From NCBI GenBank assembly GCA_947184155.2, contig CAMXCT020006576.1, positions 12,501 to 76,500 on the forward strand: 64,000 bases of DNA. Reading direction: 5' to 3'. Of the stretch, positions 1 to 64,000 are shown piece after piece. Source of the DNA: Cladocopium goreaui (Eukaryota; Sar; Dinophyceae; Suessiales; Symbiodiniaceae). The stretch's first letter is position 1, and every line of letters starts with the position of its first letter. The notes below the pieces were generated by a model that was given only the letters and a program-made list of their open reading frames with translations, made no database searches and was not told where the DNA came from. The translations under genes were made by a program, and so were the position numbers.

Positions 1-484
1 ATGACATACTCTTTGGTAATGTAGTTTTTTGATGTTTTTTGATAGGTAAATCATCAAACTAAATGGGACCATTTTCAATATCAAACTGTTAGCGTAAAAT
101 TACCTAGGGTAAATGTTGCTCACCCAAATAGGTTCAAGTCTTCCAAAACAGCATCTTCGCGTACATAGCATTTGAGAAAATGGTTGTGTTTCAAAAACAA
201 GGGATTTACCACCACAATATAGCCAAACCATATAATGGGGTTCCAAAGTTTGATACAAGTCCAGTTTTGGGGATTCAACCTGCAGGGCACATTGTGTGTT
301 CCGTGACTCGCAGGCGAATGTGTACCAGAAGATCTTTGAAAACATCAGGGGCAAACTCTTTTCAGAGGGCTGAAAGAAGTATGAAAGTTTAGCCAACTGA
401 ATTTGTCGAAATCTATTCAAGGATACTTGAAGTTTTTGTCAAATCCAGGAGATGCCTCGTCTCTGTCAATTTGTTGCTTTTGAA

Positions 485-588
485 TACCCTCTGGTAAACT
501 AACATAACTATGGGAAATCACCATTTTTAATGGGAAAACTCACTATAAATGGCCATTTTCAATAGCTATGTTAGTTTACCAGAGGGTA
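485..588. mobile_element. Family A MITE-like element (complete)
   Basis: A 104-bp near-perfect inverted repeat that starts TACCCTCTGGTAA and ends TTTACCAGAGGGTA. It has the family's central block: ATGGAAAATCACC-like sequence, a TAAAT spacer, then GGCCATTTTCAATAGC. No coding capacity. Family A is the commonest repeat in the window. Its termini hold a GT at one end (CTG|GT) and an AG at the other (CCAG|AG). Confidence 0.85.
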
Positions 589-1241
589 TGAATCACGGTC
601 TTCCTATCACCCCCTTTATTCTGGCAAGGTCAGGAACTTTTGGGAAGCACATGTTTAATGTGTTGAAACGTTTTGCCAGCGTTTTTTTCGTGTCTCTCTT
701 TCTTGGCTGGCAGCATACACCAGCAAACAAGATATCCTACGGCTTTGCAAGAAATCTTACAGCCTGGTGAGGAATTTGGTTGCAATTCAAAGTGGCTAAA
801 GACCTTGGGCTCGAACCTATTAATTAGCCTCGACTGAAGATATCCTCGCCACTTCACGCTTCCATACGCTTCCCATGACTTTTGTTTGCAAAGATAAAAC
901 AGTCAAAGCATGCAGAATGTTGGGCTAATACATTGGCACATCGCCACATAGACTTACGCACCTTCACAGCCTGATTCAACTCGCCAAAACCGGACTTGCA
1001 CGTGAGTCCCTGGGACCAGTTCCAGGCCTGGTACTGGGTGATCGGTGGGTGTTAGCCCCAGTGCAAATCATGGCGAGTCAGAAGTCATGGTGGGGGCCAC
1101 TGATTTCTCAGGAGAGGGTTGGGCTTGGATCGTATGAATCTGAAACCACGTCCTGACTGATTACAAGTACCAACTGGGGCTCCTTCTAGATGCACCTTCA
1201 GTTTCCTTGCAGGTTTGCTTATTGGGCTTGCACAAGCAATC

Positions 1242-1356
1242 TACCATCTGGTTATTTAACATAGCCATGGAAAATCACCCTTTTTAATAGGTAAACCCAG
1301 GTAAACCATCTATAAATGGGCCATTTTCCATGGCTATGTTAAATAACCAGAGGGTA
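1242..1356. mobile_element. Family A MITE-like element
   Basis: Inverted repeat with arms TACCATCTGGTTATTTAAC and its complement ending ACCAGAGGGTA. The 'TTATTTAAC' arm variant recurs at 12186, 37814 and 57833, defining a subfamily. Confidence 0.8.
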
Positions 1357-1855
1357 TATATATTTTTTGGGGCTGCACTGTGCTACATACAGACAACCAG
1401 GATCAATGGCACCGTCTTCGGGATCATCTTCCGCTTTCGTTCAGGAAATTCGGAATTTCTGACAGCGAGCAATCCCAAAAACCCCGTTATTCACTAAAGA
1501 CCCCTCAGAAACCATGGTTTTAGTCGGGGATTTATATGTCTTGTTGGACTATGTACTTGGATTTGTTTAAGGTGATTGTTTATTTTCCCCATGGGAAATC
1601 TACTACTTGGGGAATTTATAGGGTTTGTTTTATTTTTGGGGGGTCCTTAAGCAAATCCAAGTTTAGGGCGGTGTTTTATTAGGGGGATGGGATTAGTATA
1701 GAATATATATATATATATGTATTGGCTAGATATTTAGTATTTAGTATTTAGTATGTTTGTATATATTAGTAGAATATATTAGTATGTAGTATTCTTTTCT
1801 CAAATGACTTTGCTACATGTAAGGATTCGAGATCTTGGAGACGCTGATCCCTGGC

Positions 1856-1988
1856 AGGCACCATGCAGGTCGGCTTGGTACGGATGCAGTGGGGAAAGCC
1901 AGTCTCCGGCGCGTCGTTCCGTGGGCTGGTCGCGGTCGGGTGCTCCATGGGTAGCTCCAAGAAAGGGAAAATGATGGGATACTCTCTG
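1856..1988 (+). CDS. Candidate exon running into a family A MITE
   Basis: The segment is GC-rich in an AT-rich setting. An acceptor CTGGCAG|GC opens a frame reading MQVGLVRMQWGKPVSG, then GLVAVGCSMGSSKKGK. Codons show the purine-N-pyrimidine bias of coding DNA. The frame enters the left end of the family A element at 1980, and the first plausible donor is that element's own TCTCTG|GTAATT. Shorter ORFs on the minus strand are open here too but less protein-like. Product unknown; no partner exon was identified. Confidence 0.38.
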
Positions 1989-2092
1989 GTAATTTTCCAT
2001 AGCTACGGAAAATCACCGTGTTGAATAGGTAAATCAAGAATCAACGAAGTAAATGGCCATGTTCAATAGCTATGTTAAGTTACCAGAGGGCA
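1980..2092. mobile_element. Family A MITE-like element
   Basis: Diverged copy: left end TACTCTCTGGTAATT, right end AGTTACCAGAGGGCA, with the typical core. It abuts the candidate exon at 1856-1988. Confidence 0.75.
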
Positions 2093-3884
2093 ATATCAAC
2101 AATTATGAACAACGATATTAATTAATAACAGTAATAGCAATAACAATGATAATCATAATATTCGAAATTAATGGGATAATATTAGCAACTGACTGTCATA
2201 CTGGAAAGTAGTGGATATTTTTAATATATTTTAGGACATAAGAGAATATAGAAGCAAATCTCATAAATTAGGGTATGGAAATTCATGGAAATTCTGGATG
2301 TGCGAAACGCGGAAAAGTGGCAGACGTGGCAGATCCCCAACTTTGGGGATGGATTGTAGTCACCAGAACCCCCTAAGGTGGTAAGGTGGTGGCGCAGGTG
2401 GGTTGGCTCAACTGCCCCTATATTTATATATGTGCATACATGCAATTCGATCTAGTTTTTATGGGGGGTTGTACACAAACAAATACAACTGGGGGGAAGC
2501 CACTGCTCTATTTGGGATGAAGGTGTAAGAACCCATAACATGTGGGTTATAGAAACTGCAAGGCTGCCCAATTCTACTCGTTGTTTCACGAAGCCATCCA
2601 ACTAGATATTATATATCATTATTATATGATTTTATTGTTGTTTATGTTTTCTTTTGTTGTTTAAAATTATTATTGCTGTTGTTTTATTATATGATAATTT
2701 TATTTACTGTTATTATTTATATATATACATATATATATATATATGTGTCCACAATAAACCCATTTACTCCCTTTCCACTAATATTTTTCACACCCGAGAA
2801 ACTACGGTTTAGTATGCGATTCACTCATATTTGGGACATTTTGGCACCATTTACTGTAGGGTGTTTCATGTTAGGTGGAAGGGATTCATAGAAAGTTTGT
2901 GTATCGTCAATTTTCCTATATATATTTATATATTATGCATATAAATGGTGATTAACTATAAATAACTACAATATATACATATAAATGGTGATTATACATA
3001 CATATATATATATATATTATACATATAAATGGCGATTTCCCATATTTAAATGGCGATTAACTATATTAACTATATATATATACCATGAACCCATTAAATT
3101 TAATCGATCTACATTTCACCAGCACTTTCCACTGAGGCCCGCGCCGGCGCCCAGGCCAGCACAGGTGCGATGTTTTGTGGGGGCGTTCTCAAACAATGGA
3201 TGGATATAGATTTGGAAATTAAGAATTTTTTCTATAGATATAAATATAAATAGATATTTATAGCTATAGATATAAATATAAATAGATATTTATAGCTAAT
3301 TAATGGGAACATCATGAATTCTTGTTAATACATGTTCATATCATTTACGATATGTAGATGGTATAAGAACAATATCACTCATGACTGATTGGTATATATA
3401 TATATATAGAGATAGTGATGGATAACATCTTAAACCATCCATCTATCAAAATCACCAACCGATAGAACTATTGCGTAAACAAAAAAACACAAAACATGTC
3501 ATAAGGGTTTGAGATGCGGGTATTTAAGCATGAACAATGGTGATTTAACCAAAACAACTGGAGATTTTACCCTGAAAAATCAGGATAAAATCAAGGAAAT
3601 TCATGGATTTTTTGGTTTGTCCTGTGGAGAGTGGATAATCTAACCATTATTATACAATTATTATGATACTTGATGTACTTACTAACTACTATGGTTTTAA
3701 TATTGAAAATTATTTAATAATATAGCCACTATTATATCAGTACTATTTGAAGCATATAGTATGATATACTATATTCGATTCTATTTAAGAATATATGTAT
3801 ATAATCATATATATATATAGTAGACACTACAGTATTATACACCATTGCTTTACACTATTACATTACTATAGTATCAGAATGTAC
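2093..3884. other. AT-rich non-coding stretch
   Basis: Dominated by TA microsatellite runs (about 2710-2745, 2990-3025, 3385-3410, 3800-3820) and A/T-rich unique sequence. One GC-rich islet at 3137-3164 has an AG|G acceptor and a GTGCGA donor. It could be a 28-nt exon but is too short to support. Nothing else gene-like was seen. Confidence 0.6.
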
Positions 3885-3993
3885 TACCCTCTGGGAATTT
3901 AACATAGCTATTGAAAATGGCCCATGGATATAGTTGATTTACCGAACTTAAAGATTGTGATTTTCCACAGCTATGTTAGTCTACCAGAGGGTA
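3885..3993. mobile_element. Family A MITE-like element
   Basis: Ends TACCCTCTGGGAATTTAAC and GTCTACCAGAGGGTA. It immediately precedes the tandem array that starts at about 3994. Confidence 0.8.
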
Positions 3994-4495
3994 AACCTCC
4001 ATTTTCCTATGGTGTTCCTATGGGTTTCCCATTAAAACCTCCATTTTCCTATGGTTTTCCTATGGTTTTCCCATTAAAACATTCATTTTCCTATGGTGTT
4101 CCTATGGTTTCCCATTAAAACCTCCATTTTCCTATGATGTGCGTTTTCCCATTAAAACTTCCATTTTCCTATGGTGTTCCTATGGTTTCCCATTAAAACC
4201 TCCATTTTCCTATGGTGTTCCTATGGTGTTCCTATGGTTTTCCCATTAAAACCTCCATTTTCCTATGGTGTTCCCATTATTTTCCTATGGTTTTCCCATT
4301 AAAACCTCCATTTTCCTATGGTGTTCCTATGGTTTTCCCATTAAAACCTCCAATTTCCTATGGTTTTCCTATGGTTTTCCCATTAAAACATCCATTTTCC
4401 TATGGTGTTCCTATGGTTTTCCCATTAAAACGTAAATTTTCCTATGGTGTTCCTATGATTTTCCTATGGTTATGTTATTCCCCCATTGAAACACC
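3994..4495. repeat. Pyrimidine-rich minisatellite
   Basis: About ten imperfect copies of a roughly 40-bp unit built from CCTCCATTTTCC, TATGGTGTTCCTATGG and TTTTCCCATTAAAA. The plus strand is strongly pyrimidine-rich. The long ORF reading YGVPMVFPLK repeats is a by-product of a unit length near a multiple of three, not evidence of a gene. Confidence 0.85.
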
Positions 4496-4518
4496 CGTGA
4501 TTTTTCCCGGATCGCAGG

Positions 4519-4655
4519 TGCCGCAGTCAGCGCCGCTGCACTGCCACGCGCCGGTGCCGTCGGTGCCGGCCACGGCGCACGTGACGCCCGTGTCGTCGCC
4601 GTGCCAAGCGACGGTGTCGCAGAGCGCCACTCGGATGGACTTGGAGGATGGCCAC
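4519..4655. CDS. GC-rich exon-like island between two arrays
   Basis: About 137 bp of very GC-rich sequence follows GGATCGCAG, a good plus-strand acceptor. The plus frame reads PQSAPLHCHAPVPS. The minus frame is Cys/Gly-rich (VALCDTVAWHGDD, then CSGADCGTCD) and is equally open. Strand and product are undecided. It is isolated by long repeat arrays on both sides. Confidence 0.35.
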
Positions 4656-4685
4656 ATCCCTTGGAAAACAGCAGGAAGTCATAGA

Positions 4686-5110
4686 AGAAACATGGATCAT
4701 GGGAAAACATGGGAAATCGTAGGAAAACATGGGAACATTGTCGGAACACATGGGAAAAACATGGAAAAATCATGGGAAATCGTAGGAAAACATGGAAAAA
4801 TTGTCGGAACACATGGGAAAATCATGGAAAAATCATGGGAAATCGTAGGAAAACATGGAAAATCTTTGGGAAAATCGTGGGAAAACATGGAAAATCATGG
4901 GAAAATCGTGGGAAAACATGGAAAATCATGGGAAAATCGTGGGAAAACATGGAAAATCATGGAAACATGGTGGGAAAGTGGTGGGAAAACATGAAAAAAA
5001 CATAGGACATCGTAAGAAAACATAGGAACATCATGGGAAAACATGGGAAATCATGGGACACACTGGAACAGATGGAAAACACACTGGAAATCGTAGGAAA
5101 ATCATGGAAC
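4686..5110. repeat. Purine-rich minisatellite
   Basis: Dozens of short variants of CATGGGAAAATC and GTGGGAAAACATGG. The plus strand is strongly purine-rich and roughly complementary in composition to the pyrimidine array at 3994-4495. Open frames on both strands are repeat artefacts. Confidence 0.85.
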
Positions 5111-5408
5111 ATCCTCCAAAATGAAGATGTTCCAAGTGAAAACAAAAGAAGATCATCAAACAAAAACTCGGAACATCAGCTAAACCAGCTAACCGCCAGA
5201 TGGATTGTGGGGAAGGTGGTGATCATCCTACAAGAACAGTATGATCATCACATGGACATGTCATTGCAACAAAAAAAGTCAGGTTGAAGGAATGAGGATG
5301 CGATTCAGACACCCCAAAGTCGGTCAACACAAGTGGAGCTTTGAACCACATGTTTTGGACCTAGGATTTGACATCTAAGCGTTCAGAACGTGCCAGATGC
5401 AAAGGACT

Positions 5409-5512
5409 TACCCTCTGGTAATTTAACATAACTATGGAAAATCACCATTTTTGATGGGAAAACTCACTATAAATGGCCATTTTCAATAGCTATGTTAAAT
5501 TACCAGAGGGTA
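5409..5512. mobile_element. Family A MITE-like element (complete)
   Basis: Starts TACCCTCTGGTAATTTAAC and ends AAATTACCAGAGGGTA. Its core is almost identical to the copy at 485-588. Confidence 0.85.
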
Positions 5513-5658
5513 AGTTAAATGAAGAGATGATTCATGATAATCATGAGAAGGACGGCATCACTGGCATACCTGGACAGATGCAGGGCTACAAACCATTTTG
5601 CACCAAGCATGTTACCCATTCAACCCATCACTATCACCTCGCCTTCTGATTCCCCCGG

Positions 5659-6030
5659 TCACCCAGGTGCGCAACGTGCAGGCTGTGAGTGGAATGAGAG
5701 GGTGAAGTGATAGAAACATATAGAAACATAGTTGGAGAGTCCCATAAGCCAAAAAAGAGTCCCAATCAAAATGGTCCTGGAAGCAGAGATGTTGGACTGG
5801 CCTGCAAGACTCTGGGAGTGTTCCACTGAACTCGGACCAAACTGATTGCGGGTGCTGTGACTAAAAGAAATCCTGAACCCATGGCTGTGGAAGAGGGCCA
5901 AATTTCTAACTGGCGTTGTAGTGATATGGGCAGCACTGAGGGGCATCCAAAATGGATGAGTCAATAAGAACAAGTCTTTCTTTTGCGAATCTACCTCCTC
6001 TGGATTATTTTGCCAATTACTTCTTTCCAT
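5659..6030 (-). CDS. Candidate single-exon or terminal-exon ORF, unknown product
   Basis: A 123-codon minus-strand frame ends at TGA (5659-5661), with mixed polar and hydrophobic composition. It reads NPEEVDSQKKDLFLLTHPFW near the N terminus and ends in a hydrophobic stretch (TILIGTLFWLMGLSNYVS) that could be one membrane segment. An in-frame TAA just upstream means translation must begin in this exon or an acceptor lies near 6030. A competing plus-strand 18-nt exon at 5667 was considered and dropped. No family recognised. Confidence 0.4.
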   Translation of the reverse strand: MERSNWQNNPEEVDSQKKDLFLLTHPFWMPLSAAHITTTPVRNLALFHSHGFRISFSHSTRNQFGPSSVEHSQSLAGQSNISASRTILIGTLFWLMGLSNYVSICFYHFTLSFHSQPARCAPG

Positions 6031-6333
6031 TCTTGTGACTTAATATCCCCAGTTGCTCATGCTGTTGACCTGGTTGTGATTTATGTCTGCCAGAAAGGTC
6101 CTGGTTGGTTGCTAGTGGTTTTATGATTCTCTCAAAATGATCATTGTCAGTCTATATCTGCCCTTTGCATACATTTGCTTGAATTTGGCTCTTGCTATTT
6201 TTATTGCTCAACCAGCAACGGACATGAATGTTGCTGAGTTTCCACATTTTTTTGCGCTCCCAATATTCATACAAGAATATCTTGGTGTTATATAGTTATA
6301 TCCCCAGGACATCCCTTTGAATTCATGAAGGCG

Positions 6334-6428
6334 TTTCTTAAAATGGGGGATCCCTAAAAATGGACGAGTGGAAAATTCTATTTAAATTTATGATTTGGGG
6401 GTACCCTCATGACTTAGGAAACCTCCAT
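6334..6428. mobile_element. Family C inverted-repeat element
   Basis: Arms resemble GTTTCCTAAAATGGGGGTACC and its complement. Here the left end is GCGTTTCTTAAAATGGGGG and the right end GACTTAGGAAACCTCC. ATGAAG|GC at the left end could serve as a GC donor. An acceptor, CTGCAG|GGTCC, lies 34 bp past the right end. Confidence 0.6.
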
Positions 6429-6462
6429 GAAACCCCCCCAAAAACCATTGGTTCGCTGCAGG

Positions 6463-6592
6463 GTCCACCTGGGACTGGCCTAAACATTGGCCCGCCTGCA
6501 CCCAGTGTGCCGCAAATGTTGCGGCCAGCGGTTCGGGCGCCCCAGATGTCCATAGATGTCCCACAGCCCATTTCATGCGGAAAATGCGCTTA
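6463..6592 (+). CDS. Candidate Pro-rich exon
   Basis: After GGTTCGCTGCAG|GG a plus frame reads GPPGTGLNIGPPAPS, then VRAPQMSIDVPQP, and stops at TAA (6591-6593). It is GC-rich and follows a family C element. The low-complexity, Pro-rich product is not assignable. Confidence 0.3.
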
Positions 6593-7191
6593 ATCACCGT
6601 ACATGATTTTGGCGGTATTCCATTTTCTTATTGCTGCTTAGTAGGGAATGGATGGGAATGGATGGGAATGGGGGAATGGGATGATTATGACTAGTGATTA
6701 TGGATCATTCCCTCATTGCTAAGCACCAGTAAGTTTTTGAGACAAAACAATTGCAGACTTTTTGCTCTCAGATTGAAATCAAGAAACATTGGGCCCTGGG
6801 TTGACTTGGAAAAAGACATTTCGAAAGGGGCAATGTCATCTATGCCTAAGCCACAACGGGACTTGGAAATGCTTGGAATATACTGCAGGATGGGGCCCCC
6901 AAGATAGCGTTCAGTTGAGATATAAGTGGCTTGACTATGGTTTATGGTAGATATAACATGATATAACTATGGATAACTATACAACTATGGGAGTGACAAA
7001 AACCAACAAACATAACCGAGGGGCCCATCCTGTGTGAATTGTTGGTGAGCTGATGGAGGGTTGCGAGAGTTTGAAATCACAACACAGTCATGTCTTCAAC
7101 ATTGACAAGTTTACGATTGAAAACCCAGGGTAGCCTGAAACATGGGACTGTGAAAACAAAAGCAACAACAAAAACAAAAAGCCTTTCCGTA

Positions 7192-7308
7192 TACCCTCTG
7201 GTTCTGACTAACATAGCCATGGTATAGATGGCCCATAGAAATAGATGGTTTACCTATTAAACATGGTGGATCTTTCCATGTCTATGTTAGTCATAACCAT
7301 AGATGGTA
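7192..7308. mobile_element. Family A MITE-like element
   Basis: Ends TACCCTCTGGTTCTGAC and GTCATAACCATAGATGGTA, with family core motifs (ATGGCCCATAGAAATAGATGG). It lies just downstream, on the minus strand, of the candidate exon at 7367-7630. Confidence 0.75.
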
Positions 7309-7366
7309 GTCGTTCCATGGTTTTTTCGGGAACAAAAACATGGAACGTAGCTGCTGAGTAGCTTAC

Positions 7367-7630
7367 CATCCCCCGGACCTTTCGGAAATCACAACAAGAA
7401 TCCGCAGCTTTCTTCAGGGTGCGTGCGTTTTGCAGCTCCTGTCCAATAGGTTTCACAAGCCAAAAGCCGTTTTGTATGGTATCAACATGTATCAAGTATC
7501 CAGTATCCAAGATCGAGCCGGCTGATGGTTTAGTTTGGTTACTCAAATGAGGTTTGATGGCTAAGACCTCAGTGGTTTGTTGCGGATTGTTTCCTCCTGA
7601 TTGTGAAAAATCCCCAGTTTGGTAGCTACA
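7367..7630 (-). CDS. Candidate internal exon, unknown product
   Basis: A minus-strand frame of about 88 codons with strong coding character reads QQTTEVLAIKPHLSNQ, GYLIHVDTIQNGFWLVKP and ARTLKKAADSCCDF. It closes at GGGATG|GTAAGC, a canonical donor. The upstream acceptor is probably ACAAG|CC or TGTAG|C near 7630-7640. The frame would stay open past the donor into the family A element at 7192-7308. Family not recognised. Confidence 0.45.
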
Positions 7631-7714
7631 TCCAGGCTTGTGCACATTCAATCCACATTATGATCATTATGTTGGCTAATCCACGTGTCATCAATGTCCA
7701 TGTTTGATGATAAG

Positions 7715-7824
7715 TGCCCTCTGAAAATTTAACAGTCCGCCTCATGGAAAATCACCATTTGTTGATCGATAAATCAGGTATAAATGAGCAACTGTCCATA
7801 TCTATGTTACTTTACTGGAGGGTA
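7715..7824. mobile_element. Family A MITE-like element, diverged
   Basis: Left end TGCCCTCTGAAAATTTAAC, right end CTTTACTGGAGGGTA. The core retains ATGGAAAATCACC and TATGTTA. Confidence 0.6.
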
Positions 7825-8187
7825 AGTTGGGGTAAGTTCCGCTCTCTTTGCGGAAAAAATCCACCCACAATGTGGGTTGGTAAGTTCGCAATCCTGAGTT
7901 GACCACCTCCAAAAACGCTGGCTTTTTGACACAGCTAAATGAAGAACTTCTAACCCAACTCCCAAAAAACTAAAAAAAAAAAACAATTAAATTGGTCACA
8001 TCCAATTCTAAAATAGTGATAAATTTATATAAATTTTATGCACAACTATATTAATATATATATATAATGTTTTAATATATATATAATATATATTCATATA
8101 TATATACATATATATATGTATAATTAGATTAATGTGGCAAATGGTCACTTTCCCATTTGTTTGGCTTTGATCCAAAAAATCTGGCAG

Positions 8188-8277
8188 GCGCAAGGCATCC
8201 CAGGCATCGCGCCGAATGGGTGGATCAATCACCCATCCTTCACGGCGGCACCAGGACGCAGCTGGAACTGCGGATGG
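8188..8277 (+). CDS. Candidate short exon
   Basis: CTGGCAG|GCGCAAGG opens a GC-rich frame reading AQGIPGIAPNGWINHPS, then GRSWNCGW. The 3' boundary is unclear, perhaps near GACCAAG. Flanking DNA is AT-rich (TA repeats at 8050-8120). Confidence 0.3.
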
Positions 8278-8335
8278 ACCAAGAATTACATTAGTGATGA
8301 AGCCATTGTTAAAAGCCATTGTTAATTACATGATC

Positions 8336-8620
8336 AATCATGGCTTCATTTAAATGTAGTGATTTAACCATTTTTCACCTTTTTATTCACCACTATTGCA
8401 GTGAACTTAACTATAACCATCATGAAGCCATTGTTTTCTTAACCATTAGTAACCATTAATATATTATGAATTTCACATCATATTTTTCCTTACCCATTGT
8501 TAACAAACCATAATTTAACCACTAACATATCTGGTTGGTGGTTTGGAACGTTTTTTTATTTGTCCATCTATTGGGACTGACTTTTATATTTTTCAGAGGG
8601 GTAGGTCAACCACCGACCAG
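8336..8620. repeat. About 285-bp dispersed repeat ending in a family B element
   Basis: Aligns by eye with 19108-19390. Both copies run from ATGTAGTGATTTAACCAT through CACCTTTTTATTCACCACTA and ATGAAGCCATTG to a family B inverted repeat starting CTGGTTGGTGG (8531 here). They differ by small indels, so this is a larger repeat that contains, or was hit by, the MITE. Confidence 0.75.
8531..8620. mobile_element. Family B MITE-like element
   Basis: Arms CTGGTTGGTGGTTTGGAAC and GTCAACCACCGACCAG around a core containing CCCATTGACTTTCAT-like sequence. Family B termini (CTG|GTTGGT ... AACCAG|) again pair a GT donor with an AG acceptor. Confidence 0.8.
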
Positions 8621-8791
8621 ATATGATTTGGAACTACTATGGAAGATTTGACTATGGAAGATGAGTGAATTCCCATAATCTCCCATAATTTGGATTTTTC
8701 ACTGGGAATTCTGGGAGATTTGGGAAGATCGAAATCAGGGACTGACTGAGTGTAATGGATAATGACATGTGAGGATAGTGTGGATGGTCAC

Positions 8792-8867
8792 GAAATCCTG
8801 CACATTGGATGGTTGAAAGCCTAGAAATAATGGGATAAACAAACCATCTCAACTGGTGCAGGAATTT
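8792..8867. mobile_element. Family D short inverted repeat
   Basis: CGAAATCCTGCACA ... TGGTGCAGGAATTTG with an ATGGTTGAAA...ATAATGGGATA core, about 76 bp. The same family occurs at 17939, 23403 and 38112. Confidence 0.6.
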
Positions 8868-10060
8868 GCAACCATCCACCGTATTTCAAGTAAGCTATTG
8901 TTGATACGTGTTAATAGATATTATAGTCTATTGTTGACCACTTATTTAATAGGTATTATTGTTGACCAACTTTTTAATAGGCATTATAAGCCCCAGAACG
9001 ATGATAGTTTGATATTAATACGTAGTAATTGAATACTAATAATTAATGATACTTAATAAAATTCCAAGTATTAATATGCGTAGTAAGAAAAGAATTTGAA
9101 GGGGAAATAGTGTTTTTCCCTATCTTTTTTGTGGACATGTTGGTTTTGAAATAGTGTTTTTCCTATCTTTTTTGTGGACAACTAGATATATTTAGGACAT
9201 GTTGGTTTTGAAATTGTGGAAAGCCATATTGAGGTTCGTGACTTGTGGGATACCCATAGCATCCATAGCTGGCTGGGTAGGGTTTTAAGCAACATATGGT
9301 GAAGTTGCCGTCAGAAAACTGGATCAATCTTGGAGGGATTTATAGGGATTCAATAGGGATGTAAACCAACAATTTCGTTAGTAGGGATGTAGCCCATTGA
9401 TCATGAATATTAACGGGATATTGGCTGGCTCAACCAACTTGATGGATAATTTAATACAACTTAATCTGTTGCTTCAAATGGATAGGATAGAAGTGGGAAG
9501 ATCTACTGATCAGCTAAAAGAGTGTGTTCCTTTTTTGCAAGGCATGTAAGATTGGCCACGGATGGGCCCACCATAATGGCTCATTGTTTTTGCTCATTTC
9601 TGACATCACATCATTAATCATTACATATCCATTTTGCCGGGATTGATAACTCAAGACTCATGACCTACACTGCTGACTCCACATCAAAAAACTGGTTGTT
9701 GGGGGGTTCCAGGCAGTTCCTAATCGTCATGTGCTGGCTTTACTGGTCTAAACCATCCACCGTCAATTGATTAGCTAATTCAAAGTTGATTTTATTCCAA
9801 TCTTTAGTATTCCAAAGTTTGTTATTCAGATGTTCATTGCTTAGCAGTCTAGCAGTATGATGCACTATGATTGTATTTTCGAAATCAGATCCAATAATTG
9901 ATTATATAAAATACAAGGCCCAAATCTAATTGGAAATATCATCAGGCCCAAATAATCAGATCCAATAATTGATTATATTACTAATTCCAACTCTTTGAAG
10001 GCCTGAAATCCCACCGCAGGATACATGGCCCCACCAGCCACCATGTTCGGATGCCAAGCT
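8868..10060. other. Non-coding, no gene seen
   Basis: Unique AT-rich sequence with a 60-bp direct duplication around 9105-9215 (TTTTTCCTATCTTTTTTGTGG repeated). It also has a short duplicated block near 9890-9980 (CAGATCCAATAATTGATTAT). No convincing coding frame. Confidence 0.6.
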
Positions 10061-10083
10061 CTGTCCGGTCACGCTGCATTTCT

Positions 10084-10127
10084 TGACAGGTGGCCCCCTG
10101 GGGCCCCCTGGGGCCCCCTGGGGCCCA
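10084..10127. repeat. GGCCCCCTGG tandem repeat
   Basis: Four copies of a GGGGCCCCCT decamer. The GC-rich surroundings (9990-10680) hold several overlapping ORFs on both strands, none of which could be preferred, so no CDS is called here. Confidence 0.7.
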
Positions 10128-10698
10128 TACACGTTTACAATGATGAGGGGTTAGAAATTTCCCAATCCCATGTAATTCCCCAAATATTGGATGGTTGAAA
10201 CAGTTGAATCCTGATAGTGGAACTTGCAGGTCCCAGTTGTCATCGGTAGACATACCAGTTGTCCCATAAGGCATGGCAGATTTGGATTGATTTGGTGCAC
10301 TGCGTTCCTTTGTACCATAGGATCCCAGCCCCGACATGTTCAAAGCGTTGGATGTTCAGCTGTGCTCCATGTTGCCAATGTTTGGAAGCTAAAGTCGGCC
10401 CAAAGACCTCCTTTCCAAGTTCCAAATCGGATCGTACCCATCGTTTTGGGGCTTCGGTTGTTCGAATCCGGAGTTGTTGACCCTTTTGGATGACTCCTCA
10501 ATGGAATGGCACCCCATTTGTCCCCATGAGGCCAAGCTTGCCAAGTTATGGGACAGTGCTTGGGGCCCCGTGCGCTGCGCGTTGACCGTCTGACCATGGC
10601 GTTCCAGATCGTCTCGGGGGACCGGCGGAAAAGGTCCCATAGCCATGGTGGCTAAAGCTTGGTTGAGCAGATTTGTGGGTTAGGTTTTTTGGTTGCTT

Positions 10699-10830
10699 GA
10701 TGAGGAATAAAATGAGGAATAAAATGAGGAATAAAATGAGGAATAAAATGAGGAATAAAATGAGGAATAAAGTATGGATAGCAAGCTGTACCCACAACTT
10801 ACTATGAGGAATAAAATGAGGAATACACTG
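10699..10830. repeat. 12-bp minisatellite (AATGAGGAATAA)
   Basis: About six perfect copies at 10699-10772 and two more at 10803-10830, separated by unique sequence. The unit is divisible by three, giving an FYSSFYSS reading on the minus strand. Confidence 0.85.
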
Positions 10831-11155
10831 AGCAGAGAAAAAGATATTGTTTTGATGCAGTGCATCTCAGAGTATCTTTCCTATTTTTTGGGGAAACCTT
10901 GGGGAAAATCACGCAACACCAAAGGCTGATGGGCTGTTCAAGATGCCCCAGCATGGTTTTTTCATGGAACAGCCATCGCCAAAGTGGCACCCACCGAACC
11001 AGAAAAGCTGTTCAAAACCGGGGTGTCCTGCTTACACAACCATTACTGACCATAAGATTCATGAAACTAGAACTGGAGTGCAATTACTGGGCATGTTTGT
11101 GCTTAACCATCACCAACCTTGGTTACAACATGTTGCAACATGGTTTTATATGTTT

Positions 11156-11268
11156 TACCCTCTGGTAAACGTTTACATAACTATGGAACATCACCATTTT
11201 TTAATGGGTAAATCAACTATTTCAATGGCCATTTTCAATAGCAAACTGTTAGTCATTACCAGAGGGTA
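11156..11268. mobile_element. Family A MITE-like element
   Basis: Ends TACCCTCTGGTAAACGTTTAC and GTCATTACCAGAGGGTA. The 'AAACGTTTAC' arm variant is shared with 16118 and 53293. Confidence 0.85.
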
Positions 11269-11277
11269 ACAATTTAG

Positions 11278-11395
11278 TGTTTAACACTTATTAACCATTA
11301 TTATTAACCATTATTAACCACTATTAACCATTATTAACCATTATTAACCATTATTAACTATTATTAACCATTATTAACCATTATTATCATATGTT
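11278..11395. repeat. ATTATTAACC microsatellite-like array
   Basis: About ten copies of ATTATTAACC/ACTATTAACC directly after a family A element. Confidence 0.8.
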
Positions 11396-11451
11396 TTTGA
11401 TGAGGGTAAACCCATCTTATGATACCGGACCACCTCTCAGCACCTAGCAAG

Positions 11452-11520
11452 GCCCGCCTCTGGTTCGGCCGCCGCTCCTGCTGGCGGGCCCAGATGTCAG
11501 GCGGGGAATGTGCTGTTGTG
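11452..11520 (+). CDS. Candidate short GC-rich exon
   Basis: CCTAGCAAG|GCC (AG|G acceptor) and GTTGTG|GTATGG (donor) bound 69 nt. The most protein-like frame reads PASGSAAAPAGGPRC, then NVLL. It is surrounded by AT repeats. Product unknown. Confidence 0.33.
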
Positions 11521-11564
11521 GTATGGCACTCCAAAGTTCATAGTTTTGAATTTTATAATATATA

Positions 11565-11745
11565 TATATACATAATATATATAATTATATATATACATAA
11601 TATATATATATACATAATATATATATACATAATATATATATATATACACAATATATATATATATATATACATAATATATATATATAATATACATTATATA
11701 TATATTATATACATACATAATATATAATATATATATATATCAGAG
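11565..11745. repeat. TA-rich microsatellite
   Basis: Almost pure (TA)n with interspersed CATAA. The ORFs of Y/I codons are artefacts. Confidence 0.9.
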
Positions 11746-12185
11746 TTTCTGATTTTTTCAGCATGGCTTCAAGAGTAATTATGTATGAAGATGGATGATT
11801 CAATATTTGGGATCACAAATTGTGTGGGTTCATTGGTATCATATTTTTGAGGAATACGCATATCACGGAAGAAGGAAGCATGATGACACAACCCAGATAA
11901 TCAATGTATGGTGTATTTAAGTGTGCATTTAATTTTTCCATATATTGGGAACAATAATCCCAATTGACTTTCATATTTTTCAGAGAGGTTGGTATACCAC
12001 CAACCAGTCATTGTAGGTACATTGTGTACATATTCCATGGAGGATGCGCGGGTTTTTTCATCGATGTACCGGAGCTCCCAGGGCCATAGAGAAATGGCGT
12101 GCTTGTGATTCGACTTTGAATCACACTCTTCCAGGTCATTTTTGGGTGTACAAAAGTCATTCTGCATACATAGATCTCATTTGTT

Positions 12186-12297
12186 TACCCTCTGGTGATT
12201 TAACGGTTTGCTATGGCAGCTATGGCCCATAGAAATAGATGATTTGAATCATGGTTTGGTGATTTCCCAGTTCGCTACGTTAAATAACCAGAGGGTA
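12186..12297. mobile_element. Family A MITE-like element
   Basis: Ends TACCCTCTGGTGATTTAAC and GTTAAATAACCAGAGGGTA. The core is diverged. Confidence 0.75.
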
Positions 12298-13100
12298 TCT
12301 TTTTTTGGGGGGGGCACCCAAGGAAGTTGTTTGAATCCAGCTATGGCATATGCAAAGTTCGATCTAACTGGGATCCGTGGAGATCCGTGGAGCTGAGGCC
12401 ATGTTTTCGACCAGCGAGGTTTTTTCGTTGAAATTTTCACAAGTCCAATAGGACCAGATGTTTTTTTACCTATGTTTTGTGTCATCTACATTTACCCAGC
12501 TATGTTTTTTTCTTTCACTACCATTTACCGGTAATTTGGGTGGTAAATGGGTAAATGTAGGTGACACAAATAATGATATACGATCCATGTATGGTATTTT
12601 CCCCCAAAAAATCGAGACATTTGATACCATAGATGATATTATTACATGGTTAAAGACACCATAGATGGTACATTTTGAAAAAATGAAAACAACATATTAT
12701 CTAATTATTATAGTGTATCTTGAACCATCAAAAGATATAATCTATGGTATCTTTAACAGTTAACGATTTGGTATAGACAGGGTTGCCCAATTCATAGATA
12801 AATGATAGCCACTCATTTTAGGTCAATGGGTCATGTTGCCTCTATATTTATCCAATTTAGCCACCCTTCTTGGCGTTTGGAGAAACCCTGATATCGTTTA
12901 CCATCGATATCATGGTATCAACTGTCCCATTTGTTGGTGAAAAATAGATATATCATGATATACCCCATAGATGGTACATCAACAATGGTATATCATAGAT
13001 ATCCTATCCATAGATATTTTTTGGTTAAGATGCAATTTTTTGGTAAAGATACCATAACTATCATTTTTTTGGGATCATAGATATCAGCTGACCCGTGCAG
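12298..13100. other. Non-coding AT-rich stretch with imperfect palindromes
   Basis: Contains inverted motifs around 12482-12560 (ACATTTACCCA ... TGGGTAAATGTAGG) and 12590-12760, where ACCATAGATG recurs in both orientations. No coding frame was supported. Confidence 0.5.
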
Positions 13101-13174
13101 GTTCGAGTCCAGCCTCAGATGAGTGCAGGGTACCAGCCGGGAGACCTGAACTTGCCATTTTTCAGCGGCCGGGA
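13101..13174 (+). CDS. Candidate short exon
   Basis: GACCCGTGCAG|GTTCGAG opens a frame reading VRVQPQMSAGYQPGDLNLP, then FFSGRD. The 3' end is uncertain because no clear GT donor follows. It lies between AT-rich blocks. Confidence 0.33.
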
Positions 13175-13457
13175 CAGTTGTGGGCTATAGAAATAGATCG
13201 GATAAAGGGATTTTATAGGTAAAGGATACAGGGATTATTATAAATAGTTTTCAGATGTTTGTAGGTGTTTATGAATTATAGATCTTTATAAATTTGTATA
13301 TATATATATATATAAAGTGATGCTGTAGGCAAATTATCGTGTTTTTTTGAGGGATTTAGAGGTATGAGTATAAATGGATATGATGGGACAATATGGGATT
13401 TACATGATGTAACCATCAACAGGGACTGAATCATCAAACGATGACTCTCTAAACAAA

Positions 13458-13563
13458 TACCCTCTGGTAATTTAACATAGCTATTGAAAATGGCCATTTA
13501 TAGTGGATTTACCCATTAAAAATTGTGATTTTCCATAGTTATGTAAACGTTTACCAGAGGGTA
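13458..13563. mobile_element. Family A MITE-like element (complete)
   Basis: Ends TACCCTCTGGTAATTTAAC and AAACGTTTACCAGAGGGTA. The core runs in the opposite orientation to the copy at 485. Confidence 0.85.
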
Positions 13564-13831
13564 ACATATGGATCATATGGATAATTCATATCAATAGTAA
13601 TATTGAACCAGTATCTTGGATAGCAATGGGGTCCTCAATACTCAATACTCCCATATGGGCTGGAGATCCAACGGCAGAGCTGGTTTGAAGATGGTTTTGT
13701 TTGATGTTTTTGTCGTGGATATGGTTTATTATACCTGGCCCTTCAACTATAATTTATGGAACTTTCGAAGGTTCGGGTAGTGTAAATTCAACTATAATTT
13801 TGATCGATTCTAGATGATTCGACTGACAAGT

Positions 13832-13918
13832 AGTCCTAGTAGTCCTAGTAGTCCTAGTAGTCCTAGTAGTCCTAGTAGTCCTAGTAGTCCTAGTAGTCCT
13901 GGTAGTCCTGGTAGTCCT
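13832..13918. repeat. 9-bp minisatellite TAGTCCTAG
   Basis: About nine copies of GTAGTCCTA. On the minus strand this is AGGACTACT, read as Arg-Thr-Thr in the frame of the adjacent PPR-like exon. Confidence 0.9.
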
Positions 13919-14095
13919 TGAATTGGTTGAGTCATTGAAGCCGCTTTGGGCAGACATAACATTTGGAAAACACGAACAATGGATCACGATATTGCCTGTG
14001 TCAACAAGTTTGGTTTCCCAGGTCCGAAGTTCATGCAACATTCGTTCGGCAACATCCACGTTGTTTTCGGGGCGGGAGACCGAATTGTACGTAGG
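13915..14095 (-). CDS. PPR-like exon
   Basis: A minus-strand frame with strong codon bias reads TYNSVSRPENNVDVAERMLH, then ELRTWETKLVDTGNIVIH. The TYNSV...DVAERMLHEL spacing matches the helix A/helix B pattern of pentatricopeptide repeats, RNA-binding proteins that usually act on organelle transcripts. The frame continues into the AGGACTACT minisatellite (13832-13918). The acceptor is not clear. A 131-codon plus-strand ORF (13946-14341) overlaps but is less coding-like in this part. Confidence 0.42.
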
Positions 14096-14505
14096 TTTTT
14101 TATTGTGTTTTATCGTTTACAGAATGTCGGGGTAACCAGGAAGGGACTTTGTTTAGCCATTTTTGGGGGGGGATTTGAGTGGCCAATCAGCAATCGCCAG
14201 TACTATTGCCTAATAATATCACCCCTATTGGTGGCCAAAACAATATGTTTTTGGGTTGATTTCCTTTATCAATCCTGGCTGCTAGGTTTGATGTGTGTGT
14301 TCTATATTGGTTGTGTCCATGCCGGTATACAATATACATGACTTGTAAATGTTTCTTTAGACTTTGACCTTAGAGCCATGCACGATATGTTTTACGTTCA
14401 ACCCGCACAATGGATTGATCCGGGCTGACTTTTGGAGGACTCAACCATCGACCATGACTTGATTTGTAACATGTGATATCCTTGGTTGTTATAGAATTCC
14501 CATGA

Positions 14506-14607
14506 CTGGTTGGTGGTTCGGAACACGAATTTTATTTTCCATAATATATGGGATAATCCGTCCCATTGACTTTCATATTTTTCAAGATGGTCACGACCAC
14601 CAACCAG
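14506..14607. mobile_element. Family B MITE-like element (complete)
   Basis: Arms CTGGTTGGTGGTTCGGAAC and ACGACCACCAACCAG; core CCATAATATATGGGAT and CCCATTGACTTTCATATT. Confidence 0.85.
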
Positions 14608-14731
14608 ATGATATTCAGCGTTGCTCCAAGCCATTCTAGGTCAATGATAGCCACGTTTGGGTCTTCAGACCCAATTTACCTCCCAAACGTACGTACCTGG
14701 AGTGTTTGGAGCAACCTTAATTCTACCCTGA

Positions 14732-14861
14732 TACCCTTTGGTTATTTAACGGAGCTATGGCAGCGCCCATGAAAATAGATGATAAGCATGATGCTTTAGC
14801 TATTAATAGCATGGTGATTTTCCATGGCGAACCGGGAACCGTTCGTCATAACCAGAGGATA
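14732..14861. mobile_element. Family A MITE-like element, long variant
   Basis: 130 bp. Ends TACCCTTTGGTTATTTAAC and GTCATAACCAGAGGATA, with extra internal palindromic sequence. Confidence 0.65.
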
Positions 14862-14961
14862 ATACCAATCGAAGTTCATTGGTTGGTCATCCCTGCAAGG
14901 CCATCTGCACTGTCTGCACTGACTTCTCCCAGACGACCAGGCGCAGTTATCCTATGTTTCA

Positions 14962-15042
14962 TGGTGTTTATATTAGTGTTTATATTAGTGTTTATATTAG
15001 TGTTTATATTAGTGTTTATATTAGTGTTTATATTAGTGTTTA
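14962..15042. repeat. 12-bp minisatellite GTTTATATTAGT
   Basis: About six and a half perfect copies of GTTTATATTAGT. Confidence 0.9.
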
Positions 15043-15624
15043 TAGCTTCGCCCCATATTTCCTGAAAGCTAAAGTTTGTAGTTTGTATCTTTGACAAGTG
15101 GTTACAGTTCAAAGGCGTCGGTTCTGATATATATATATATATGTATATAATTATATTATATATATGTGTGTGTATGTATCATTACAAGTGATTGTAACAT
15201 CCCAAGAGTGCCCACACTACGAATGGGAATCCCACGGCCCGTTGGTTTTCCATCACTTTTCCCAAGTCGATCAGCTTGATGTAGATTCCTTCTACAGATG
15301 CTGTTTGGCTCCAACATGTTTCGAGAAAAGCCTAGTTGCCTATAGTATTCAGCTACTTTGGGCTCGCCTATGATTTTGTCACTTGTTTTTTCTGGGTGTG
15401 AACATTTCGATGTAATACTTTATGGTTATTGAAGACATTGGAATGATTGCGAGAATTTTCCATAAATGTCATTAAACGTCCATGTTCCATACTTGTAAGA
15501 CACATTTCAATATTTTAAGGATGTTCTTTTATTATGAAACATGCATGTTGATCTATCTATTTCTACATAAATACTGACTATTCAAAGTATAAGTATAGAT
15601 ATGTCTACATAGTATGGACAGCAT

Positions 15625-15935
15625 TTTATGTATATATATATATACATCTGAGACTCATGTAGTATTGATTATTAATGATTGCAGTTTTACTGTCTACATA
15701 TATATATATATGTTTTACTGTATATATATATATGTATGTATATTATATATATATATATTATGTGTATATATATTATGTATAAATATATATATATATTGTA
15801 TATATATATATATACATGTTTATATATACATAATATATATATATACATATATATATATACACATGTATATTATGTATATATATATATACACATACACATG
15901 TATACATATATATATATATATGTCATTAGTAATTA
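15625..15935. repeat. TA/CATA microsatellite block
   Basis: Long (TA)n interrupted by ATG, CAC and GTA. The Y/I-rich ORFs are artefacts. Confidence 0.9.
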
Positions 15936-16117
15936 GTATATGGCATTCATATCAAACATATATGTATTTATGATCAGTTTTCGACGTTTACTCCGCCAGG
16001 TTCACCCAGCAAGTTGTCTCCTGGCCAAGAGGCGACCCGGCAACTCTGTGGAATTCTGTGGATAAAAAAGGTTGGATTTAACAAAGAAAACCGGAAAACC
16101 ATAGGAGAATGGAGTTT

Positions 16118-16231
16118 TACCCTCTGGTAAACGTTTATATACATAGCTATGGAAAATCCCTATTTTTAATAGGTAAATCCACTATTTCGATGGCCATGTT
16201 CAATAGCTATTTGTATGTTTACCAGTTGGGA
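16118..16231. mobile_element. Family A MITE-like element
   Basis: Ends TACCCTCTGGTAAACGTTTA and ATGTTTACCAGTTGGGA. The right end is mutated. Confidence 0.75.
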
Positions 16232-16629
16232 ACAAAATTGTGAATTGAACATGTTTTCACCAACAAACTGTGATTTTAAGATATATAAAATAGGGATCCA
16301 ACCAAAATCCCATGGGTTATCATCATGTTTCCTGTTAAATTCGGCAATAATTGGGGTATAATTGGGGTTATACACCATTCTCAGATACACCAAAGTTCTC
16401 ATGCTGGGTGAAGTTTCGGATGACGTTTGCTACCGGATTATGAAAGTAGCAAATATCATGTGTATATATATATATATATATGTAGTATGTATATAGTTAT
16501 ATTTATGTAACATGATCAAACATGACTGTATATTTTTAGATATGTAATACATGTAAAATATGACCTTGATCATACAATAATAACATGTATATTTTTATAT
16601 CCAAACAACATTCACACCATCGCTCCTTT

Positions 16630-16792
16630 TTATGGTTTTTCACTCACGACGGTGAGGCTGCAGCCAGCAAGACCTCGAGAGGTATGCGATACTCTTCCGC
16701 AGGCTGGGGAGTTCACCTTCATAGCTATGCAAGAAATTGCCGGTACTGCCGGTAGACCAACAGTGGGGCATGATGAGCTTGAAACACATTGA
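16630..16792 (+). CDS. Candidate exon, unknown product
   Basis: The plus frame reads LTTVRLQPARPREVCDTLPQ, then AGEFTFIAMQEIAGTAGR and PTVGHDELETH, and ends at TGA (16790-16792). Codons show strong coding bias (GCT ATG CAA GAA ATT GCC). The 5' boundary lies somewhere after the AT-rich DNA at 16600. ACA|GTGGGG at about 16762 is an alternative donor, in which case this is an internal exon. The opposing minus ORF looks less natural. Confidence 0.42.
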
Positions 16793-17138
16793 TGCTTGAG
16801 AGGTTCAAAGTTCGCTGCATGTTTGCTGTTCGTCCTAGTTGGCAGTGAAGTCAGCGCAGTGCTCAAGAGCATAGATGTTTGTAGATGGTACCGGGATGTA
16901 GAGTGTTGCATACTGCAAATGACTAACTATATTATATAGTGTGACCTGTGACATACTATATTATATACACGACATATCATGTGTGTTGATTGTGATGCTG
17001 TATGATATCTATTATATTCATATACTCTTACCCTACACACACATGTAATATGTATATATATAATACATAGAGAGAAAAAGGGAGAGATACACAGTCCCTC
17101 TATGTGCCCGTATCTTTGAGACCTTTGGACAGCATCAG

Positions 17139-17241
17139 GGCGCACCTATGAGAAGGGGCAGACCAATGTAGCAACAGCACGGGTCCAAGTAGCCCGCAGA
17201 GTGTCAGAAAATCCGTACTCAGAAGCAGACAAGAAACACAG
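17139..17241 (+). CDS. Exon 1 of a gene with MITE introns
   Basis: AGCATCAG|GG (AG|G acceptor) opens a frame reading TYEKGQTNVATARVQVARR, then VSENPYSEADKKH. It is highly charged, helix-like and clearly coding in codon pattern. The frame runs to CACAG|GA, 6 bp before the family B element at 17247. A GA donor here, or the element's CTG|GT donor at 17250, could end it. The GA choice leaves two bases and matches the next segment. Product unknown. Confidence 0.47.
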
Positions 17242-17246
17242 GAAAT

Positions 17247-17346
17247 CTGGTTGGTGGTTTGGAACATGAATTTTATTTTCCCCAATATTGCGATGATGAT
17301 CCAATCTGACAAATATATTTCAAAGGGGGTTGAAACCACCAACCAG
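17247..17346. mobile_element. Family B MITE-like element sitting as an intron
   Basis: Arms CTGGTTGGTGGTTTGGAAC and GTTGAAACCACCAACCAG. The right end AACCAG is followed at once by the open segment 17347-17395. Confidence 0.85.
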
Positions 17347-17395
17347 AAATGGAATTTCCACACTTTGGCACAGAAAGATAAAGAATTACCCTCTG
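17347..17395 (+). CDS. Exon 2: 49-nt coding segment between two MITEs
   Basis: Lies exactly between the right end of a family B element (ACCAG|) and the donor inside the left end of a family A element (CTCTG|GTAAAC). One base plus 16 codons reads NGISTLWHRKIKNYPL and ends in phase 0. That joins exon 1 in phase if the GA donor is used, and joins exon 3 in phase 0. A second frame (KWNFHTLAQKDKELPS) is also open, so the frame is not certain. Confidence 0.4.
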
Positions 17396-17491
17396 GTAAA
17401 CTAACATAACTATGGAAAATCACCATTTTCAATGGGAAAATCCACTATAAATGGCCATTTTCAATAGCTATTTTGGCATAACCAGAGGGTA
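17387..17491. mobile_element. Family A MITE-like element sitting as an intron
   Basis: Ends TACCCTCTGGTAAACTAAC and GGCATAACCAGAGGGTA. The predicted intron, GTAAAC...ACCAG at 17396-17485, is 90 nt and lies entirely inside the element. Confidence 0.85.
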
Positions 17492-17600
17492 ATAAAGCAG
17501 AATGCCATGGGAGTAGTTGTTTGGCACCCGGTCGAGATTGCCAACCTCCCCAATGTTGGGTCGAATTTTGGCCATGGCCATGACTATTTTAAACATGACA
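17486..17600 (+). CDS. Exon 3 of the MITE-intron gene
   Basis: Begins at the AG in the right end of the family A element (AACCAG|AGGGTA). It reads VIKQNAMGVVVWHPVEIANL, then PNVGSNFGHGHDYFK, with good coding codons, and runs into a family E element whose left end GGGTTTGTCTG offers donors. Sequence past that element (17710-17800) stays open in more than one frame. Function unknown. Confidence 0.45.
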
Positions 17601-17714
17601 TGGGTTTGTCTGAAAATGTTGGGTTAATCTTCCCAATGAAATAGCCATTTAATAGGGATAATGATCAGCAAAACCATTGGGTTTAGGGGTACACTATTTT
17701 CAGACAAACCCACA
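17601..17714. mobile_element. Family E inverted-repeat element
   Basis: Arms TGGGTTTGTCTGAAAATG and ACTATTTTCAGACAAACCCA. The right arm contains CTATTTTCAG, a near-ideal acceptor. Relatives occur at 25542, 40127 and 44143. Confidence 0.75.
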
Positions 17715-17938
17715 TGGGTATATGGAAATCCTGGTTCAATCTGTTTCAATGGAAAATCTCGTCAGTAGTCCCTTTTTGTTGAGGCTTTCTATCCCCTTCC
17801 ATCCCTGATTAAAATCACCACATTGCCAAGGTACTCGGTTCACACGAGTCCTCGCTTCACAACCTGTGGGGGATGCACAGAGACGGGTTTGGGGCGCTCG
17901 GGCTGAAAGATTGTTTCAGACATACCGTGGATGGGCCA

Positions 17939-18037
17939 GCGAAATCCTGCACCAGTTGATAGGTGGCAGCCCCATCCCATTATTTTGGATGGTTTTCAAC
18001 CATCCTTTTGGATCCTTTTCGTGGTGCAGGATTTCGC
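17939..18037. mobile_element. Family D inverted repeat
   Basis: GCGAAATCCTGCACCAG ... GTGGTGCAGGATTTCGC: perfect 13-bp arms with a core containing ATTTTGGATGG. Confidence 0.75.
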
Positions 18038-18394
18038 AACCCACAGCTCAATGATGTTCAATGCCGAGTTGTTGGACACTGTTGTGATTCCAACACAGCT
18101 TGGTGGTTCCAATTTTCACTGACGAACTTCTGCCTTGCTCCTATTGTGCAAAAATGATGTTCAATGAGTTTAATGAATCTACTTGATGAATTAATCTTAA
18201 TAATCTTAACTAGCTGTTTGGCAGTGACAACAAAAATTCCCTTGCCTCAGGAGAATTATCTAGGCAGTGCTTTACACGTGTATATATATATATATTATAT
18301 ATAATATATATATACATACATACATATATATATGTGTGTATTTCAAGAAATGTCGTGATTTGGGGCCAATGCTCAACTGAATATGGCCAGTGAT

Positions 18395-18835
18395 TCATGG
18401 CCAGCAAGTTGCCGGCGGCCAGAAACTTGAGCCCCAATCCTGCAGGACAGCCAGCAAGCCAGTGAAACCAGGTGCGATCAGGGACCCAGATGGTGGTTCA
18501 AATATAGGGTGGACTCCGGGTGGACTCCGGGCGATGGGGATTTCACCCAATAAAAACAGGGATTTCACGAGCAAGAAATGGGTTTCGGAGCATAAAAGGT
18601 CAGGATATTTGGCAAACAGCTGGCGAGCGAAAAATTGGAGCCAACAAACATGAAATGGGAATGCAACTCTAAATTCCAAAGGGACCATGCCCATCGAAAA
18701 TCTCTCAAACTGACCAAAAAACGCTGGTGCAGCCACACAGTCAGATCGGTATGTGCAAGAACCTGAAAGCTGGTGCCCCGCAGTTAGAAGTTGATTTATA
18801 ACGTCCATTATATAAACTATAGATCGATCGCCCAT
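18395..18835 (-). CDS. Long minus-strand ORF, unknown product
   Basis: 146 codons without a stop, ending TGA at 18395-18397. It reads DRSIVYIMDVINQLLTAG, FSMGMVPLEFRVAFPFHVCW and KSLFLLGEIPIARSPPGVHP. It is hydrophobic and aromatic-rich, with no clear signal peptide. The length is unlikely by chance at this base composition. A plus-strand frame (GGQKLEPQSCRTASKPVKPG) overlaps the GC-rich 3' half and is the main alternative. It could be a terminal exon or a complete small gene. Confidence 0.42.
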   Translation of the reverse strand: MGDRSIVYIMDVINQLLTAGHQLSGSCTYRSDCVAAPAFFGQFERFSMGMVPLEFRVAFPFHVCWLQFFARQLFAKYPDLLCSETHFLLVKSLFLLGEIPIARSPPGVHPIFEPPSGSLIAPGFTGLLAVLQDWGSSFWPPATCWP

Positions 18836-19107
18836 TATATAAACTCTATATCAAACACAAACCATAGTTCACTTGGTCGTAAACCAGCTGAGTTTTGGGC
18901 TCGGGCAAAGAATTATAGGACGTTCCCACCACTGGACTGACTAGTGGCTTTGAAATTGATCCCTGTTGGCTTTCATGATTCTTCTGTGTGTTTTGGGGGA
19001 GGATGCCCTGGGTTTGTGATATTGCACCATTAAGTAGAACCCGCTACAAAAATCATCTCTGCCTTGAACTCCCACGTTTTGTGTTGAAGCTCTCTTGGTG
19101 TCTTTAA

Positions 19108-19390
19108 ATGTAGTGATTTAACCATCGTTCACCTTTTTATTCACCACTATTACAGTAACTTAACTATAACCATCATGAAGCCATTGCTAAAACCATTAGT
19201 AACCATTAACATGTTATGAATTTCACATATTTTTTCTTAACCATTGTTAACTAACCATAATTTAACCACTAACATATCTGGTTGGTGGTTTGGAACATTT
19301 GGATTATTTGTCCATCTATTGGGAATAATAATCCCAACTGACGAACTCCATCATTTTTCAGAGGGGTAGGTCAACCACCAACCACCAACC
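19108..19390. repeat. Second copy of the about 285-bp dispersed repeat
   Basis: Matches 8336-8620 with small indels and ends with the family B element at 19278-19390 (CTGGTTGGTGGTTTGGAAC ... ACCACCAACCAACC). Confidence 0.75.
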
Positions 19391-19430
19391 ATGGTTTTTT
19401 TCCCGCTGAGTTCACAATGCTTTTTCACAG

Positions 19431-19536
19431 GCAGCCGCTGCTATCGCAGCTCCAGCTGTAGTTCCAGCCTCGATGGCAACTCCCCGAGGCGCGCTGAAAA
19501 AAAACACAGACGCCGAGTTGTGGCCATCCGAAAAAG
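19431..19536 (+). CDS. Candidate Ala/Pro-rich exon
   Basis: TTTTTCACAG|GCAGCC is a strong acceptor and AAAAAG|GTTAAT a donor. The 106-nt frame reads AAAIAAPAVVPASMATPRG, then LKKNTDAELWPSE. The intron then begins with a GTTAATAGTGG repeat. Low-complexity linker; product unknown. Confidence 0.38.
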
Positions 19537-19898
19537 GTTAATAGTGGTGAATTTTGATGAATAGTGGTTAAGAATGGTTAATACTGGTAATTAATTCAGG
19601 ATGGTATTCAGGGAAAAGGGATGTTTTCACAAGTTTTTAAGCAGTTAACCAATTCATTTTGATTCATTTTGCATATGATTGCATATGAACAAACACAGGC
19701 CGAACTGGCATGAACTGGCCATCCTAAGGTTAATGGTTAATAGTGGTTAATAGTGGTTAATCATGATTAACAATGGTTAATAGTGGCTAATACTGGTGAT
19801 TTATGTGATTACAGTAATAGATATTAATAGTAACGATTACGCCCATTTAGTTCGGAGATTTCCCAGCTAGCCATGTTTGATTGCAGGAGCCTAAGATG

Positions 19899-20062
19899 TT
19901 AACCAGGAGAAAAATGGTACAGGAGGAAAGAAATGGCTTTGTTTGGGAAAATGTTGGTGAACTTTGCGAGTCTTGCTCTCCGTGTAGGTGCGACTGACTT
20001 AAAACACTGGCCAGGATTATCTGTATCCAGCGCAAGATACCGGATCCCATGTGCCACAAGTC
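19899..20062 (-). CDS. Terminal exon of a three-exon minus-strand gene
   Basis: Acceptor TTTCGTCTCAAG|GA. The frame (phase +2 nt) reads LVAHGIRYLALDTDNPGQC, FKSVAPTRRARLAKFTN and IFPNKAISFLLYHFSPG, with stop TAA (19899-19901). The acceptor phase matches the donor phase of the exon at 20139-20185. Codon bias is strong. No family recognised. Confidence 0.58.
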
Positions 20063-20138
20063 CTTGAGACGAAATCCAGGCACAATGGGCCTTTTGGTGA
20101 TGGAGGTGATGGACATTTCTATCATAGCTATGGGTGAC

Positions 20139-20185
20139 CTTTCGCAACCACCTGGATTCCTCCACTGGCAAGCTTCGGATCGGAC
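20139..20185 (-). CDS. 47-nt internal exon of the same minus-strand gene
   Basis: Acceptor TTGTTGCCAG|G, donor GCGAAAG|GTCACC. It reads SDPKLASGGIQVVAK and leaves one base that completes Gly with the next exon. The intron to the terminal exon is 76 nt, GT-AG. Confidence 0.55.
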
Positions 20186-20426
20186 CTGGCAACAATGGTG
20201 CCATTGATCAAGGTGTGTCGCAGAGGGCAAGGTATGCAGCAGATATTAGGGCAAGGTATGTTAGAATCTTGTCAAGCTCACCAGATATTATGGCTTTAGA
20301 TTGGGAAATTTCCCAAAGGTCACCAACCAGTTCAGGTTCAGATATTACAAACTATGTTAATGGTTCCAGAACTAGATATATATATAATTGTTCCCGGTTG
20401 ATTTTTGACAGAGGGGGTGAGCTCAC

Positions 20427-20745
20427 TGAACAACCTTTTTTGGTGATTGATGATAAAGTAAACAGTAGCGCCCAAGCTGGCCCCAAACGATATCATTGCC
20501 AAAATATGAGCAATTGGGTTGGTCTGAAAATACTTTTTCCACTTGTTTTTCCACTTTGCTGACCATCTGAGGGCTGTGCCTGCTGGCGATTTGTCCGCGC
20601 GGAGAAGGTCAAAAGAAACAGCCTTGAGAACTTGAATATATAACAGGCAACATCGATAAAGGAAATAGCCTCGCCCAAAAAAATCATGGAATCCAATCAC
20701 CCATTTTGCCATTGTCACCATTTTACACTTTTGCCGCTTGAATGG
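20427..20745 (-). CDS. 319-nt exon with a membrane segment, same strand and probably same gene
   Basis: Acceptor AACTGTAG|CCATTC and donor TTGTTCA|GTGAGC enclose 106 codons without a stop. It begins PFKRQKCKMVTMAKWVIG, continues LLRADKSPAGTALRWSAKWK, and ends with one probable membrane helix, AHILAMISFGASLGATVYFI, followed by NHQKRLF. Codon bias is clear. The phase does not directly fit the 20139-20185 exon (1 nt left against 2 needed), so an intervening exon in 20186-20426 is likely, or the two belong to different genes. Could be an organellar or other membrane protein; not recognised. Confidence 0.58.
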
Positions 20746-20904
20746 CTACAGTTCGGGGTTTGCTGCAAGCACAGTGAAAACTCCCAGGCGCGTACGTGGA
20801 GCCTTCGAAAGGGCACACAGCGCCGGGGTCCTCGGGGTCCTCGGTTGTGGGAATGACCAGGGGGCAAGCCTCTACCGTGGCGTCAAAAATGTTGTTTTCA
20901 CCTA

Positions 20905-21275
20905 TAAATTATATTATATATATATATTATATGTTATATATCATATATATTATATATTATAAATATTATATATAATATATATATATATATGATATATATA
21001 TATATATATATGTTATATATATAATATATATAATATATAATATATATAATATATAATGTATATAATATATAACATATAATATATATAATATATAACATAT
21101 AATATATATAATATATAATATATATTATATTATATTGTATATATATATATCAGATTATCATATATATATATATATATAAATAATATATATATAGATAATA
21201 TATAATATATATAAATAATATAATATATATATATATATAAATAATATAATATATATAAATATATATATATCATTA
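20905..21275. repeat. Long TA microsatellite
   Basis: About 370 bp of (TA)n with irregular AT interruptions (TATAATATA). Confidence 0.9.
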
Positions 21276-22950
21276 AATATGTTTGTGCTTTATTTTTATT
21301 ATATATAGAGAGAGAATATCGATTATAGAGATATATTGGGAATTAGATATAATCTAAGGATCATAATAGGTGCATTATCTATTTTAATATTTTTTGATAT
21401 CTATTTGTTATATATATATATATGTATATATATTATCGTATCATATCATCTTATCTATATCTAGAGGGATCAATTACAATACGAATATTATCTATGTGAA
21501 TTTCAGATGTATAGTAGCTAGATGATATGATAGCAGGATACGATACGATACGATACAATACAACACAACACAGTACAGCAGGCCATGCGAACTACAATGT
21601 GTATATATACACCTATCGCAGTTATACTGCGCGTAATACTCGTCATAAGAAGCCGATAATATGCAAGTTACATGAAAGCATGATGAATCCTATGCGTGTC
21701 CTACAAGTAATCCTATTTGATGATAGTTGATTGCAATACCCATCATAGTTACACAAATCATAATGATTATTGTGTAAATCTACATATGTATATATATATA
21801 TATAATAGGCATCCCCACAAAATAGAAAAGTCAATCCCTGCTAAAAATCGTGAAAAATAACTTTGCTATGTTTTTGGCGCTTACATTCTATGTATATATA
21901 TAATATAACAACATATATTCTATCCTTGGACACCTTGAGGCTGGTGTGCGGATGGAAACCCCGCACCTCTCACGCGGAGCAACCGTGCGGAGCCTCGGAA
22001 ATCTGACAAAAACCGGGCGCAGATTGGTTTTTCGGGGATAGCCATCATTTAATAGGGTATTTGGGTATGGATCAATACCTATTAATACCATTTTTAGGGG
22101 GATGAACATGCATTTACCAGCTATTTTGATGTGAACTACAGGGGTACAAGGTTTTGACACACTGCCAATAGGGTATTTAATGGAGTTATAGGATACATAA
22201 ACTTACATGGGTGTGTCCCATACTTGGCTAAGTTGGTGAAAATAACTCTCGCTAAACTAGCGTCTATGACATGATGGATATATCATGATATACCAATGGT
22301 CGGATGGATTTTCAGAAAACCAATTCCAACTCTGGGGGCACACACTGACTTGAGGTTGATTCATGGGTAGCCCATCAGGGCCATAGGGTAACCATCAAAC
22401 ATACAGAGATAGACTTGATAAATGCCGGTTGGTTGATAATTTCATGTATCATTACCATGGTTCTCAGAGAGATAAACCATGGGAGATAACGATATATATA
22501 TATATATGATAATGAACTCTATATTATATTATTTAATTATTTTATGTGATGTTTGATAGTTATAATAATTACTATGAAATATCGCAATATATATATACAT
22601 GTCAATGACGGCAGTATTAGTAAGTTGTCTTTTGTTTTATCTATAACCATTATTCATCCACAAACACATGTCACATATACATATATCCCATGATAAACCA
22701 GATCATGAAACGACTGTTTCCTGGTTGCAGCAACCCCAAAATAGATAGAACAATTGGCAATCGGGAAACAATATGAGGTAATGTGAGTAAAACAATCATA
22801 AGCGACCCATGACTGGGAATGATGAACATACCACCTATAAAATGATGATGACTGGGTGATGGTTTATTCTTGCTTTACCCACATTAATATTGATGTACAA
22901 TTGATGTACATGTATATACACAATCGTTTATATCATCACCAAATCACCAT
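21276..22950. other. AT-rich non-coding stretch
   Basis: Contains CGATA/CAACA microsatellites (21538-21575), TA runs, a GC-rich islet at 21930-22030 with no preferred frame, and a family I element (22059-22160). No gene was supported. Confidence 0.55.
22059..22160. mobile_element. Family I inverted-repeat element
   Basis: GGGTATGGATCAATACCTATTA ... GTACAAGGTTTTGACAC. Related to the copies at 48387 and 63040. Confidence 0.6.
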
Positions 22951-23001
22951 TTTATATATCATGGGTATGATCACCGTCCCCAATTAATATTGATATATCA
23001 T

Positions 23002-23062
23002 TCAGGATGTTTTTTTGGGGGGGATGGCGCCGCGTCGCCAGGCCAGTTCCTCTGCCTTGTTG
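23002..23062 (-). CDS. Candidate short exon
   Basis: The minus-strand acceptor, GCTGTCCACCTCCAG|CAAC, has a long pyrimidine tract. The frame reads NKAEELAWRRGAIPPKKTS before TGA. CGACGCG|GCGCCA inside it resembles the GC donor GCGCCA used in the PPR gene at 58.6 kb, so the true exon may end there. Product unknown. Confidence 0.35.
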
Positions 23063-23139
23063 CTGGAGGTGGACAGCAGGGCGAAACAGGGAAACATGCG
23101 GAAAAGTGATATGGAAAATCATTGGGTTCGATATCATCT

Positions 23140-23228
23140 ATAAATGATCTGTCAATGATCTGTAAATGATCTATAAATGATCTATAAATGATCTATAAAT
23201 GATCTATGAATGATCTATGAATGATGGA
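23140..23228. repeat. 11-bp minisatellite GATCTATAAAT
   Basis: About seven copies of AATGATCTATA/AATGATCTGTA/AATGATCTATG. Confidence 0.85.
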
Positions 23229-23309
23229 TAAACAAGAGTAAGTTAAGGACGGTCTATCTTATAAAGGTATTACCCAACAACGATAATGCTCGATTTTCCC
23301 AGGCTGCAG

Positions 23310-23354
23310 GCCCAGTGCGCCGTAGCTCAGCTGGCAATCTGCCATATAGCCGCG
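23310..23354 (+). CDS. Candidate 45-nt exon
   Basis: GGCTGCAG|GCC and GCCGCG|GTGACC bound 15 codons reading AQCAVAQLAICHIAA. The start looks superficially like a tRNA (see rejected). Weak because it is so short. Confidence 0.25.
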
Positions 23355-23402
23355 GTGACCCAGGGACTGGGACCGTAGTTGGACCGTTGTATGGCGATGG
23401 TT

Positions 23403-23479
23403 GAAATCCTGCACCACCTTGGATGGTTGAAACCCTTTAAATAATGGGATAAGCCATCTATCAACTGGTGCAGGATTTC
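23403..23479. mobile_element. Family D inverted repeat
   Basis: GAAATCCTGCACCACC ... CTGGTGCAGGATTTC with the ATGGTTGAAA core. Confidence 0.7.
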
Positions 23480-23921
23480 TTCCATACACGGTATGACCAG
23501 TTTTCCGTGCCATTTTTTATCCCCATGAAGCAGGATGAGGTTGGAAGCCAACAGTTTGGAGACTTTAACTACCAAAGTTATTGGGATTTGACCAACATGC
23601 ATTCAAACATATCGCTTGTAAATGCTGATGTCAACCACACCGTGGACTTGGGATTGAACATGTCCGAACCGGGCATGGATCACTTTTGACAAGTTGGGCC
23701 CTGGGAACGAGCATTGTGCTGGCATGTGCTGGGCCAAATTGTAGATCGAATCAAATAGATTATTTCAGATACATGTGTATACTGCAGCAAAGACTTGAGA
23801 TTGAGATGTACAGATATGTTTGAGTTTTTTCTTCTGGACATGCCCGCTGATTATATATATATACATATGTATACATTCTTTTTGACGCCCCGCATCATTG
23901 CATGAAACATCATGAAACCTT

Positions 23922-24263
23922 ATGTACCAACCAAAATCTACCTTTAGAAAGATACCAGTGTCATGTGAGAATATTGTTTTCGCATTGAAACATGTTTTTC
24001 TGCATTCTTCTACCAGTGCGCGGCCGAAGAAATCGTGCTCCTGGAGTGATAGAACCTCAAAATCTGGACTAATTCTCAGGCTCTGGTTTTACCACGTCTC
24101 AATTAAACATGTTTGCATGTTCTTGGAGTACAATCTCTGCACAGTACAATCTATTGCTCGAAGCAGCCTGATCGATGTGGACATGTATCTCTTTAGAGGC
24201 TGCCAGTTGTACAGGAACTGGGTTGCAAAGGTTGGAGCGTCAGGTTGGCACCAGTCTTGGTAA
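23922..24263 (+). CDS. Candidate ORF, unknown product
   Basis: 113 codons from ATG to TAA, mixed composition, reading CENIVFALKHVFLHSS and SLIDVDMYLFRGCQLYRNW. Moderate coding bias. No splice boundaries could be fixed, and it could be one long exon of the same plus-strand unit as 24444-24603. Confidence 0.3.
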   Translation: MYQPKSTFRKIPVSCENIVFALKHVFLHSSTSARPKKSCSWSDRTSKSGLILRLWFYHVSIKHVCMFLEYNLCTVQSIARSSLIDVDMYLFRGCQLYRNWVAKVGASGWHQSW

Positions 24264-24443
24264 AATAAAGATTAGAGCGACTAAAAATACCCACATCTGC
24301 ATTGCCGACATTCTTGAAACTTGGCACTTTTTAAGATTCCGATAGTGCACATTTTTCATCGAATTGGTTGGCTGGCTATCTCATTTTCTAGTGAGAGGTC
24401 TCTACAGACCCTTTCTTTCATCCCTGCCGTTGTCATGTCCCAG

Positions 24444-24606
24444 GTTTATCCAGACAACGCTCTGGCAGACGACCAGGTGCCACAGGGAAAGCTAGACCGC
24501 GACAAGGAAGTTTGTCATTTGGTTCATGATGCGCCAGCCCTTGTTTTGCCTTGCGTTCCTCAGATTAGCCATTTAAAAATACCACTGTTGCTTGAAGATC
24601 AGTAAA
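24444..24606 (+). CDS. Candidate exon
   Basis: TCATGTCCCAG|GTTTAT opens a frame reading VYPDNALADDQVPQGKLDR, then DKEVCHLVHDAPALVLP, with TAA at about 24604. CGACCAG|GTGCCA is an internal donor that would shorten the exon to 36 nt. Product unknown. Confidence 0.33.
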
Positions 24607-24820
24607 GAAAGTTTTGCTACCTGGGTTATGGGGAATTATTACTACCCACAATAAGGATAACAATGCACCAACCGGTTTAAAGGAATAGGATAGGGGTATT
24701 TTTCATGGCTCTGCAGTCGGACGACAGGAAAATCATCTGGTGGGTTCCTGAAATAGGGGTACCCCAAAATCATCCAGCTATTGGGGTACCTACCATGTTC
24801 GGAAAACACAGTCTTTCAAA

Positions 24821-24918
24821 CTGGTTGGTGGTTTGGAACATTTTGATCCAAAAAAAGGGAATAATCATCCCCACTGACGAACTCATATTATTCAGAGGGG
24901 TAGGTATACCACCAGCTG
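24821..24918. mobile_element. Family B MITE-like element
   Basis: Left arm CTGGTTGGTGGTTTGGAAC; right arm TATACCACCAGCTG, diverged. Confidence 0.75.
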
Positions 24919-25009
24919 TGTTTCTCTAGCGGGATGATGCCTGCAGCAAGCCCTAGCCTACAATTGGGTGATTTGCTTCATAGCTACAGTTGCCAGAGTA
25001 TATCAACTA

Positions 25010-25145
25010 TTTATATATATATACATTGATGTATATATATATATACACATTATATTACACACACATACATACATACATACATACATCCATACATCCATAC
25101 ATCCATACATCCATCCATCCATACATACATACATACATATATTCA
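25010..25145. repeat. TA and CATA/CATC microsatellites
   Basis: (TA)n followed by CATACATACATA and CATCCATACATC tetranucleotide runs. Confidence 0.9.
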
Positions 25146-25541
25146 TATGTACATGTATAATATATTCTGTAGATTATATACCACAAACATACAATTTTAC
25201 AAACCACGAGTCCATGAGTCCAAGAACTTCACCGCGCCGGCGCAGGTAGCAAGTCGCCACCACGCCACACTGGGCAGGCGTGGTTGTCCAAAACCTCCCA
25301 ATGTGGTGGTTGTCTATGGCTGTCTAAGATGTGTGATGGATTAAGGATGTATTGATGGTGGATTGATTTTATGTAGAATGGTGTATCAATGTAGTGTATC
25401 TATTGTATTAAGGTATGAAGGCTGTACATATGATATACACCAGCAATGGGATTATTAAGCACTATGAACTTGGTGATTTTATCAGTGATAAATGGTGGAT
25501 TTGAGCAATGGATAATGAGCAATATGGATGTTAGACATCAC

Positions 25542-25609
25542 GGGTGTGTCTGAAAATGGTGCAAAAACCTCCAGGATAGCAATGGGGTACCCTATTTTCA
25601 GACCATCCA
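25542..25609. mobile_element. Family E inverted repeat, short
   Basis: GGGTGTGTCTGAAAATGG ... CCCTATTTTCAGACCATCC. Confidence 0.6.
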
Positions 25610-25657
25610 AGGGTATTTGGTGACCAGTGGTCTTGGCTGGTGTTAACCCTTGAGCAG

Positions 25658-25690
25658 TACCCTCTGGTAATTTAACATAGCTGTGGAAAG
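25658..25690. mobile_element. Truncated family A element (left end only)
   Basis: TACCCTCTGGTAATTTAAC followed by unrelated sequence; no right arm found. Confidence 0.6.
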
Positions 25691-26030
25691 ATCTGACAGG
25701 GCTCCAATAAATCAGCCAGTGGGATTTACGAAAGGCTCGAGAAGCATCTGTTCCATTGAATAGGGAGATCATTGGGTGAAGTGTTTTTTCTTATGAAAAG
25801 AAACCTCGTGGCCACCCACGCATGAAGGCATTATATATATATTATGTGAAGTTTTATTAGTAGTAGCAATGATAGTAAACTTGGTATATGTAATGATAGT
25901 AGTAACATATATAACCATGGTCATCATGGTTGTATCAAACCTGTTGAGAATGTTTCAACCAAAAAATTAGTTTCAATCATCAGAGTCATCATCCAAGTCA
26001 GCACAGTGGAGTAAACACGTCAGAACATCA

Positions 26031-26245
26031 GAGCCCCGCAGGGAGTCTCCCGAAGGCCTTCAGTGGATAGCTCAGCTCCCATTGGACCACATCATTCCTG
26101 CTGTGGGTTGGCAACCAAACATGGGGGGGTACAATGGGTATGTAATCAATGAAACTGGGACTAGAAGTGGAAACGGTGGTTCCAACGATAAGATCTCTGG
26201 TTGACTCCAAGTTGTTTTGGGTTCTACTACATTGTTACATAATCT
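26031..26245 (-). CDS. Candidate terminal exon
   Basis: A minus-strand frame of about 70 codons ends TGA (26028-26030 region). It reads NNLESTRDLIVGTTVSTSS, IDYIPIVPPHVWLPTHS and DVVQWELSYPLKAFGRLPAG. Good codon bias. The acceptor probably lies in TGTAG|T near 26245. Product unknown. Confidence 0.36.
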
Positions 26246-26314
26246 AATGATGTTTCCAAACAAAAGAGTCGATGAGCCAATATCAGAATCCCTATCAACC
26301 AACCAGTAGACTCA

Positions 26315-26599
26315 GTGCATAAGGAGGTCTTCAAATTGGAAACCGCTCAAGTGGCCACGAGTGCTCTGGTTTTGTTCGGGGCCTATTTGTTGTTCAAAAT
26401 CCACTGGTTCTATGAATTGTTGTCTGATGAAAATGGCATCCCGTTTTGGAAGCGATGGCCATCGATGGCCCAGGGCGGCCAACCCCATTCCAGTCGGGGC
26501 ACGCCTGGGCGCAAGGCACCGGGATGGCTATGGGTCGAAACTGAGGATTTCGCAAGAAAGTGGGTCCGTATGAAAATTGACCCCGAAATCCACTGGTGA
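26315..26599 (+). CDS. Weak candidate ORF
   Basis: 94 codons reading ATSALVLFGAYLLFKIHWFY, then GWLWVETEDFARKWVRM, with stop TGA. The first part could be a membrane helix. The GC-rich middle is also open on the minus strand, so both strand and reality are uncertain. Confidence 0.25.
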   Translation: MHKEVFKLETAQVATSALVLFGAYLLFKIHWFYELLSDENGIPFWKRWPSMAQGGQPHSSRGTPGRKAPGWLWVETEDFARKWVRMKIDPEIHW

Positions 26600-27004
26600 G
26601 TCAAACTTGTTTCCCTATGTTTTTTTTTCCCTATGTTTTTTTTCGGGGGTTGGGTTATGGTGGGTTACCCGGTTACCCTATTTTCCGACACAAAATCATA
26701 TGGAAAGTGACGGATTAGACCTTTGAAATTGTGGAAACAGCAAGGTCCTGGTGGGGATTGAAGCAGTAGCATCAATATAGATAGTAATGGGCGTTAAGCA
26801 ACGTGAGGGTATGAATCAAAAGACATGGACATAGGTTAAGTAAAGTCATTTCCTACCCCCAAAAGAACATGGTTTAAACAAACACAGCTGAAATCTATGG
26901 TCCTTTGGGATTTGAATTTTGACCATGCTGCTATGTAAACAGCTAAGGCGCTGGGATGGGAAATGTTTTCGATTCAACCATCAAGCCACCCGTCGCCTGC
27001 CCAG

Positions 27005-27115
27005 TCCACTGTTGCCATTGCTGTGACTGGCGGCAACCCAGCGCGACACCCAGGGACAGGTTGTAGGCGTGGCGATGTTGACCCAAAAAAGAGCTCTTCA
27101 TGCAGATACCCTCTG
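27005..27115 (+). CDS. Candidate exon ending in a family A element
   Basis: CGCCTGCCCAG|TCC is a good acceptor. The frame reads STVAIAVTGGNPARHPGTG, then RRGDVDPKKSSS, and stays open into the family A element at 27107, whose TACCCTCTG|GTAAAC gives a phase-0 donor. An earlier donor, GGACAG|GTTGTA (exon end 27059), is the alternative. Product unknown. Confidence 0.36.
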
Positions 27116-27211
27116 GTAAACTAACATAACTATGGAAAATCACCATTTTCTATGGGTAAATCAACTATAAATGGGCAATTTTCAATAGCTATGTTTGTTT
27201 ACCAGAGGGTA
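27107..27211. mobile_element. Family A MITE-like element (complete)
   Basis: Ends TACCCTCTGGTAAACTAAC and TTTGTTTACCAGAGGGTA. Confidence 0.85.
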
Positions 27212-28790
27212 AATATACTGCTTAGTCCTGCAGTGTGTTCGTAAGATGTTGTAAGCCCCGTTGATGTATACGGGTCCCTGAAAAGATGAACAGGTTTCGC
27301 GGGACGCCATTGATGATTTCCACGCAAGCACAGTACAGGTTTCCAACCTTTCAGTAACCAGCAAACACTTTCACTTAATAGGCTTTATACCTCCTGCTTA
27401 TCACAGAAAAATCAGCTATGCCAGACATATTTCTGCTGGAACTGGGGGATGGTTGCTTTGCTGGCTTGCCCCAAACCATTTCCACAGTGGCCAAAAGCTT
27501 TGATGAATAGATAGGATAGCCAGTAGTGTTGCCGTTGTTTATTGGACCAGGGATGGGAACTCCGTTCTGAACCAACCAACCAGCCAGCCAACCAGCAAAC
27601 CAGCAAACCAACCAGGACCGGTACAATTTCACCTAATTATGGTTATTATGGTCACAATTGTTTATTAACTCCTGTTATTGAAATTATTAGTAGCTGTGAT
27701 TCACCTACAATACTTACTATGATAGTTGTGACAACAGTTCAACCATCACACATCGAAGAGAGATATGGTGGTAATAATAATAGTAATAGTTCATAATTAG
27801 TCATTGTAATGGCAATCAAAGCATATCCAAACTAAGTAAATATTATTATCAATAATTGTTGCTAGTAGTAAGTATCCTTAAGAACCATTGATTTACATTA
27901 TAAATGATAATATTTTCTTTAAACAGAGCAATGAACCAACCAACATTACATATCATCATCAATAATGACCAAAACCTATTATGGATAAAGATTACTGTTA
28001 ACAGTGGTGGTTATTTTTTGATCACTATAACTAATAGGACAACAAGACTGCTGTATGATTATCACCCAAAAGCATCATTGCAGATGATCAACAATAATCG
28101 CTGATGATAATCACCACTACTCATACTAATCACCTTCACTGATTATAATATTGCTTCAATATTAAGTCCGAATAATAAGAATCATATCTTCCGAATTGTT
28201 TTAGTAAACACCCCATTAAACACCCCATTGTATGTTCCCAAAATATGTGGGAATCCCATCGTGTTTCATCCCCATTGATCCACCATTGCTGGGGGGTGCA
28301 GATGTATAGTAAACTCGGATACTGCTAGTACCTACTAGTACTTACTAATAACTGTTAGTACCTATTAGAAACCATTAACAACTATGAAATAAAAATTCCT
28401 ATTAACATGTTCACTATCACTAACAATGATGCTCAGCAACTATTGAAGACTATGATGAGTGATTTGAAATTACACACGTTGGAAAGTGTTAGTAAGTAAT
28501 AGTACTTATTAGTAACTGTTAGTAGCCATTAGAAACAAGTCTTAGTTATATCAACTAAATATGACATAGCAACTAGATAAAGCAACTCTTAGTCTATATC
28601 ACTAATAATAGGTATGGATACCATTACAGATTTAGATAAATTATCACTACATAATAATAGACCACTAGACAATATACGGGGGCTTCCATAAATGGGGATA
28701 CCCCGAAATTGCGTATTAGATTGGATGATTTAGGGATACCCCCATTTATGGAAACCCCCATATATATACAGAGAGTTTTTACGGACCACA
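27212..28790. other. AT-rich non-coding stretch
   Basis: Unique sequence with an AACCAACCAGCC microsatellite (27570-27620) and many TAGTAA/ACTATTA-like motifs between 28310 and 28640. A family C element lies at 28680-28761. No gene was supported. Confidence 0.55.
28680..28761. mobile_element. Family C inverted-repeat element
   Basis: GGGGGCTTCCATAAATGGGG ... CCCCCATTTATGGAAACCCCC, nearly perfect arms. Confidence 0.75.
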
Positions 28791-28839
28791 CCCTAGCTCA
28801 TCCCCTTAACTGCAGGGGTGGGGTAGTGGCCGGCCTATC

Positions 28840-28918
28840 CGCGTAGTGTTGCACCCGGGTATTGAACCCGGCTCTGACCCATGAGAGATACGTCTTATCC
28901 ACTAGACCATACGGGCCC
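28840..28918 (-). pseudogene. tRNA-like relic (Glu-like) or tRNA-derived SINE head
   Basis: On the minus strand, GCCCGTATGGTCTAGTGG carries an A-box (TGGTCTAGTGG). 25 bases on, CCGGGTTCAATACCCGG forms a T-arm with a B-box. The D-stem (GTCT/AGAC) pairs, but the anticodon stem does not close, and the 3' sequence (GTGCAAC) does not pair with the 5' acceptor strand. It resembles eukaryotic tRNA-Glu but should not be functional. Confidence 0.5.
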
Positions 28919-28919
28919 T

Positions 28920-28942
28920 TCCATATATACATATATATATAC

Positions 28943-28989
<47 letters not shown>

Positions 28990-29060
28990 GTGTATATATA
29001 TATAGTATATATATATATAGTATATATATATAGAGTATATATATAATATATATGTATATA
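28920..29060. repeat. TA/CATA microsatellite
   Basis: (TA)n with regular CATATATA and GTATATA interruptions. Confidence 0.9.
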
Positions 29061-29522
29061 TGATAATCATCTAAAAATAGTCATAATAATTGGAAATTAT
29101 TATCATTACTATTAAAATTATGATTTAATCATCACCTAACAGTAGTGATCTACCATCATGTGCATTACTATTATTCACTATTGTTACTAGCGTAGATGAT
29201 AACCATCTGTACATATCCCTAATAATAGGTATGGATATCATTACGGATGTAGATAAATTATCACTACATAATAATACCACTAGAGAGTATATATATATAT
29301 ATATATTTGATTTGATATCACTATTTACAGATGATGATAATATAGATAATATGATATCATCACTATAATAATGTAGATAATATGTCATTATATATATATG
29401 TCACTATAAACATCACTATAAATATCACCCTCCAGGGCGGACGTTCGCCCAAAGTTTCATTGGGGGTTTAGTTGCGTTGTGATTTGTATGGGGATACACC
29501 GAAATTGCCTAGTAGATTGGTA

Positions 29523-29660
29523 TCACTACTACTACTACTACTACCACTACTACTACCACTACTACTACTACCGACTACCACTACTACCACTACCACTACT
29601 ACCACTACTACCACTACTACCACCAGTACCACCACTACCACCACTACCACCACCACCACA
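29523..29660. repeat. CTA/CCA trinucleotide array
   Basis: About 45 triplets of CTA, CCA and related codons. It gives long ORFs of L, T or V on all frames. Confidence 0.95.
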
Positions 29661-29998
29661 GCTACAACTACAATTACAACTACACTACATTACACAACAC
29701 TACGCTACACTTATTAACATACATTTCACTACAACTTCAACTACAACTGCAACTACATTACACTGCACTACGCTACATTACAACTACAGCTGCAACTACA
29801 TTACACTGCACTACGCTACACTACAACTACAGCTGCAACTACATTACACTGCACTACACTACACCTGCAACTACACTACTTTACACGACACTACAGTACA
29901 CTACACTACACTAATTACACCACACCACAACTACTCCACCACGCTACACTACAACTGCATCTACAGCTGCATACGCCACACTACACCACACTACATCC
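29661..29998. repeat. ACTACA-rich degenerate array
   Basis: A degenerate array of CTACAACTACA, TTACACTGCACTACGCTACA and similar, with an approximately 52-bp higher-order unit visible at 29745-29870. Confidence 0.85.
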
Positions 29999-30333
29999 AG
30001 CAGTTGTGGGTGAGGTGACCACTGCAACCATTGCAACCACTCCAAAAAACACAACTCCAACCACCTTTCGGTCCATCAGTGGATTCGCTCTGCCATCCCT
30101 GCTTCACAACAACAAACCTCTCCTATAGTTTCCTATCTTCGAAACTTCCGCCACCGCCTTGTGCGGTACTACTGGTATAGATAATTTGTCATTATACATA
30201 TATACTATATATATATATATTTATATTTCTTTTATATATATATTTATATATTCATACGTCACTAAAAATATCACTATAACCTAGATGACTATTTTAGTGA
30301 CATATCATATCTTATCATATATTTCATCTACAG

Positions 30334-30441
30334 ATGGCCACTTGCAAGGCCAGTGCCGCGCCCAACTTGACGGAGCCGGAGGCCGAGGCGGAGCCCCGAC
30401 ACAGCGCGGGACCCGTGGGACCCGTGGGGCACACCCGAAAG
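30334..30441 (+). CDS. Candidate GC-rich exon, possibly with start codon
   Basis: TTTCATCTACAG|ATG and CGAAAG|GTGAGC are strong splice sites around 108 nt. Frame 1 reads MATCKASAAPNLTEPEAEAE, then PRHSAGPVG. A second frame (GHLQGQCRAQLDGAGGRGG) is also open. It contains a duplicated GGGACCCGT. First recognisable exon of a plus-strand series to 34996. Confidence 0.42.
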
Positions 30442-30899
30442 GTGAGCGGTGGGATTTATGGAGGATATAAGCTATAGTTAACTATGGTTCATGGTAGGTA
30501 TAATGTATGCATGTATATATATATATATATATAGTGTGTAGTAAACTATGATTTTTGGCGGTTATAAGCTATAGGCTATAATGATAGTTGATGGGCGGCT
30601 TAAACCATCTTATAGCTGAGTTAAAGGGTGTTTAATGGTTTGTTGTTCGACAATCTTATAATTGAGCTAATGGGTTTGCAAACCAACTTATAACTGGGGG
30701 GCCCTCTCCTTGTAGAACATGTGAGAGAAAAAACAAACAGTATCAAGAAAAAGACTGCAGTGATGAATGTGGTGATTCTTGTTGTGATTGAAAATGGCTT
30801 GATTTCAACAATCAAAAGCATTAAAAAAACACAAGTAGCGAATACGGTGAGTTCATTGCGATTCAACATGTTTAAACGACAACCAATTTTCAGATAATC

Positions 30900-31015
30900 A
30901 AGATTGAGGCAACAAACACCCCATCAAGATTATATACTATCAACAACCATGGGGATATTCCTGTCAAAGCTGCGCCTCAGCCATCGGGCCACGGGATTTC
31001 ATCAGGTAGATCACC
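30900..31015 (+). CDS. Candidate exon 3' part
   Basis: The frame reads RLYTINNHGDIPVKAAPQPS, then GHGISS, before the donor CATCAG|GTAGAT, leaving one base. Upstream it could begin at a strong acceptor, CCTCTCCTTGTAG|A (30716), but that version holds one TGA and two TAA codons in frame. A shorter exon is therefore preferred. A minus-strand ORF with two hydrophobic segments (30621-30869) overlaps the upstream part. Confidence 0.3.
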
Positions 31016-32217
31016 TCTGGGAAACTGAGAAACGCATTGGCTGACAGGAGTTTGGGTTGTCCCAAAGATACGAAATTGGTACCGTACACCAAAGTCTCTG
31101 TGTGTGTATTGTATATCTACAGAATATTATATATACTGTATATGTAGAGAATATTAAATGTTGTTATGTATATCTATATATATATACACATAGAGTAGTA
31201 TATATGTAGAAGGTAGCCACATACAAAATGGCCATGATGCTGCTGTATGCAGTGCCTGAAAACCCTTGGTGATTTTCTCAACCTCATCAAACAGTTTTCC
31301 CACAAGATTGTAGGTGGCCCAGGTTTGGTATCCTTTCGGAAGGCAATACAGTACTTGGTGATGGTTTTGAAACAGGAGAACTACTGATGGTTTCTTTCCG
31401 GCCTTGTGACCTAAGGTTAATTAGGGTAGAAAAATATCACCTGGGTGGGAGAATATCACTAATTTACACTTTGTCATAACCAGTGTTGACCGTTGTTATT
31501 AACCAGTTATTTTTAGCTAGCTATTATACACAGGACATAGGATATACCCTCCTGCAAGCACACGAGATGCGGAAAACCTACCATTTGCTGTTCGTTTTTT
31601 GAACGGGAAACCATTGGGTTTCCAGTGATTATGATGTTAGTAAAGCAATACGATCCACCATTCCCAGTTCTACCATTTTTATGGGTGGTATAAACATGTA
31701 TAAACCATCAAAATATATCGGTGGTTCATGACAGTGCTTTGCTAAGAGTACAATGGATATACCCACTTATTACATCAACCATTTGGTATATCAATTTTGG
31801 ATACATTACCATTGTTTCTAGATGTATCATCATCATTTGTAGTTAATACATCAAATAACCAACCTGGTATACATCAAACATCATCAAACTACAAATATTA
31901 GTTTTGGATACATTCAGATACATTAACCATTAACCATTAGTTTTGGAAACCTCACTATATATACCCTAGCTCCCAGAACACTTCTCTGAATGCACTTGGG
32001 AGCAGCTGGGATTATTTGATAATTTATTATTTATAGTTTCAGATACATTAACCATTATTTGATCATTTATTATTTATAGTTTCAGATACATTAACCCATT
32101 ATAAATTATTCAGATATTTATTAATAAAAATATTATTATTATTATATTTATTATATTCAGATACATTAACCCATTATATGAGAACCCATTTATTTCTACA
32201 TCAACCCACTAGCACCT

Positions 32218-32277
32218 GGCACCTGGCCCAGTGCGCTAAGGCCATGCAGAGGCGCAGCCGGCGCAGCCGAAGCCATG
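32218..32277 (+). CDS. Candidate 60-nt exon
   Basis: CCCACTAG|CACC (or TGGCCCAG|TGC, 32232) and GCCATG|GTGAAC. In the frame compatible with both neighbours it reads PGTWPSALRPCRGAAGAAEA. An alternative frame is Arg/Ser-rich (QRRSRRSRSH). Confidence 0.38.
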
Positions 32278-32934
32278 GTGAACACCCAACCATGGGGAGA
32301 TATAGGGAGATTCACCAAGCTTAATGGGAATGTAATGGTGATACAAGTAATGGAATATATATATATATATATGTTAAATTAAATGAATATATAAGAAATT
32401 TACCCTTCTGTGTCATCAAACATGATGGGATCCACTCTAAATGGGAGATTTTCCAGCTAGCCGTGATCGGAGGGTATTTCACCAAGCTAAAATGTTGGTT
32501 TTACTACCCCATGTACATTTTGCGAGGATGTCAACCACAGAAAAGCTTTGTCACTTAACGGAGTTGGTTTAGTTTCCCCACTTGGAACTGAGATCATAAT
32601 ATCAGAAATCAGGATTTATCATTTTTCCAAGTTAGAAATCATAAGACCAGTTACTTAACATATTGTAACTATAGCATTTTTCCAAGAGTTTCTAACGATG
32701 ACAATGATCCTGCAAGTAGCTGACTGAGAATGTTTGGCTGATTCAGGAGGACTTGGTCCCGACTGGTCCCTGGTTTCGTTAGTTTACCCGTATGTGAAAC
32801 CACTAGCACTGTTCCTGATCCCTGTAAAAAAACACCCTTATTGACTGTGGAAGCGTTTCCTGCTTTTATACTTATATTGACTGACCTATATTTTGGGATG
32901 GGTTGTTAACTGACACTTTGCTTTCCATTTGAAG

Positions 32935-33078
32935 CCTTGCTCCCTGCTCGAAGCACGCCAGAACTACCACGCACAGATGGCAGCAGTGGCGCACGCAGCA
33001 CAAAGATCTGCTTACCAGGACGCGTTGCTTTCGTTCTTGGATGATCTTGCGAGTTCGAAAACGAGCTTTAATGGGCTA
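32935..33078 (+). CDS. Well-supported exon, unknown product
   Basis: After TTTGAAG| the frame reads PCSLLEARQNYHAQMAAVAH, then AAQRSAYQDALLSFLDDL and ASSKTSFNGL before TAA (33079-33081). It is Ala/Gln-rich and helical, with clear codon bias. GATCTT|GCGAGT (end 33048) is a good GC donor, so this may be an internal exon rather than the C terminus. Confidence 0.52.
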
Positions 33079-33391
33079 TAACTGCTATAACCCCAATGCA
33101 GGGGGAACGGATTCAATTCCAACACAGGTACCAACCAACCAGTACAAACTTTTGCGATAGTCCAAACTGGATGCTTTCGTTGGGGCCCAGCGAGTAAGTT
33201 TTGAATGGATTAGAACCTGGTGTGGAGAACATAGACCTTGGGAGATAGGGCTTTGACGTTTTTTGTTTCCACTAAAAATGGGTGATCAAATCAGGTCAAA
33301 CTGGTAAAAAAAAACATTTAGTACCCATTTAGTAGCCATTTACTGATATTTACTGTTCATTGACCCATTTCTCAGGTTCAAACTATTAATT

Positions 33392-33487
33392 TACTCTGGT
33401 AAACATACAACAAACTATGGAAAATCACCATTTTTCATGGGAAAACTCACTATTTCGACTGGGCCATGTTCAATTTACCAGAGGGTA
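33392..33487. mobile_element. Family A MITE-like element, intronic
   Basis: Shortened left end TACTCTGGTAAACATAC; right end TCAATTTACCAGAGGGTA. It lies between the exons at 32935 and 33537. Confidence 0.75.
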
Positions 33488-33536
33488 GCTATAGTCAGTG
33501 GGGTGCAATGGGATGGGATTTTTTGAGAAATGCCAG

Positions 33537-33641
33537 GAGACACCGAGCATCGCGGTGAAACCTACACCGGCACAAGTTCGAGATCCTGGAGCCAGTCGGA
33601 TGCCTCAGATTTTGGGATGATCATGTCCCCCATCACTAGGG
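33537..33641 (+). CDS. Candidate exon
   Basis: AATGCCAG|GAGAC and CTAGGG|GTTAAT. Two frames are protein-like: ETPSIAVKPTPAQVRDPG, and DTEHRGETYTGTSSRSWSQS continuing DASDFGM. The Ser/Thr-rich composition suggests a linker region. Confidence 0.42.
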
Positions 33642-34262
33642 GTTAATAATGGTATATATATATACATGTATATATACATATATGATGAAAAATGGTACTA
33701 ACCTTTCTGTTGATTAAATAATTTAAAATATTGGAACATAGATGAATATATTCATGATGGAATATATCAATAACAATGATGAATATAACATATATATATA
33801 TATGAATATATGCATATTAGTTATATATATATATTGGATATATTATATACAATTATCACAGAGGATTAATGAGGAACATATTCATCAATATAGCAATATT
33901 GAAATATCAGGACTGGTAATTCCCCATCAATTCTGGCTATTAATTCCCAAGGAAAATTGCCATAATGTAAGGACATTCCTAAAAGTGAGATGACGAGCCA
34001 AAGCCACCAGTTTTTTGATGTTTGTTCCCCGGTCGATGGAATGAAGACATTGCAACAAAAAAAACAGGCCCAACGGTCGGTCGGGATGTTGTGAGTATTG
34101 ACAATTGACAACCCAGGTCGTTTTGTGTTTGTCATGTTCAAGTGTACATATTAAAACGCGCACTTCTGTAGGTGTGTGTTTTTCTTTTTTTGTTGCATTT
34201 TATATTAAACACCGCATTTGCCTTGCTTAATGTGAATGGGGTGATTTCCGCCGTTTCATATG

Positions 34263-34360
34263 CTTGTTGGTGGTTTGGAACATTTTTTATTTTCCATGAT
34301 ATATGGGACAATCCTTCCCATTGACTAATATGTTTCAAGATGGTTAAAACCACCAACCAG
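34263..34360. mobile_element. Family B MITE-like element
   Basis: CTTGTTGGTGGTTTGGAAC ... AAAACCACCAACCAG with the CCCATTGACT core. Confidence 0.8.
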
Positions 34361-34902
34361 TATGTCTTCCCTTCAAAGTGACCATGGTTTTGACAAGTGA
34401 ACCCTTCACGGACAAAGCGGCCTTAAACGCACCATATAGGGGGGACTAGTGGGGACACGTTGACGACGGCGTATGTTTGATATCCCTACCATTGTTTTAA
34501 GGTTTCATATTAGATCATAATGATGATTATGTGTGTATAAATTTATCGTTATATTCGAATTTCATAAACTTCATACACCTTGGTACTTCACTACATAGCC
34601 AAGTTTTTGCAGTGATCTGAGGTGCGGGTCAGCTGCAACTTGCAGTCGTGGAGCCCAGCTGACAGATTTTGGGTTTCTGGAAGGTCTCATGTTTTTTTTC
34701 GTGAAAACATGCAGAAATCCTGCAGAAATTCAAATTTCTGATATATTTTTTTGTCAAATTGTTGGTTCAATGCTTTTCTTCATGATTATGAAACCATTTC
34801 TTGTCGGTTCAACCCGGTTAAAGAATGGTTAAAACCATTGTTTGTTTCGACCTTGGTATTCCGTTGCAGTTTAGTGCCCCTTTCTGTCACTAAACGACTG
34901 AG

Positions 34903-34996
34903 GCACGCATCTATTCATCGGAGATCGTTCAGTGGAAGGAATGGGGCCATGTGGGGCTCAGGGATGAAATTGCCACTGCAATCACTCGGCGTCTGG
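34903..34996 (+). CDS. Well-supported exon, unknown product
   Basis: AACGACTGAG|GCA is an AG|G acceptor, preceded by a branch-like CACTAAAC and a pyrimidine tract. The frame reads ARIYSSEIVQWKEWGHVGLR, then DEIATAITRRL, and leaves one base at CTGG|GTACAT. Amphipathic helical; coding bias strong. An earlier acceptor at 34869 would include an in-frame TAA. The intron starts with a family H repeat (AACGACCTCACT). Confidence 0.52.
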
Positions 34997-35120
34997 GTAC
35001 ATTAGAACGACCTCACTGCGACCGAACCCTGGAATGATGGTTAGTAGGGATGACTATCCCAAGAAGCCTCATTTCAGGTTAGTTAATTATATATTTGAAT
35101 TTATCCGGAAACATGAAAAG
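34997..35120. repeat. Family H dispersed repeat
   Basis: GTACATTAGAACGACCTCACT ... GGAATGATGGTTAGTA ... TTTCAGGTTAGT, matching 57258-57372 (GTAGATTATAACGACCTCAC) and in part 35195-35295, 37335-37385 and 62535-62620. Confidence 0.55.
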
Positions 35121-35688
35121 TGTAGTGAATTCCAAGTAAACATGGGCTGAATTTGGATATTTGGGGTGTTTAATTCGGTTTTAAAAATAAGACATCGATG
35201 ATATCTGGAATGATGGTTAAGTTTGGGGGGATTATCCGAAATGGCAGAACTTGTCAGATTGGTGAAATATTCTCATTGATCCAGAAACATGAGGGTATAA
35301 TTTACTACAACATTAGGGTCCAATTAATTCCAAATAGACATGGGAGTATGATGGAGTATGTGCAATTAAACCCAAAAACTCAGGGGAATAAGTATCTTGA
35401 ATATTTAAACGGAACCTAGAGCTGAAGTGAATCCAAACTCAATTGCATTGCAATGTAATCAAACTGAAATCAGGGGGGCAAAAAAATATACCCGACATGG
35501 GGATATCATCAATGAAAAATGCGGAGATCATCAACATCCACAGGATGACACTGGATGACTGGAACAATCAGCACGCAGAATTGGACCCAACGAAAGAGAA
35601 ACTATAAACCAATGATTCCAGCAAGAATGATTTGGAAGTAAGCTGTGGGATATTGACAATGATTTGATGGATATTGTATTGTTGGATG

Positions 35689-36173
35689 TTATGGCGTCCC
35701 TAACTTATGAGCGCGAGATGTCTCAGAGACATTTGGGAATATACTTTCAGTTGACGCATCATAGACTCTGGCTGCAAGATCCAAGTAGGCACGATTGAGA
35801 ACGAAGAGGCCTCGAATCCAAAAGCTGGGGGCAAAGCTCGTGAGTAACACAGGAAGAGCAAGGACAATGATTGTCAGTGATGGTCCAATATCCTCACAGT
35901 GCTCTCCCATGTGTTTTCCACTTTGGATGTTGGATATGGTCCCACTTCGAAGACAAAGTCCGAAGGAATCGGGAATTCCCAGATGGGCCACGAAGAGCGA
36001 ACAATGAACAACTGGAACTGGGGATATAGGACCGGTAGGACAATAATCCAACTCATACGGGGTCCCAACATTGATAGTTCCAGCCGTTGCAAGGCTATCA
36101 AAAACAAGGTCCTCGTTTCTTTCCCCGTGTCCATGCTGAGCTTCCGTGGCCAGGACATCCAGTTGGTCTGAGC
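35689..36173 (-). CDS. Long minus-strand terminal exon, membrane protein of unknown family
   Basis: After TGCCTCTGAG|G the minus frame is open for about 161 codons to TAA (35689-35691), with excellent codon bias. It starts DQLDVLATEAQHGHGERNED, includes VPVVHCSLFVAHLGIPDSF, and has one strong hydrophobic segment, SLTIIVLALPVLLTSFAPSF. It finishes NVSETSRAHKLGTP. It lies antisense within a run of plus-strand exons, so it may be a separate gene nested in a long intron or a boundary between genes. Confidence 0.52.
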
Positions 36174-36349
36174 CTCAGAGGCAATATATATGTATATATA
36201 TATAGTTTATATTATATATATACTGTATATATATAATTATATATATAATATGTTCACATATTACATATTACATATTACATATTATATATTATATTATAAT
36301 ATAATATAATATATATATATATAATATATCTATATTTATATTGGTAGAT

Positions 36350-36478
36350 CTCAGGCCGGAGCCATGGATACGTTGCTGATTCTCATGCACGTTGCACGAA
36401 AAATCTTCATGCGACGGCTGACTCCTGGTATGACATGGGGATCCGTGGCCAGCCCATCTCAGATCTGGCATGCAACGG
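36350..36478 (+). CDS. Candidate exon, strand uncertain
   Basis: After GGTAGATCTCAG| a plus frame reads SHGYVADSHARCTKNLHAT, then DSWYDMGIRGQPISDLACN. It is open for about 57 codons. A minus frame of 50 codons also exists. Flanked by AT microsatellite (36180-36340). Confidence 0.3.
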
Positions 36479-37193
36479 CTGCCATTTTGGTGGAAATCCT
36501 CGTTATTTGTTGCTTGATTGTTTGATATGAGTTTCTTTGGAGGAGGGGTTCACCCATATCCACGGCCCATCATGGACTGGACCCAAAAACATTGCAGTTG
36601 GTTGGTTTAGAGATCCAGGTGCCTTATGGTGCAATGTATATTTGTTTGAAGAAAACTTAAAGGTGTTTTTTCATGGCTATATTAGGATTTGAGTATCACA
36701 AGATAATCATGGATCAGTGAAATATCTAGCTACTTGATATCTACTAACCACTATTAATGCTAGTAAAGCAATAATAGTAAACCATCCCCAAATTTACAAT
36801 GCATGGGTTGTATAAACCATCAAAAAATGGGTGGTTTATTATTGTTGATATATGATAGGATTCTGGCGACAAAGGGGCATTGAGTGATGGTTAATAAGGG
36901 TACTATACCCTCCAAAATCGCAAAACATTTCAGATTGTATAGTAAATTATGTTTACTTGGCCGGTTTGATCCCTGCAGCCAGCTTGATCCCTGAAGTTTG
37001 CAAATGGATTGTTTGATTGCAGTGCAGTATGTCATATATTCATACACATATATAGACATATATAGGGGTATGTAGTAGTAAACTATACACTGGGCGAAAT
37101 CGGGGAATCTTCATAACAATCATAAAGCTATTTGATATGCATATATAATTACATAATTATGGCTACTACTGGGGCCAAAAATAGTATGGGTTA

Positions 37194-37327
37194 ATGTCAA
37201 CCCTGGATTAATAAACCCCAAACGGCTGCTTAATTGGGAGGGTACCATTTAAGTATTAGATTATGACTATTGGAGGAGTACCCCCCTAATTAATAAACCA
37301 TGGTTTAGCAAAATCCGGGGTTGACAT
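37194..37327. mobile_element. Family F inverted-repeat element
   Basis: ATGTCAACCCTGGATTAATAA ... ATCCGGGGTTGACAT with internal GGGAGGGTACC ... GTACCCCCC arms, 134 bp. A near-identical copy is at 43915-44047. Confidence 0.85.
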
Positions 37328-37484
37328 TATTACTATCCCCAGATGACCTTATTTCAGGTTAGTGAATAAATATAATTTACCCAGATATATATATATATAT
37401 ATCATTATCATTATCATTATCATTATTATGGGTTATATGGATCTACATGGCTTACCTTTTCCACAGATTCCACAGTAAACTGAG

Positions 37485-37549
37485 ACGAAACTCATCAGCG
37501 GTGGCTCCTTCGGCGAAGTCTACCTCGCAAGGCACCGGTTCTGTCGGAG
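37485..37549 (+). CDS. Protein kinase glycine-loop exon
   Basis: The frame reads TKLISGGSFGEVYLARHRF. GGSFGEVYLA is the glycine-rich ATP-binding loop (subdomain I) of Ser/Thr protein kinases. Acceptor AACTGAG|ACG, or CCACAG|ATT (37467) if an in-frame TAA at 37476 is tolerated. Donor TCGGAG|GTCGGT leaves two bases. The VAIK lysine must be on the next exon. Downstream plus-strand exons at 38835 and 49.2-49.7 kb could belong to the same gene, but 12 kb separates this exon from the HRD exon. Confidence 0.6.
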
Positions 37550-37813
37550 GTCGGTGGCACGGTGAAGCTGTTTTTTGATGTTCAAAGAAGACACGTGACC
37601 ATTTAACCAAGAAAAATGGTGATTTAATCAACAAAAATGGTGATTTAACCAACAAGAATGTGGATTTCACTATTCTAGATGTGGAAACCCCGTGTTTTTT
37701 TTAAGGAAATGATCTACAGATGATGGTTTTTCCATCTATGTTAGTTGGCGCTAGTGGAACCAACAAAACATGGAGTTGCATGACCAACCAGAATGAGGAT
37801 ATAATGGACTGTA

Positions 37814-37936
37814 TACCCTCTGGCTATTTAACATAGCCATGGTATAGATGGCCCATTTATAGATGAATTTCCCAGCTAGAAACCTCCATTTATTTACGTG
37901 ATTTTCCATGGCTATGTTAGTCATAACCAGATGGTA
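37814..37936. mobile_element. Family A MITE-like element
   Basis: TACCCTCTGGCTATTTAAC ... GTCATAACCAGATGGTA; the left end carries GC instead of GT. Confidence 0.75.
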
Positions 37937-38111
37937 ACTTTTCATAGCCACCAATATGAGTTTGGGTTGAGCAGTAGCTGCCAGAGCAATTTAAGGTTGA
38001 TGATCAGTTCGGGAATATCATCATCGATGTACTGCGAAGCCCGTTCTCAACCAACCAGTGTGATGGAATCAGTTCCAGGGTTTTGAACACTCAACCAAAC
38101 CTGGTACAGTG

Positions 38112-38203
38112 GATGGTTGCAAAATCCGAATCACCAGTTGAAAACGGTGGTTTTTACATCCCATGATTTTGGATGGCTTTCAACCATCGGTGATGCAGGG
38201 TTT
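38112..38203. mobile_element. Family D inverted repeat, diverged
   Basis: GGATGGTTGCAAAATCC ... GGTGATGCAGGGTTTCC around TTTTGGATGG. Confidence 0.5.
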
Positions 38204-38834
38204 CCTCAGGCCACTCATGCTGAGGGGAACCACCAACCACCTTCCAGTGGAAACGAAAAAACCTGGCTGGAAAATTGATGAAAACGTGGCATATTTATAG
38301 ATGCACCCGGCAACAAACTTACATATTCCAACATCCATTTAGATCCCATGGCTACGTTTGATGAAGCTGGAGGGTATGTATATATATACAGTACATGAAT
38401 TTGCTAACTGGAATGCACATCCAAGTATCACGTGATTTGCGTGGTTAACTCCCTTTATTCATGGTACAATCCCCATTTTGGCTGTATAAAATCTATCATT
38501 TTGCCTGGTAGAATTGTGACATTATGGCTCATTATGGCTCATTATAGATCTTAATCCACATTGAGTAACAACTATGGTAGATGAACCATTATGGTTCATA
38601 TGATAATCAATGGTTGGTACTTAATGAGCATATGTGAGTAATCATTATCCTCGTAGTGAATGAAAAACTATGAGTAATAACATGGCTGATAATTTTTCTA
38701 GTAATATTATATCAATTTATATCATAGTATAATGATCTTAATCCATATTTTTTCTAAGGTGAATGATCAACTATGAGTAACGACAACCCCTATATAAAGC
38801 CCCACCATACGGTTTGACAAAATCATCGCTTCAG

Positions 38835-38867
38835 GCAAGGTGGACGCGAGGTCTGCGCGCGACTGAG
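38835..38867 (+). CDS. 33-nt exon candidate following the kinase exon
   Basis: TCGCTTCAG|GCAAGG and ACTGAG|GTGACA. Joined in phase to 37549 it reads QGGREVCARL, which could stand where kinases carry VAxK, with Arg in place of Lys. Very short; phase agreement is the main support. Confidence 0.35.
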
Positions 38868-39120
38868 GTGACATGAGGTGACCTTGGTGGACGCTAAAGG
38901 AGGTGTATAGCGTGCCATAGATGTATAACGTATCATATATCTACATATACTGTAATATACATACATTATATATTTATATATTTATATACATAAACTAAAA
39001 ATGATTGAGATCGTTCGAAATTTCTGATTGTGTGTTGTGGATATATATATATATATATATGCATTTGATTTCATATATATACAGCAGATGCATGTTGTTT
39101 GGGTTCATAGGTCTCGTACT

Positions 39121-39247
39121 TACCAAATTCGACTTGTTGTTGACCTTCCTATTGGGGATCATGCCAAAAAAATGAGACGATGTCCAGGGCGAAGTCTTGC
39201 TAGAAACTGAGTCGAAGAGGACAATCACTCCCTGTTGGTTGGTTGAG
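39121..39247 (+). CDS. Candidate exon with donor TTGAG|GTAACC
   Basis: Before the donor a frame reads DVQGEVLLETESKRTITPCW, then LVE, and ends in phase 0. Other plus frames, and a minus frame with its own GTAAGT donor, are also open, so strand and start are unsure. Confidence 0.3.
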
Positions 39248-39356
39248 GTAACCCTGACAACGGTTTTTCGCCATTTCTGGAGGCAGAAATATGAACAACA
39301 TTGAACTTATTGAACAACGCATTTCTTCATGAACACAATTAGGACAGATCTTTCAG

Positions 39357-39445
39357 CGCTGAGGCGTGAAGAAATGCATGACAGGGCCTGGTGGAGCGAT
39401 GACTCCGGAGCGGGGTCTCTTCAGGGCCTGAAGAGTGGGTCAAAG
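39357..39445 (+). CDS. Candidate exon
   Basis: GATCTTTCAG|CG and TCAAAG|GTGATC enclose a frame reading LRREEMHDRAWWSDDSGAG, then SLQGLKSGSK. Acidic/basic linker-like. A minus frame with a good acceptor (CTCTTCAG) is the alternative. Confidence 0.38.
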
Positions 39446-39919
39446 GTGATCAGAAAATGAGATACCTTAACCAATCCTTAACCAAAATGTATGTTATAAT
39501 TTATAATATGTTATAATTAATTACGATTCAATACATTACAATAATGATTGTTGCTTTGAATTTTGATTTTGTGGGTTTTCTCCATTCATAATTATTGGTT
39601 GTTGTGGGAACCTTAGCCAAGTTTCGATTGATTTTCCAGCTGACACCTTGCTAGTGGAGCGATGCAACATGAACCGAAATCCCTGGCTGTTGAGGGAATT
39701 TTCCAGTTGCGAACGCGCCAAATTCGCCAAAATTGTTCTTCTAGTGACCCAAAAAGAAGATAGAACAGGATAGAACAGGTTATATTATAGTAGGGGGTTG
39801 CTATAAAAATGAAGGGCTTCGGACATTTTTCAGTTTTGAACATAACTAAAGTAGGTGTGCCAAGATGATGCTCTTCCACAATACCTTGGAAAATGTCTTA
39901 TTTGACAACTTGCCGGATG

Positions 39920-40021
39920 TACCCTCTGGTAATTTAAGATATATGGAAATGACCATTTTTAGTAGGTAAAATCGGCTCTAAATGGCCATTTTCTATAGCT
40001 AAGTTAGTTTACTGGAGAGTA
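39920..40021. mobile_element. Family A MITE-like element
   Basis: TACCCTCTGGTAATTTAAG ... GTTTACTGGAGAGTA. Confidence 0.75.
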
Positions 40022-40126
40022 ACTCCAATCCACAATCGCAGTGATGTCAACATCTCTGCTAGATCTTCACACTTGATTTGTCAGTGTGCCCAAATCAATC
40101 TTTATCCATTGCTCAGGGTTCTCCGT

Positions 40127-40236
40127 GACTCTGCCTGAAAATTTGGGTACCCCAAGATTCATGCCTGCTTAATCATAATTGTCCCCATTGAAATATGTCC
40201 ATTTGGAGGTACACCCCATTTTCAGGCACACCCACA
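40127..40236. mobile_element. Family E inverted-repeat element
   Basis: GTGACTCTGCCTGAAAATTT ... CCCATTTTCAGGCACACCCAC. Confidence 0.6.
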
Positions 40237-40408
40237 TCCACTTGTTTACCTAATTATTGCTTAACTCACTATCGTTGATGATTAAATCATATCAAATCAG
40301 TTTAAATCCGTGTTTTCTCCTGCTTAAAACTGTCATTCTTCGGGTCGTCACCAACTTCTGTGGGTCAAACGGGTCGCTCGCCAACGGATCGCTCGCGCAG
40401 CCGCGCAG

Positions 40409-40456
40409 GAGCAGTTGCGCAACTTAGAAAGGGAGATCAACGCCTACAGGATGAGT
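40409..40456 (+). CDS. Coiled-coil exon
   Basis: CCGCGCAG|GAG and the ideal donor ATGAGT|GTAAGT. It reads EQLRNLEREINAYRMS, a coiled-coil-like helix. GC-rich, coding-like sequence in the same frame (VKRVARQRIARAAAQ) extends back to about 40341 without another AG. The true start may therefore be the AG at 40300, which would put a TAA (40325) inside the exon. Confidence 0.5.
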
Positions 40457-40566
40457 GTAAGTTGTATGGAGAGGGTTGGATTTGTGTATTGGTAAACTGG
40501 TTGGTTAATAATGGTTAATAGTGGTTAATAGTGATTAATGGTGATTAATAGTGATTAATGGTGATT

Positions 40567-40671
40567 TACCCTCAGGTAAACATACAAATAGCTATTGATA
40601 ATGGCTATTTATAGTGGATTTACCCATTAAAATTGTAATTTTCCATCGCCATGTTTGTTTACCAGAGGGTA
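40567..40671. mobile_element. Family A MITE-like element
   Basis: TACCCTCAGGTAAACATAC ... TTTGTTTACCAGAGGGTA, directly after a GGTTAATAGT array (40500-40566). Confidence 0.85.
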
Positions 40672-40918
40672 AATGGGGGTTTAAGATGATTTAACCATAT
40701 TTCAAATACGGGCATCATGGGAATAGTTCATGAGATATCCTTGGGAAAATGATGAGACCACAAATGGTATGTAGCAAGCACTTTCTAAGGCAGATGGATG
40801 ATTTACCCTGATAATACAAAAGCATATATATATATATACGTATATATATATATATACATTGTAGTTATAATGTAATAGATAATTGTGTATATATATATAT
40901 ATATGTCCAATCCAATAG

Positions 40919-41027
40919 GTTGGTATCCCATTCGGTAATTTAACATAGCTATGGAAAATGGCCCACCTATTGGAAATAATTAATGAGTGTCCACAGTAAA
41001 CTGTTAACGTAAATTGCCAGTGAGTAT
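40919..41027. mobile_element. Family A MITE-like element, degraded
   Basis: TATCCCATTCGGTAATTTAAC ... AAATTGCCAGTGAGTA; the core ATGGAAAATGGCCCACC is retained. Confidence 0.5.
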
Positions 41028-41569
41028 GTGTAATATATATATATATATCATATATAGCAACCCACCAAAAGACAGAACAGTCAAATCCAATTCGAAAATT
41101 GTGACAAACCATTTGTTTCATATGATTTCTACCTGTGTGACGTTGCTATTCATTTACATATATAGAGATATAGATACGAATGCATGACACAGATATTCAA
41201 GAGACCAGTGAGATAGGACTTGCTGGAAGTGAGAGAGAGATATATATATATACATACAGTACATATATGTATAAGCGATTATGTATGCATGTAACACAAT
41301 GTATTCTAATCCAATCTTGCAACATACCGTAACGTAGCATAACTTCATGTCACTTCGTCGCGTGACGTCACATCACGTCATGTCATGTGCCTAATGTACA
41401 TATGCTATGTTGTGTGATTTGATCTGATGTGATGTAAAGGAATGGCATGTATAATGCAATCGAATCTAATGGAATGTGTATCCCACAGTGTGTGCAAGTA
41501 ATGTATGAATGTATGTTATCATGCATGGCATGTATGTACAAATAATTATGTACGTATACATAGATAGCC

Positions 41570-41745
41570 TGAGCTGGATATAATTTTGCAGTGGTGTAAT
41601 GGCAAACTGACCAGCCAAGATCCAGGGATCCATGGCGCATGGCAGATGTGTGAATGCATCGGAATGCTTCAGGGTTTATGAATTCAAGAAACGTGGTCCC
41701 TTTATAACTTGTACACTGTGACTGTTCCACAAACAGGTGAGTCAC
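41570..41745 (-). CDS. Weak candidate exon
   Basis: A minus frame reads THLFVEQSQCTSYKGTTFL, then INPEAFRCIHTSAMRHG, before ATG/TA-rich low-complexity DNA. Moderate coding look only. Confidence 0.25.
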
Positions 41746-41858
41746 AGTGTTGATTATCTTTGAGAGGCTAGAAGCCTTAACACACGACCACTATTTTGTG
41801 GTTCAATCACCACTGTTCATGTGGATTTACTATGGTTCAAATCACAGTAATTGTTCAT

Positions 41859-41958
41859 CTGGTTGGTGGTTTGGAACATGTTTTATTTTCCATAATATAT
41901 GGGATAGTCCTTCCCATTGACTTTCATATTTTTCAAGATGGTTAAGACCACCAACCAG
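41859..41958. mobile_element. Family B MITE-like element (complete)
   Basis: CTGGTTGGTGGTTTGGAAC ... TAAGACCACCAACCAG, very close to 14506-14607. Confidence 0.85.
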
Positions 41959-42429
41959 TCATAGGTTTAAAACAAATGACCATGGCCAGTTAAAATATCA
42001 GATCACCCCAGGTCGCCCCAGTTTTCCAGGAGCATTGGCAATCGCTGTGACCACATTGTGAAGTGCCCTTCGTGAATTCGCCGTAGTTCCATATAGCGGA
42101 AAGCCATGGTGTTTGTTTCTACGAGAATTAGGAGTTAAACCGCAGAATGGTGGTCATCATCATACTATAGTAATATGATACTTGGGGGATTTACTGATTA
42201 GATTAGATTATAGATTAGATAGATGGATAGACAGACAACAGATAAATAGATATTTCATCAACAAAAAATTGGCTAATCTAACTAGCAAAAAAAACATGAA
42301 AACTCGGGAAATTAACCACATTTAACCAACAACAAAGGGATTTACCCAACCAAAATGTGGATGTTAGCCACCAAACACGTGAACAATTGCCTCAAGATTA
42401 TTTGAGATTGGTAGACCTTAGACCGATAA

Positions 42430-42905
42430 AACTGGTAATTGAAGTGGTGTGACTATGTTGCATTTCCATGCATTTCCATCCTGAACTAGTTCTGGAAATC
42501 ATTGGACAGCGACATTCCACTTCATCCATGTCCAGGGTTTCAGATATGTAGGAACACCGAAAGCAAGTGAACGGCAATACAGTGATGTTCTCGAACAACG
42601 ACAATCACGATTTTTTTCTCGTTTGAGGTTTGAAAGAGGAAACTCAGAGATGGTGATTTTCTTGGTGCGTGCTAAACGTAGGGTTGCTGGATGGGTTGCT
42701 GGGGGGTTGCTGGGATTGATAGTTAGCCAGTGGATCATTCCCTTGCCATTCCTCTGTGTTTCCAAGATCCCCATTGGATCCAGGTGCATTGGTTTCGTGT
42801 TCGAAACGCCCGACCTGGCACTGGTGACAGAGCCACTTCGGCATGGTTTCTGTTTTTTTGCGACTGCGTGGTGGGACAAGATTTTGGGGATTTTGGGGGA
42901 CTCTT
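42430..42905 (+). CDS. Coding-like region, frame unresolved
   Basis: A 94-codon plus ORF (42623-42904) reads VIFLVRAKRRVAGWVAGGLL, then GLIVSQWIIPLPFLCVSK. This looks like a membrane segment. It extends upstream as YVGTPKASERQYSDVLEQ. Another plus frame (DCVVGQDFGDFGGLLTL) runs to the family A element at 42916, and a 126-codon minus ORF overlaps. Something here is probably coding, but exon borders could not be set. Confidence 0.3.
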
Positions 42906-42915
42906 AACCCTGCAG

Positions 42916-43029
42916 ATCCCTCTGGAAATCAAACATGGCACTTGACAATCCGATGAATTTTCCCCGCTAGAAACTTCCATTTTGTTATGGGATTTTCCAG
43001 CTAGCCCCGTTTGAACAAACCGGAGGGTA
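42916..43029. mobile_element. Family A element directly before an exon
   Basis: ATCCCTCTGGAAATCAAAC ... GTTTGAACAAACCGGAGGGTA, diverged. Eight bases after it comes the acceptor CCTCAAG| of the next exon. Confidence 0.7.
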
Positions 43030-43037
43030 TCCTCAAG

Positions 43038-43254
43038 ACCATGGTGGAGACAATACTAAACTGGTCAACTGGTCAAGCGGCTTGGATGGTATCCCGAGAA
43101 AGGACGTCTTTGGGGATGTAAAGCACAAAGTTCGGCACGATCAACCCGTAATTGCCGACATCCCCTTGAAAAACTCAGCCATTTGGGAGGCTAAGACTAG
43201 CATTGACTCTCTGCAACAAGAAATTTATCGCGGAGCAGTTGGATACAACCGATT
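43038..43254 (+). CDS. Well-supported 217-nt exon, unknown product
   Basis: TATCCTCAAG|AC and CCGATT|GTAAGC. It reads KLVNWSSGLDGIPRKDVFGD, QPVIADIPLKNSAIWEAK and SIDSLQQEIYRGAVGYNR. Charged, helical, with strong codon bias and no competing minus ORF. The same frame continues past TAA (43256) with coiled-coil-like sequence (KKQQEQNQELRDQWRASGK) to GTACGT at 43396. That part is either intron or, less likely, readthrough. Confidence 0.58.
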
Positions 43255-43472
43255 GTAAGCGACGATGAATAGGGGAAGCAAGAAACAACAAGAACAGAAT
43301 CAGGAACTTAGAGATCAATGGCGAGCAAGTGGGAAAGCACTTGAGCAGCTATAATACGGATATGTGCCGAACAGTAGAGAATTTATCAACTACAAGTACG
43401 TAATTGTATTATATTGCATTCTATTGTATTATATATATATTGTATATTATATTGTATTCATGCAGCAGCCAG

Positions 43473-43640
43473 GGATGTCAATGAGTTCGTGTTTGTGCAT
43501 GATGTTTTTCATGACATGGTGGAGCCCAAAACATCATGAAAGATATGATAAAACCAGCAACAGTTCCATGAGAGACCCAAGAAACCCGCTGAAAAGTGAT
43601 GACCAGAACTGTGGTTTGGGATGGTTCGGGAAACGATTCT
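43473..43640 (+). CDS. Candidate exon, frame unresolved
   Basis: ATTCATGCAGCAGCCAG| offers three AG acceptors (43464-43472). One frame reads DVNEFVFVHDVFHDMVEPK and then meets TGA. Another stays open for about 68 codons (PKHHERYDKTSNSSMRDPR). Confidence 0.3.
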
Positions 43641-43914
43641 TTTCACATGTTCCAAGTGACAGACTCCCATAATATCGCCATGATATATCAGTATATCCCC
43701 CTTTATATCCCAGTATATCCCCATGGTTGTTGCTTCAGTCACCATTTTTCATGGTTAAATCCCCATGGATTTTATCCTTCACCACCTTAATACAACGCTG
43801 AGGTATTTGGAAAACGGCAATCTCTTTGACCTGTTGTACCTGGGAAATCCTGGGAAGTCCTGGGACTGCTGGGAAATCGGCTACAAACGGAGGTTGCAAT
43901 GGAAAAATCATCTA

Positions 43915-44047
43915 ATGTCAACCCTGGATTAATAAACCCCTAGGCTGTTTAATTGGGAGGGTACCATTTAAGTATCAGATTATGACTATTGGAGGAGTAC
44001 CCCCCTAATTGTCATAAACCATGGTTTATTAATCCGGGGTTGACATT
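43915..44047. mobile_element. Family F inverted-repeat element
   Basis: ATGTCAACCCTGGATTAATAA ... ATCCGGGGTTGACAT; about 90% like 37194-37327 by eye. Confidence 0.85.
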
Positions 44048-44142
44048 ATAACTGGGGAATTTTCATGAATTTTCCAGCAAGCCCATGCTTGATTCTCGGA
44101 AGGTACAATGAATTTCTGTGGATATCTCTATATGATATATGG

Positions 44143-44249
44143 GTTTGTCTGGAACATAGTATACCCCTAAATCCAGTGGTTTCGAAAATCATTGTCCCTA
44201 TATAAATGACCATGATGTGGGTGTCCCCATTTTCAGACACACGCACATA
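44143..44249. mobile_element. Family E inverted-repeat element
   Basis: TGGGTTTGTCTGGAAC ... CCCATTTTCAGACACACGCAC. Confidence 0.6.
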
Positions 44250-45540
44250 TATATATATATATATATAGTTTTGTTGGTTATATATCCCACAATATCACCA
44301 CTATATCACAATATCATGGTTGGTTTACCCCCCCTGCTTGCTGGTTAAATTCCCCATTGTTGTGTATGTATATATATATATACATACATATTATATGCAT
44401 ATTTAGATGTGTTCATCTTTGTGGTTTCAAGTTTCAAGATATACTGTCCATCCTAAAAATGGGACGGGTTATCGTTTGTGTTGACCTGCCGCAACATCGG
44501 CAGAGATATCGGGATGTGTCACCTAGAATCACTTGTGAACAGCAAGTGTGAAGAGCTGTTGGAAAATTATTGAAACCTATAATTGGCAATTTAAAATCTC
44601 ATAAATGGATGTTTATATGGGAAAATCATATGTAAATGGATGTTTAGTGAGAAATCTCCAAACTAAATGGAGTTCTTTAGCTGGGAACCCCATAGATTTT
44701 TTTGGGCCATATACCACAATCATCTATGTGCCAACAAACTTCAACAACGGTTTAGATAATCTTCATGCACATAAACAGCTCATTGAATATCATGGTGTTA
44801 AAGACTGGTGCCGCAAACAGCGGTTTGCCCTGCGATGCGTGGTCAAGTCATGATACTGTGCTTGAAGCTACTGATTGGCCCCAGAGCAGGTATTGGATCA
44901 AAAGGATTCCATTGATTATGTATTGTACATATATATACATATATATATATGTACACAAATAAGTATACCCATTTATATCATATACCCATTATATAATATA
45001 ATATACCTGTTATAATATATCAATAAAGATCTGTTTTATATACCCGTTACGCATTGTTACAATATATATATACGACATATTAAATATCATACCCATGATA
45101 ATATTGTGTATATATATATATACGATCTCTATTTACTCTATATATCTATATCCATGTATGGGGGGTTCCATAAATTGGGAATCCCCAATAGCTGGTTGCT
45201 TTAAAATGGAAAACACATCTTTAAATGGACGATTTAGGGATATCTCCAGTTCAGGCAACCTCCATATATATATATATATACACACACATATACAGTATAT
45301 AATAGGTTTATATTGATGTTGATACAATCTATTAATCACATATAATAATATATATATACCATATGCTCCATGTATGGAATATTTACCATCATTTGCCCTA
45401 AAATCACCCAGTTATGTAGGTAAATATACCATACATGGAATATATGGGTATATATAGTAATAATAATAATAATAATGATAACAATAATGATAACAATAGT
45501 AATATATTATATTATATTATATTATATTATATTATAGAAT
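44250..45540. other. AT-rich non-coding stretch
   Basis: TA runs (44250, 44370, 44930, 45065, 45110, 45270), a family C relative at 45160-45263, and AATAAT/ATAACA microsatellites. No gene supported. Confidence 0.55.
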
Positions 45541-46695
45541 GGGCTAACGCCCTGGTGCCGCCGACCCCCTTTCAAGGGTGCGGATATATACATACACATA
45601 TATATATATATATATATATACATATGATGTTATAATATGCTTATATGGTTTCCGGCTGAGATTTTCACACCTAAACCAATCAATGGAATCATGTAGCACA
45701 AAGCTCCGCAGAATTTGGGGCCACAGCCGGGCGTTGAGCCATGTCGCAGGCTTGAACGCGCTAAAAAACAGAGGGCAGTGGCCTGAGTGCCTGCTCGAAG
45801 CTGCCGCGCAGCGTTGTAGGCATTGGAGGCCTGGCAAACGGCATGCTTGAACGCCCTTAACAACACAGGGCAGTGGCCGGAGTGCCTGCTCGAAGCTGCC
45901 GCGCAGCGTTTTAGGCATTTGAGGCCTGGCAAACGGCAGGCTTAAACGCCCTTAACAACAGAGGGCAGTGGCCTGAGTGCCTGCTCGAAGCTGCCGCGCA
46001 GCGTTTGAGGCATTTGAGGCCTGGCAAACGGCATGCTTGAACGCCCTTAACAACACAGCGCAGTGGCCGGAGTGCCTGCTCGAAGCTGCCGCGCAGCGTT
46101 TGAGGCATTTGAGGCCTGGCAAACGGCAGGCTTGAACGCCCTTAACAACAGAGGGCAGTGGCCTGAGTGCCTGCTCGAAGCTGCCGCGCAGCGTTTGAGG
46201 CATTTGAGGCCTGGCAAACGGCAGGCTTGAACGCCCTTCACAACAGAGGGCAGTGGCCGGAATGCCTGCTCGAAGCTGCCGCGCAGCGTTGTAGGCATTG
46301 GAGGCCTGGCAAACGGCAGGCTTGAACGCCCTTAACAACAGAGAGCAGTGGCCTGAGCGCCTGCTCGAAGCTGCCGCACAGCGTTTGGGCCTGGCAAACG
46401 GCAGGCTTGAACGCCCTTAACAACAGAGGGGCAGTGGCCGGAGTGCCTGCTCGAAGCTGCCGCGCGCTTTTGAAGCATTTGAGGCCTGGCAAACGGCAGG
46501 CTTGAACGCCCTTAACAACAGAGGGCAGTGACCTGAGTGCCTGCTCGAAGCAGGCTTGAACGCCCTTAACAACAGAGGGCAGTGGCCTGAGTGCGTGGCG
46601 GAAGGCAAGGTAGTGGCAAGCCAACAAAAACAGGCTCGACACCTGCGGTGGTCCCAGGCGCCGCCCCTGCCTTGGCGAAGGCCGGGGTCGGCGGA
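45541..46695. repeat. GC-rich 95-bp tandem array inside an inverted repeat
   Basis: About eight or nine copies of a 95-bp unit (phase marker AGTGCCTGCTCGAAGCTGCC at 45786, 45881, 45976, 46071, 46166, 46261, 46356, then 46442 and 46536). The block is enclosed by CCGCCGACCCC (about 45557) and GGGGTCGGCGG (about 46684), and by AT-rich microsatellites outside. Because 95 is not divisible by three, each copy changes frame, so the long minus ORFs are not a protein. Confidence 0.85.
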
Positions 46696-46699
46696 TATT

Positions 46700-47790
46700 A
46701 TAATCTATTATAATCTATCATCTATTAATCTATAATATATATAATAATAATGATGATAATAATAATAATACTAATAACAATAATAATAATAATAACAATA
46801 ATAATAATAGTAATAATAATAATAATAACCTCTTTATGGTATGAGAGAATTATTCCATCTATGGTATGATCATTTCCATATTTTCATCCCATGGCGCCGT
46901 GGCATCCCAGGTATGTGAACCAGGTGGCACTGAAGGCTTCATTGAGGCCCCAGGGTTACGGCTGAATCCCATGGGGAAATGATGGGGAAGATGATGGGGA
47001 AAAGATGGGACATGATTATAATATTATGGCTATATATTTATATATATATATATATATTTTTTTTATATATTTATATATATATATATGTGTGGGTGTATTA
47101 TATATATATATGTGTGTGTGTGTATTATACATATATATATATATATGCTTGTTATCAAGTTTTGGGGTAGCTACCATATTTTCAGAGAATCTAATTTAGC
47201 TCATATGTGCGTCTTATTGGGATAAATGTTGGTAGACATAGTTCATACATTTATCAAACATGATTTGAAGGGAACATGCAAATGCATTTTTTCTATAATG
47301 GGGAATAGATCCCACTTGCATCCACATGGTTGTTGTGTTCTTGTTCATTAGGTCCTTGTCACCACCGACCAGTAATGATTCAGGTCTTTATCAGTGTGCA
47401 ATTTGATGTGGACGTCCTCACTTTGCAGTGAGACTTTCATTGTTCCTTTCTACATCAACAATGTACATAGAGTTGATCTAAAGGTCCCTGCAGGGATTGT
47501 TTATTACAAAGGCCGTTAGTGTTGGAACATGAGAACGCACGAAAGATTTTGTCTGAGTTCGCGAAAGGATACTTTTATTATCTTTTATTTAGCGAAAGGT
47601 ATGGCGAAAGTTTGTTTCGGTGAGGTGGTTTACCATATTGTTTTTCTATGTTTTCCAGGTGAAGTGAGAACCTTCTGAATTGAATTGTGAATGGCAGGAA
47701 TAAAGTATATAATCAAGCGGAGTTGCTGCGCCCGCAAGCACGATTCAGGGTGTGGATTGTTTGGTTGATTTCCAAAGGAAGTTTAGCGAA
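46700..47790. other. Microsatellite and unique non-coding sequence
   Basis: AATAAT arrays (46740-46830), TA runs (47035-47145), then unique sequence with several GCGAAAG heptamers from 47560 on. No clear exon before 47793. Confidence 0.5.
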
Positions 47791-47792
47791 AG

Positions 47793-48150
47793 TTGCGCGA
47801 AAGCAGTGGCGAAAGAGAAGGTGTCTATCGAAGGCCTAGCCTTTCCACAGCAACCTTGCGTCATGGGAACCTGGAAACAATGAAACTCTGTTGTTTCCTG
47901 GTGGAATTATCCCAACTTGGTCTTGTATTTGCCCTTGGCTGTCTCCCAGATCACACACACACACTTGCCGTTTACATACGGTTTGAGCGCGTCTCAGCAG
48001 CACAAAGGTGGATAATCATAACCCCGCGAAAGAAAAACACGGAGTTGCGAAACATTCGCGAAAGTATGTGTTTATTCGCGAAGAATGGCCGTTTGCAGAT
48101 CAAAGAATTTAGATCAACCTCCATGTATCTCCATGTACAAATATGTATGT
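47793..48150 (+). CDS. Candidate ORF, unknown product
   Basis: 119 codons on plus reading LETMKLCCFLVELSQLGLVF, VYIRFERVSAAQRWIIITP and IRESMCLFAKNGRLQIKEF, with TAA in AT-rich DNA. Looks coding. The splice borders are unknown, and the 3' end probably lies before the TA run at 48150. Confidence 0.37.
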
Positions 48151-48386
48151 GATATATATATATATATATCAAATAAGAGTAAAAAGTCATTCCGATGATA
48201 ACAATAGGGTTCCCCTACTTTCAATGTTTGCGCGCTTTGCTCGTGTGGCGCAGGTTGAGCGCGGCGAATCAGACCACTCAGGCAATTCAATACATGCATG
48301 CGTTTGGAAGCTCAGGGTCTGGATGATGTGCCTACATGGCTGGCTCTTAGAGTCATGATTGGGGGACTAGGCATAGTGAAATATGG

Positions 48387-48496
48387 GTATGGGTCAATAC
48401 CTATAGATACCATTTTTAGTGGGATGAACATCCATAAATCCCAGCTATGACTTGGGGTTCACGGCACGGTACCAGGGTTTTGACCCATCCCCATAT
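48387..48496. mobile_element. Family I inverted-repeat element
   Basis: GGGTATGGGTCAATACC ... GGTACCAGGGTTTTGACCC; almost identical to 63040-63148 over about 110 bp. Confidence 0.8.
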
Positions 48497-48539
48497 AGAT
48501 CAATACGGTGCTGTATGGTGAGCTTCAAAATCCGCCTTC

Positions 48540-48945
48540 TTGGATTTCACTTTTCGCGTCCAAAGACAGCAGGAACTGATCATCGAATCTGTGATGCGCT
48601 ACCTCCCCTCGGGAGCCTTGGGAACACAACGGCAAGGAGATGTCCATGCCTTCCACGGCTCACGTGTATGCCCTACCGCCGTCGACGGTTGCCAATGCAA
48701 TTTGCCTGTCTATGCTCTCGGGTGAAACGGCGGTGTTACAAACGACGGACGTACAGATCACTTGGCCCAAGGTGGTCAGTGAGTCGCCATTGATGATCTT
48801 CCACTCCACTACGCTCGCTGGTCGTGAGTTTGTCAAGGAGGCGAAGGATGCTTGCATAGTCCAAGATGACAGTGACCCTGGTGAACAGGTCGTCAGAAGG
48901 CGACGCAAAACCCCAAAATCATCCCAAATTGAACGTTCTACGTAG
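48540..48945. CDS. Coding island, strand unresolved
   Basis: About 400 GC-rich bp certainly look coding. Plus frame 1 reads LDFTFRVQRQQELIIESVM and ends at TGA after LPVYALG. Plus frame 2 is open for 101 codons (DACIVQDDSDPGEQVVRR). A minus frame is open for 124 codons (VVEWKIINGDSLTTLGQVI). Strand and product not decided. Confidence 0.4.
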
Positions 48946-49201
48946 GGAAAGCCATGGTTTGTGGGTACCCGCACTTGAAGAAAGACATGGAAACACGCAC
49001 ATATATATATATATATCCATATATAACTATACAAGAATCATAATACCAGCACCATGGGATTGGCCACAGGGCCATGGAAGTTGTGGCACTCAGTGTGTGA
49101 AACACATCTCTTCATCCAAGGGGGAGATCCATGTGAGGCTGGATTCCTGTCGCAGGTAACGGATCCAGAAGTCAGATCAACGATACATAGTTGATGATTT
49201 T

Positions 49202-49519
49202 TTGTGCGTTGAAGCTTTCAGAATTGGGGCACCAAGAAACGGTCACTCCAAAAACGCAGAGCCACCTGTTCGACCCGCAGTAGCAGTTTGCTCTCAAAAT
49301 ATGCAACCGTTTTCCTCTCCAAAGCACACAAAGACTAGACATGACAATTACATCACCAGCAGTATATGTGGGTTGCCAGTTCAAAAAAAAGATCAGCAGA
49401 TTTTGGATCAGTTTCACTCTGATAATTCAACATCAGCTGCCATGGACTTCACCATGTTATTTGCTAAGTCATCTATTTTCATGCTCAATTTTGGTGTTGT
49501 TTTCTACAGGAAACTGAAG
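49202..49519 (+). CDS. Exon upstream of the kinase HRD exon
   Basis: A plus frame of about 106 codons reads VRPAVAVCSQNMQPFSS, ITSSICGLPVQKKDQQILDQ and MDFTMLFAKSSIFMLNFGVV. It ends AAACTGAAG|GTTTCC in phase 0, exactly at the left end of a family C element. If joined across that element it leads in phase into SSAPRLTPPLVHRDLK. Hydrophobic residues before HRDLK would be the kinase alpha-E region, but similarity there is not obvious. Confidence 0.5.
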
Positions 49520-49602
49520 GTTTCCTAAAATGGGGGTACCCCTTAAGTCATCTATTTTAATAGGAAGCTATATTGGGGTACCCCCATTTATGGAAACCTC
49601 CA
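49515..49602. mobile_element. Family C element forming most of an intron
   Basis: TGAAGGTTTCCTAAAATGGGG ... CCATTTATGGAAACCTCCA. The predicted 111-nt intron (49520-49630) is this element plus 28 bp. Confidence 0.8.
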
Positions 49603-49630
49603 AAGGTTAAATTACCCGAGGGTCTCCCAG

Positions 49631-49690
49631 TCGTCTGCGCCTAGGTTGACACCTCCCTTGGTCCATCGAGACCTGAAAACGCAGAACTTG
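49631..49690 (+). CDS. Protein kinase catalytic-loop exon
   Basis: GTCTCCCAG|TCG and AACTTG|GTGCCA bound 60 nt reading SSAPRLTPPLVHRDLKTQNL. HRDLKxxN is the kinase catalytic loop (subdomain VIb) with catalytic Asp and the metal-binding Asn. 'PPLVHRDLK' is typical of TKL/MAPKKK-like kinases. A DFG exon should follow downstream but was not found with confidence. Confidence 0.65.
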
Positions 49691-49838
49691 GTGCCACCGC
49701 AGAACGGGCAGATGTGGGCGGTTAGGCTCCGGTCAGGGCTTAGCTTATCTAAAAGAAGCCATACACAGACCAAACCATTTTTCTGGGTGGTTTAGCAATA
49801 AAAAGGTGGTATATCAGTGGTCAAATCTAAATGTATAA

Positions 49839-49950
49839 CTGGTTGGTGGTTTCGAACATGACTTTTTTTTTCCATCATTAATATGGGATGTCATCCTTCC
49901 CATTGACGAACTCCATCATTTTTCAGAGGGGTAGGTATACCACCAACCAG
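49839..49950. mobile_element. Family B MITE-like element (complete)
   Basis: CTGGTTGGTGGTTTCGAAC ... TATACCACCAACCAG. Confidence 0.85.
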
Positions 49951-50734
49951 CATATGTTATTCATTAGGTCAGGTATTAATCACTAATAACCACTATTAAC
50001 AACTATTAATCACTATTAACCATGGTTATTGCAATGTAAGTATACTTTTGATACCTAAAATGATCACTGGAGATTGGGCCTTGAATTTTCACTGCCGAAA
50101 TATTTCTGACGGATGATTTCACCAGCACAATGCACGGGGGATGTAAACTTCACACATTGGAGGGGGACTCTAAATGGCCAGATGTGAAGATCCTGGACAG
50201 TTGCAGCTGGAAGAAGCCTACTTAAATGACTTGTAACTTGTAACTGTGTTATAACCCACTATACTAAGTGTCGTGAACAACCAAGTGGTATTGTTTTGAC
50301 AGTCATAAATTCATTGAAATCCACAGCAATATGAAGGTCAAGAGCCCAGATGTCTACAACTCATTCAGCGGTTGCAATTCTTTCCTGACAAAACACCATC
50401 AACACCTTCCACAAGCACTATGAGTCCGAAGCCTACCCAAATCAACCAATACACTCAATACACCTAACCTATCCTAACCTCCCCAACATCGATCTGAAGC
50501 CTCCGCAATTGTCTGCAGCCTAGCTTGACCAACTAGTTGCACCCATCATCCATCTGGAATCCATGCAGTAACTTTCCAGATCAACCGATCATAGACCAAG
50601 AAATCATACCGGACTCATGATGTTGATTATCTGATTTGATTTGTTGAATTTATGATTTTCATTGAACTATCATCAACTTATAGTAACTTATTGATACTTA
50701 TCAGTTGACACAAGCCTAATAGCTGTAACAGCGA

Positions 50735-51310
50735 GCACGATCTAGAGCACGATTTTTGGCACGAAGGAGAGCACCAAAAAGCACGATCTAGAGCACGTTT
50801 TTTTGCACAAGGGAAAGCACCAAAAAGCACGATTTTTGGCACGAAGGAGAGCACCAAAAAGCACGATCTAGAGCACGTTTTTTTGCACGAGGGAAAGCAC
50901 CAAAAAGCACGATTTGTGGCACGAAGGAGAGCACGATCTAGCACGGTTTTTGGCACGAAGGGGAGCACCAAAAAGCACGATCTAGAGCACGGTTTTTGGC
51001 ACGAGGGAGAGCACCAGAAAGCACGATTTTTGGCACGAGGGACAACAACAAAAAGCACGATTTTGTGCACGAAGGAGAGCACCAAAAAACACGATCTATA
51101 GCACGATGTTTGGACAAAGAAGAGAAATGCACCAAGGAGAGCACCAAAAAGCACGATTTTGGGCACGAAGGAGAGCACCAAAAAGCACGATTTAGAGCAC
51201 GGTTTTTGGCACGAGGGAGAGCACCAAAAAGCACGATCTAGAGCACGATATTTTGCACGAGGGAAAGCACCGAAAAGCACGATTTTGTGCGCGAAGGAAA
51301 GCACTCAAAA
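50735..51310. repeat. GCACGA-rich minisatellite with internal palindromes
   Basis: Units of about 21 bp (GCACGAAGGAGAGCACCAAAA, AGCACGATCTAGAGCACG), with the palindrome-like GCACGATCTAGAGCAC recurring about six times. The unit size is divisible by three, giving long ORFs on both strands (208 codons on minus, FWCSPSCQKPCSRSCF). This is a repeat artefact unless transcripts show otherwise. Confidence 0.85.
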
Positions 51311-51931
51311 CAACGTTAGCCCAAAATATAAAGAAATCCTTTTTTTGACTGTTACAGCTATTAGGACGGACTCAACTTATCAGCCATTAACATCATGAAT
51401 CATCAAACAAGTCTCGCCCTTGTTGCACCTGTTTCCATTGTTGCAATGCGGCGGGGCCTTCCATGCGGGCATGCTGGACTCATGTGCGGCAGCTCAGGCC
51501 ACAAGGCGAAAATTTCGAGGATTTCATGCAATTTCCATAGTTTCTCATGTTGACGTTCTTCCAAACCTCAGTACATAGACTTGCCATATATCATCTACAG
51601 TAATCTAGAGTATATATATATATAGTATCTTAGTACTTCAAGCAATTATGTGTGTTTGTTCCATCTCTGGCTGCGAAGTTGGTCTGTGTATTAGCGAAGT
51701 CAGGGGCTCAGGCTCAAACCATCAATCAGACTACAGTTCATTGATATGTCCAACAGACTCGCAGCTCAAAAAGGAAAAGAACACTTGTCGTATGAGTAGT
51801 TTTTGTATGTTTTTGTCTTAGACTGACCACTTTTGTGGGTGTGTTAACGGGGATCTCCCAAGTTGCAGCCAACATGCGAAAATGCTGATCAACCATTAAA
51901 GTTTGACTAATTATTCTTAGACAAACCCTGG

Positions 51932-52033
51932 AGGTTTCCTAAAATGGGGGGTACCTCCAAATCATTCATTTTAATAGGATGTTCCACTATAAATCATCCA
52001 TTTCGGGGTCCCCCCATGACTTAGGAAACCCCC
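51932..52033. mobile_element. Family C inverted-repeat element
   Basis: GGAGGTTTCCTAAAATGGGG ... CCCCATGACTTAGGAAACCCCC. Confidence 0.7.
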
Positions 52034-52299
52034 ATATCCATCCATATCCGGGATCATAATCCCTGGGAATCCGCACCAGCCAGCCATATTTTGACACGGC
52101 CGAGGTGTGTCCGAGGTGCCACCGGGGAAGCTGATAGAGATTTCCACAGATTTCTAGCGGCACTTGCAGGAAGAGTTTGGTCAAGCTCTAGATGCAGGAA
52201 CATCATATCCAACTACTACTGGTAGCATCTGGTAGATAGGTGAGGGAAAATATGTTTTTTTACATGATGGATGTTGGTTGATAGATGGTGTACCATGTT

Positions 52300-52518
52300 G
52301 CGAAGAAAGTTTTCGCGATGCGTTTGTAGAAGATCATGGAATTTCCAGGCTTTATGTCAAGGCAGCTTATGACGCTGAGCAAGCTGAGTTCAGTGCTTGC
52401 AGTCATGAAATCAGATCACACGAATTCAACAATGGCCAGCTTTTATTGGCAGAATCATCATCCAAAATGTTGTTGGATTTCATGTCTGCGCCTGAGTTGA
52501 AAACAGAAATGAAGGAAG
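52300..52518 (+). CDS. Well-supported exon, unknown product
   Basis: The frame reads SFRDAFVEDHGISRLYVKAA, EQAEFSACSHEIRSHEFNNG and LLLAESSSKMLLDFMSAPE, ending ELKTEMKE at AAGGAA|GTAGGG in phase 0. Strong coding bias over 70 codons. The acceptor is probably TTGCGAAG| near 52306. The 58-nt intron and the next acceptor are in phase. Family not recognised. Confidence 0.6.
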
Positions 52519-52576
52519 TAGGGACATATGCATCCCAGGCAACAGACAAACGTACAAAGACGCATACTTTTTGCAG

Positions 52577-52668
52577 GCCACCTCAAATCATATCAATCCG
52601 GGTGGCATGTTCCAAATTTTTGCCTTGCAGGTTGCGTTGGCGGTCGTATTCTTCGCGTTGGAGACTCA
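52577..52668 (+). CDS. Next exon, with a membrane helix
   Basis: ACTTTTTGCAG|GCC is an excellent AG|G acceptor. It reads ATSNHINPGGMFQI and then a hydrophobic run, FALQVALAVVFFALET. CCTTGCAG|GTTGCG (end 52630) is an alternative donor. Joins 52518 in phase 0. Confidence 0.55.
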
Positions 52669-53292
52669 GGGAATGACGCCATGGAAACCTCCATTGCGTG
52701 CCATGGAAAATCATCACCATCATTGGATTGGTTTAAGGGAACATTTACAGGTTTAAGCCCCATATTTTATGGGAAAATCATGGAAAATCTATGGTTTCCG
52801 GTAGATTTTCGCTTAAACCAATGACACAATCTTAGAGAGAATTATTTTTCTCCCTGCAACGTGGTCTACCGAGATCTACCACCACTGGAGATGGAGCATG
52901 GTGAAAGTTCTGTGACAAGTAGAGAAAGTACTGCTTAGTAGTTACGAAAGGAATAAAAGCACCAGAATGAGTTGCGTCCAAGTTGGGTAGTACCAAATCT
53001 GGCTCGTTTCAATTTTTTTTCAGACCAAGCACCACCAAAATCTCTAGGTTGTGCCACATCTCAAGTTGGCATCCATACCATACAGATGTGAAAAAAAAAA
53101 CCAGACCTCTCTACATTGATGGTGATGAAAGCTATGATAATTCTTGGATGTGTTGGTGATCATTCAACTAAGTATCTGGTGATTTGGGTTGATGGTTTCG
53201 AATCCCAGGCTTCCCCTATGAAGGGCATGGTCGCGATTTCTAGATTGTCGCTATCCCCAATATTCTAAAGCACCCGGCCAGAAACCACCACT

Positions 53293-53430
53293 TACCCTCT
53301 GGTAAACGTTTACAGTTCGCTATGTAAAATCACCAGTTTATAGTTGAATTACCCATAAAAAAAAGGTGATGTTCTATAGTTTCTATGGCCATGGCTTCAA
53401 TAGCAAACCGTTAGTCATTACCAGAGGGTC
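53293..53430. mobile_element. Family A MITE-like element whose right end is an exon acceptor
   Basis: TACCCTCTGGTAAACGTTTAC ... GTCATTACCAGAGGGTC, 138 bp, with a larger core. An ABC-like coding frame begins at its ACCAG|. Confidence 0.8.
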
Positions 53431-53482
53431 TCCGCATTGGTTGATCCCTCGATCGTCCTCAAGGGTTCGATCGCCAAAAACA
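53425..53482 (+). CDS. ABC transporter-like exon
   Basis: From ATTACCAG| the frame reads RVSALVDPSIVLKGSIAKNI. The pattern V..(x)DP.I(L/V)..GSI..NI matches the Q-loop region of ABC transporter nucleotide-binding domains, where the usual form is VxQDPxLFxGSIxxNI. Exon end may be at AACATC|GCTTGA (GC donor). TGA follows if read on. The Q-loop Gln itself is not seen. Confidence 0.45.
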
Positions 53483-53544
53483 TCGCTTGACAAAGGAAGG
53501 ACTATCTGTCAGGACTAACGGTTGGAACCCCAAATAATGCGGTT

Positions 53545-53651
53545 AAAACATGTCAAAACAATAATAGACCATCCTCAAGTTTACAGTTTACCATAATAAA
53601 TGGGTAGTATAAACTATCAAAAATGGGGTGGTGCATTATTGTTTTGACCTC
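53545..53651. mobile_element. Family G inverted-repeat element
   Basis: CATGTCAAAACAATAATAGACC ... GTGCATTATTGTTTTGACC with TTACCATAATAAATGGGTAG inside. Relatives at 31630, 36764, 57382 and 62318. Confidence 0.75.
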
Positions 53652-53817
53652 AAATAATAGAGATGAACAAGACATTGAATTTCTCAGGATGACTAGAAAG
53701 ACACCCTGCACCATTTTCAATGGCCGCTTCAGGGACAAAGACAGCATCTCTAGATGAATTGCAGAGGCCACGGCCGCGGATTTATGTGGCTGGTGGTTTT
53801 TTTAGCCAGAGATTTTA

Positions 53818-54159
53818 CACCCCAATGGCATGGCAAACCAAATTTGGTGGGTGTTGGTTTGCCATCCTCAAATGAAACTGATGTGGGAGCTGGAATGTGA
53901 GGACAGGTGAGGACAGACTTTGGGTATGAAGGACTGCGATTCCTTTTTGATGTTGAAGTTTACGTTCAGAGGTTGTGTAGATCTGCACAATGCAATCGGT
54001 GATGCTGTGACTCTTCACCCAGAAACCATTGTATAAGTCAAGTTTGATGCCCTCACCCACAGTGGCCGCAATTTCACATATGTCCCATTCTTGAGCTGGT
54101 CCAACTTCATTCTGGGAATGCACTTGGAACTTGGAAATGCAGTGGCTCATTTTGTAAAT
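53818..54159 (-). CDS. Well-supported minus-strand exon, unknown product
   Basis: Acceptor TGGTTTCTTGTAG|ATT is excellent. The frame reads MSHCISKFQVHSQNEVGPAQ, WDICEIAATVGEGIKLDLYN, VKSHSITDCIVQIYTTSERK and LQHQKGIAVLHTQSLSSP, and ends at TAA (53815-53817). Codon bias is strong. Coding-like sequence in the same frame continues beyond that TAA and another (53782) to 53653 (DAVFVPEAAIENGAGCLS). There may therefore be a short unrecognised intron there, or 53815 is the true stop. Confidence 0.55.
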
Positions 54160-54300
54160 CTACAAGAAACCAGCATATCACATTTACATTCGGACTTTGG
54201 CGTTCTGAAGAACATATTACAGGATATTACAGGCATTTCATAAATTAGGGTCAAAATACAGAGCAGAAACGGGGAGTATGGTAGAATGACGTCCCCGCGG

Positions 54301-54402
54301 ATCCTTCCGGTAATTTCGCATAGCTATGGAAGCCATGGCCCATTTATAGACGACCTACCCATGAATTATAGTGATCTTCGCTAGCTAGGTTACCAGAGGA
54401 TA
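54301..54402. mobile_element. Family A MITE-like element, diverged
   Basis: ATCCTTCCGGTAATTTCGC ... CTAGGTTACCAGAGGATA. Confidence 0.6.
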
Positions 54403-55240
54403 CCATAATTAGTTCTCAACGCTCCAGTCGATTTGCAGTTTTTGAATCAGTTGGTTCAACGATCTTCCCATGAAAACCATTGAAAACCTCCATTTTGTTC
54501 GGGGATTTCCTGCCAGGACATTGGCCAGCGGCGATTCCAAGCTGTGCACATCCGTGTTCAGTGTGCGGAAGCCCAAGTCCCCCAGTTTCGGCCAGACATC
54601 GTCCCTACTTGTATGTTGCATTTATCGATAGGTGTTCCACTTGCAAACCTTTAAGCTATACAACTGGGAACTGGGAACTTTAGAGGGAAACCAGGACAAG
54701 GTGGGGTCGTGGAAGTGGTTTTTGCTGATTGCATTATAAACGTCTTACCTTTTTGTGGTGCCTGGTTGTTTGATTCTGTTTGTTGGCTTCTGGTTTCAGT
54801 TGCCGTCTCATGATCAACGCCTTATTATGACATGTTGTCCAGTCAACTGATTTCCATGTGGCAAGGTAAACATGTCGTGTGCTGGACGCGTTCCAACTGC
54901 GCGCTGGTAGTGTGAACTACTTTCCCCATCTTGCATGATTGCACACGTTCATGGTCACAGTGTAGCAGTCTTAGCAGCATATATCACGCTGATATTAATG
55001 CTGATACACCCAGCTGCCAGAATGTAGTGTGGTTAAAACATGCTAAAACAATAATAAACAACCCATTTGGGAAGGGTTTATACCACCTATTTCAATGTTT
55101 TGAAAAATGTTCGTTAAGTTTTTCTATCCCAGATATTCTTGAGGATTCAACCAGCCGCATGAGCAGCTGACCCCTTTAAGAATGGGCCTGAATAGACCCC
55201 TAACATAATGTGTATATATACATATAAATAAACACCATAT
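54403..55240. other. Mostly non-coding, no exon called
   Basis: Unique sequence, a partial family G copy (55025-55085) and short ORFs on both strands. Nothing decisive. Confidence 0.45.
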
Positions 55241-55241
55241 A

Positions 55242-55302
55242 GGTGGATGGATGGATGGATGGATGGATGGATAGATAGATAGATAGATAGATAGATGGAT
55301 AC
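55242..55302. repeat. GGAT/AGAT tetranucleotide microsatellite
   Basis: (GGAT)n then (AGAT)n. Confidence 0.95.
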
Positions 55303-55362
55303 AAAACCATATTAAACCCACAATATTCCTCCAGATTTACTGGTTGTGGTCCTCAATTCAAG

Positions 55363-58300
55363 CCTTCGCCGTTGCTGTCGACTGCCAAGGTGCTTGGTCG
55401 CCAAGGCAGGTGGCCCGAGGCCTGCTTTCTGCTCTCGCAGCGGCGCAGTGGGGGCTGCCTGGTGGATGATGGGCCGCTGGAAATGGTGGGAACTGGATGA
55501 TCCATGGAACTGGGAAAATCCGCGTTGAAATCTTTATGAATCTCCCACCCAGCCATGAAAATTCAATGAATCCTTGGGGAAAACTTAAGGATTCATATTT
55601 TTCGATGATCCAATACGAGCTTTGGGGGTATCAGCCCAGGTTGCGAGAGGGACATCATGGGACATCGATACGGAAAAATGCTGAAAACGTATAGCATTTT
55701 TTCCAATTGTAGATCCAATGGGTTTTCCATATCTATGCTATGATATGCTATGATATGTATGTTAGTTTGCTGGAATGTGAACCCAGCCAAAAAAACTCGG
55801 GGTGCAACACACAGAACTGGGATAAATGGGATATGGCCACCAAACTTGTGTGCAAAACTCGCATTTCATGGGATGCTTATGGCGGTGGAATTGTGACCGC
55901 TTCATAGACGGTTAAAATTCGCCCTTCGTGGTTGTTGGTGACCCTCCAGTAAACTAACATAATATGGAAAATGGATGAAAATGGACCATTTAGTTCGGTG
56001 ACTTACCTATTAAATCCTATTAAGATAGTGGTTTTCCATAGCCACATGGCAACAAAGCCTCAGCCTTGGCCTTTGTTGGGGGATCAGCAGCGGTCACCAA
56101 GGCAATGAGGAGCAGCTCGACACCATCGTCTACAATGCCGTCATCAAGGTGCCGCGGCTGAGGGACCCGAGGGATGAAAAATAAAGAGCTACGGAATGTG
56201 GCCACTCAGACTGAACTAGGCGAATTTGTGTGAAGCCAATTCTCTGAGAGCCCTGTGGTGACAATGCGATGTGCTTTCGGTCCTGTCTCTGACTATCTCC
56301 CACTTAAGTCTGGATTATAGGTGATGGAAGTCATGAAGTGGTTCTTCATATGATTAGCATGTGGTCCGAAATGGCTGGCAGATAGGTGAAAGCAACAACC
56401 TAGGTGCGTTCCTTCAAAACAAATTAACGAAGTTTCAGTTGGCTAACAAGAAACGAAACCAACAGTCATGTGGTAAACCCAATGCCATAAACAATTTGGG
56501 GATACTAGTTACCACATGTTACCCATGGTGATATTAGGGATGGTTCATGATCGGCTGAATCCCACATTCGCCCGCTATTCCCAACATTGGCAAAGTGTCC
56601 TGTTTCAGGCATGTGAGAGGAGCAGTGAATGGTCACAGGTGCTGATGCTGTGTTACAAATTCTCGATGTTCATGGCAAAATATGGCAAACTTAAAGCTTG
56701 TGGATTTACTTGCCTATTTTTTTCTGCTGGGTTTCAAAATGTGTCTATTTAGTGTTGGCATTTGCAAGAGTCACATATCAGAAAAGAGTTGCTGATACCG
56801 TCACCGACAGTCGGCCATTGATTTGCTGCTGATTCTTTGGGGGGAACCCGTGCATTATTTTCGATGTTCCTCTCAAAGCTTTCACGTGGGGCCGTCTTCT
56901 CCAAAAGCTTCATCATTCCGAGAGACATCGAGGTGATTTGACTTACTGTGGAGCAATATGTTTTTCAGAACAAAGTTCCTCTACAACTGTGATCATTTGC
57001 AGAACTTTATCGACTTCAAGATAAGACATTCTGGCTTGGTTTCTGGGGTGTTTGAGCAAAAAGATCTAGATAGCCATTTCAGCAAAAAGATCCAGCCAGA
57101 AATAAACCAGCAGAAATTGTTCTTTACCAGTTATCCAGTGGCAATGCAGATTCCCTACATCAAAAATGGATAAAAATGGAAACATGGGAGGAACAATACG
57201 GTATTCTGGGTAAATTATAATGTGGCTCACCGGTCGGCCACGGGTTCTTGTCGTACGGTAGATTCGGGTAGATTATAACGACCTCACTCAGTGGAATGAT
57301 GCTTAGTATAGGGAATCATCCCCAAATCACCGTATTTTAGGTTAGTGAATTGTCTAACTGATCCAGAGTAATCATGGGGGTAAAACAACAATAAACCATC
57401 CCCCAAACGACCATTTTTATAGGTGGTATGTTTATCATTCCCAGTCATGGGTGGTTTAGTTTTTTTTACCCACATTATAACCAATATCAATAATATCAAT
57501 CAATATCAGCCAATCATCTGGTATATATCAACCATCTGGTATAATCAACAACAATAGTACGTATATAACTCCAGAATATATATATATATATACAAATATA
57601 CAATAATATTCAATACTATTCCCATTAAATCCCATTAATATCAATCAGTACTGGCCATTAATTTACTATAATCTCATTAATATCCCAATAGCCCAGCTCG
57701 TTGTTTGAAACGTGCTGTTTCTTTTCCATGGATGACGATCGTGCCACGGCCCGTCTGGCCCATCAACGCACCGTAAGTGGCTTACAGATATAACTGGAGG
57801 ATGTTTCCTATATATATATAATCCTGTATATATACCCTCTGGTTATTTAACATAGCCATGGAAAATCACCATTTTCAATAGGTGAACCATCTATAAATGG
57901 GCCATTTTCCATGGCTATGTTAAATAACCAGAGGGTATATATACAATAGTTGTAAATGATTATATGTAATTATGATAGAACCTGACTGGGATGTTCCATA
58001 TCCATGTACATGTGTAATCGTGTTATGATGATCTGCCTACAAGTCCATATACCCTCCAGCAAACCTGCATCGCTATGCGAAAACCACTACCAACATAAAT
58101 CGTTTCCAGGGGAAAACCATGGATTTCCACAGCTATGTTATTTTGGTACCTCAGTTTCCAGTCCAAAACCGTCGCGACGGGTCCCCAACGGTCCACGACG
58201 TCGCGACGGGTCTGCCGCAGCGCCAGGCTCTGGGGTGGTTCAGCGAAGTGCGGCTCGCAGAGATGGCTCCAGATGTGGCGACTTGGAGTTTTTTGGTGAG

Positions 58301-60825
58301 ACAGGTACCCTCTGGTAATGACTAACATAGCTATTGAAAATGGTGATTTATTTAGTGGATTTACCCATTGAACATGGTGATTTTCCATAGTTATTTTAGT
58401 TTACCAGAGGGTAAACCTGATTTAAGCAACCAAAATCGTCATTGAATGGGATATCATGGGAATATGTTGGGACAACCATATAAAATATAGAGACATCATA
58501 GACCAATCATCACTCGGTATTTTTCAGTGGCCCTTTTTGGGGGTATCACCACACCAGAGCCTATGGGGTGAACCCCTCTTTGAAGCCATCACCTGCGGCA
58601 CAGAATGAGGTCACCTTCAATACGACGATCACTGCGTTGCAGAAAGGCGCCATGGAATCGTTGACGAGAGACAGGATGGTGTAAGGTTGGAAACATGGGG
58701 GGGTTCTTGAAATTGATGATCCCCAGTCGTCACCATGGGTTTCAATAGTAAAATGGTCTAATGACTGGATGATTGGGGGTACGCCTATTTTGGGAGACTC
58801 CGTATTTAGACATAAGCAAAGGGTGACTGTTTTAAACTTCAACCCATCATCTTTGACTGGTGAAGCAATCAAATTAGATGTTATTTTCTGGCTAGATATT
58901 TGATATTTATACATATATTATATCAAATTGAAATATAGATCGCTGTCTGACTTCAACTTGATTTCAGTTGAGATTTGCTCAGCTGCAGCAGTTGCAACAG
59001 AGTGCTGGAGTCCAAAAAATATTCCCATATTTGTTGATGATCAAAGCAACTGAAAGCCCGCCCCATCTTTCGTTGGTTACGCCCAGGTCAACAATGGCAG
59101 CAGGCCCTGGTCATGATGGAGGAGGCAGGACTGGTCGAAGAAGAGACATGTGGATACCCTTGGGTTTGCTCAAACGTGGCTTGCTGGGAAATACCCGATC
59201 AGAATAATTATATATACAATTATATACATACATCCATACATCCATACATCCATACCATACCATACCATACCATAACAGTATCAGTATCATGTATCATGTT
59301 TCATGTATCATGTGTCATATATCATAAAACATATATCATAAATCATAAATCATAAATCATATATATTCATATATCGTATCATATCATATCATATCATATA
59401 TCAATGGATGTGCTTATAGAAACATCATCTATAAATGGAGGATATTCCATTGCCATGTTTGATTCCGTAGGGTAATTCCTATGGTAATTCAAGCAGGGGC
59501 TTCCTGCTCCAGTAGTACATCTCCAGACCCTCAGATCCCTCAGGGCCTGTTGGATCATGAAAGATGATATCGCCATGTCAATGCAGAAACTATGCTCTTT
59601 TGGGCTAAGCTAAGTGACTTGACGGCCCACATTTACTTCAGGCTTTTCGTGGTTTAACGGTTGTTATTTTGCTGCCTCCGTCCTCAATGAACTGAGGATC
59701 TGAGGGGTGAATCCCCATGTATTTCTGGTTCAATAGCCATCTTTGGTTGCTTGGAAAATCTCCACTTTCTGATGGTAAAAGGTGTTCAATCCCTAAGTCA
59801 AACTCATGTAGGCTAGCTCGCCGTTTGTGCAGCTTAATAATGAGCTAGTTATTATGAAAAACGGCATCGTAAAATCTGAAGGTCATATCTAGATTTGTGT
59901 TGCTGAAATCACCATTTTTGTCGGTTCAATCATCTAAGAACCCATAGCTAGAGTCTGGATTAGATACTTCATCATATTTTATCTACTTGCATTGCATCCC
60001 TCATTTCTGGTGCCCCAAAAAAAATCCGCCATCCCTCAGTCAGGTGGATCGTCACGTGACGCCGGACGCGGTCACCTGCGCAGCGGCGGTGCAAGCCTGT
60101 GGCCAAGGCTCCATATGAAGCAAACGGATGGGATTGGCCCATGATTTTTAGTGGGGTGAACCATGGGTAAAGCCATGGATTTTCTATGTTACTTAACAGT
60201 GTTTAACAGTTTTCAATGATATTCAATGTATTTTAAGGTTAAAGCCCCATGTTTTGTTGGAAACCTCAGCAGTTTGCGCGGTCAAGCTTTGATGTGTAGT
60301 TCAATATAGTTCAATACTTCAATAATCTTTGATTTGTGTGGCGGATCTCACGCTGTCTTGTGCCAGTGCTCGCGCTGGTGAGCTGATGGGGCTTCCCACG
60401 CCTCGTTTCACTCAGCTTTGATCTCTTAGGCCATGGATGGGGGTTATCTGCTAACTATCCAAAAAATGTCATGTCGAAGTCCGCGAAATCTGCCTTCAAA
60501 TATTCTTTTGGGTTGGATTTCAATGGATTTCATCATCTCATTGGAATCTCGTTGACTATCCGGATGGGGATGGATCAAAACCTATGTACCATAGTTGGGA
60601 GGGACGAAGCTCATAAATCATCCTCACAAATCATCATAGGATCATCACAAATCTTCATAGAATCATCAAAAAATCATCATAGTATCATCATAGAATCATC
60701 GTAAATCACCATAAATCCCATCTATTTCAGGATTGTTGCGGGTGAACAGCAGGGAATTCCATGGGTTTCGCAACAGAGGCGGACGCTGGGACATGGCCCT
60801 TGAGATCTTCTACAACGCAAGGCCA
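55363..60825 (+). CDS. PPR (pentatricopeptide repeat) gene in tiny exons
   Basis: At least seven plus-strand exons carry PPR repeats, which bind RNA, typically in plastids or mitochondria. 56102-56148 ends LDTIVYNAVIK in phase 0 and joins 56609-56638, ACERSSEWSQ. 58604-58646 reads NEVTFNTTITALQK and joins 59087-59133, QQWQQALVMMEEAGL, through a GC donor (AAAG|GCGCCA). 60044-60107 reads TPDAVTCAAAVQACGQ and joins 60779-60825, GRWDMALEIFYN, through CAAG|GCTCCA. 58162-58314 reads PQRQALGWFSEVRLAEMAPD, then VATWSFL. Possible extra exons: 55363-55461 (LLSTAKVLGRQGRWPEAC, or another frame), 56879-56932 (FIIPRDIE) and 57700-57772 (donor ACC|GTAAGT). Introns hold family A, H and I repeats. The start and stop were not identified, and the gene may extend beyond these exons. 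Confidence 0.65.
56102..56148 (+). CDS. PPR gene exon (TIVYNAVIK)
   Basis: CACCAAG|GC to ATCAAG|GTGCCG. It reads NEEQLDTIVYNAVIK, the N-terminal helix of a PPR motif, leaving phase 0. Confidence 0.62.
56609..56638 (+). CDS. PPR gene 30-nt exon (ACERSSEWSQ)
   Basis: CCTGTTTCAG|GCA to TCACAG|GTGCTG. ACERSSEWSQ supplies the AC.....W of the same PPR motif as the previous exon, in phase. Confidence 0.62.
57833..57937. mobile_element. Family A MITE-like element (complete), intronic
   Basis: TACCCTCTGGTTATTTAAC ... GTTAAATAACCAGAGGGTA; nearly perfect arms. Confidence 0.88.
58049..58150. mobile_element. Family A MITE-like element, degraded
   Basis: TACCCTCCAGCAAACC ... AGCTATGTTATTTTGGTACC; only fragments of the core remain. 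Confidence 0.45.
58162..58314 (+). CDS. PPR gene exon ending at or in a family A element
   Basis: CAGTTTCCAG|TC opens a frame ending LAEMAPDVATWSFL. Donors in order: TTTTTG|GTGAGA (end 58295), AGACAG|GTACCC (58304), and the MITE's own CTCTG|GTAATG (58314). The last leaves one base and is in phase with an acceptor at 58559 (CAGAG|CC, reading YGVNPSLKPSPAAQ into NEVTF). Confidence 0.55.
58306..58413. mobile_element. Family A MITE-like element (complete), at a splice donor
   Basis: TACCCTCTGGTAATGAC ... GTTTACCAGAGGGTA. Confidence 0.88.
58604..58646 (+). CDS. PPR gene exon with GC donor
   Basis: GCGGCACAG|AAT (or an upstream start at 58560) to CAGAAAG|GCGCCA. NEVTFNTTITALQK(G) is a canonical PPR helix A; the GC donor is required to join QQWQQAL in phase. 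A GT donor at 58679 would break the motif. Confidence 0.62.
59087..59133 (+). CDS. PPR gene exon (WQQALVMMEEAGL)
   Basis: GTTACGCCCAG|GT to GGACTG|GTCGAA. QQWQQALVMMEEAGL is PPR helix B. Phase 0 exit matches the exon at 60044. Confidence 0.65.
59134..60043. other. Intron of the PPR gene
   Basis: Contains CATC/CCATA and CATGTATCAT microsatellites (59225-59400) and unique AT-rich sequence. No further PPR motif seen. Confidence 0.5.
60044..60107 (+). CDS. PPR gene exon with GC donor
   Basis: CTCAGTCAG|GTG to GGCCAAG|GCTCCA. It reads VDRHVTPDAVTCAAAVQACG. PDAVTCAAAVQACGQ is a textbook PPR helix A. The next acceptor, AACAGAG|GC (60778), completes Gly and leads to GRWDMALEIF. Confidence 0.67.
60779..60825 (+). 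CDS. PPR gene exon (GRWDMALEIFYN)
   Basis: CGCAACAGAG|GC opens in phase. The 3' border is unclear (GCAAG|GCCAAG, another GC donor, near 60820). Confidence 0.6.
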
Positions 60826-60986
60826 AGTGGGGCGGGGACCCCGTGCGGAGATGGCCGAAAACCACTGGTAATTTAACGTGGCTATTGAAAATGGCCATTA
60901 ATGGTTAATAATGGTTAATAGTGATTAATAGTGATTAATAATCATTAATGGTGATTAGTGGTGATTAATGGTGATTGATGGTGATT

Positions 60987-61096
60987 TACCCTCTGGTAAA
61001 CATACAAATAGCTATTGAAAATGGCAATTTATAGTTGATTTACCTATCAAAAATGGTGATCTTCAATAATTAGATATGTTAGTTTACCAGAGGGTA
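60987..61096. mobile_element. Family A MITE-like element (complete)
   Basis: TACCCTCTGGTAAACATAC ... GTTAGTTTACCAGAGGGTA, after a GGTTAATAGT/GGTGATTAAT array (60895-60986), as at 40500-40671. Confidence 0.85.
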
Positions 61097-63039
61097 ATGT
61101 TTTTTGGTTGGTGTTGGTTAATGAAGACCCATTGTTACCAGCCTGATGTTTTGGATGATAATGATGTTGGTGTTTTCTTTTGGTAGGAGAATGCTGATGT
61201 CAATTGATTTATTTGTAAAGCGATGAATGCTTGATGAATGGGCGAAATGTTGTTTGCTGTTCGGATGGAGGAAGATGCGGAGTATCTCACCATATTTGAC
61301 CTTTTCGATGATGAAACCTTCTTCAGGCGTTATTAACCACCATAAAGCCTATAGGGCCTATAGGGCTCATGAAAACTCAATTTTAGTTAGTGAGCCCGGT
61401 AAACTATGACAGAGTCGGCTTTTGGATTGATTCTTACCCGTTTTGATCAGCTGAAAGATGTGATCCACGATCAAAACTACCGTTCTTGTAGGTTTAGCTG
61501 GTTAGGAATGACTGGTAAAGCCAACTTCAAAGTGATCATGCAACTGTAATATAATCATTCAAAAATGCAGGTATAGGCTGTATAGGGCCAAATGTTGAAG
61601 GGTTGCTTTTACCCCATTGTGTTAGGTTGATCCCAATTAGGACCATGGTCAAAACTTGATCACACCGGGGGATGGTCATAGAGTACATACTGATGATTCG
61701 GTGTATTCATGTCATCCATAATCCATAGCGTACACGTGAATCCACTACTAGGTACCTATGATCATCCTATAGTAACAATAATCTTACGTATAATCATCCA
61801 GATACCTATAGATTTATTATAGATGTATTATAAATAACCTTCTCATAATCCCACGGTCCCCATGATCTATACGGATTTCCATCGACCGTGGCCGTGGCAC
61901 ATGGCCTTCGCCATATAGCAGCCAGGGCGAGACTCGATGTGCAGTAGAAACCTGAGTTTCAAGAAAAATCATGGGTTGAATGGGCATGTTAATATAAAAA
62001 TAATGGTATATAATGTATATAATGGTTGGTATATATAAGAAATTACACCATACACTTATATTATAAAATCTATATCATATATAATTACATGCGCATCTCT
62101 ATTGGTTGATAATGGATAATCATTGGGGATTTTAATGGGCTTATATAAAGCGGTTAAAACATACCATGAAAATGGATAGAATCTACTATATTTTGTGGAT
62201 ATTTAATGATATACCATTCATGCTATCATGGTAGATATACCTCAGGTAATTTGATGCTATGGATTATTTACCATTACTTACCCATTTACCCCATTATATC
62301 CAATGATATTCCCATTAATGTTGGTAAAACAATGCCTTTTCTACCAGCCATGACTGGGAATGGTATTTATACATGTTTATACCACCTATAAAAATGGTGA
62401 TGACTGGGGGATGGTGCAAATGGCATTGTTTTAGCCACATTATAGTGGTAATGGATAGGAAATGATAAGAATCTAGATGAATTTGATCACGACCTCACGT
62501 CACGATGGCACTGGAATTCAGAATGGTGGTGAATGGATTTGGAAAAAAATACCCCAAATAGCTGAACTTTTCAGGTCAGGGAATGAGTGTAATTTCTCCA
62601 GATGTTTGAAAATACATGAAATCTTAATAAATGAATAGAAAGTAAAGGTTCAATTCTTAGGTTTGGGGTTGAGCATTGACCCATAAATGGGGGATACTTG
62701 AAAATGGCCCTCTTGTTTAGGAGGAAATGATGTCGCTTATTTATTTTTCATACAAGAAACACTTATCTGGATGTTCTCATGGCAAGTAGTTTCTCACTAG
62801 CATGAACTTTAGTGACATCACGGAAATGGACGTCCTGTGTTCATCATTGTTTATCATGAGTCAAAGTACTGTAGATTGAATTCTAGTGGTGACGTTGTTT
62901 TCCATCTATTCTGGGTTACATTCTACCAACGGAGAACAGTGCATCTACTCTTACCCCCTAGAAAACAATTTTTCATACACTGCGGTAATCAAGCGTGGCA
63001 ATGGAACATTATCAATGGAGTTCGATGATGCTTTCCCAT
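61097..63039. other. Non-coding stretch
   Basis: Unique AT-rich sequence, a family G copy (about 62318-62440), family H-like fragments (62535-62620) and a family A-like left end at 62239. No exon supported. Confidence 0.5.
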
Positions 63040-63148
63040 GGGTATGGGTCAATACCTATAGATACATTTTTAGTGGGTTATTCACATCCATAAATCCCAG
63101 CTATGACTTGGGGTTCACGGCACGGTACCAGGGTTTTGACCCATCCCC
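63040..63148. mobile_element. Family I inverted-repeat element
   Basis: GGGTATGGGTCAATACC ... GGTACCAGGGTTTTGACCC. Confidence 0.8.
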
Positions 63149-64000
63149 CCATTAAAACCTTCATTTCTGGCAGATTTTGAGTTTCGGCCGAGGCTTGACG
63201 TGGTGTGTTTGAACACTCTGGTGAGCGTTTGTGGTCGCTGGGAGCACGGGCATCTCAGGGAGATCCTGGGGAATTCTCCCGACCGGCCGAAGTTTTCAGG
63301 TGAACTATGTTATGAGAATTTACCCAGATGACATGGGGATATATAATGATATATATATAATATAATATATATATGATGGGGATGGCATGTGACGAAGATA
63401 GAGCCAACACAAAATATCTCTGGATATTATCTAGATATATGTGGTGGTTTTTCTAAAGCGGGTGTCTGAAACCATGGGATACCCACAATATATGGCCATT
63501 TCACTCTTCTCCCACATGGCGCTCAATGGCGCTAAGCCGCTACTCACTACATGGCCATGCCATAGCGTTGGGATCCATCGTGGATACCATCATGAACATG
63601 TTTGATGATTGAACATGCGTGCCAACGGATTTGACCATGCATTGGGTATAAAGTCAAATTTGAGTAGCTGAGTAGCTTGGAGGATAGTGGATAGTGAAAA
63701 AAGTCCTAGAAGGATGGAGATAGCATGGACACTGTCTGTAGGCAGGGTGTTCCGACCTTTCTAGGAACTCTGCAGCTTCCAGCTCTATGCTGCTATGCGT
63801 GGTGATTATCGCTTGGTGACTTTAGACCATTTGAAACATCAACTCACCAACTCTTTGAATTAAATCCTAACAAACTTTGAGTAATAATTTCATAGAGCTC
63901 TCTAAGCCAAGCTTCTTGTCAACAGACATGGGTCATAGTTTTTTTCAGCCTGATATCCGGTGGACAATTACAGATGGATATCCAGTATATTCCAATAATC
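63149..64000. other. Non-coding window end
   Basis: A GC-richer islet at 63165-63290 has no frame that could be preferred. The rest is unique AT-rich DNA with a short TA run (63345-63375). Confidence 0.45.

Follow-up and report, generated by a model that had tools for sequence, protein, structure and literature searches.

Clustered MITEs of three families in probably non-coding DNA of Cladocopium goreaui, and a B-like element as an intron in HSP70

The three short elements lying at 17.1-17.7 kb of the Cladocopium goreaui sequence analysed here (64,000 nucleotides, hereafter the window) are best explained as a cluster of ordinary MITEs in non-coding DNA, with one of their families, B, separately able to make introns. 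A probability of roughly 0.87 is given to this reading. The insertions at the locus were independent, each with its own TSD, and they would be those of three non-autonomous TIR transposons of abundant families. Splicing at the locus would be neither needed nor likely, in view of the codon usage, the lack of homologues and the letters of the TSDs. As far as sequence can demonstrate it, B made an intron in HSP70, in one gene and through one insertion event.

All three elements are short, carry TIRs (15 nt for B, 13 nt for A and 17 nt for E) and are bordered on both sides by exact TSDs (Table 1), and each has many copies dispersed in unrelated flanks. The genome copies of E are numerous and 93-99% identical. 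The first-pass annotation of this DNA, which had described three consecutive DNA-transposon-like MITEs from three families, is confirmed on these points, as it is in placing its second supposed exon exactly between an AG (17345-17346) and a GT (17396-17397). A cluster of such MITEs can mimic a split gene because TIRs starting with CTGGT and ending with ACCAG necessarily carry GT and AG.

Table 1. Features of the locus, in window coordinates
Feature	Position	Strand	Remarks
First 'exon' of the first-pass annotation	17139..17241	+	open; codon score 0.02, neutral
Left TSD of B element	17243..17246	.	AAAT, identical to 17347-17350
Family B MITE, 100 bp	17247..17346	+	TIR CTGGTTGGTGG...CCACCAACCAG; inverted repeat, TSD, dispersed copies
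Right TSD of B element	17347..17350	.	AAAT
Second 'exon' of the first-pass annotation	17347..17395	+	codon score -0.57, not coding-like
Left TSD of A element	17387..17388	.	TA
Family A MITE, 101 bp	17389..17489	+	TIR CCCTCTGGT...ACCAGAGGG; inverted repeat, TSD; 28 matches in window
Third 'exon' of the first-pass annotation	17486..17600	+	codon score -0.41, not coding-like
Right TSD of A element	17490..17491	.	TA
Left TSD of E element	17598..17601	.	ACAT
Family E MITE, 110 bp	17602..17711	+	TIR GGGTTTGTCTGAAAAT...ATTTTCAGACAAACCC; inverted repeat, TSD, dispersed copies
Right TSD of E element	17712..17715	.	ACAT

The segments around the elements had been joined into one gene split by three introns. 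Their phases do fit, the three-segment join being open over 88 codons in one frame, and deleting the elements, each with one of its TSDs, also leaves one frame open over 113 codons across all three sites. Open joins as long as the 88-codon one are not rare, since 4-6% of joins made at random are just as open and the six frames of the window contain 106 ORFs of at least 88 codons. At least one of three frames is open in 4.4% of three-piece joins drawn at random from the window (20000 trials), in 5.65% of contiguous window pieces (20000 trials) and in 5.6% of GC-matched joins (5000 trials).

Codon usage was scored with a model built from 625 codons in 13 exon stretches, all belonging to conserved CCT-family chaperonin genes from the same genome; these stretches score from +0.10 to +0.87 bits per codon when left out one by one. 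The 88-codon join scores -0.30 bits per codon under this model, a value reached or exceeded by 27% of the 106 window ORFs, and the 113-codon pre-insertion frame scores -0.36; as the training set comprises only 625 chaperonin codons, a fast-evolving gene could score low. Of the three segments, formerly called coding-like, the second and third do not appear so by their own scores and the first is neutral (Table 1). This neutral score speaks for a gene, as does the GC content of 17100-17246, which at 51% is near that of real exons. No homologue of the joined segments was found up to E 10 in a protein search (one candidate), and no paralogue of the supposed gene appeared among the scored genome matches (40 of 3708 candidates). 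In the six frames of 15001-19982, no Pfam family reached its cut-off; the sole sub-threshold match, HTH_48 with E 0.063, lies outside 17139-17714, near 17.0 kb and on the minus strand. Codon score, homologue search and Pfam being all negative, the claim of one gene split by three introns is left unsupported, and these tests place none of the three elements in a transcribed coding gene. That the whole cluster belongs instead to a single long intron or untranslated part of a real gene that went unrecognised is improbable. Copies of A do occur inside a CCT-family intron and inside an HSP70 B intron, and a copy of E inside an intron of the HSP70 superfamily, but the Pfam search of the surroundings runs against such a gene, as does the scarcity in the window of stretches that are coding-like by codon score, of which 15203-15292 and 20795-20902 are the closest ones listed.

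The boundary at which the first segment was thought to be spliced, 17241 or 17250, finds little help in the letters, as 17241 precedes GA and not GT, and the GT at 17250, if used as donor, runs the frame of the first segment into a stop within the second. With a GA donor at 17241, 105 nt are cut (17242-17346) where 104 were inserted. GA-AG introns and GC/GA-AG boundaries are mentioned for dinoflagellates in PMC11453091, and the letters at 17241 are compatible with such a boundary. If A is spliced at the GT and AG that it carries (17396-17485), the product is 13 nt longer than the empty site, and the third segment comes into frame as minus 1 for B and plus 13 for A make 12, which is probably a coincidence. 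The ends of the elements and TSDs do not, with the stop for B and these 13 nt for A, give frame-keeping splice sites. In addition, the AAAT of the B element is without a GC or GT donor as used by the HSP70 B intron described below, and this copy therefore cannot use a donor supplied by the TSD.

One gene carrying B, A and E as introners, with B removed as a GA-AG intron and A as a GT-AG intron, is thus a very improbable reading: the open join, the open pre-insertion frame and the exact B intron of HSP70 speak for it, but the negative codon score, the lack of a homologue or Pfam family, a TSD offering no donor and a frame that fits only as two errors add up speak against it. The least probable of all is a young lineage-specific gene at 17.1-17.7 kb that was hit successively by three introner families and gained protein sequence from A, a TA-target introner with both splice sites.

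The preferred reading, a cluster of ordinary MITEs in non-coding DNA, is supported by the abundance of the families. Non-redundant matches in the window, partial ones counted, number 28 for A, 9 for B and 5 for E. The assembly searched comprises 1.17 Gb in 6202 contigs, and a wider sample of 28 sequences (284 kb) was picked around A and E copies, with 6 kb of L009 duplicating the window. Matching 4-bp TSDs are found at 10 of 29 B copies by a strict four-letter test on model-defined ends, and TA at A copies and 4-bp TSDs at E copies were seen by eye in the listed window matches. The family densities give by arithmetic about 0.4 expected B-A pairs within 50 bp per window. Two loci (L002 and L003) carry B then A in the order seen here, with unrelated spacers and flanks, which rules out B and A as a single composite repeat; as the elements are also common, their adjacency is best read as chance. 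The company of A, B and E at the locus is not surprising at the densities of the window. Around CCT exons, the 12 loci read (L035-L046, about 29.7 kb after overlap) hold 4 A sites, 2 of them full and 1 short and weak, compared with about 13 expected by arithmetic at window density, together with 1 weak E site and no copy of B.

TA target duplications are a trait of Tc1/mariner-like MITEs. A is like these in its length of about 101 bp, short TIRs, TA TSD and very many copies, whereas B and E differ from them by TSDs of 4 bp; a place for A in the Tc1/mariner superfamily is only a lead. The window includes other repeats as well. A further TIR family, with ends GCGAAATCCTGCACCA and GAAATCCTGCACCA, occurs at 17939-18037 and 23403-23479. 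At 45746-46551, a 95-bp unit is repeated in tandem (8.6 copies, with 91% matches), and a second tandem array, whose units are related, measure about 34, 46 and 80 bp and are rich in GCACGA and AGCACCAAAA, spans 50734-51283. Tandem repeats of 10 bp (TTAATAGTGA-like) at 40505-40566 and 60897-60986 adjoin A copies at 40566 and 60986.

The capacity of B to make introns comes from HSP70 genes, located with PF00012. In contig C6140 (L047), a 103-bp intron follows SSSTQ and reads CACACAG/GCAA-CTGATTGGTGG...AAATCACCAACCAG/GCCACC, the slashes standing for its two edges. It consists exactly of the TSD GCAA and a B-like element, its match to the B profile covers positions 1-103 (E 7.4e-5, 14 bits), and its joined exons read SSSTQ-ATIEIDSLFEG. 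The GC donor comes from the TSD and the AG acceptor from the end of the element, the right TSD copy now being GCCA. Contigs C1780 (L048) and C301 (L049) have an intron at the same position, of 293 and 294 bp, which shares the left end and contains an A-family match (E 1.7e-8 and 3.4e-7); no B right end is recognisable in these two introns. Four paralogue stretches, two in C677 and one each in C125 and C1107 (L054-L057), display the empty site CACACAGGCAACCATTGA. In this conserved gene the intron thus equals the element together with a single TSD, and the site is empty in relatives, which points to an origin by insertion; the alternative is loss in the empty copies, and gain is favoured because the intron ends fit the TSD and the TIR. 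The intact and conserved reading frame suggests that this intron is spliced. The earlier proposal that these small families are introners thus holds for B, through an exact HSP70 intron with four empty paralogue sites, and not for the present locus. Several near-identical HSP70 exon sets follow one another in C2542:10211-46041, as in a tandem array on one contig. GC donors were also read in the CCT-eta gene (edges by eye).

Such an intron could arise from insertion of a B-like element into an exon at a point where the 4-bp TSD follows AG and has a usable donor as its first letters. The 5' splice site would then come from the TSD and the 3' one from the terminal CCAG of the element, and cutting out TSD and element together would restore the mRNA.

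Copies in coding surroundings were sought by joining 75-bp flanks and retaining joins with an open frame and a codon score of at least 0.10; the counts leave aside L009 copies and those that were incomplete or had short flanks. Joined flanks are coding-like for 0 of 74 A copies, 0 of 29 B copies and 1 of 24 E copies, and for 57 of 3000 random joins. Regardless of score, 27 A, 9 B and 14 E flank joins are open, as are 1364 random ones. In the same test, the three HSP70 B-intron joins score from +0.47 to +0.50 and the B site of the locus -0.31. Genome-wide, 21 B left ends stand at CAG/GY, 3 of them in HSP70, and at 105 others that G is replaced by A, C or T. Splice-ready sites are therefore not enriched, G representing 17% of the 126, no more than its base share (GC 40% in the 284-kb sample). 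Nine of the 18 such ends outside HSP70 were read, and their upstream 72 nt have stops in every forward frame or score -0.14 or less; the right end is recognised in three of these nine, with one open join, at -0.42.

The sole coding-flanked E copy of the 24 (L021:4901-5008) was rejected as an introner, as it lies 38 bp inside a longer intron, read as 4863-5464 (about 600 bp), of an HSP70-superfamily gene with a Pfam match of 4e-7 on the upstream exon; we take this gene to be HSP110-like, and the exon edges are likewise our own reading. The A copy at L039:1332-1436 was rejected in the same way, since it lies inside a CCT-family intron, read by eye as 1245-1509 in a gene that is presumably CCT-zeta, whose donor is about 87 bp and whose acceptor about 73 bp away. 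Repeat-derived introns in CCT-eta were also discarded, none of its 10 inter-exon stretches matching a repeat of the 284-kb sample. In this comparison, four stretches around HSP70 exons gave no match, and the L039 CCT stretch matched A. The parallel working of several introner families suggested by the first-pass annotation was not seen: in the few real genes looked at, copies of A and E lie inside longer introns and are not what sets the splice sites. Among the best 120 relatives of the CCT-eta peptide, the highest-ranking named ones include Ceratium, Togula and Polarella glacialis (71% identity), in keeping with a dinoflagellate host, and the best match reaches 81%. Contigs C1 (7.38 Mb) and C2380 (0.64 Mb), with loci L029-L034, look bacterial, with 60-68% GC and uninterrupted Cpn60 genes, and are probably from associated bacteria in the assembly.

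Here one TIR family is common as a non-genic MITE and in at least one case makes up the body of an intron exactly. To become an intron, a copy needs a TSD that comes after AG and opens with a usable donor, and the filled and empty HSP70 paralogues within one genome provide a direct handle on why most copies stay non-introns.

Introners of dinoflagellates are well described, as in the parts of PMC9860276, PMC11453091, PMC10522408 and PMC10666404 drawn on here. According to the account of Roy et al. 2023 given in PMC11453091, dinoflagellates have short introners with TIRs and many families per genome, whereas one insertion event, of B only, is demonstrated here. For Symbiodinium microadriaticum, the legend of Fig. 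2B in PMC9860276 presents introners with a 4-bp TSD and TIRs, a donor from the TSD, an acceptor from the element and a restored mRNA. Compared with the introners of that legend, B comes from another dinoflagellate and has different ends (CTGRTTGGTGG), most of its sampled copies are not at coding sites, and the copy of the present locus has no such donor. The layout of the HSP70 B intron is like the one in that legend, and B, for whose HSP70 intron no novelty of publication is claimed, is a new introner family of this known kind.
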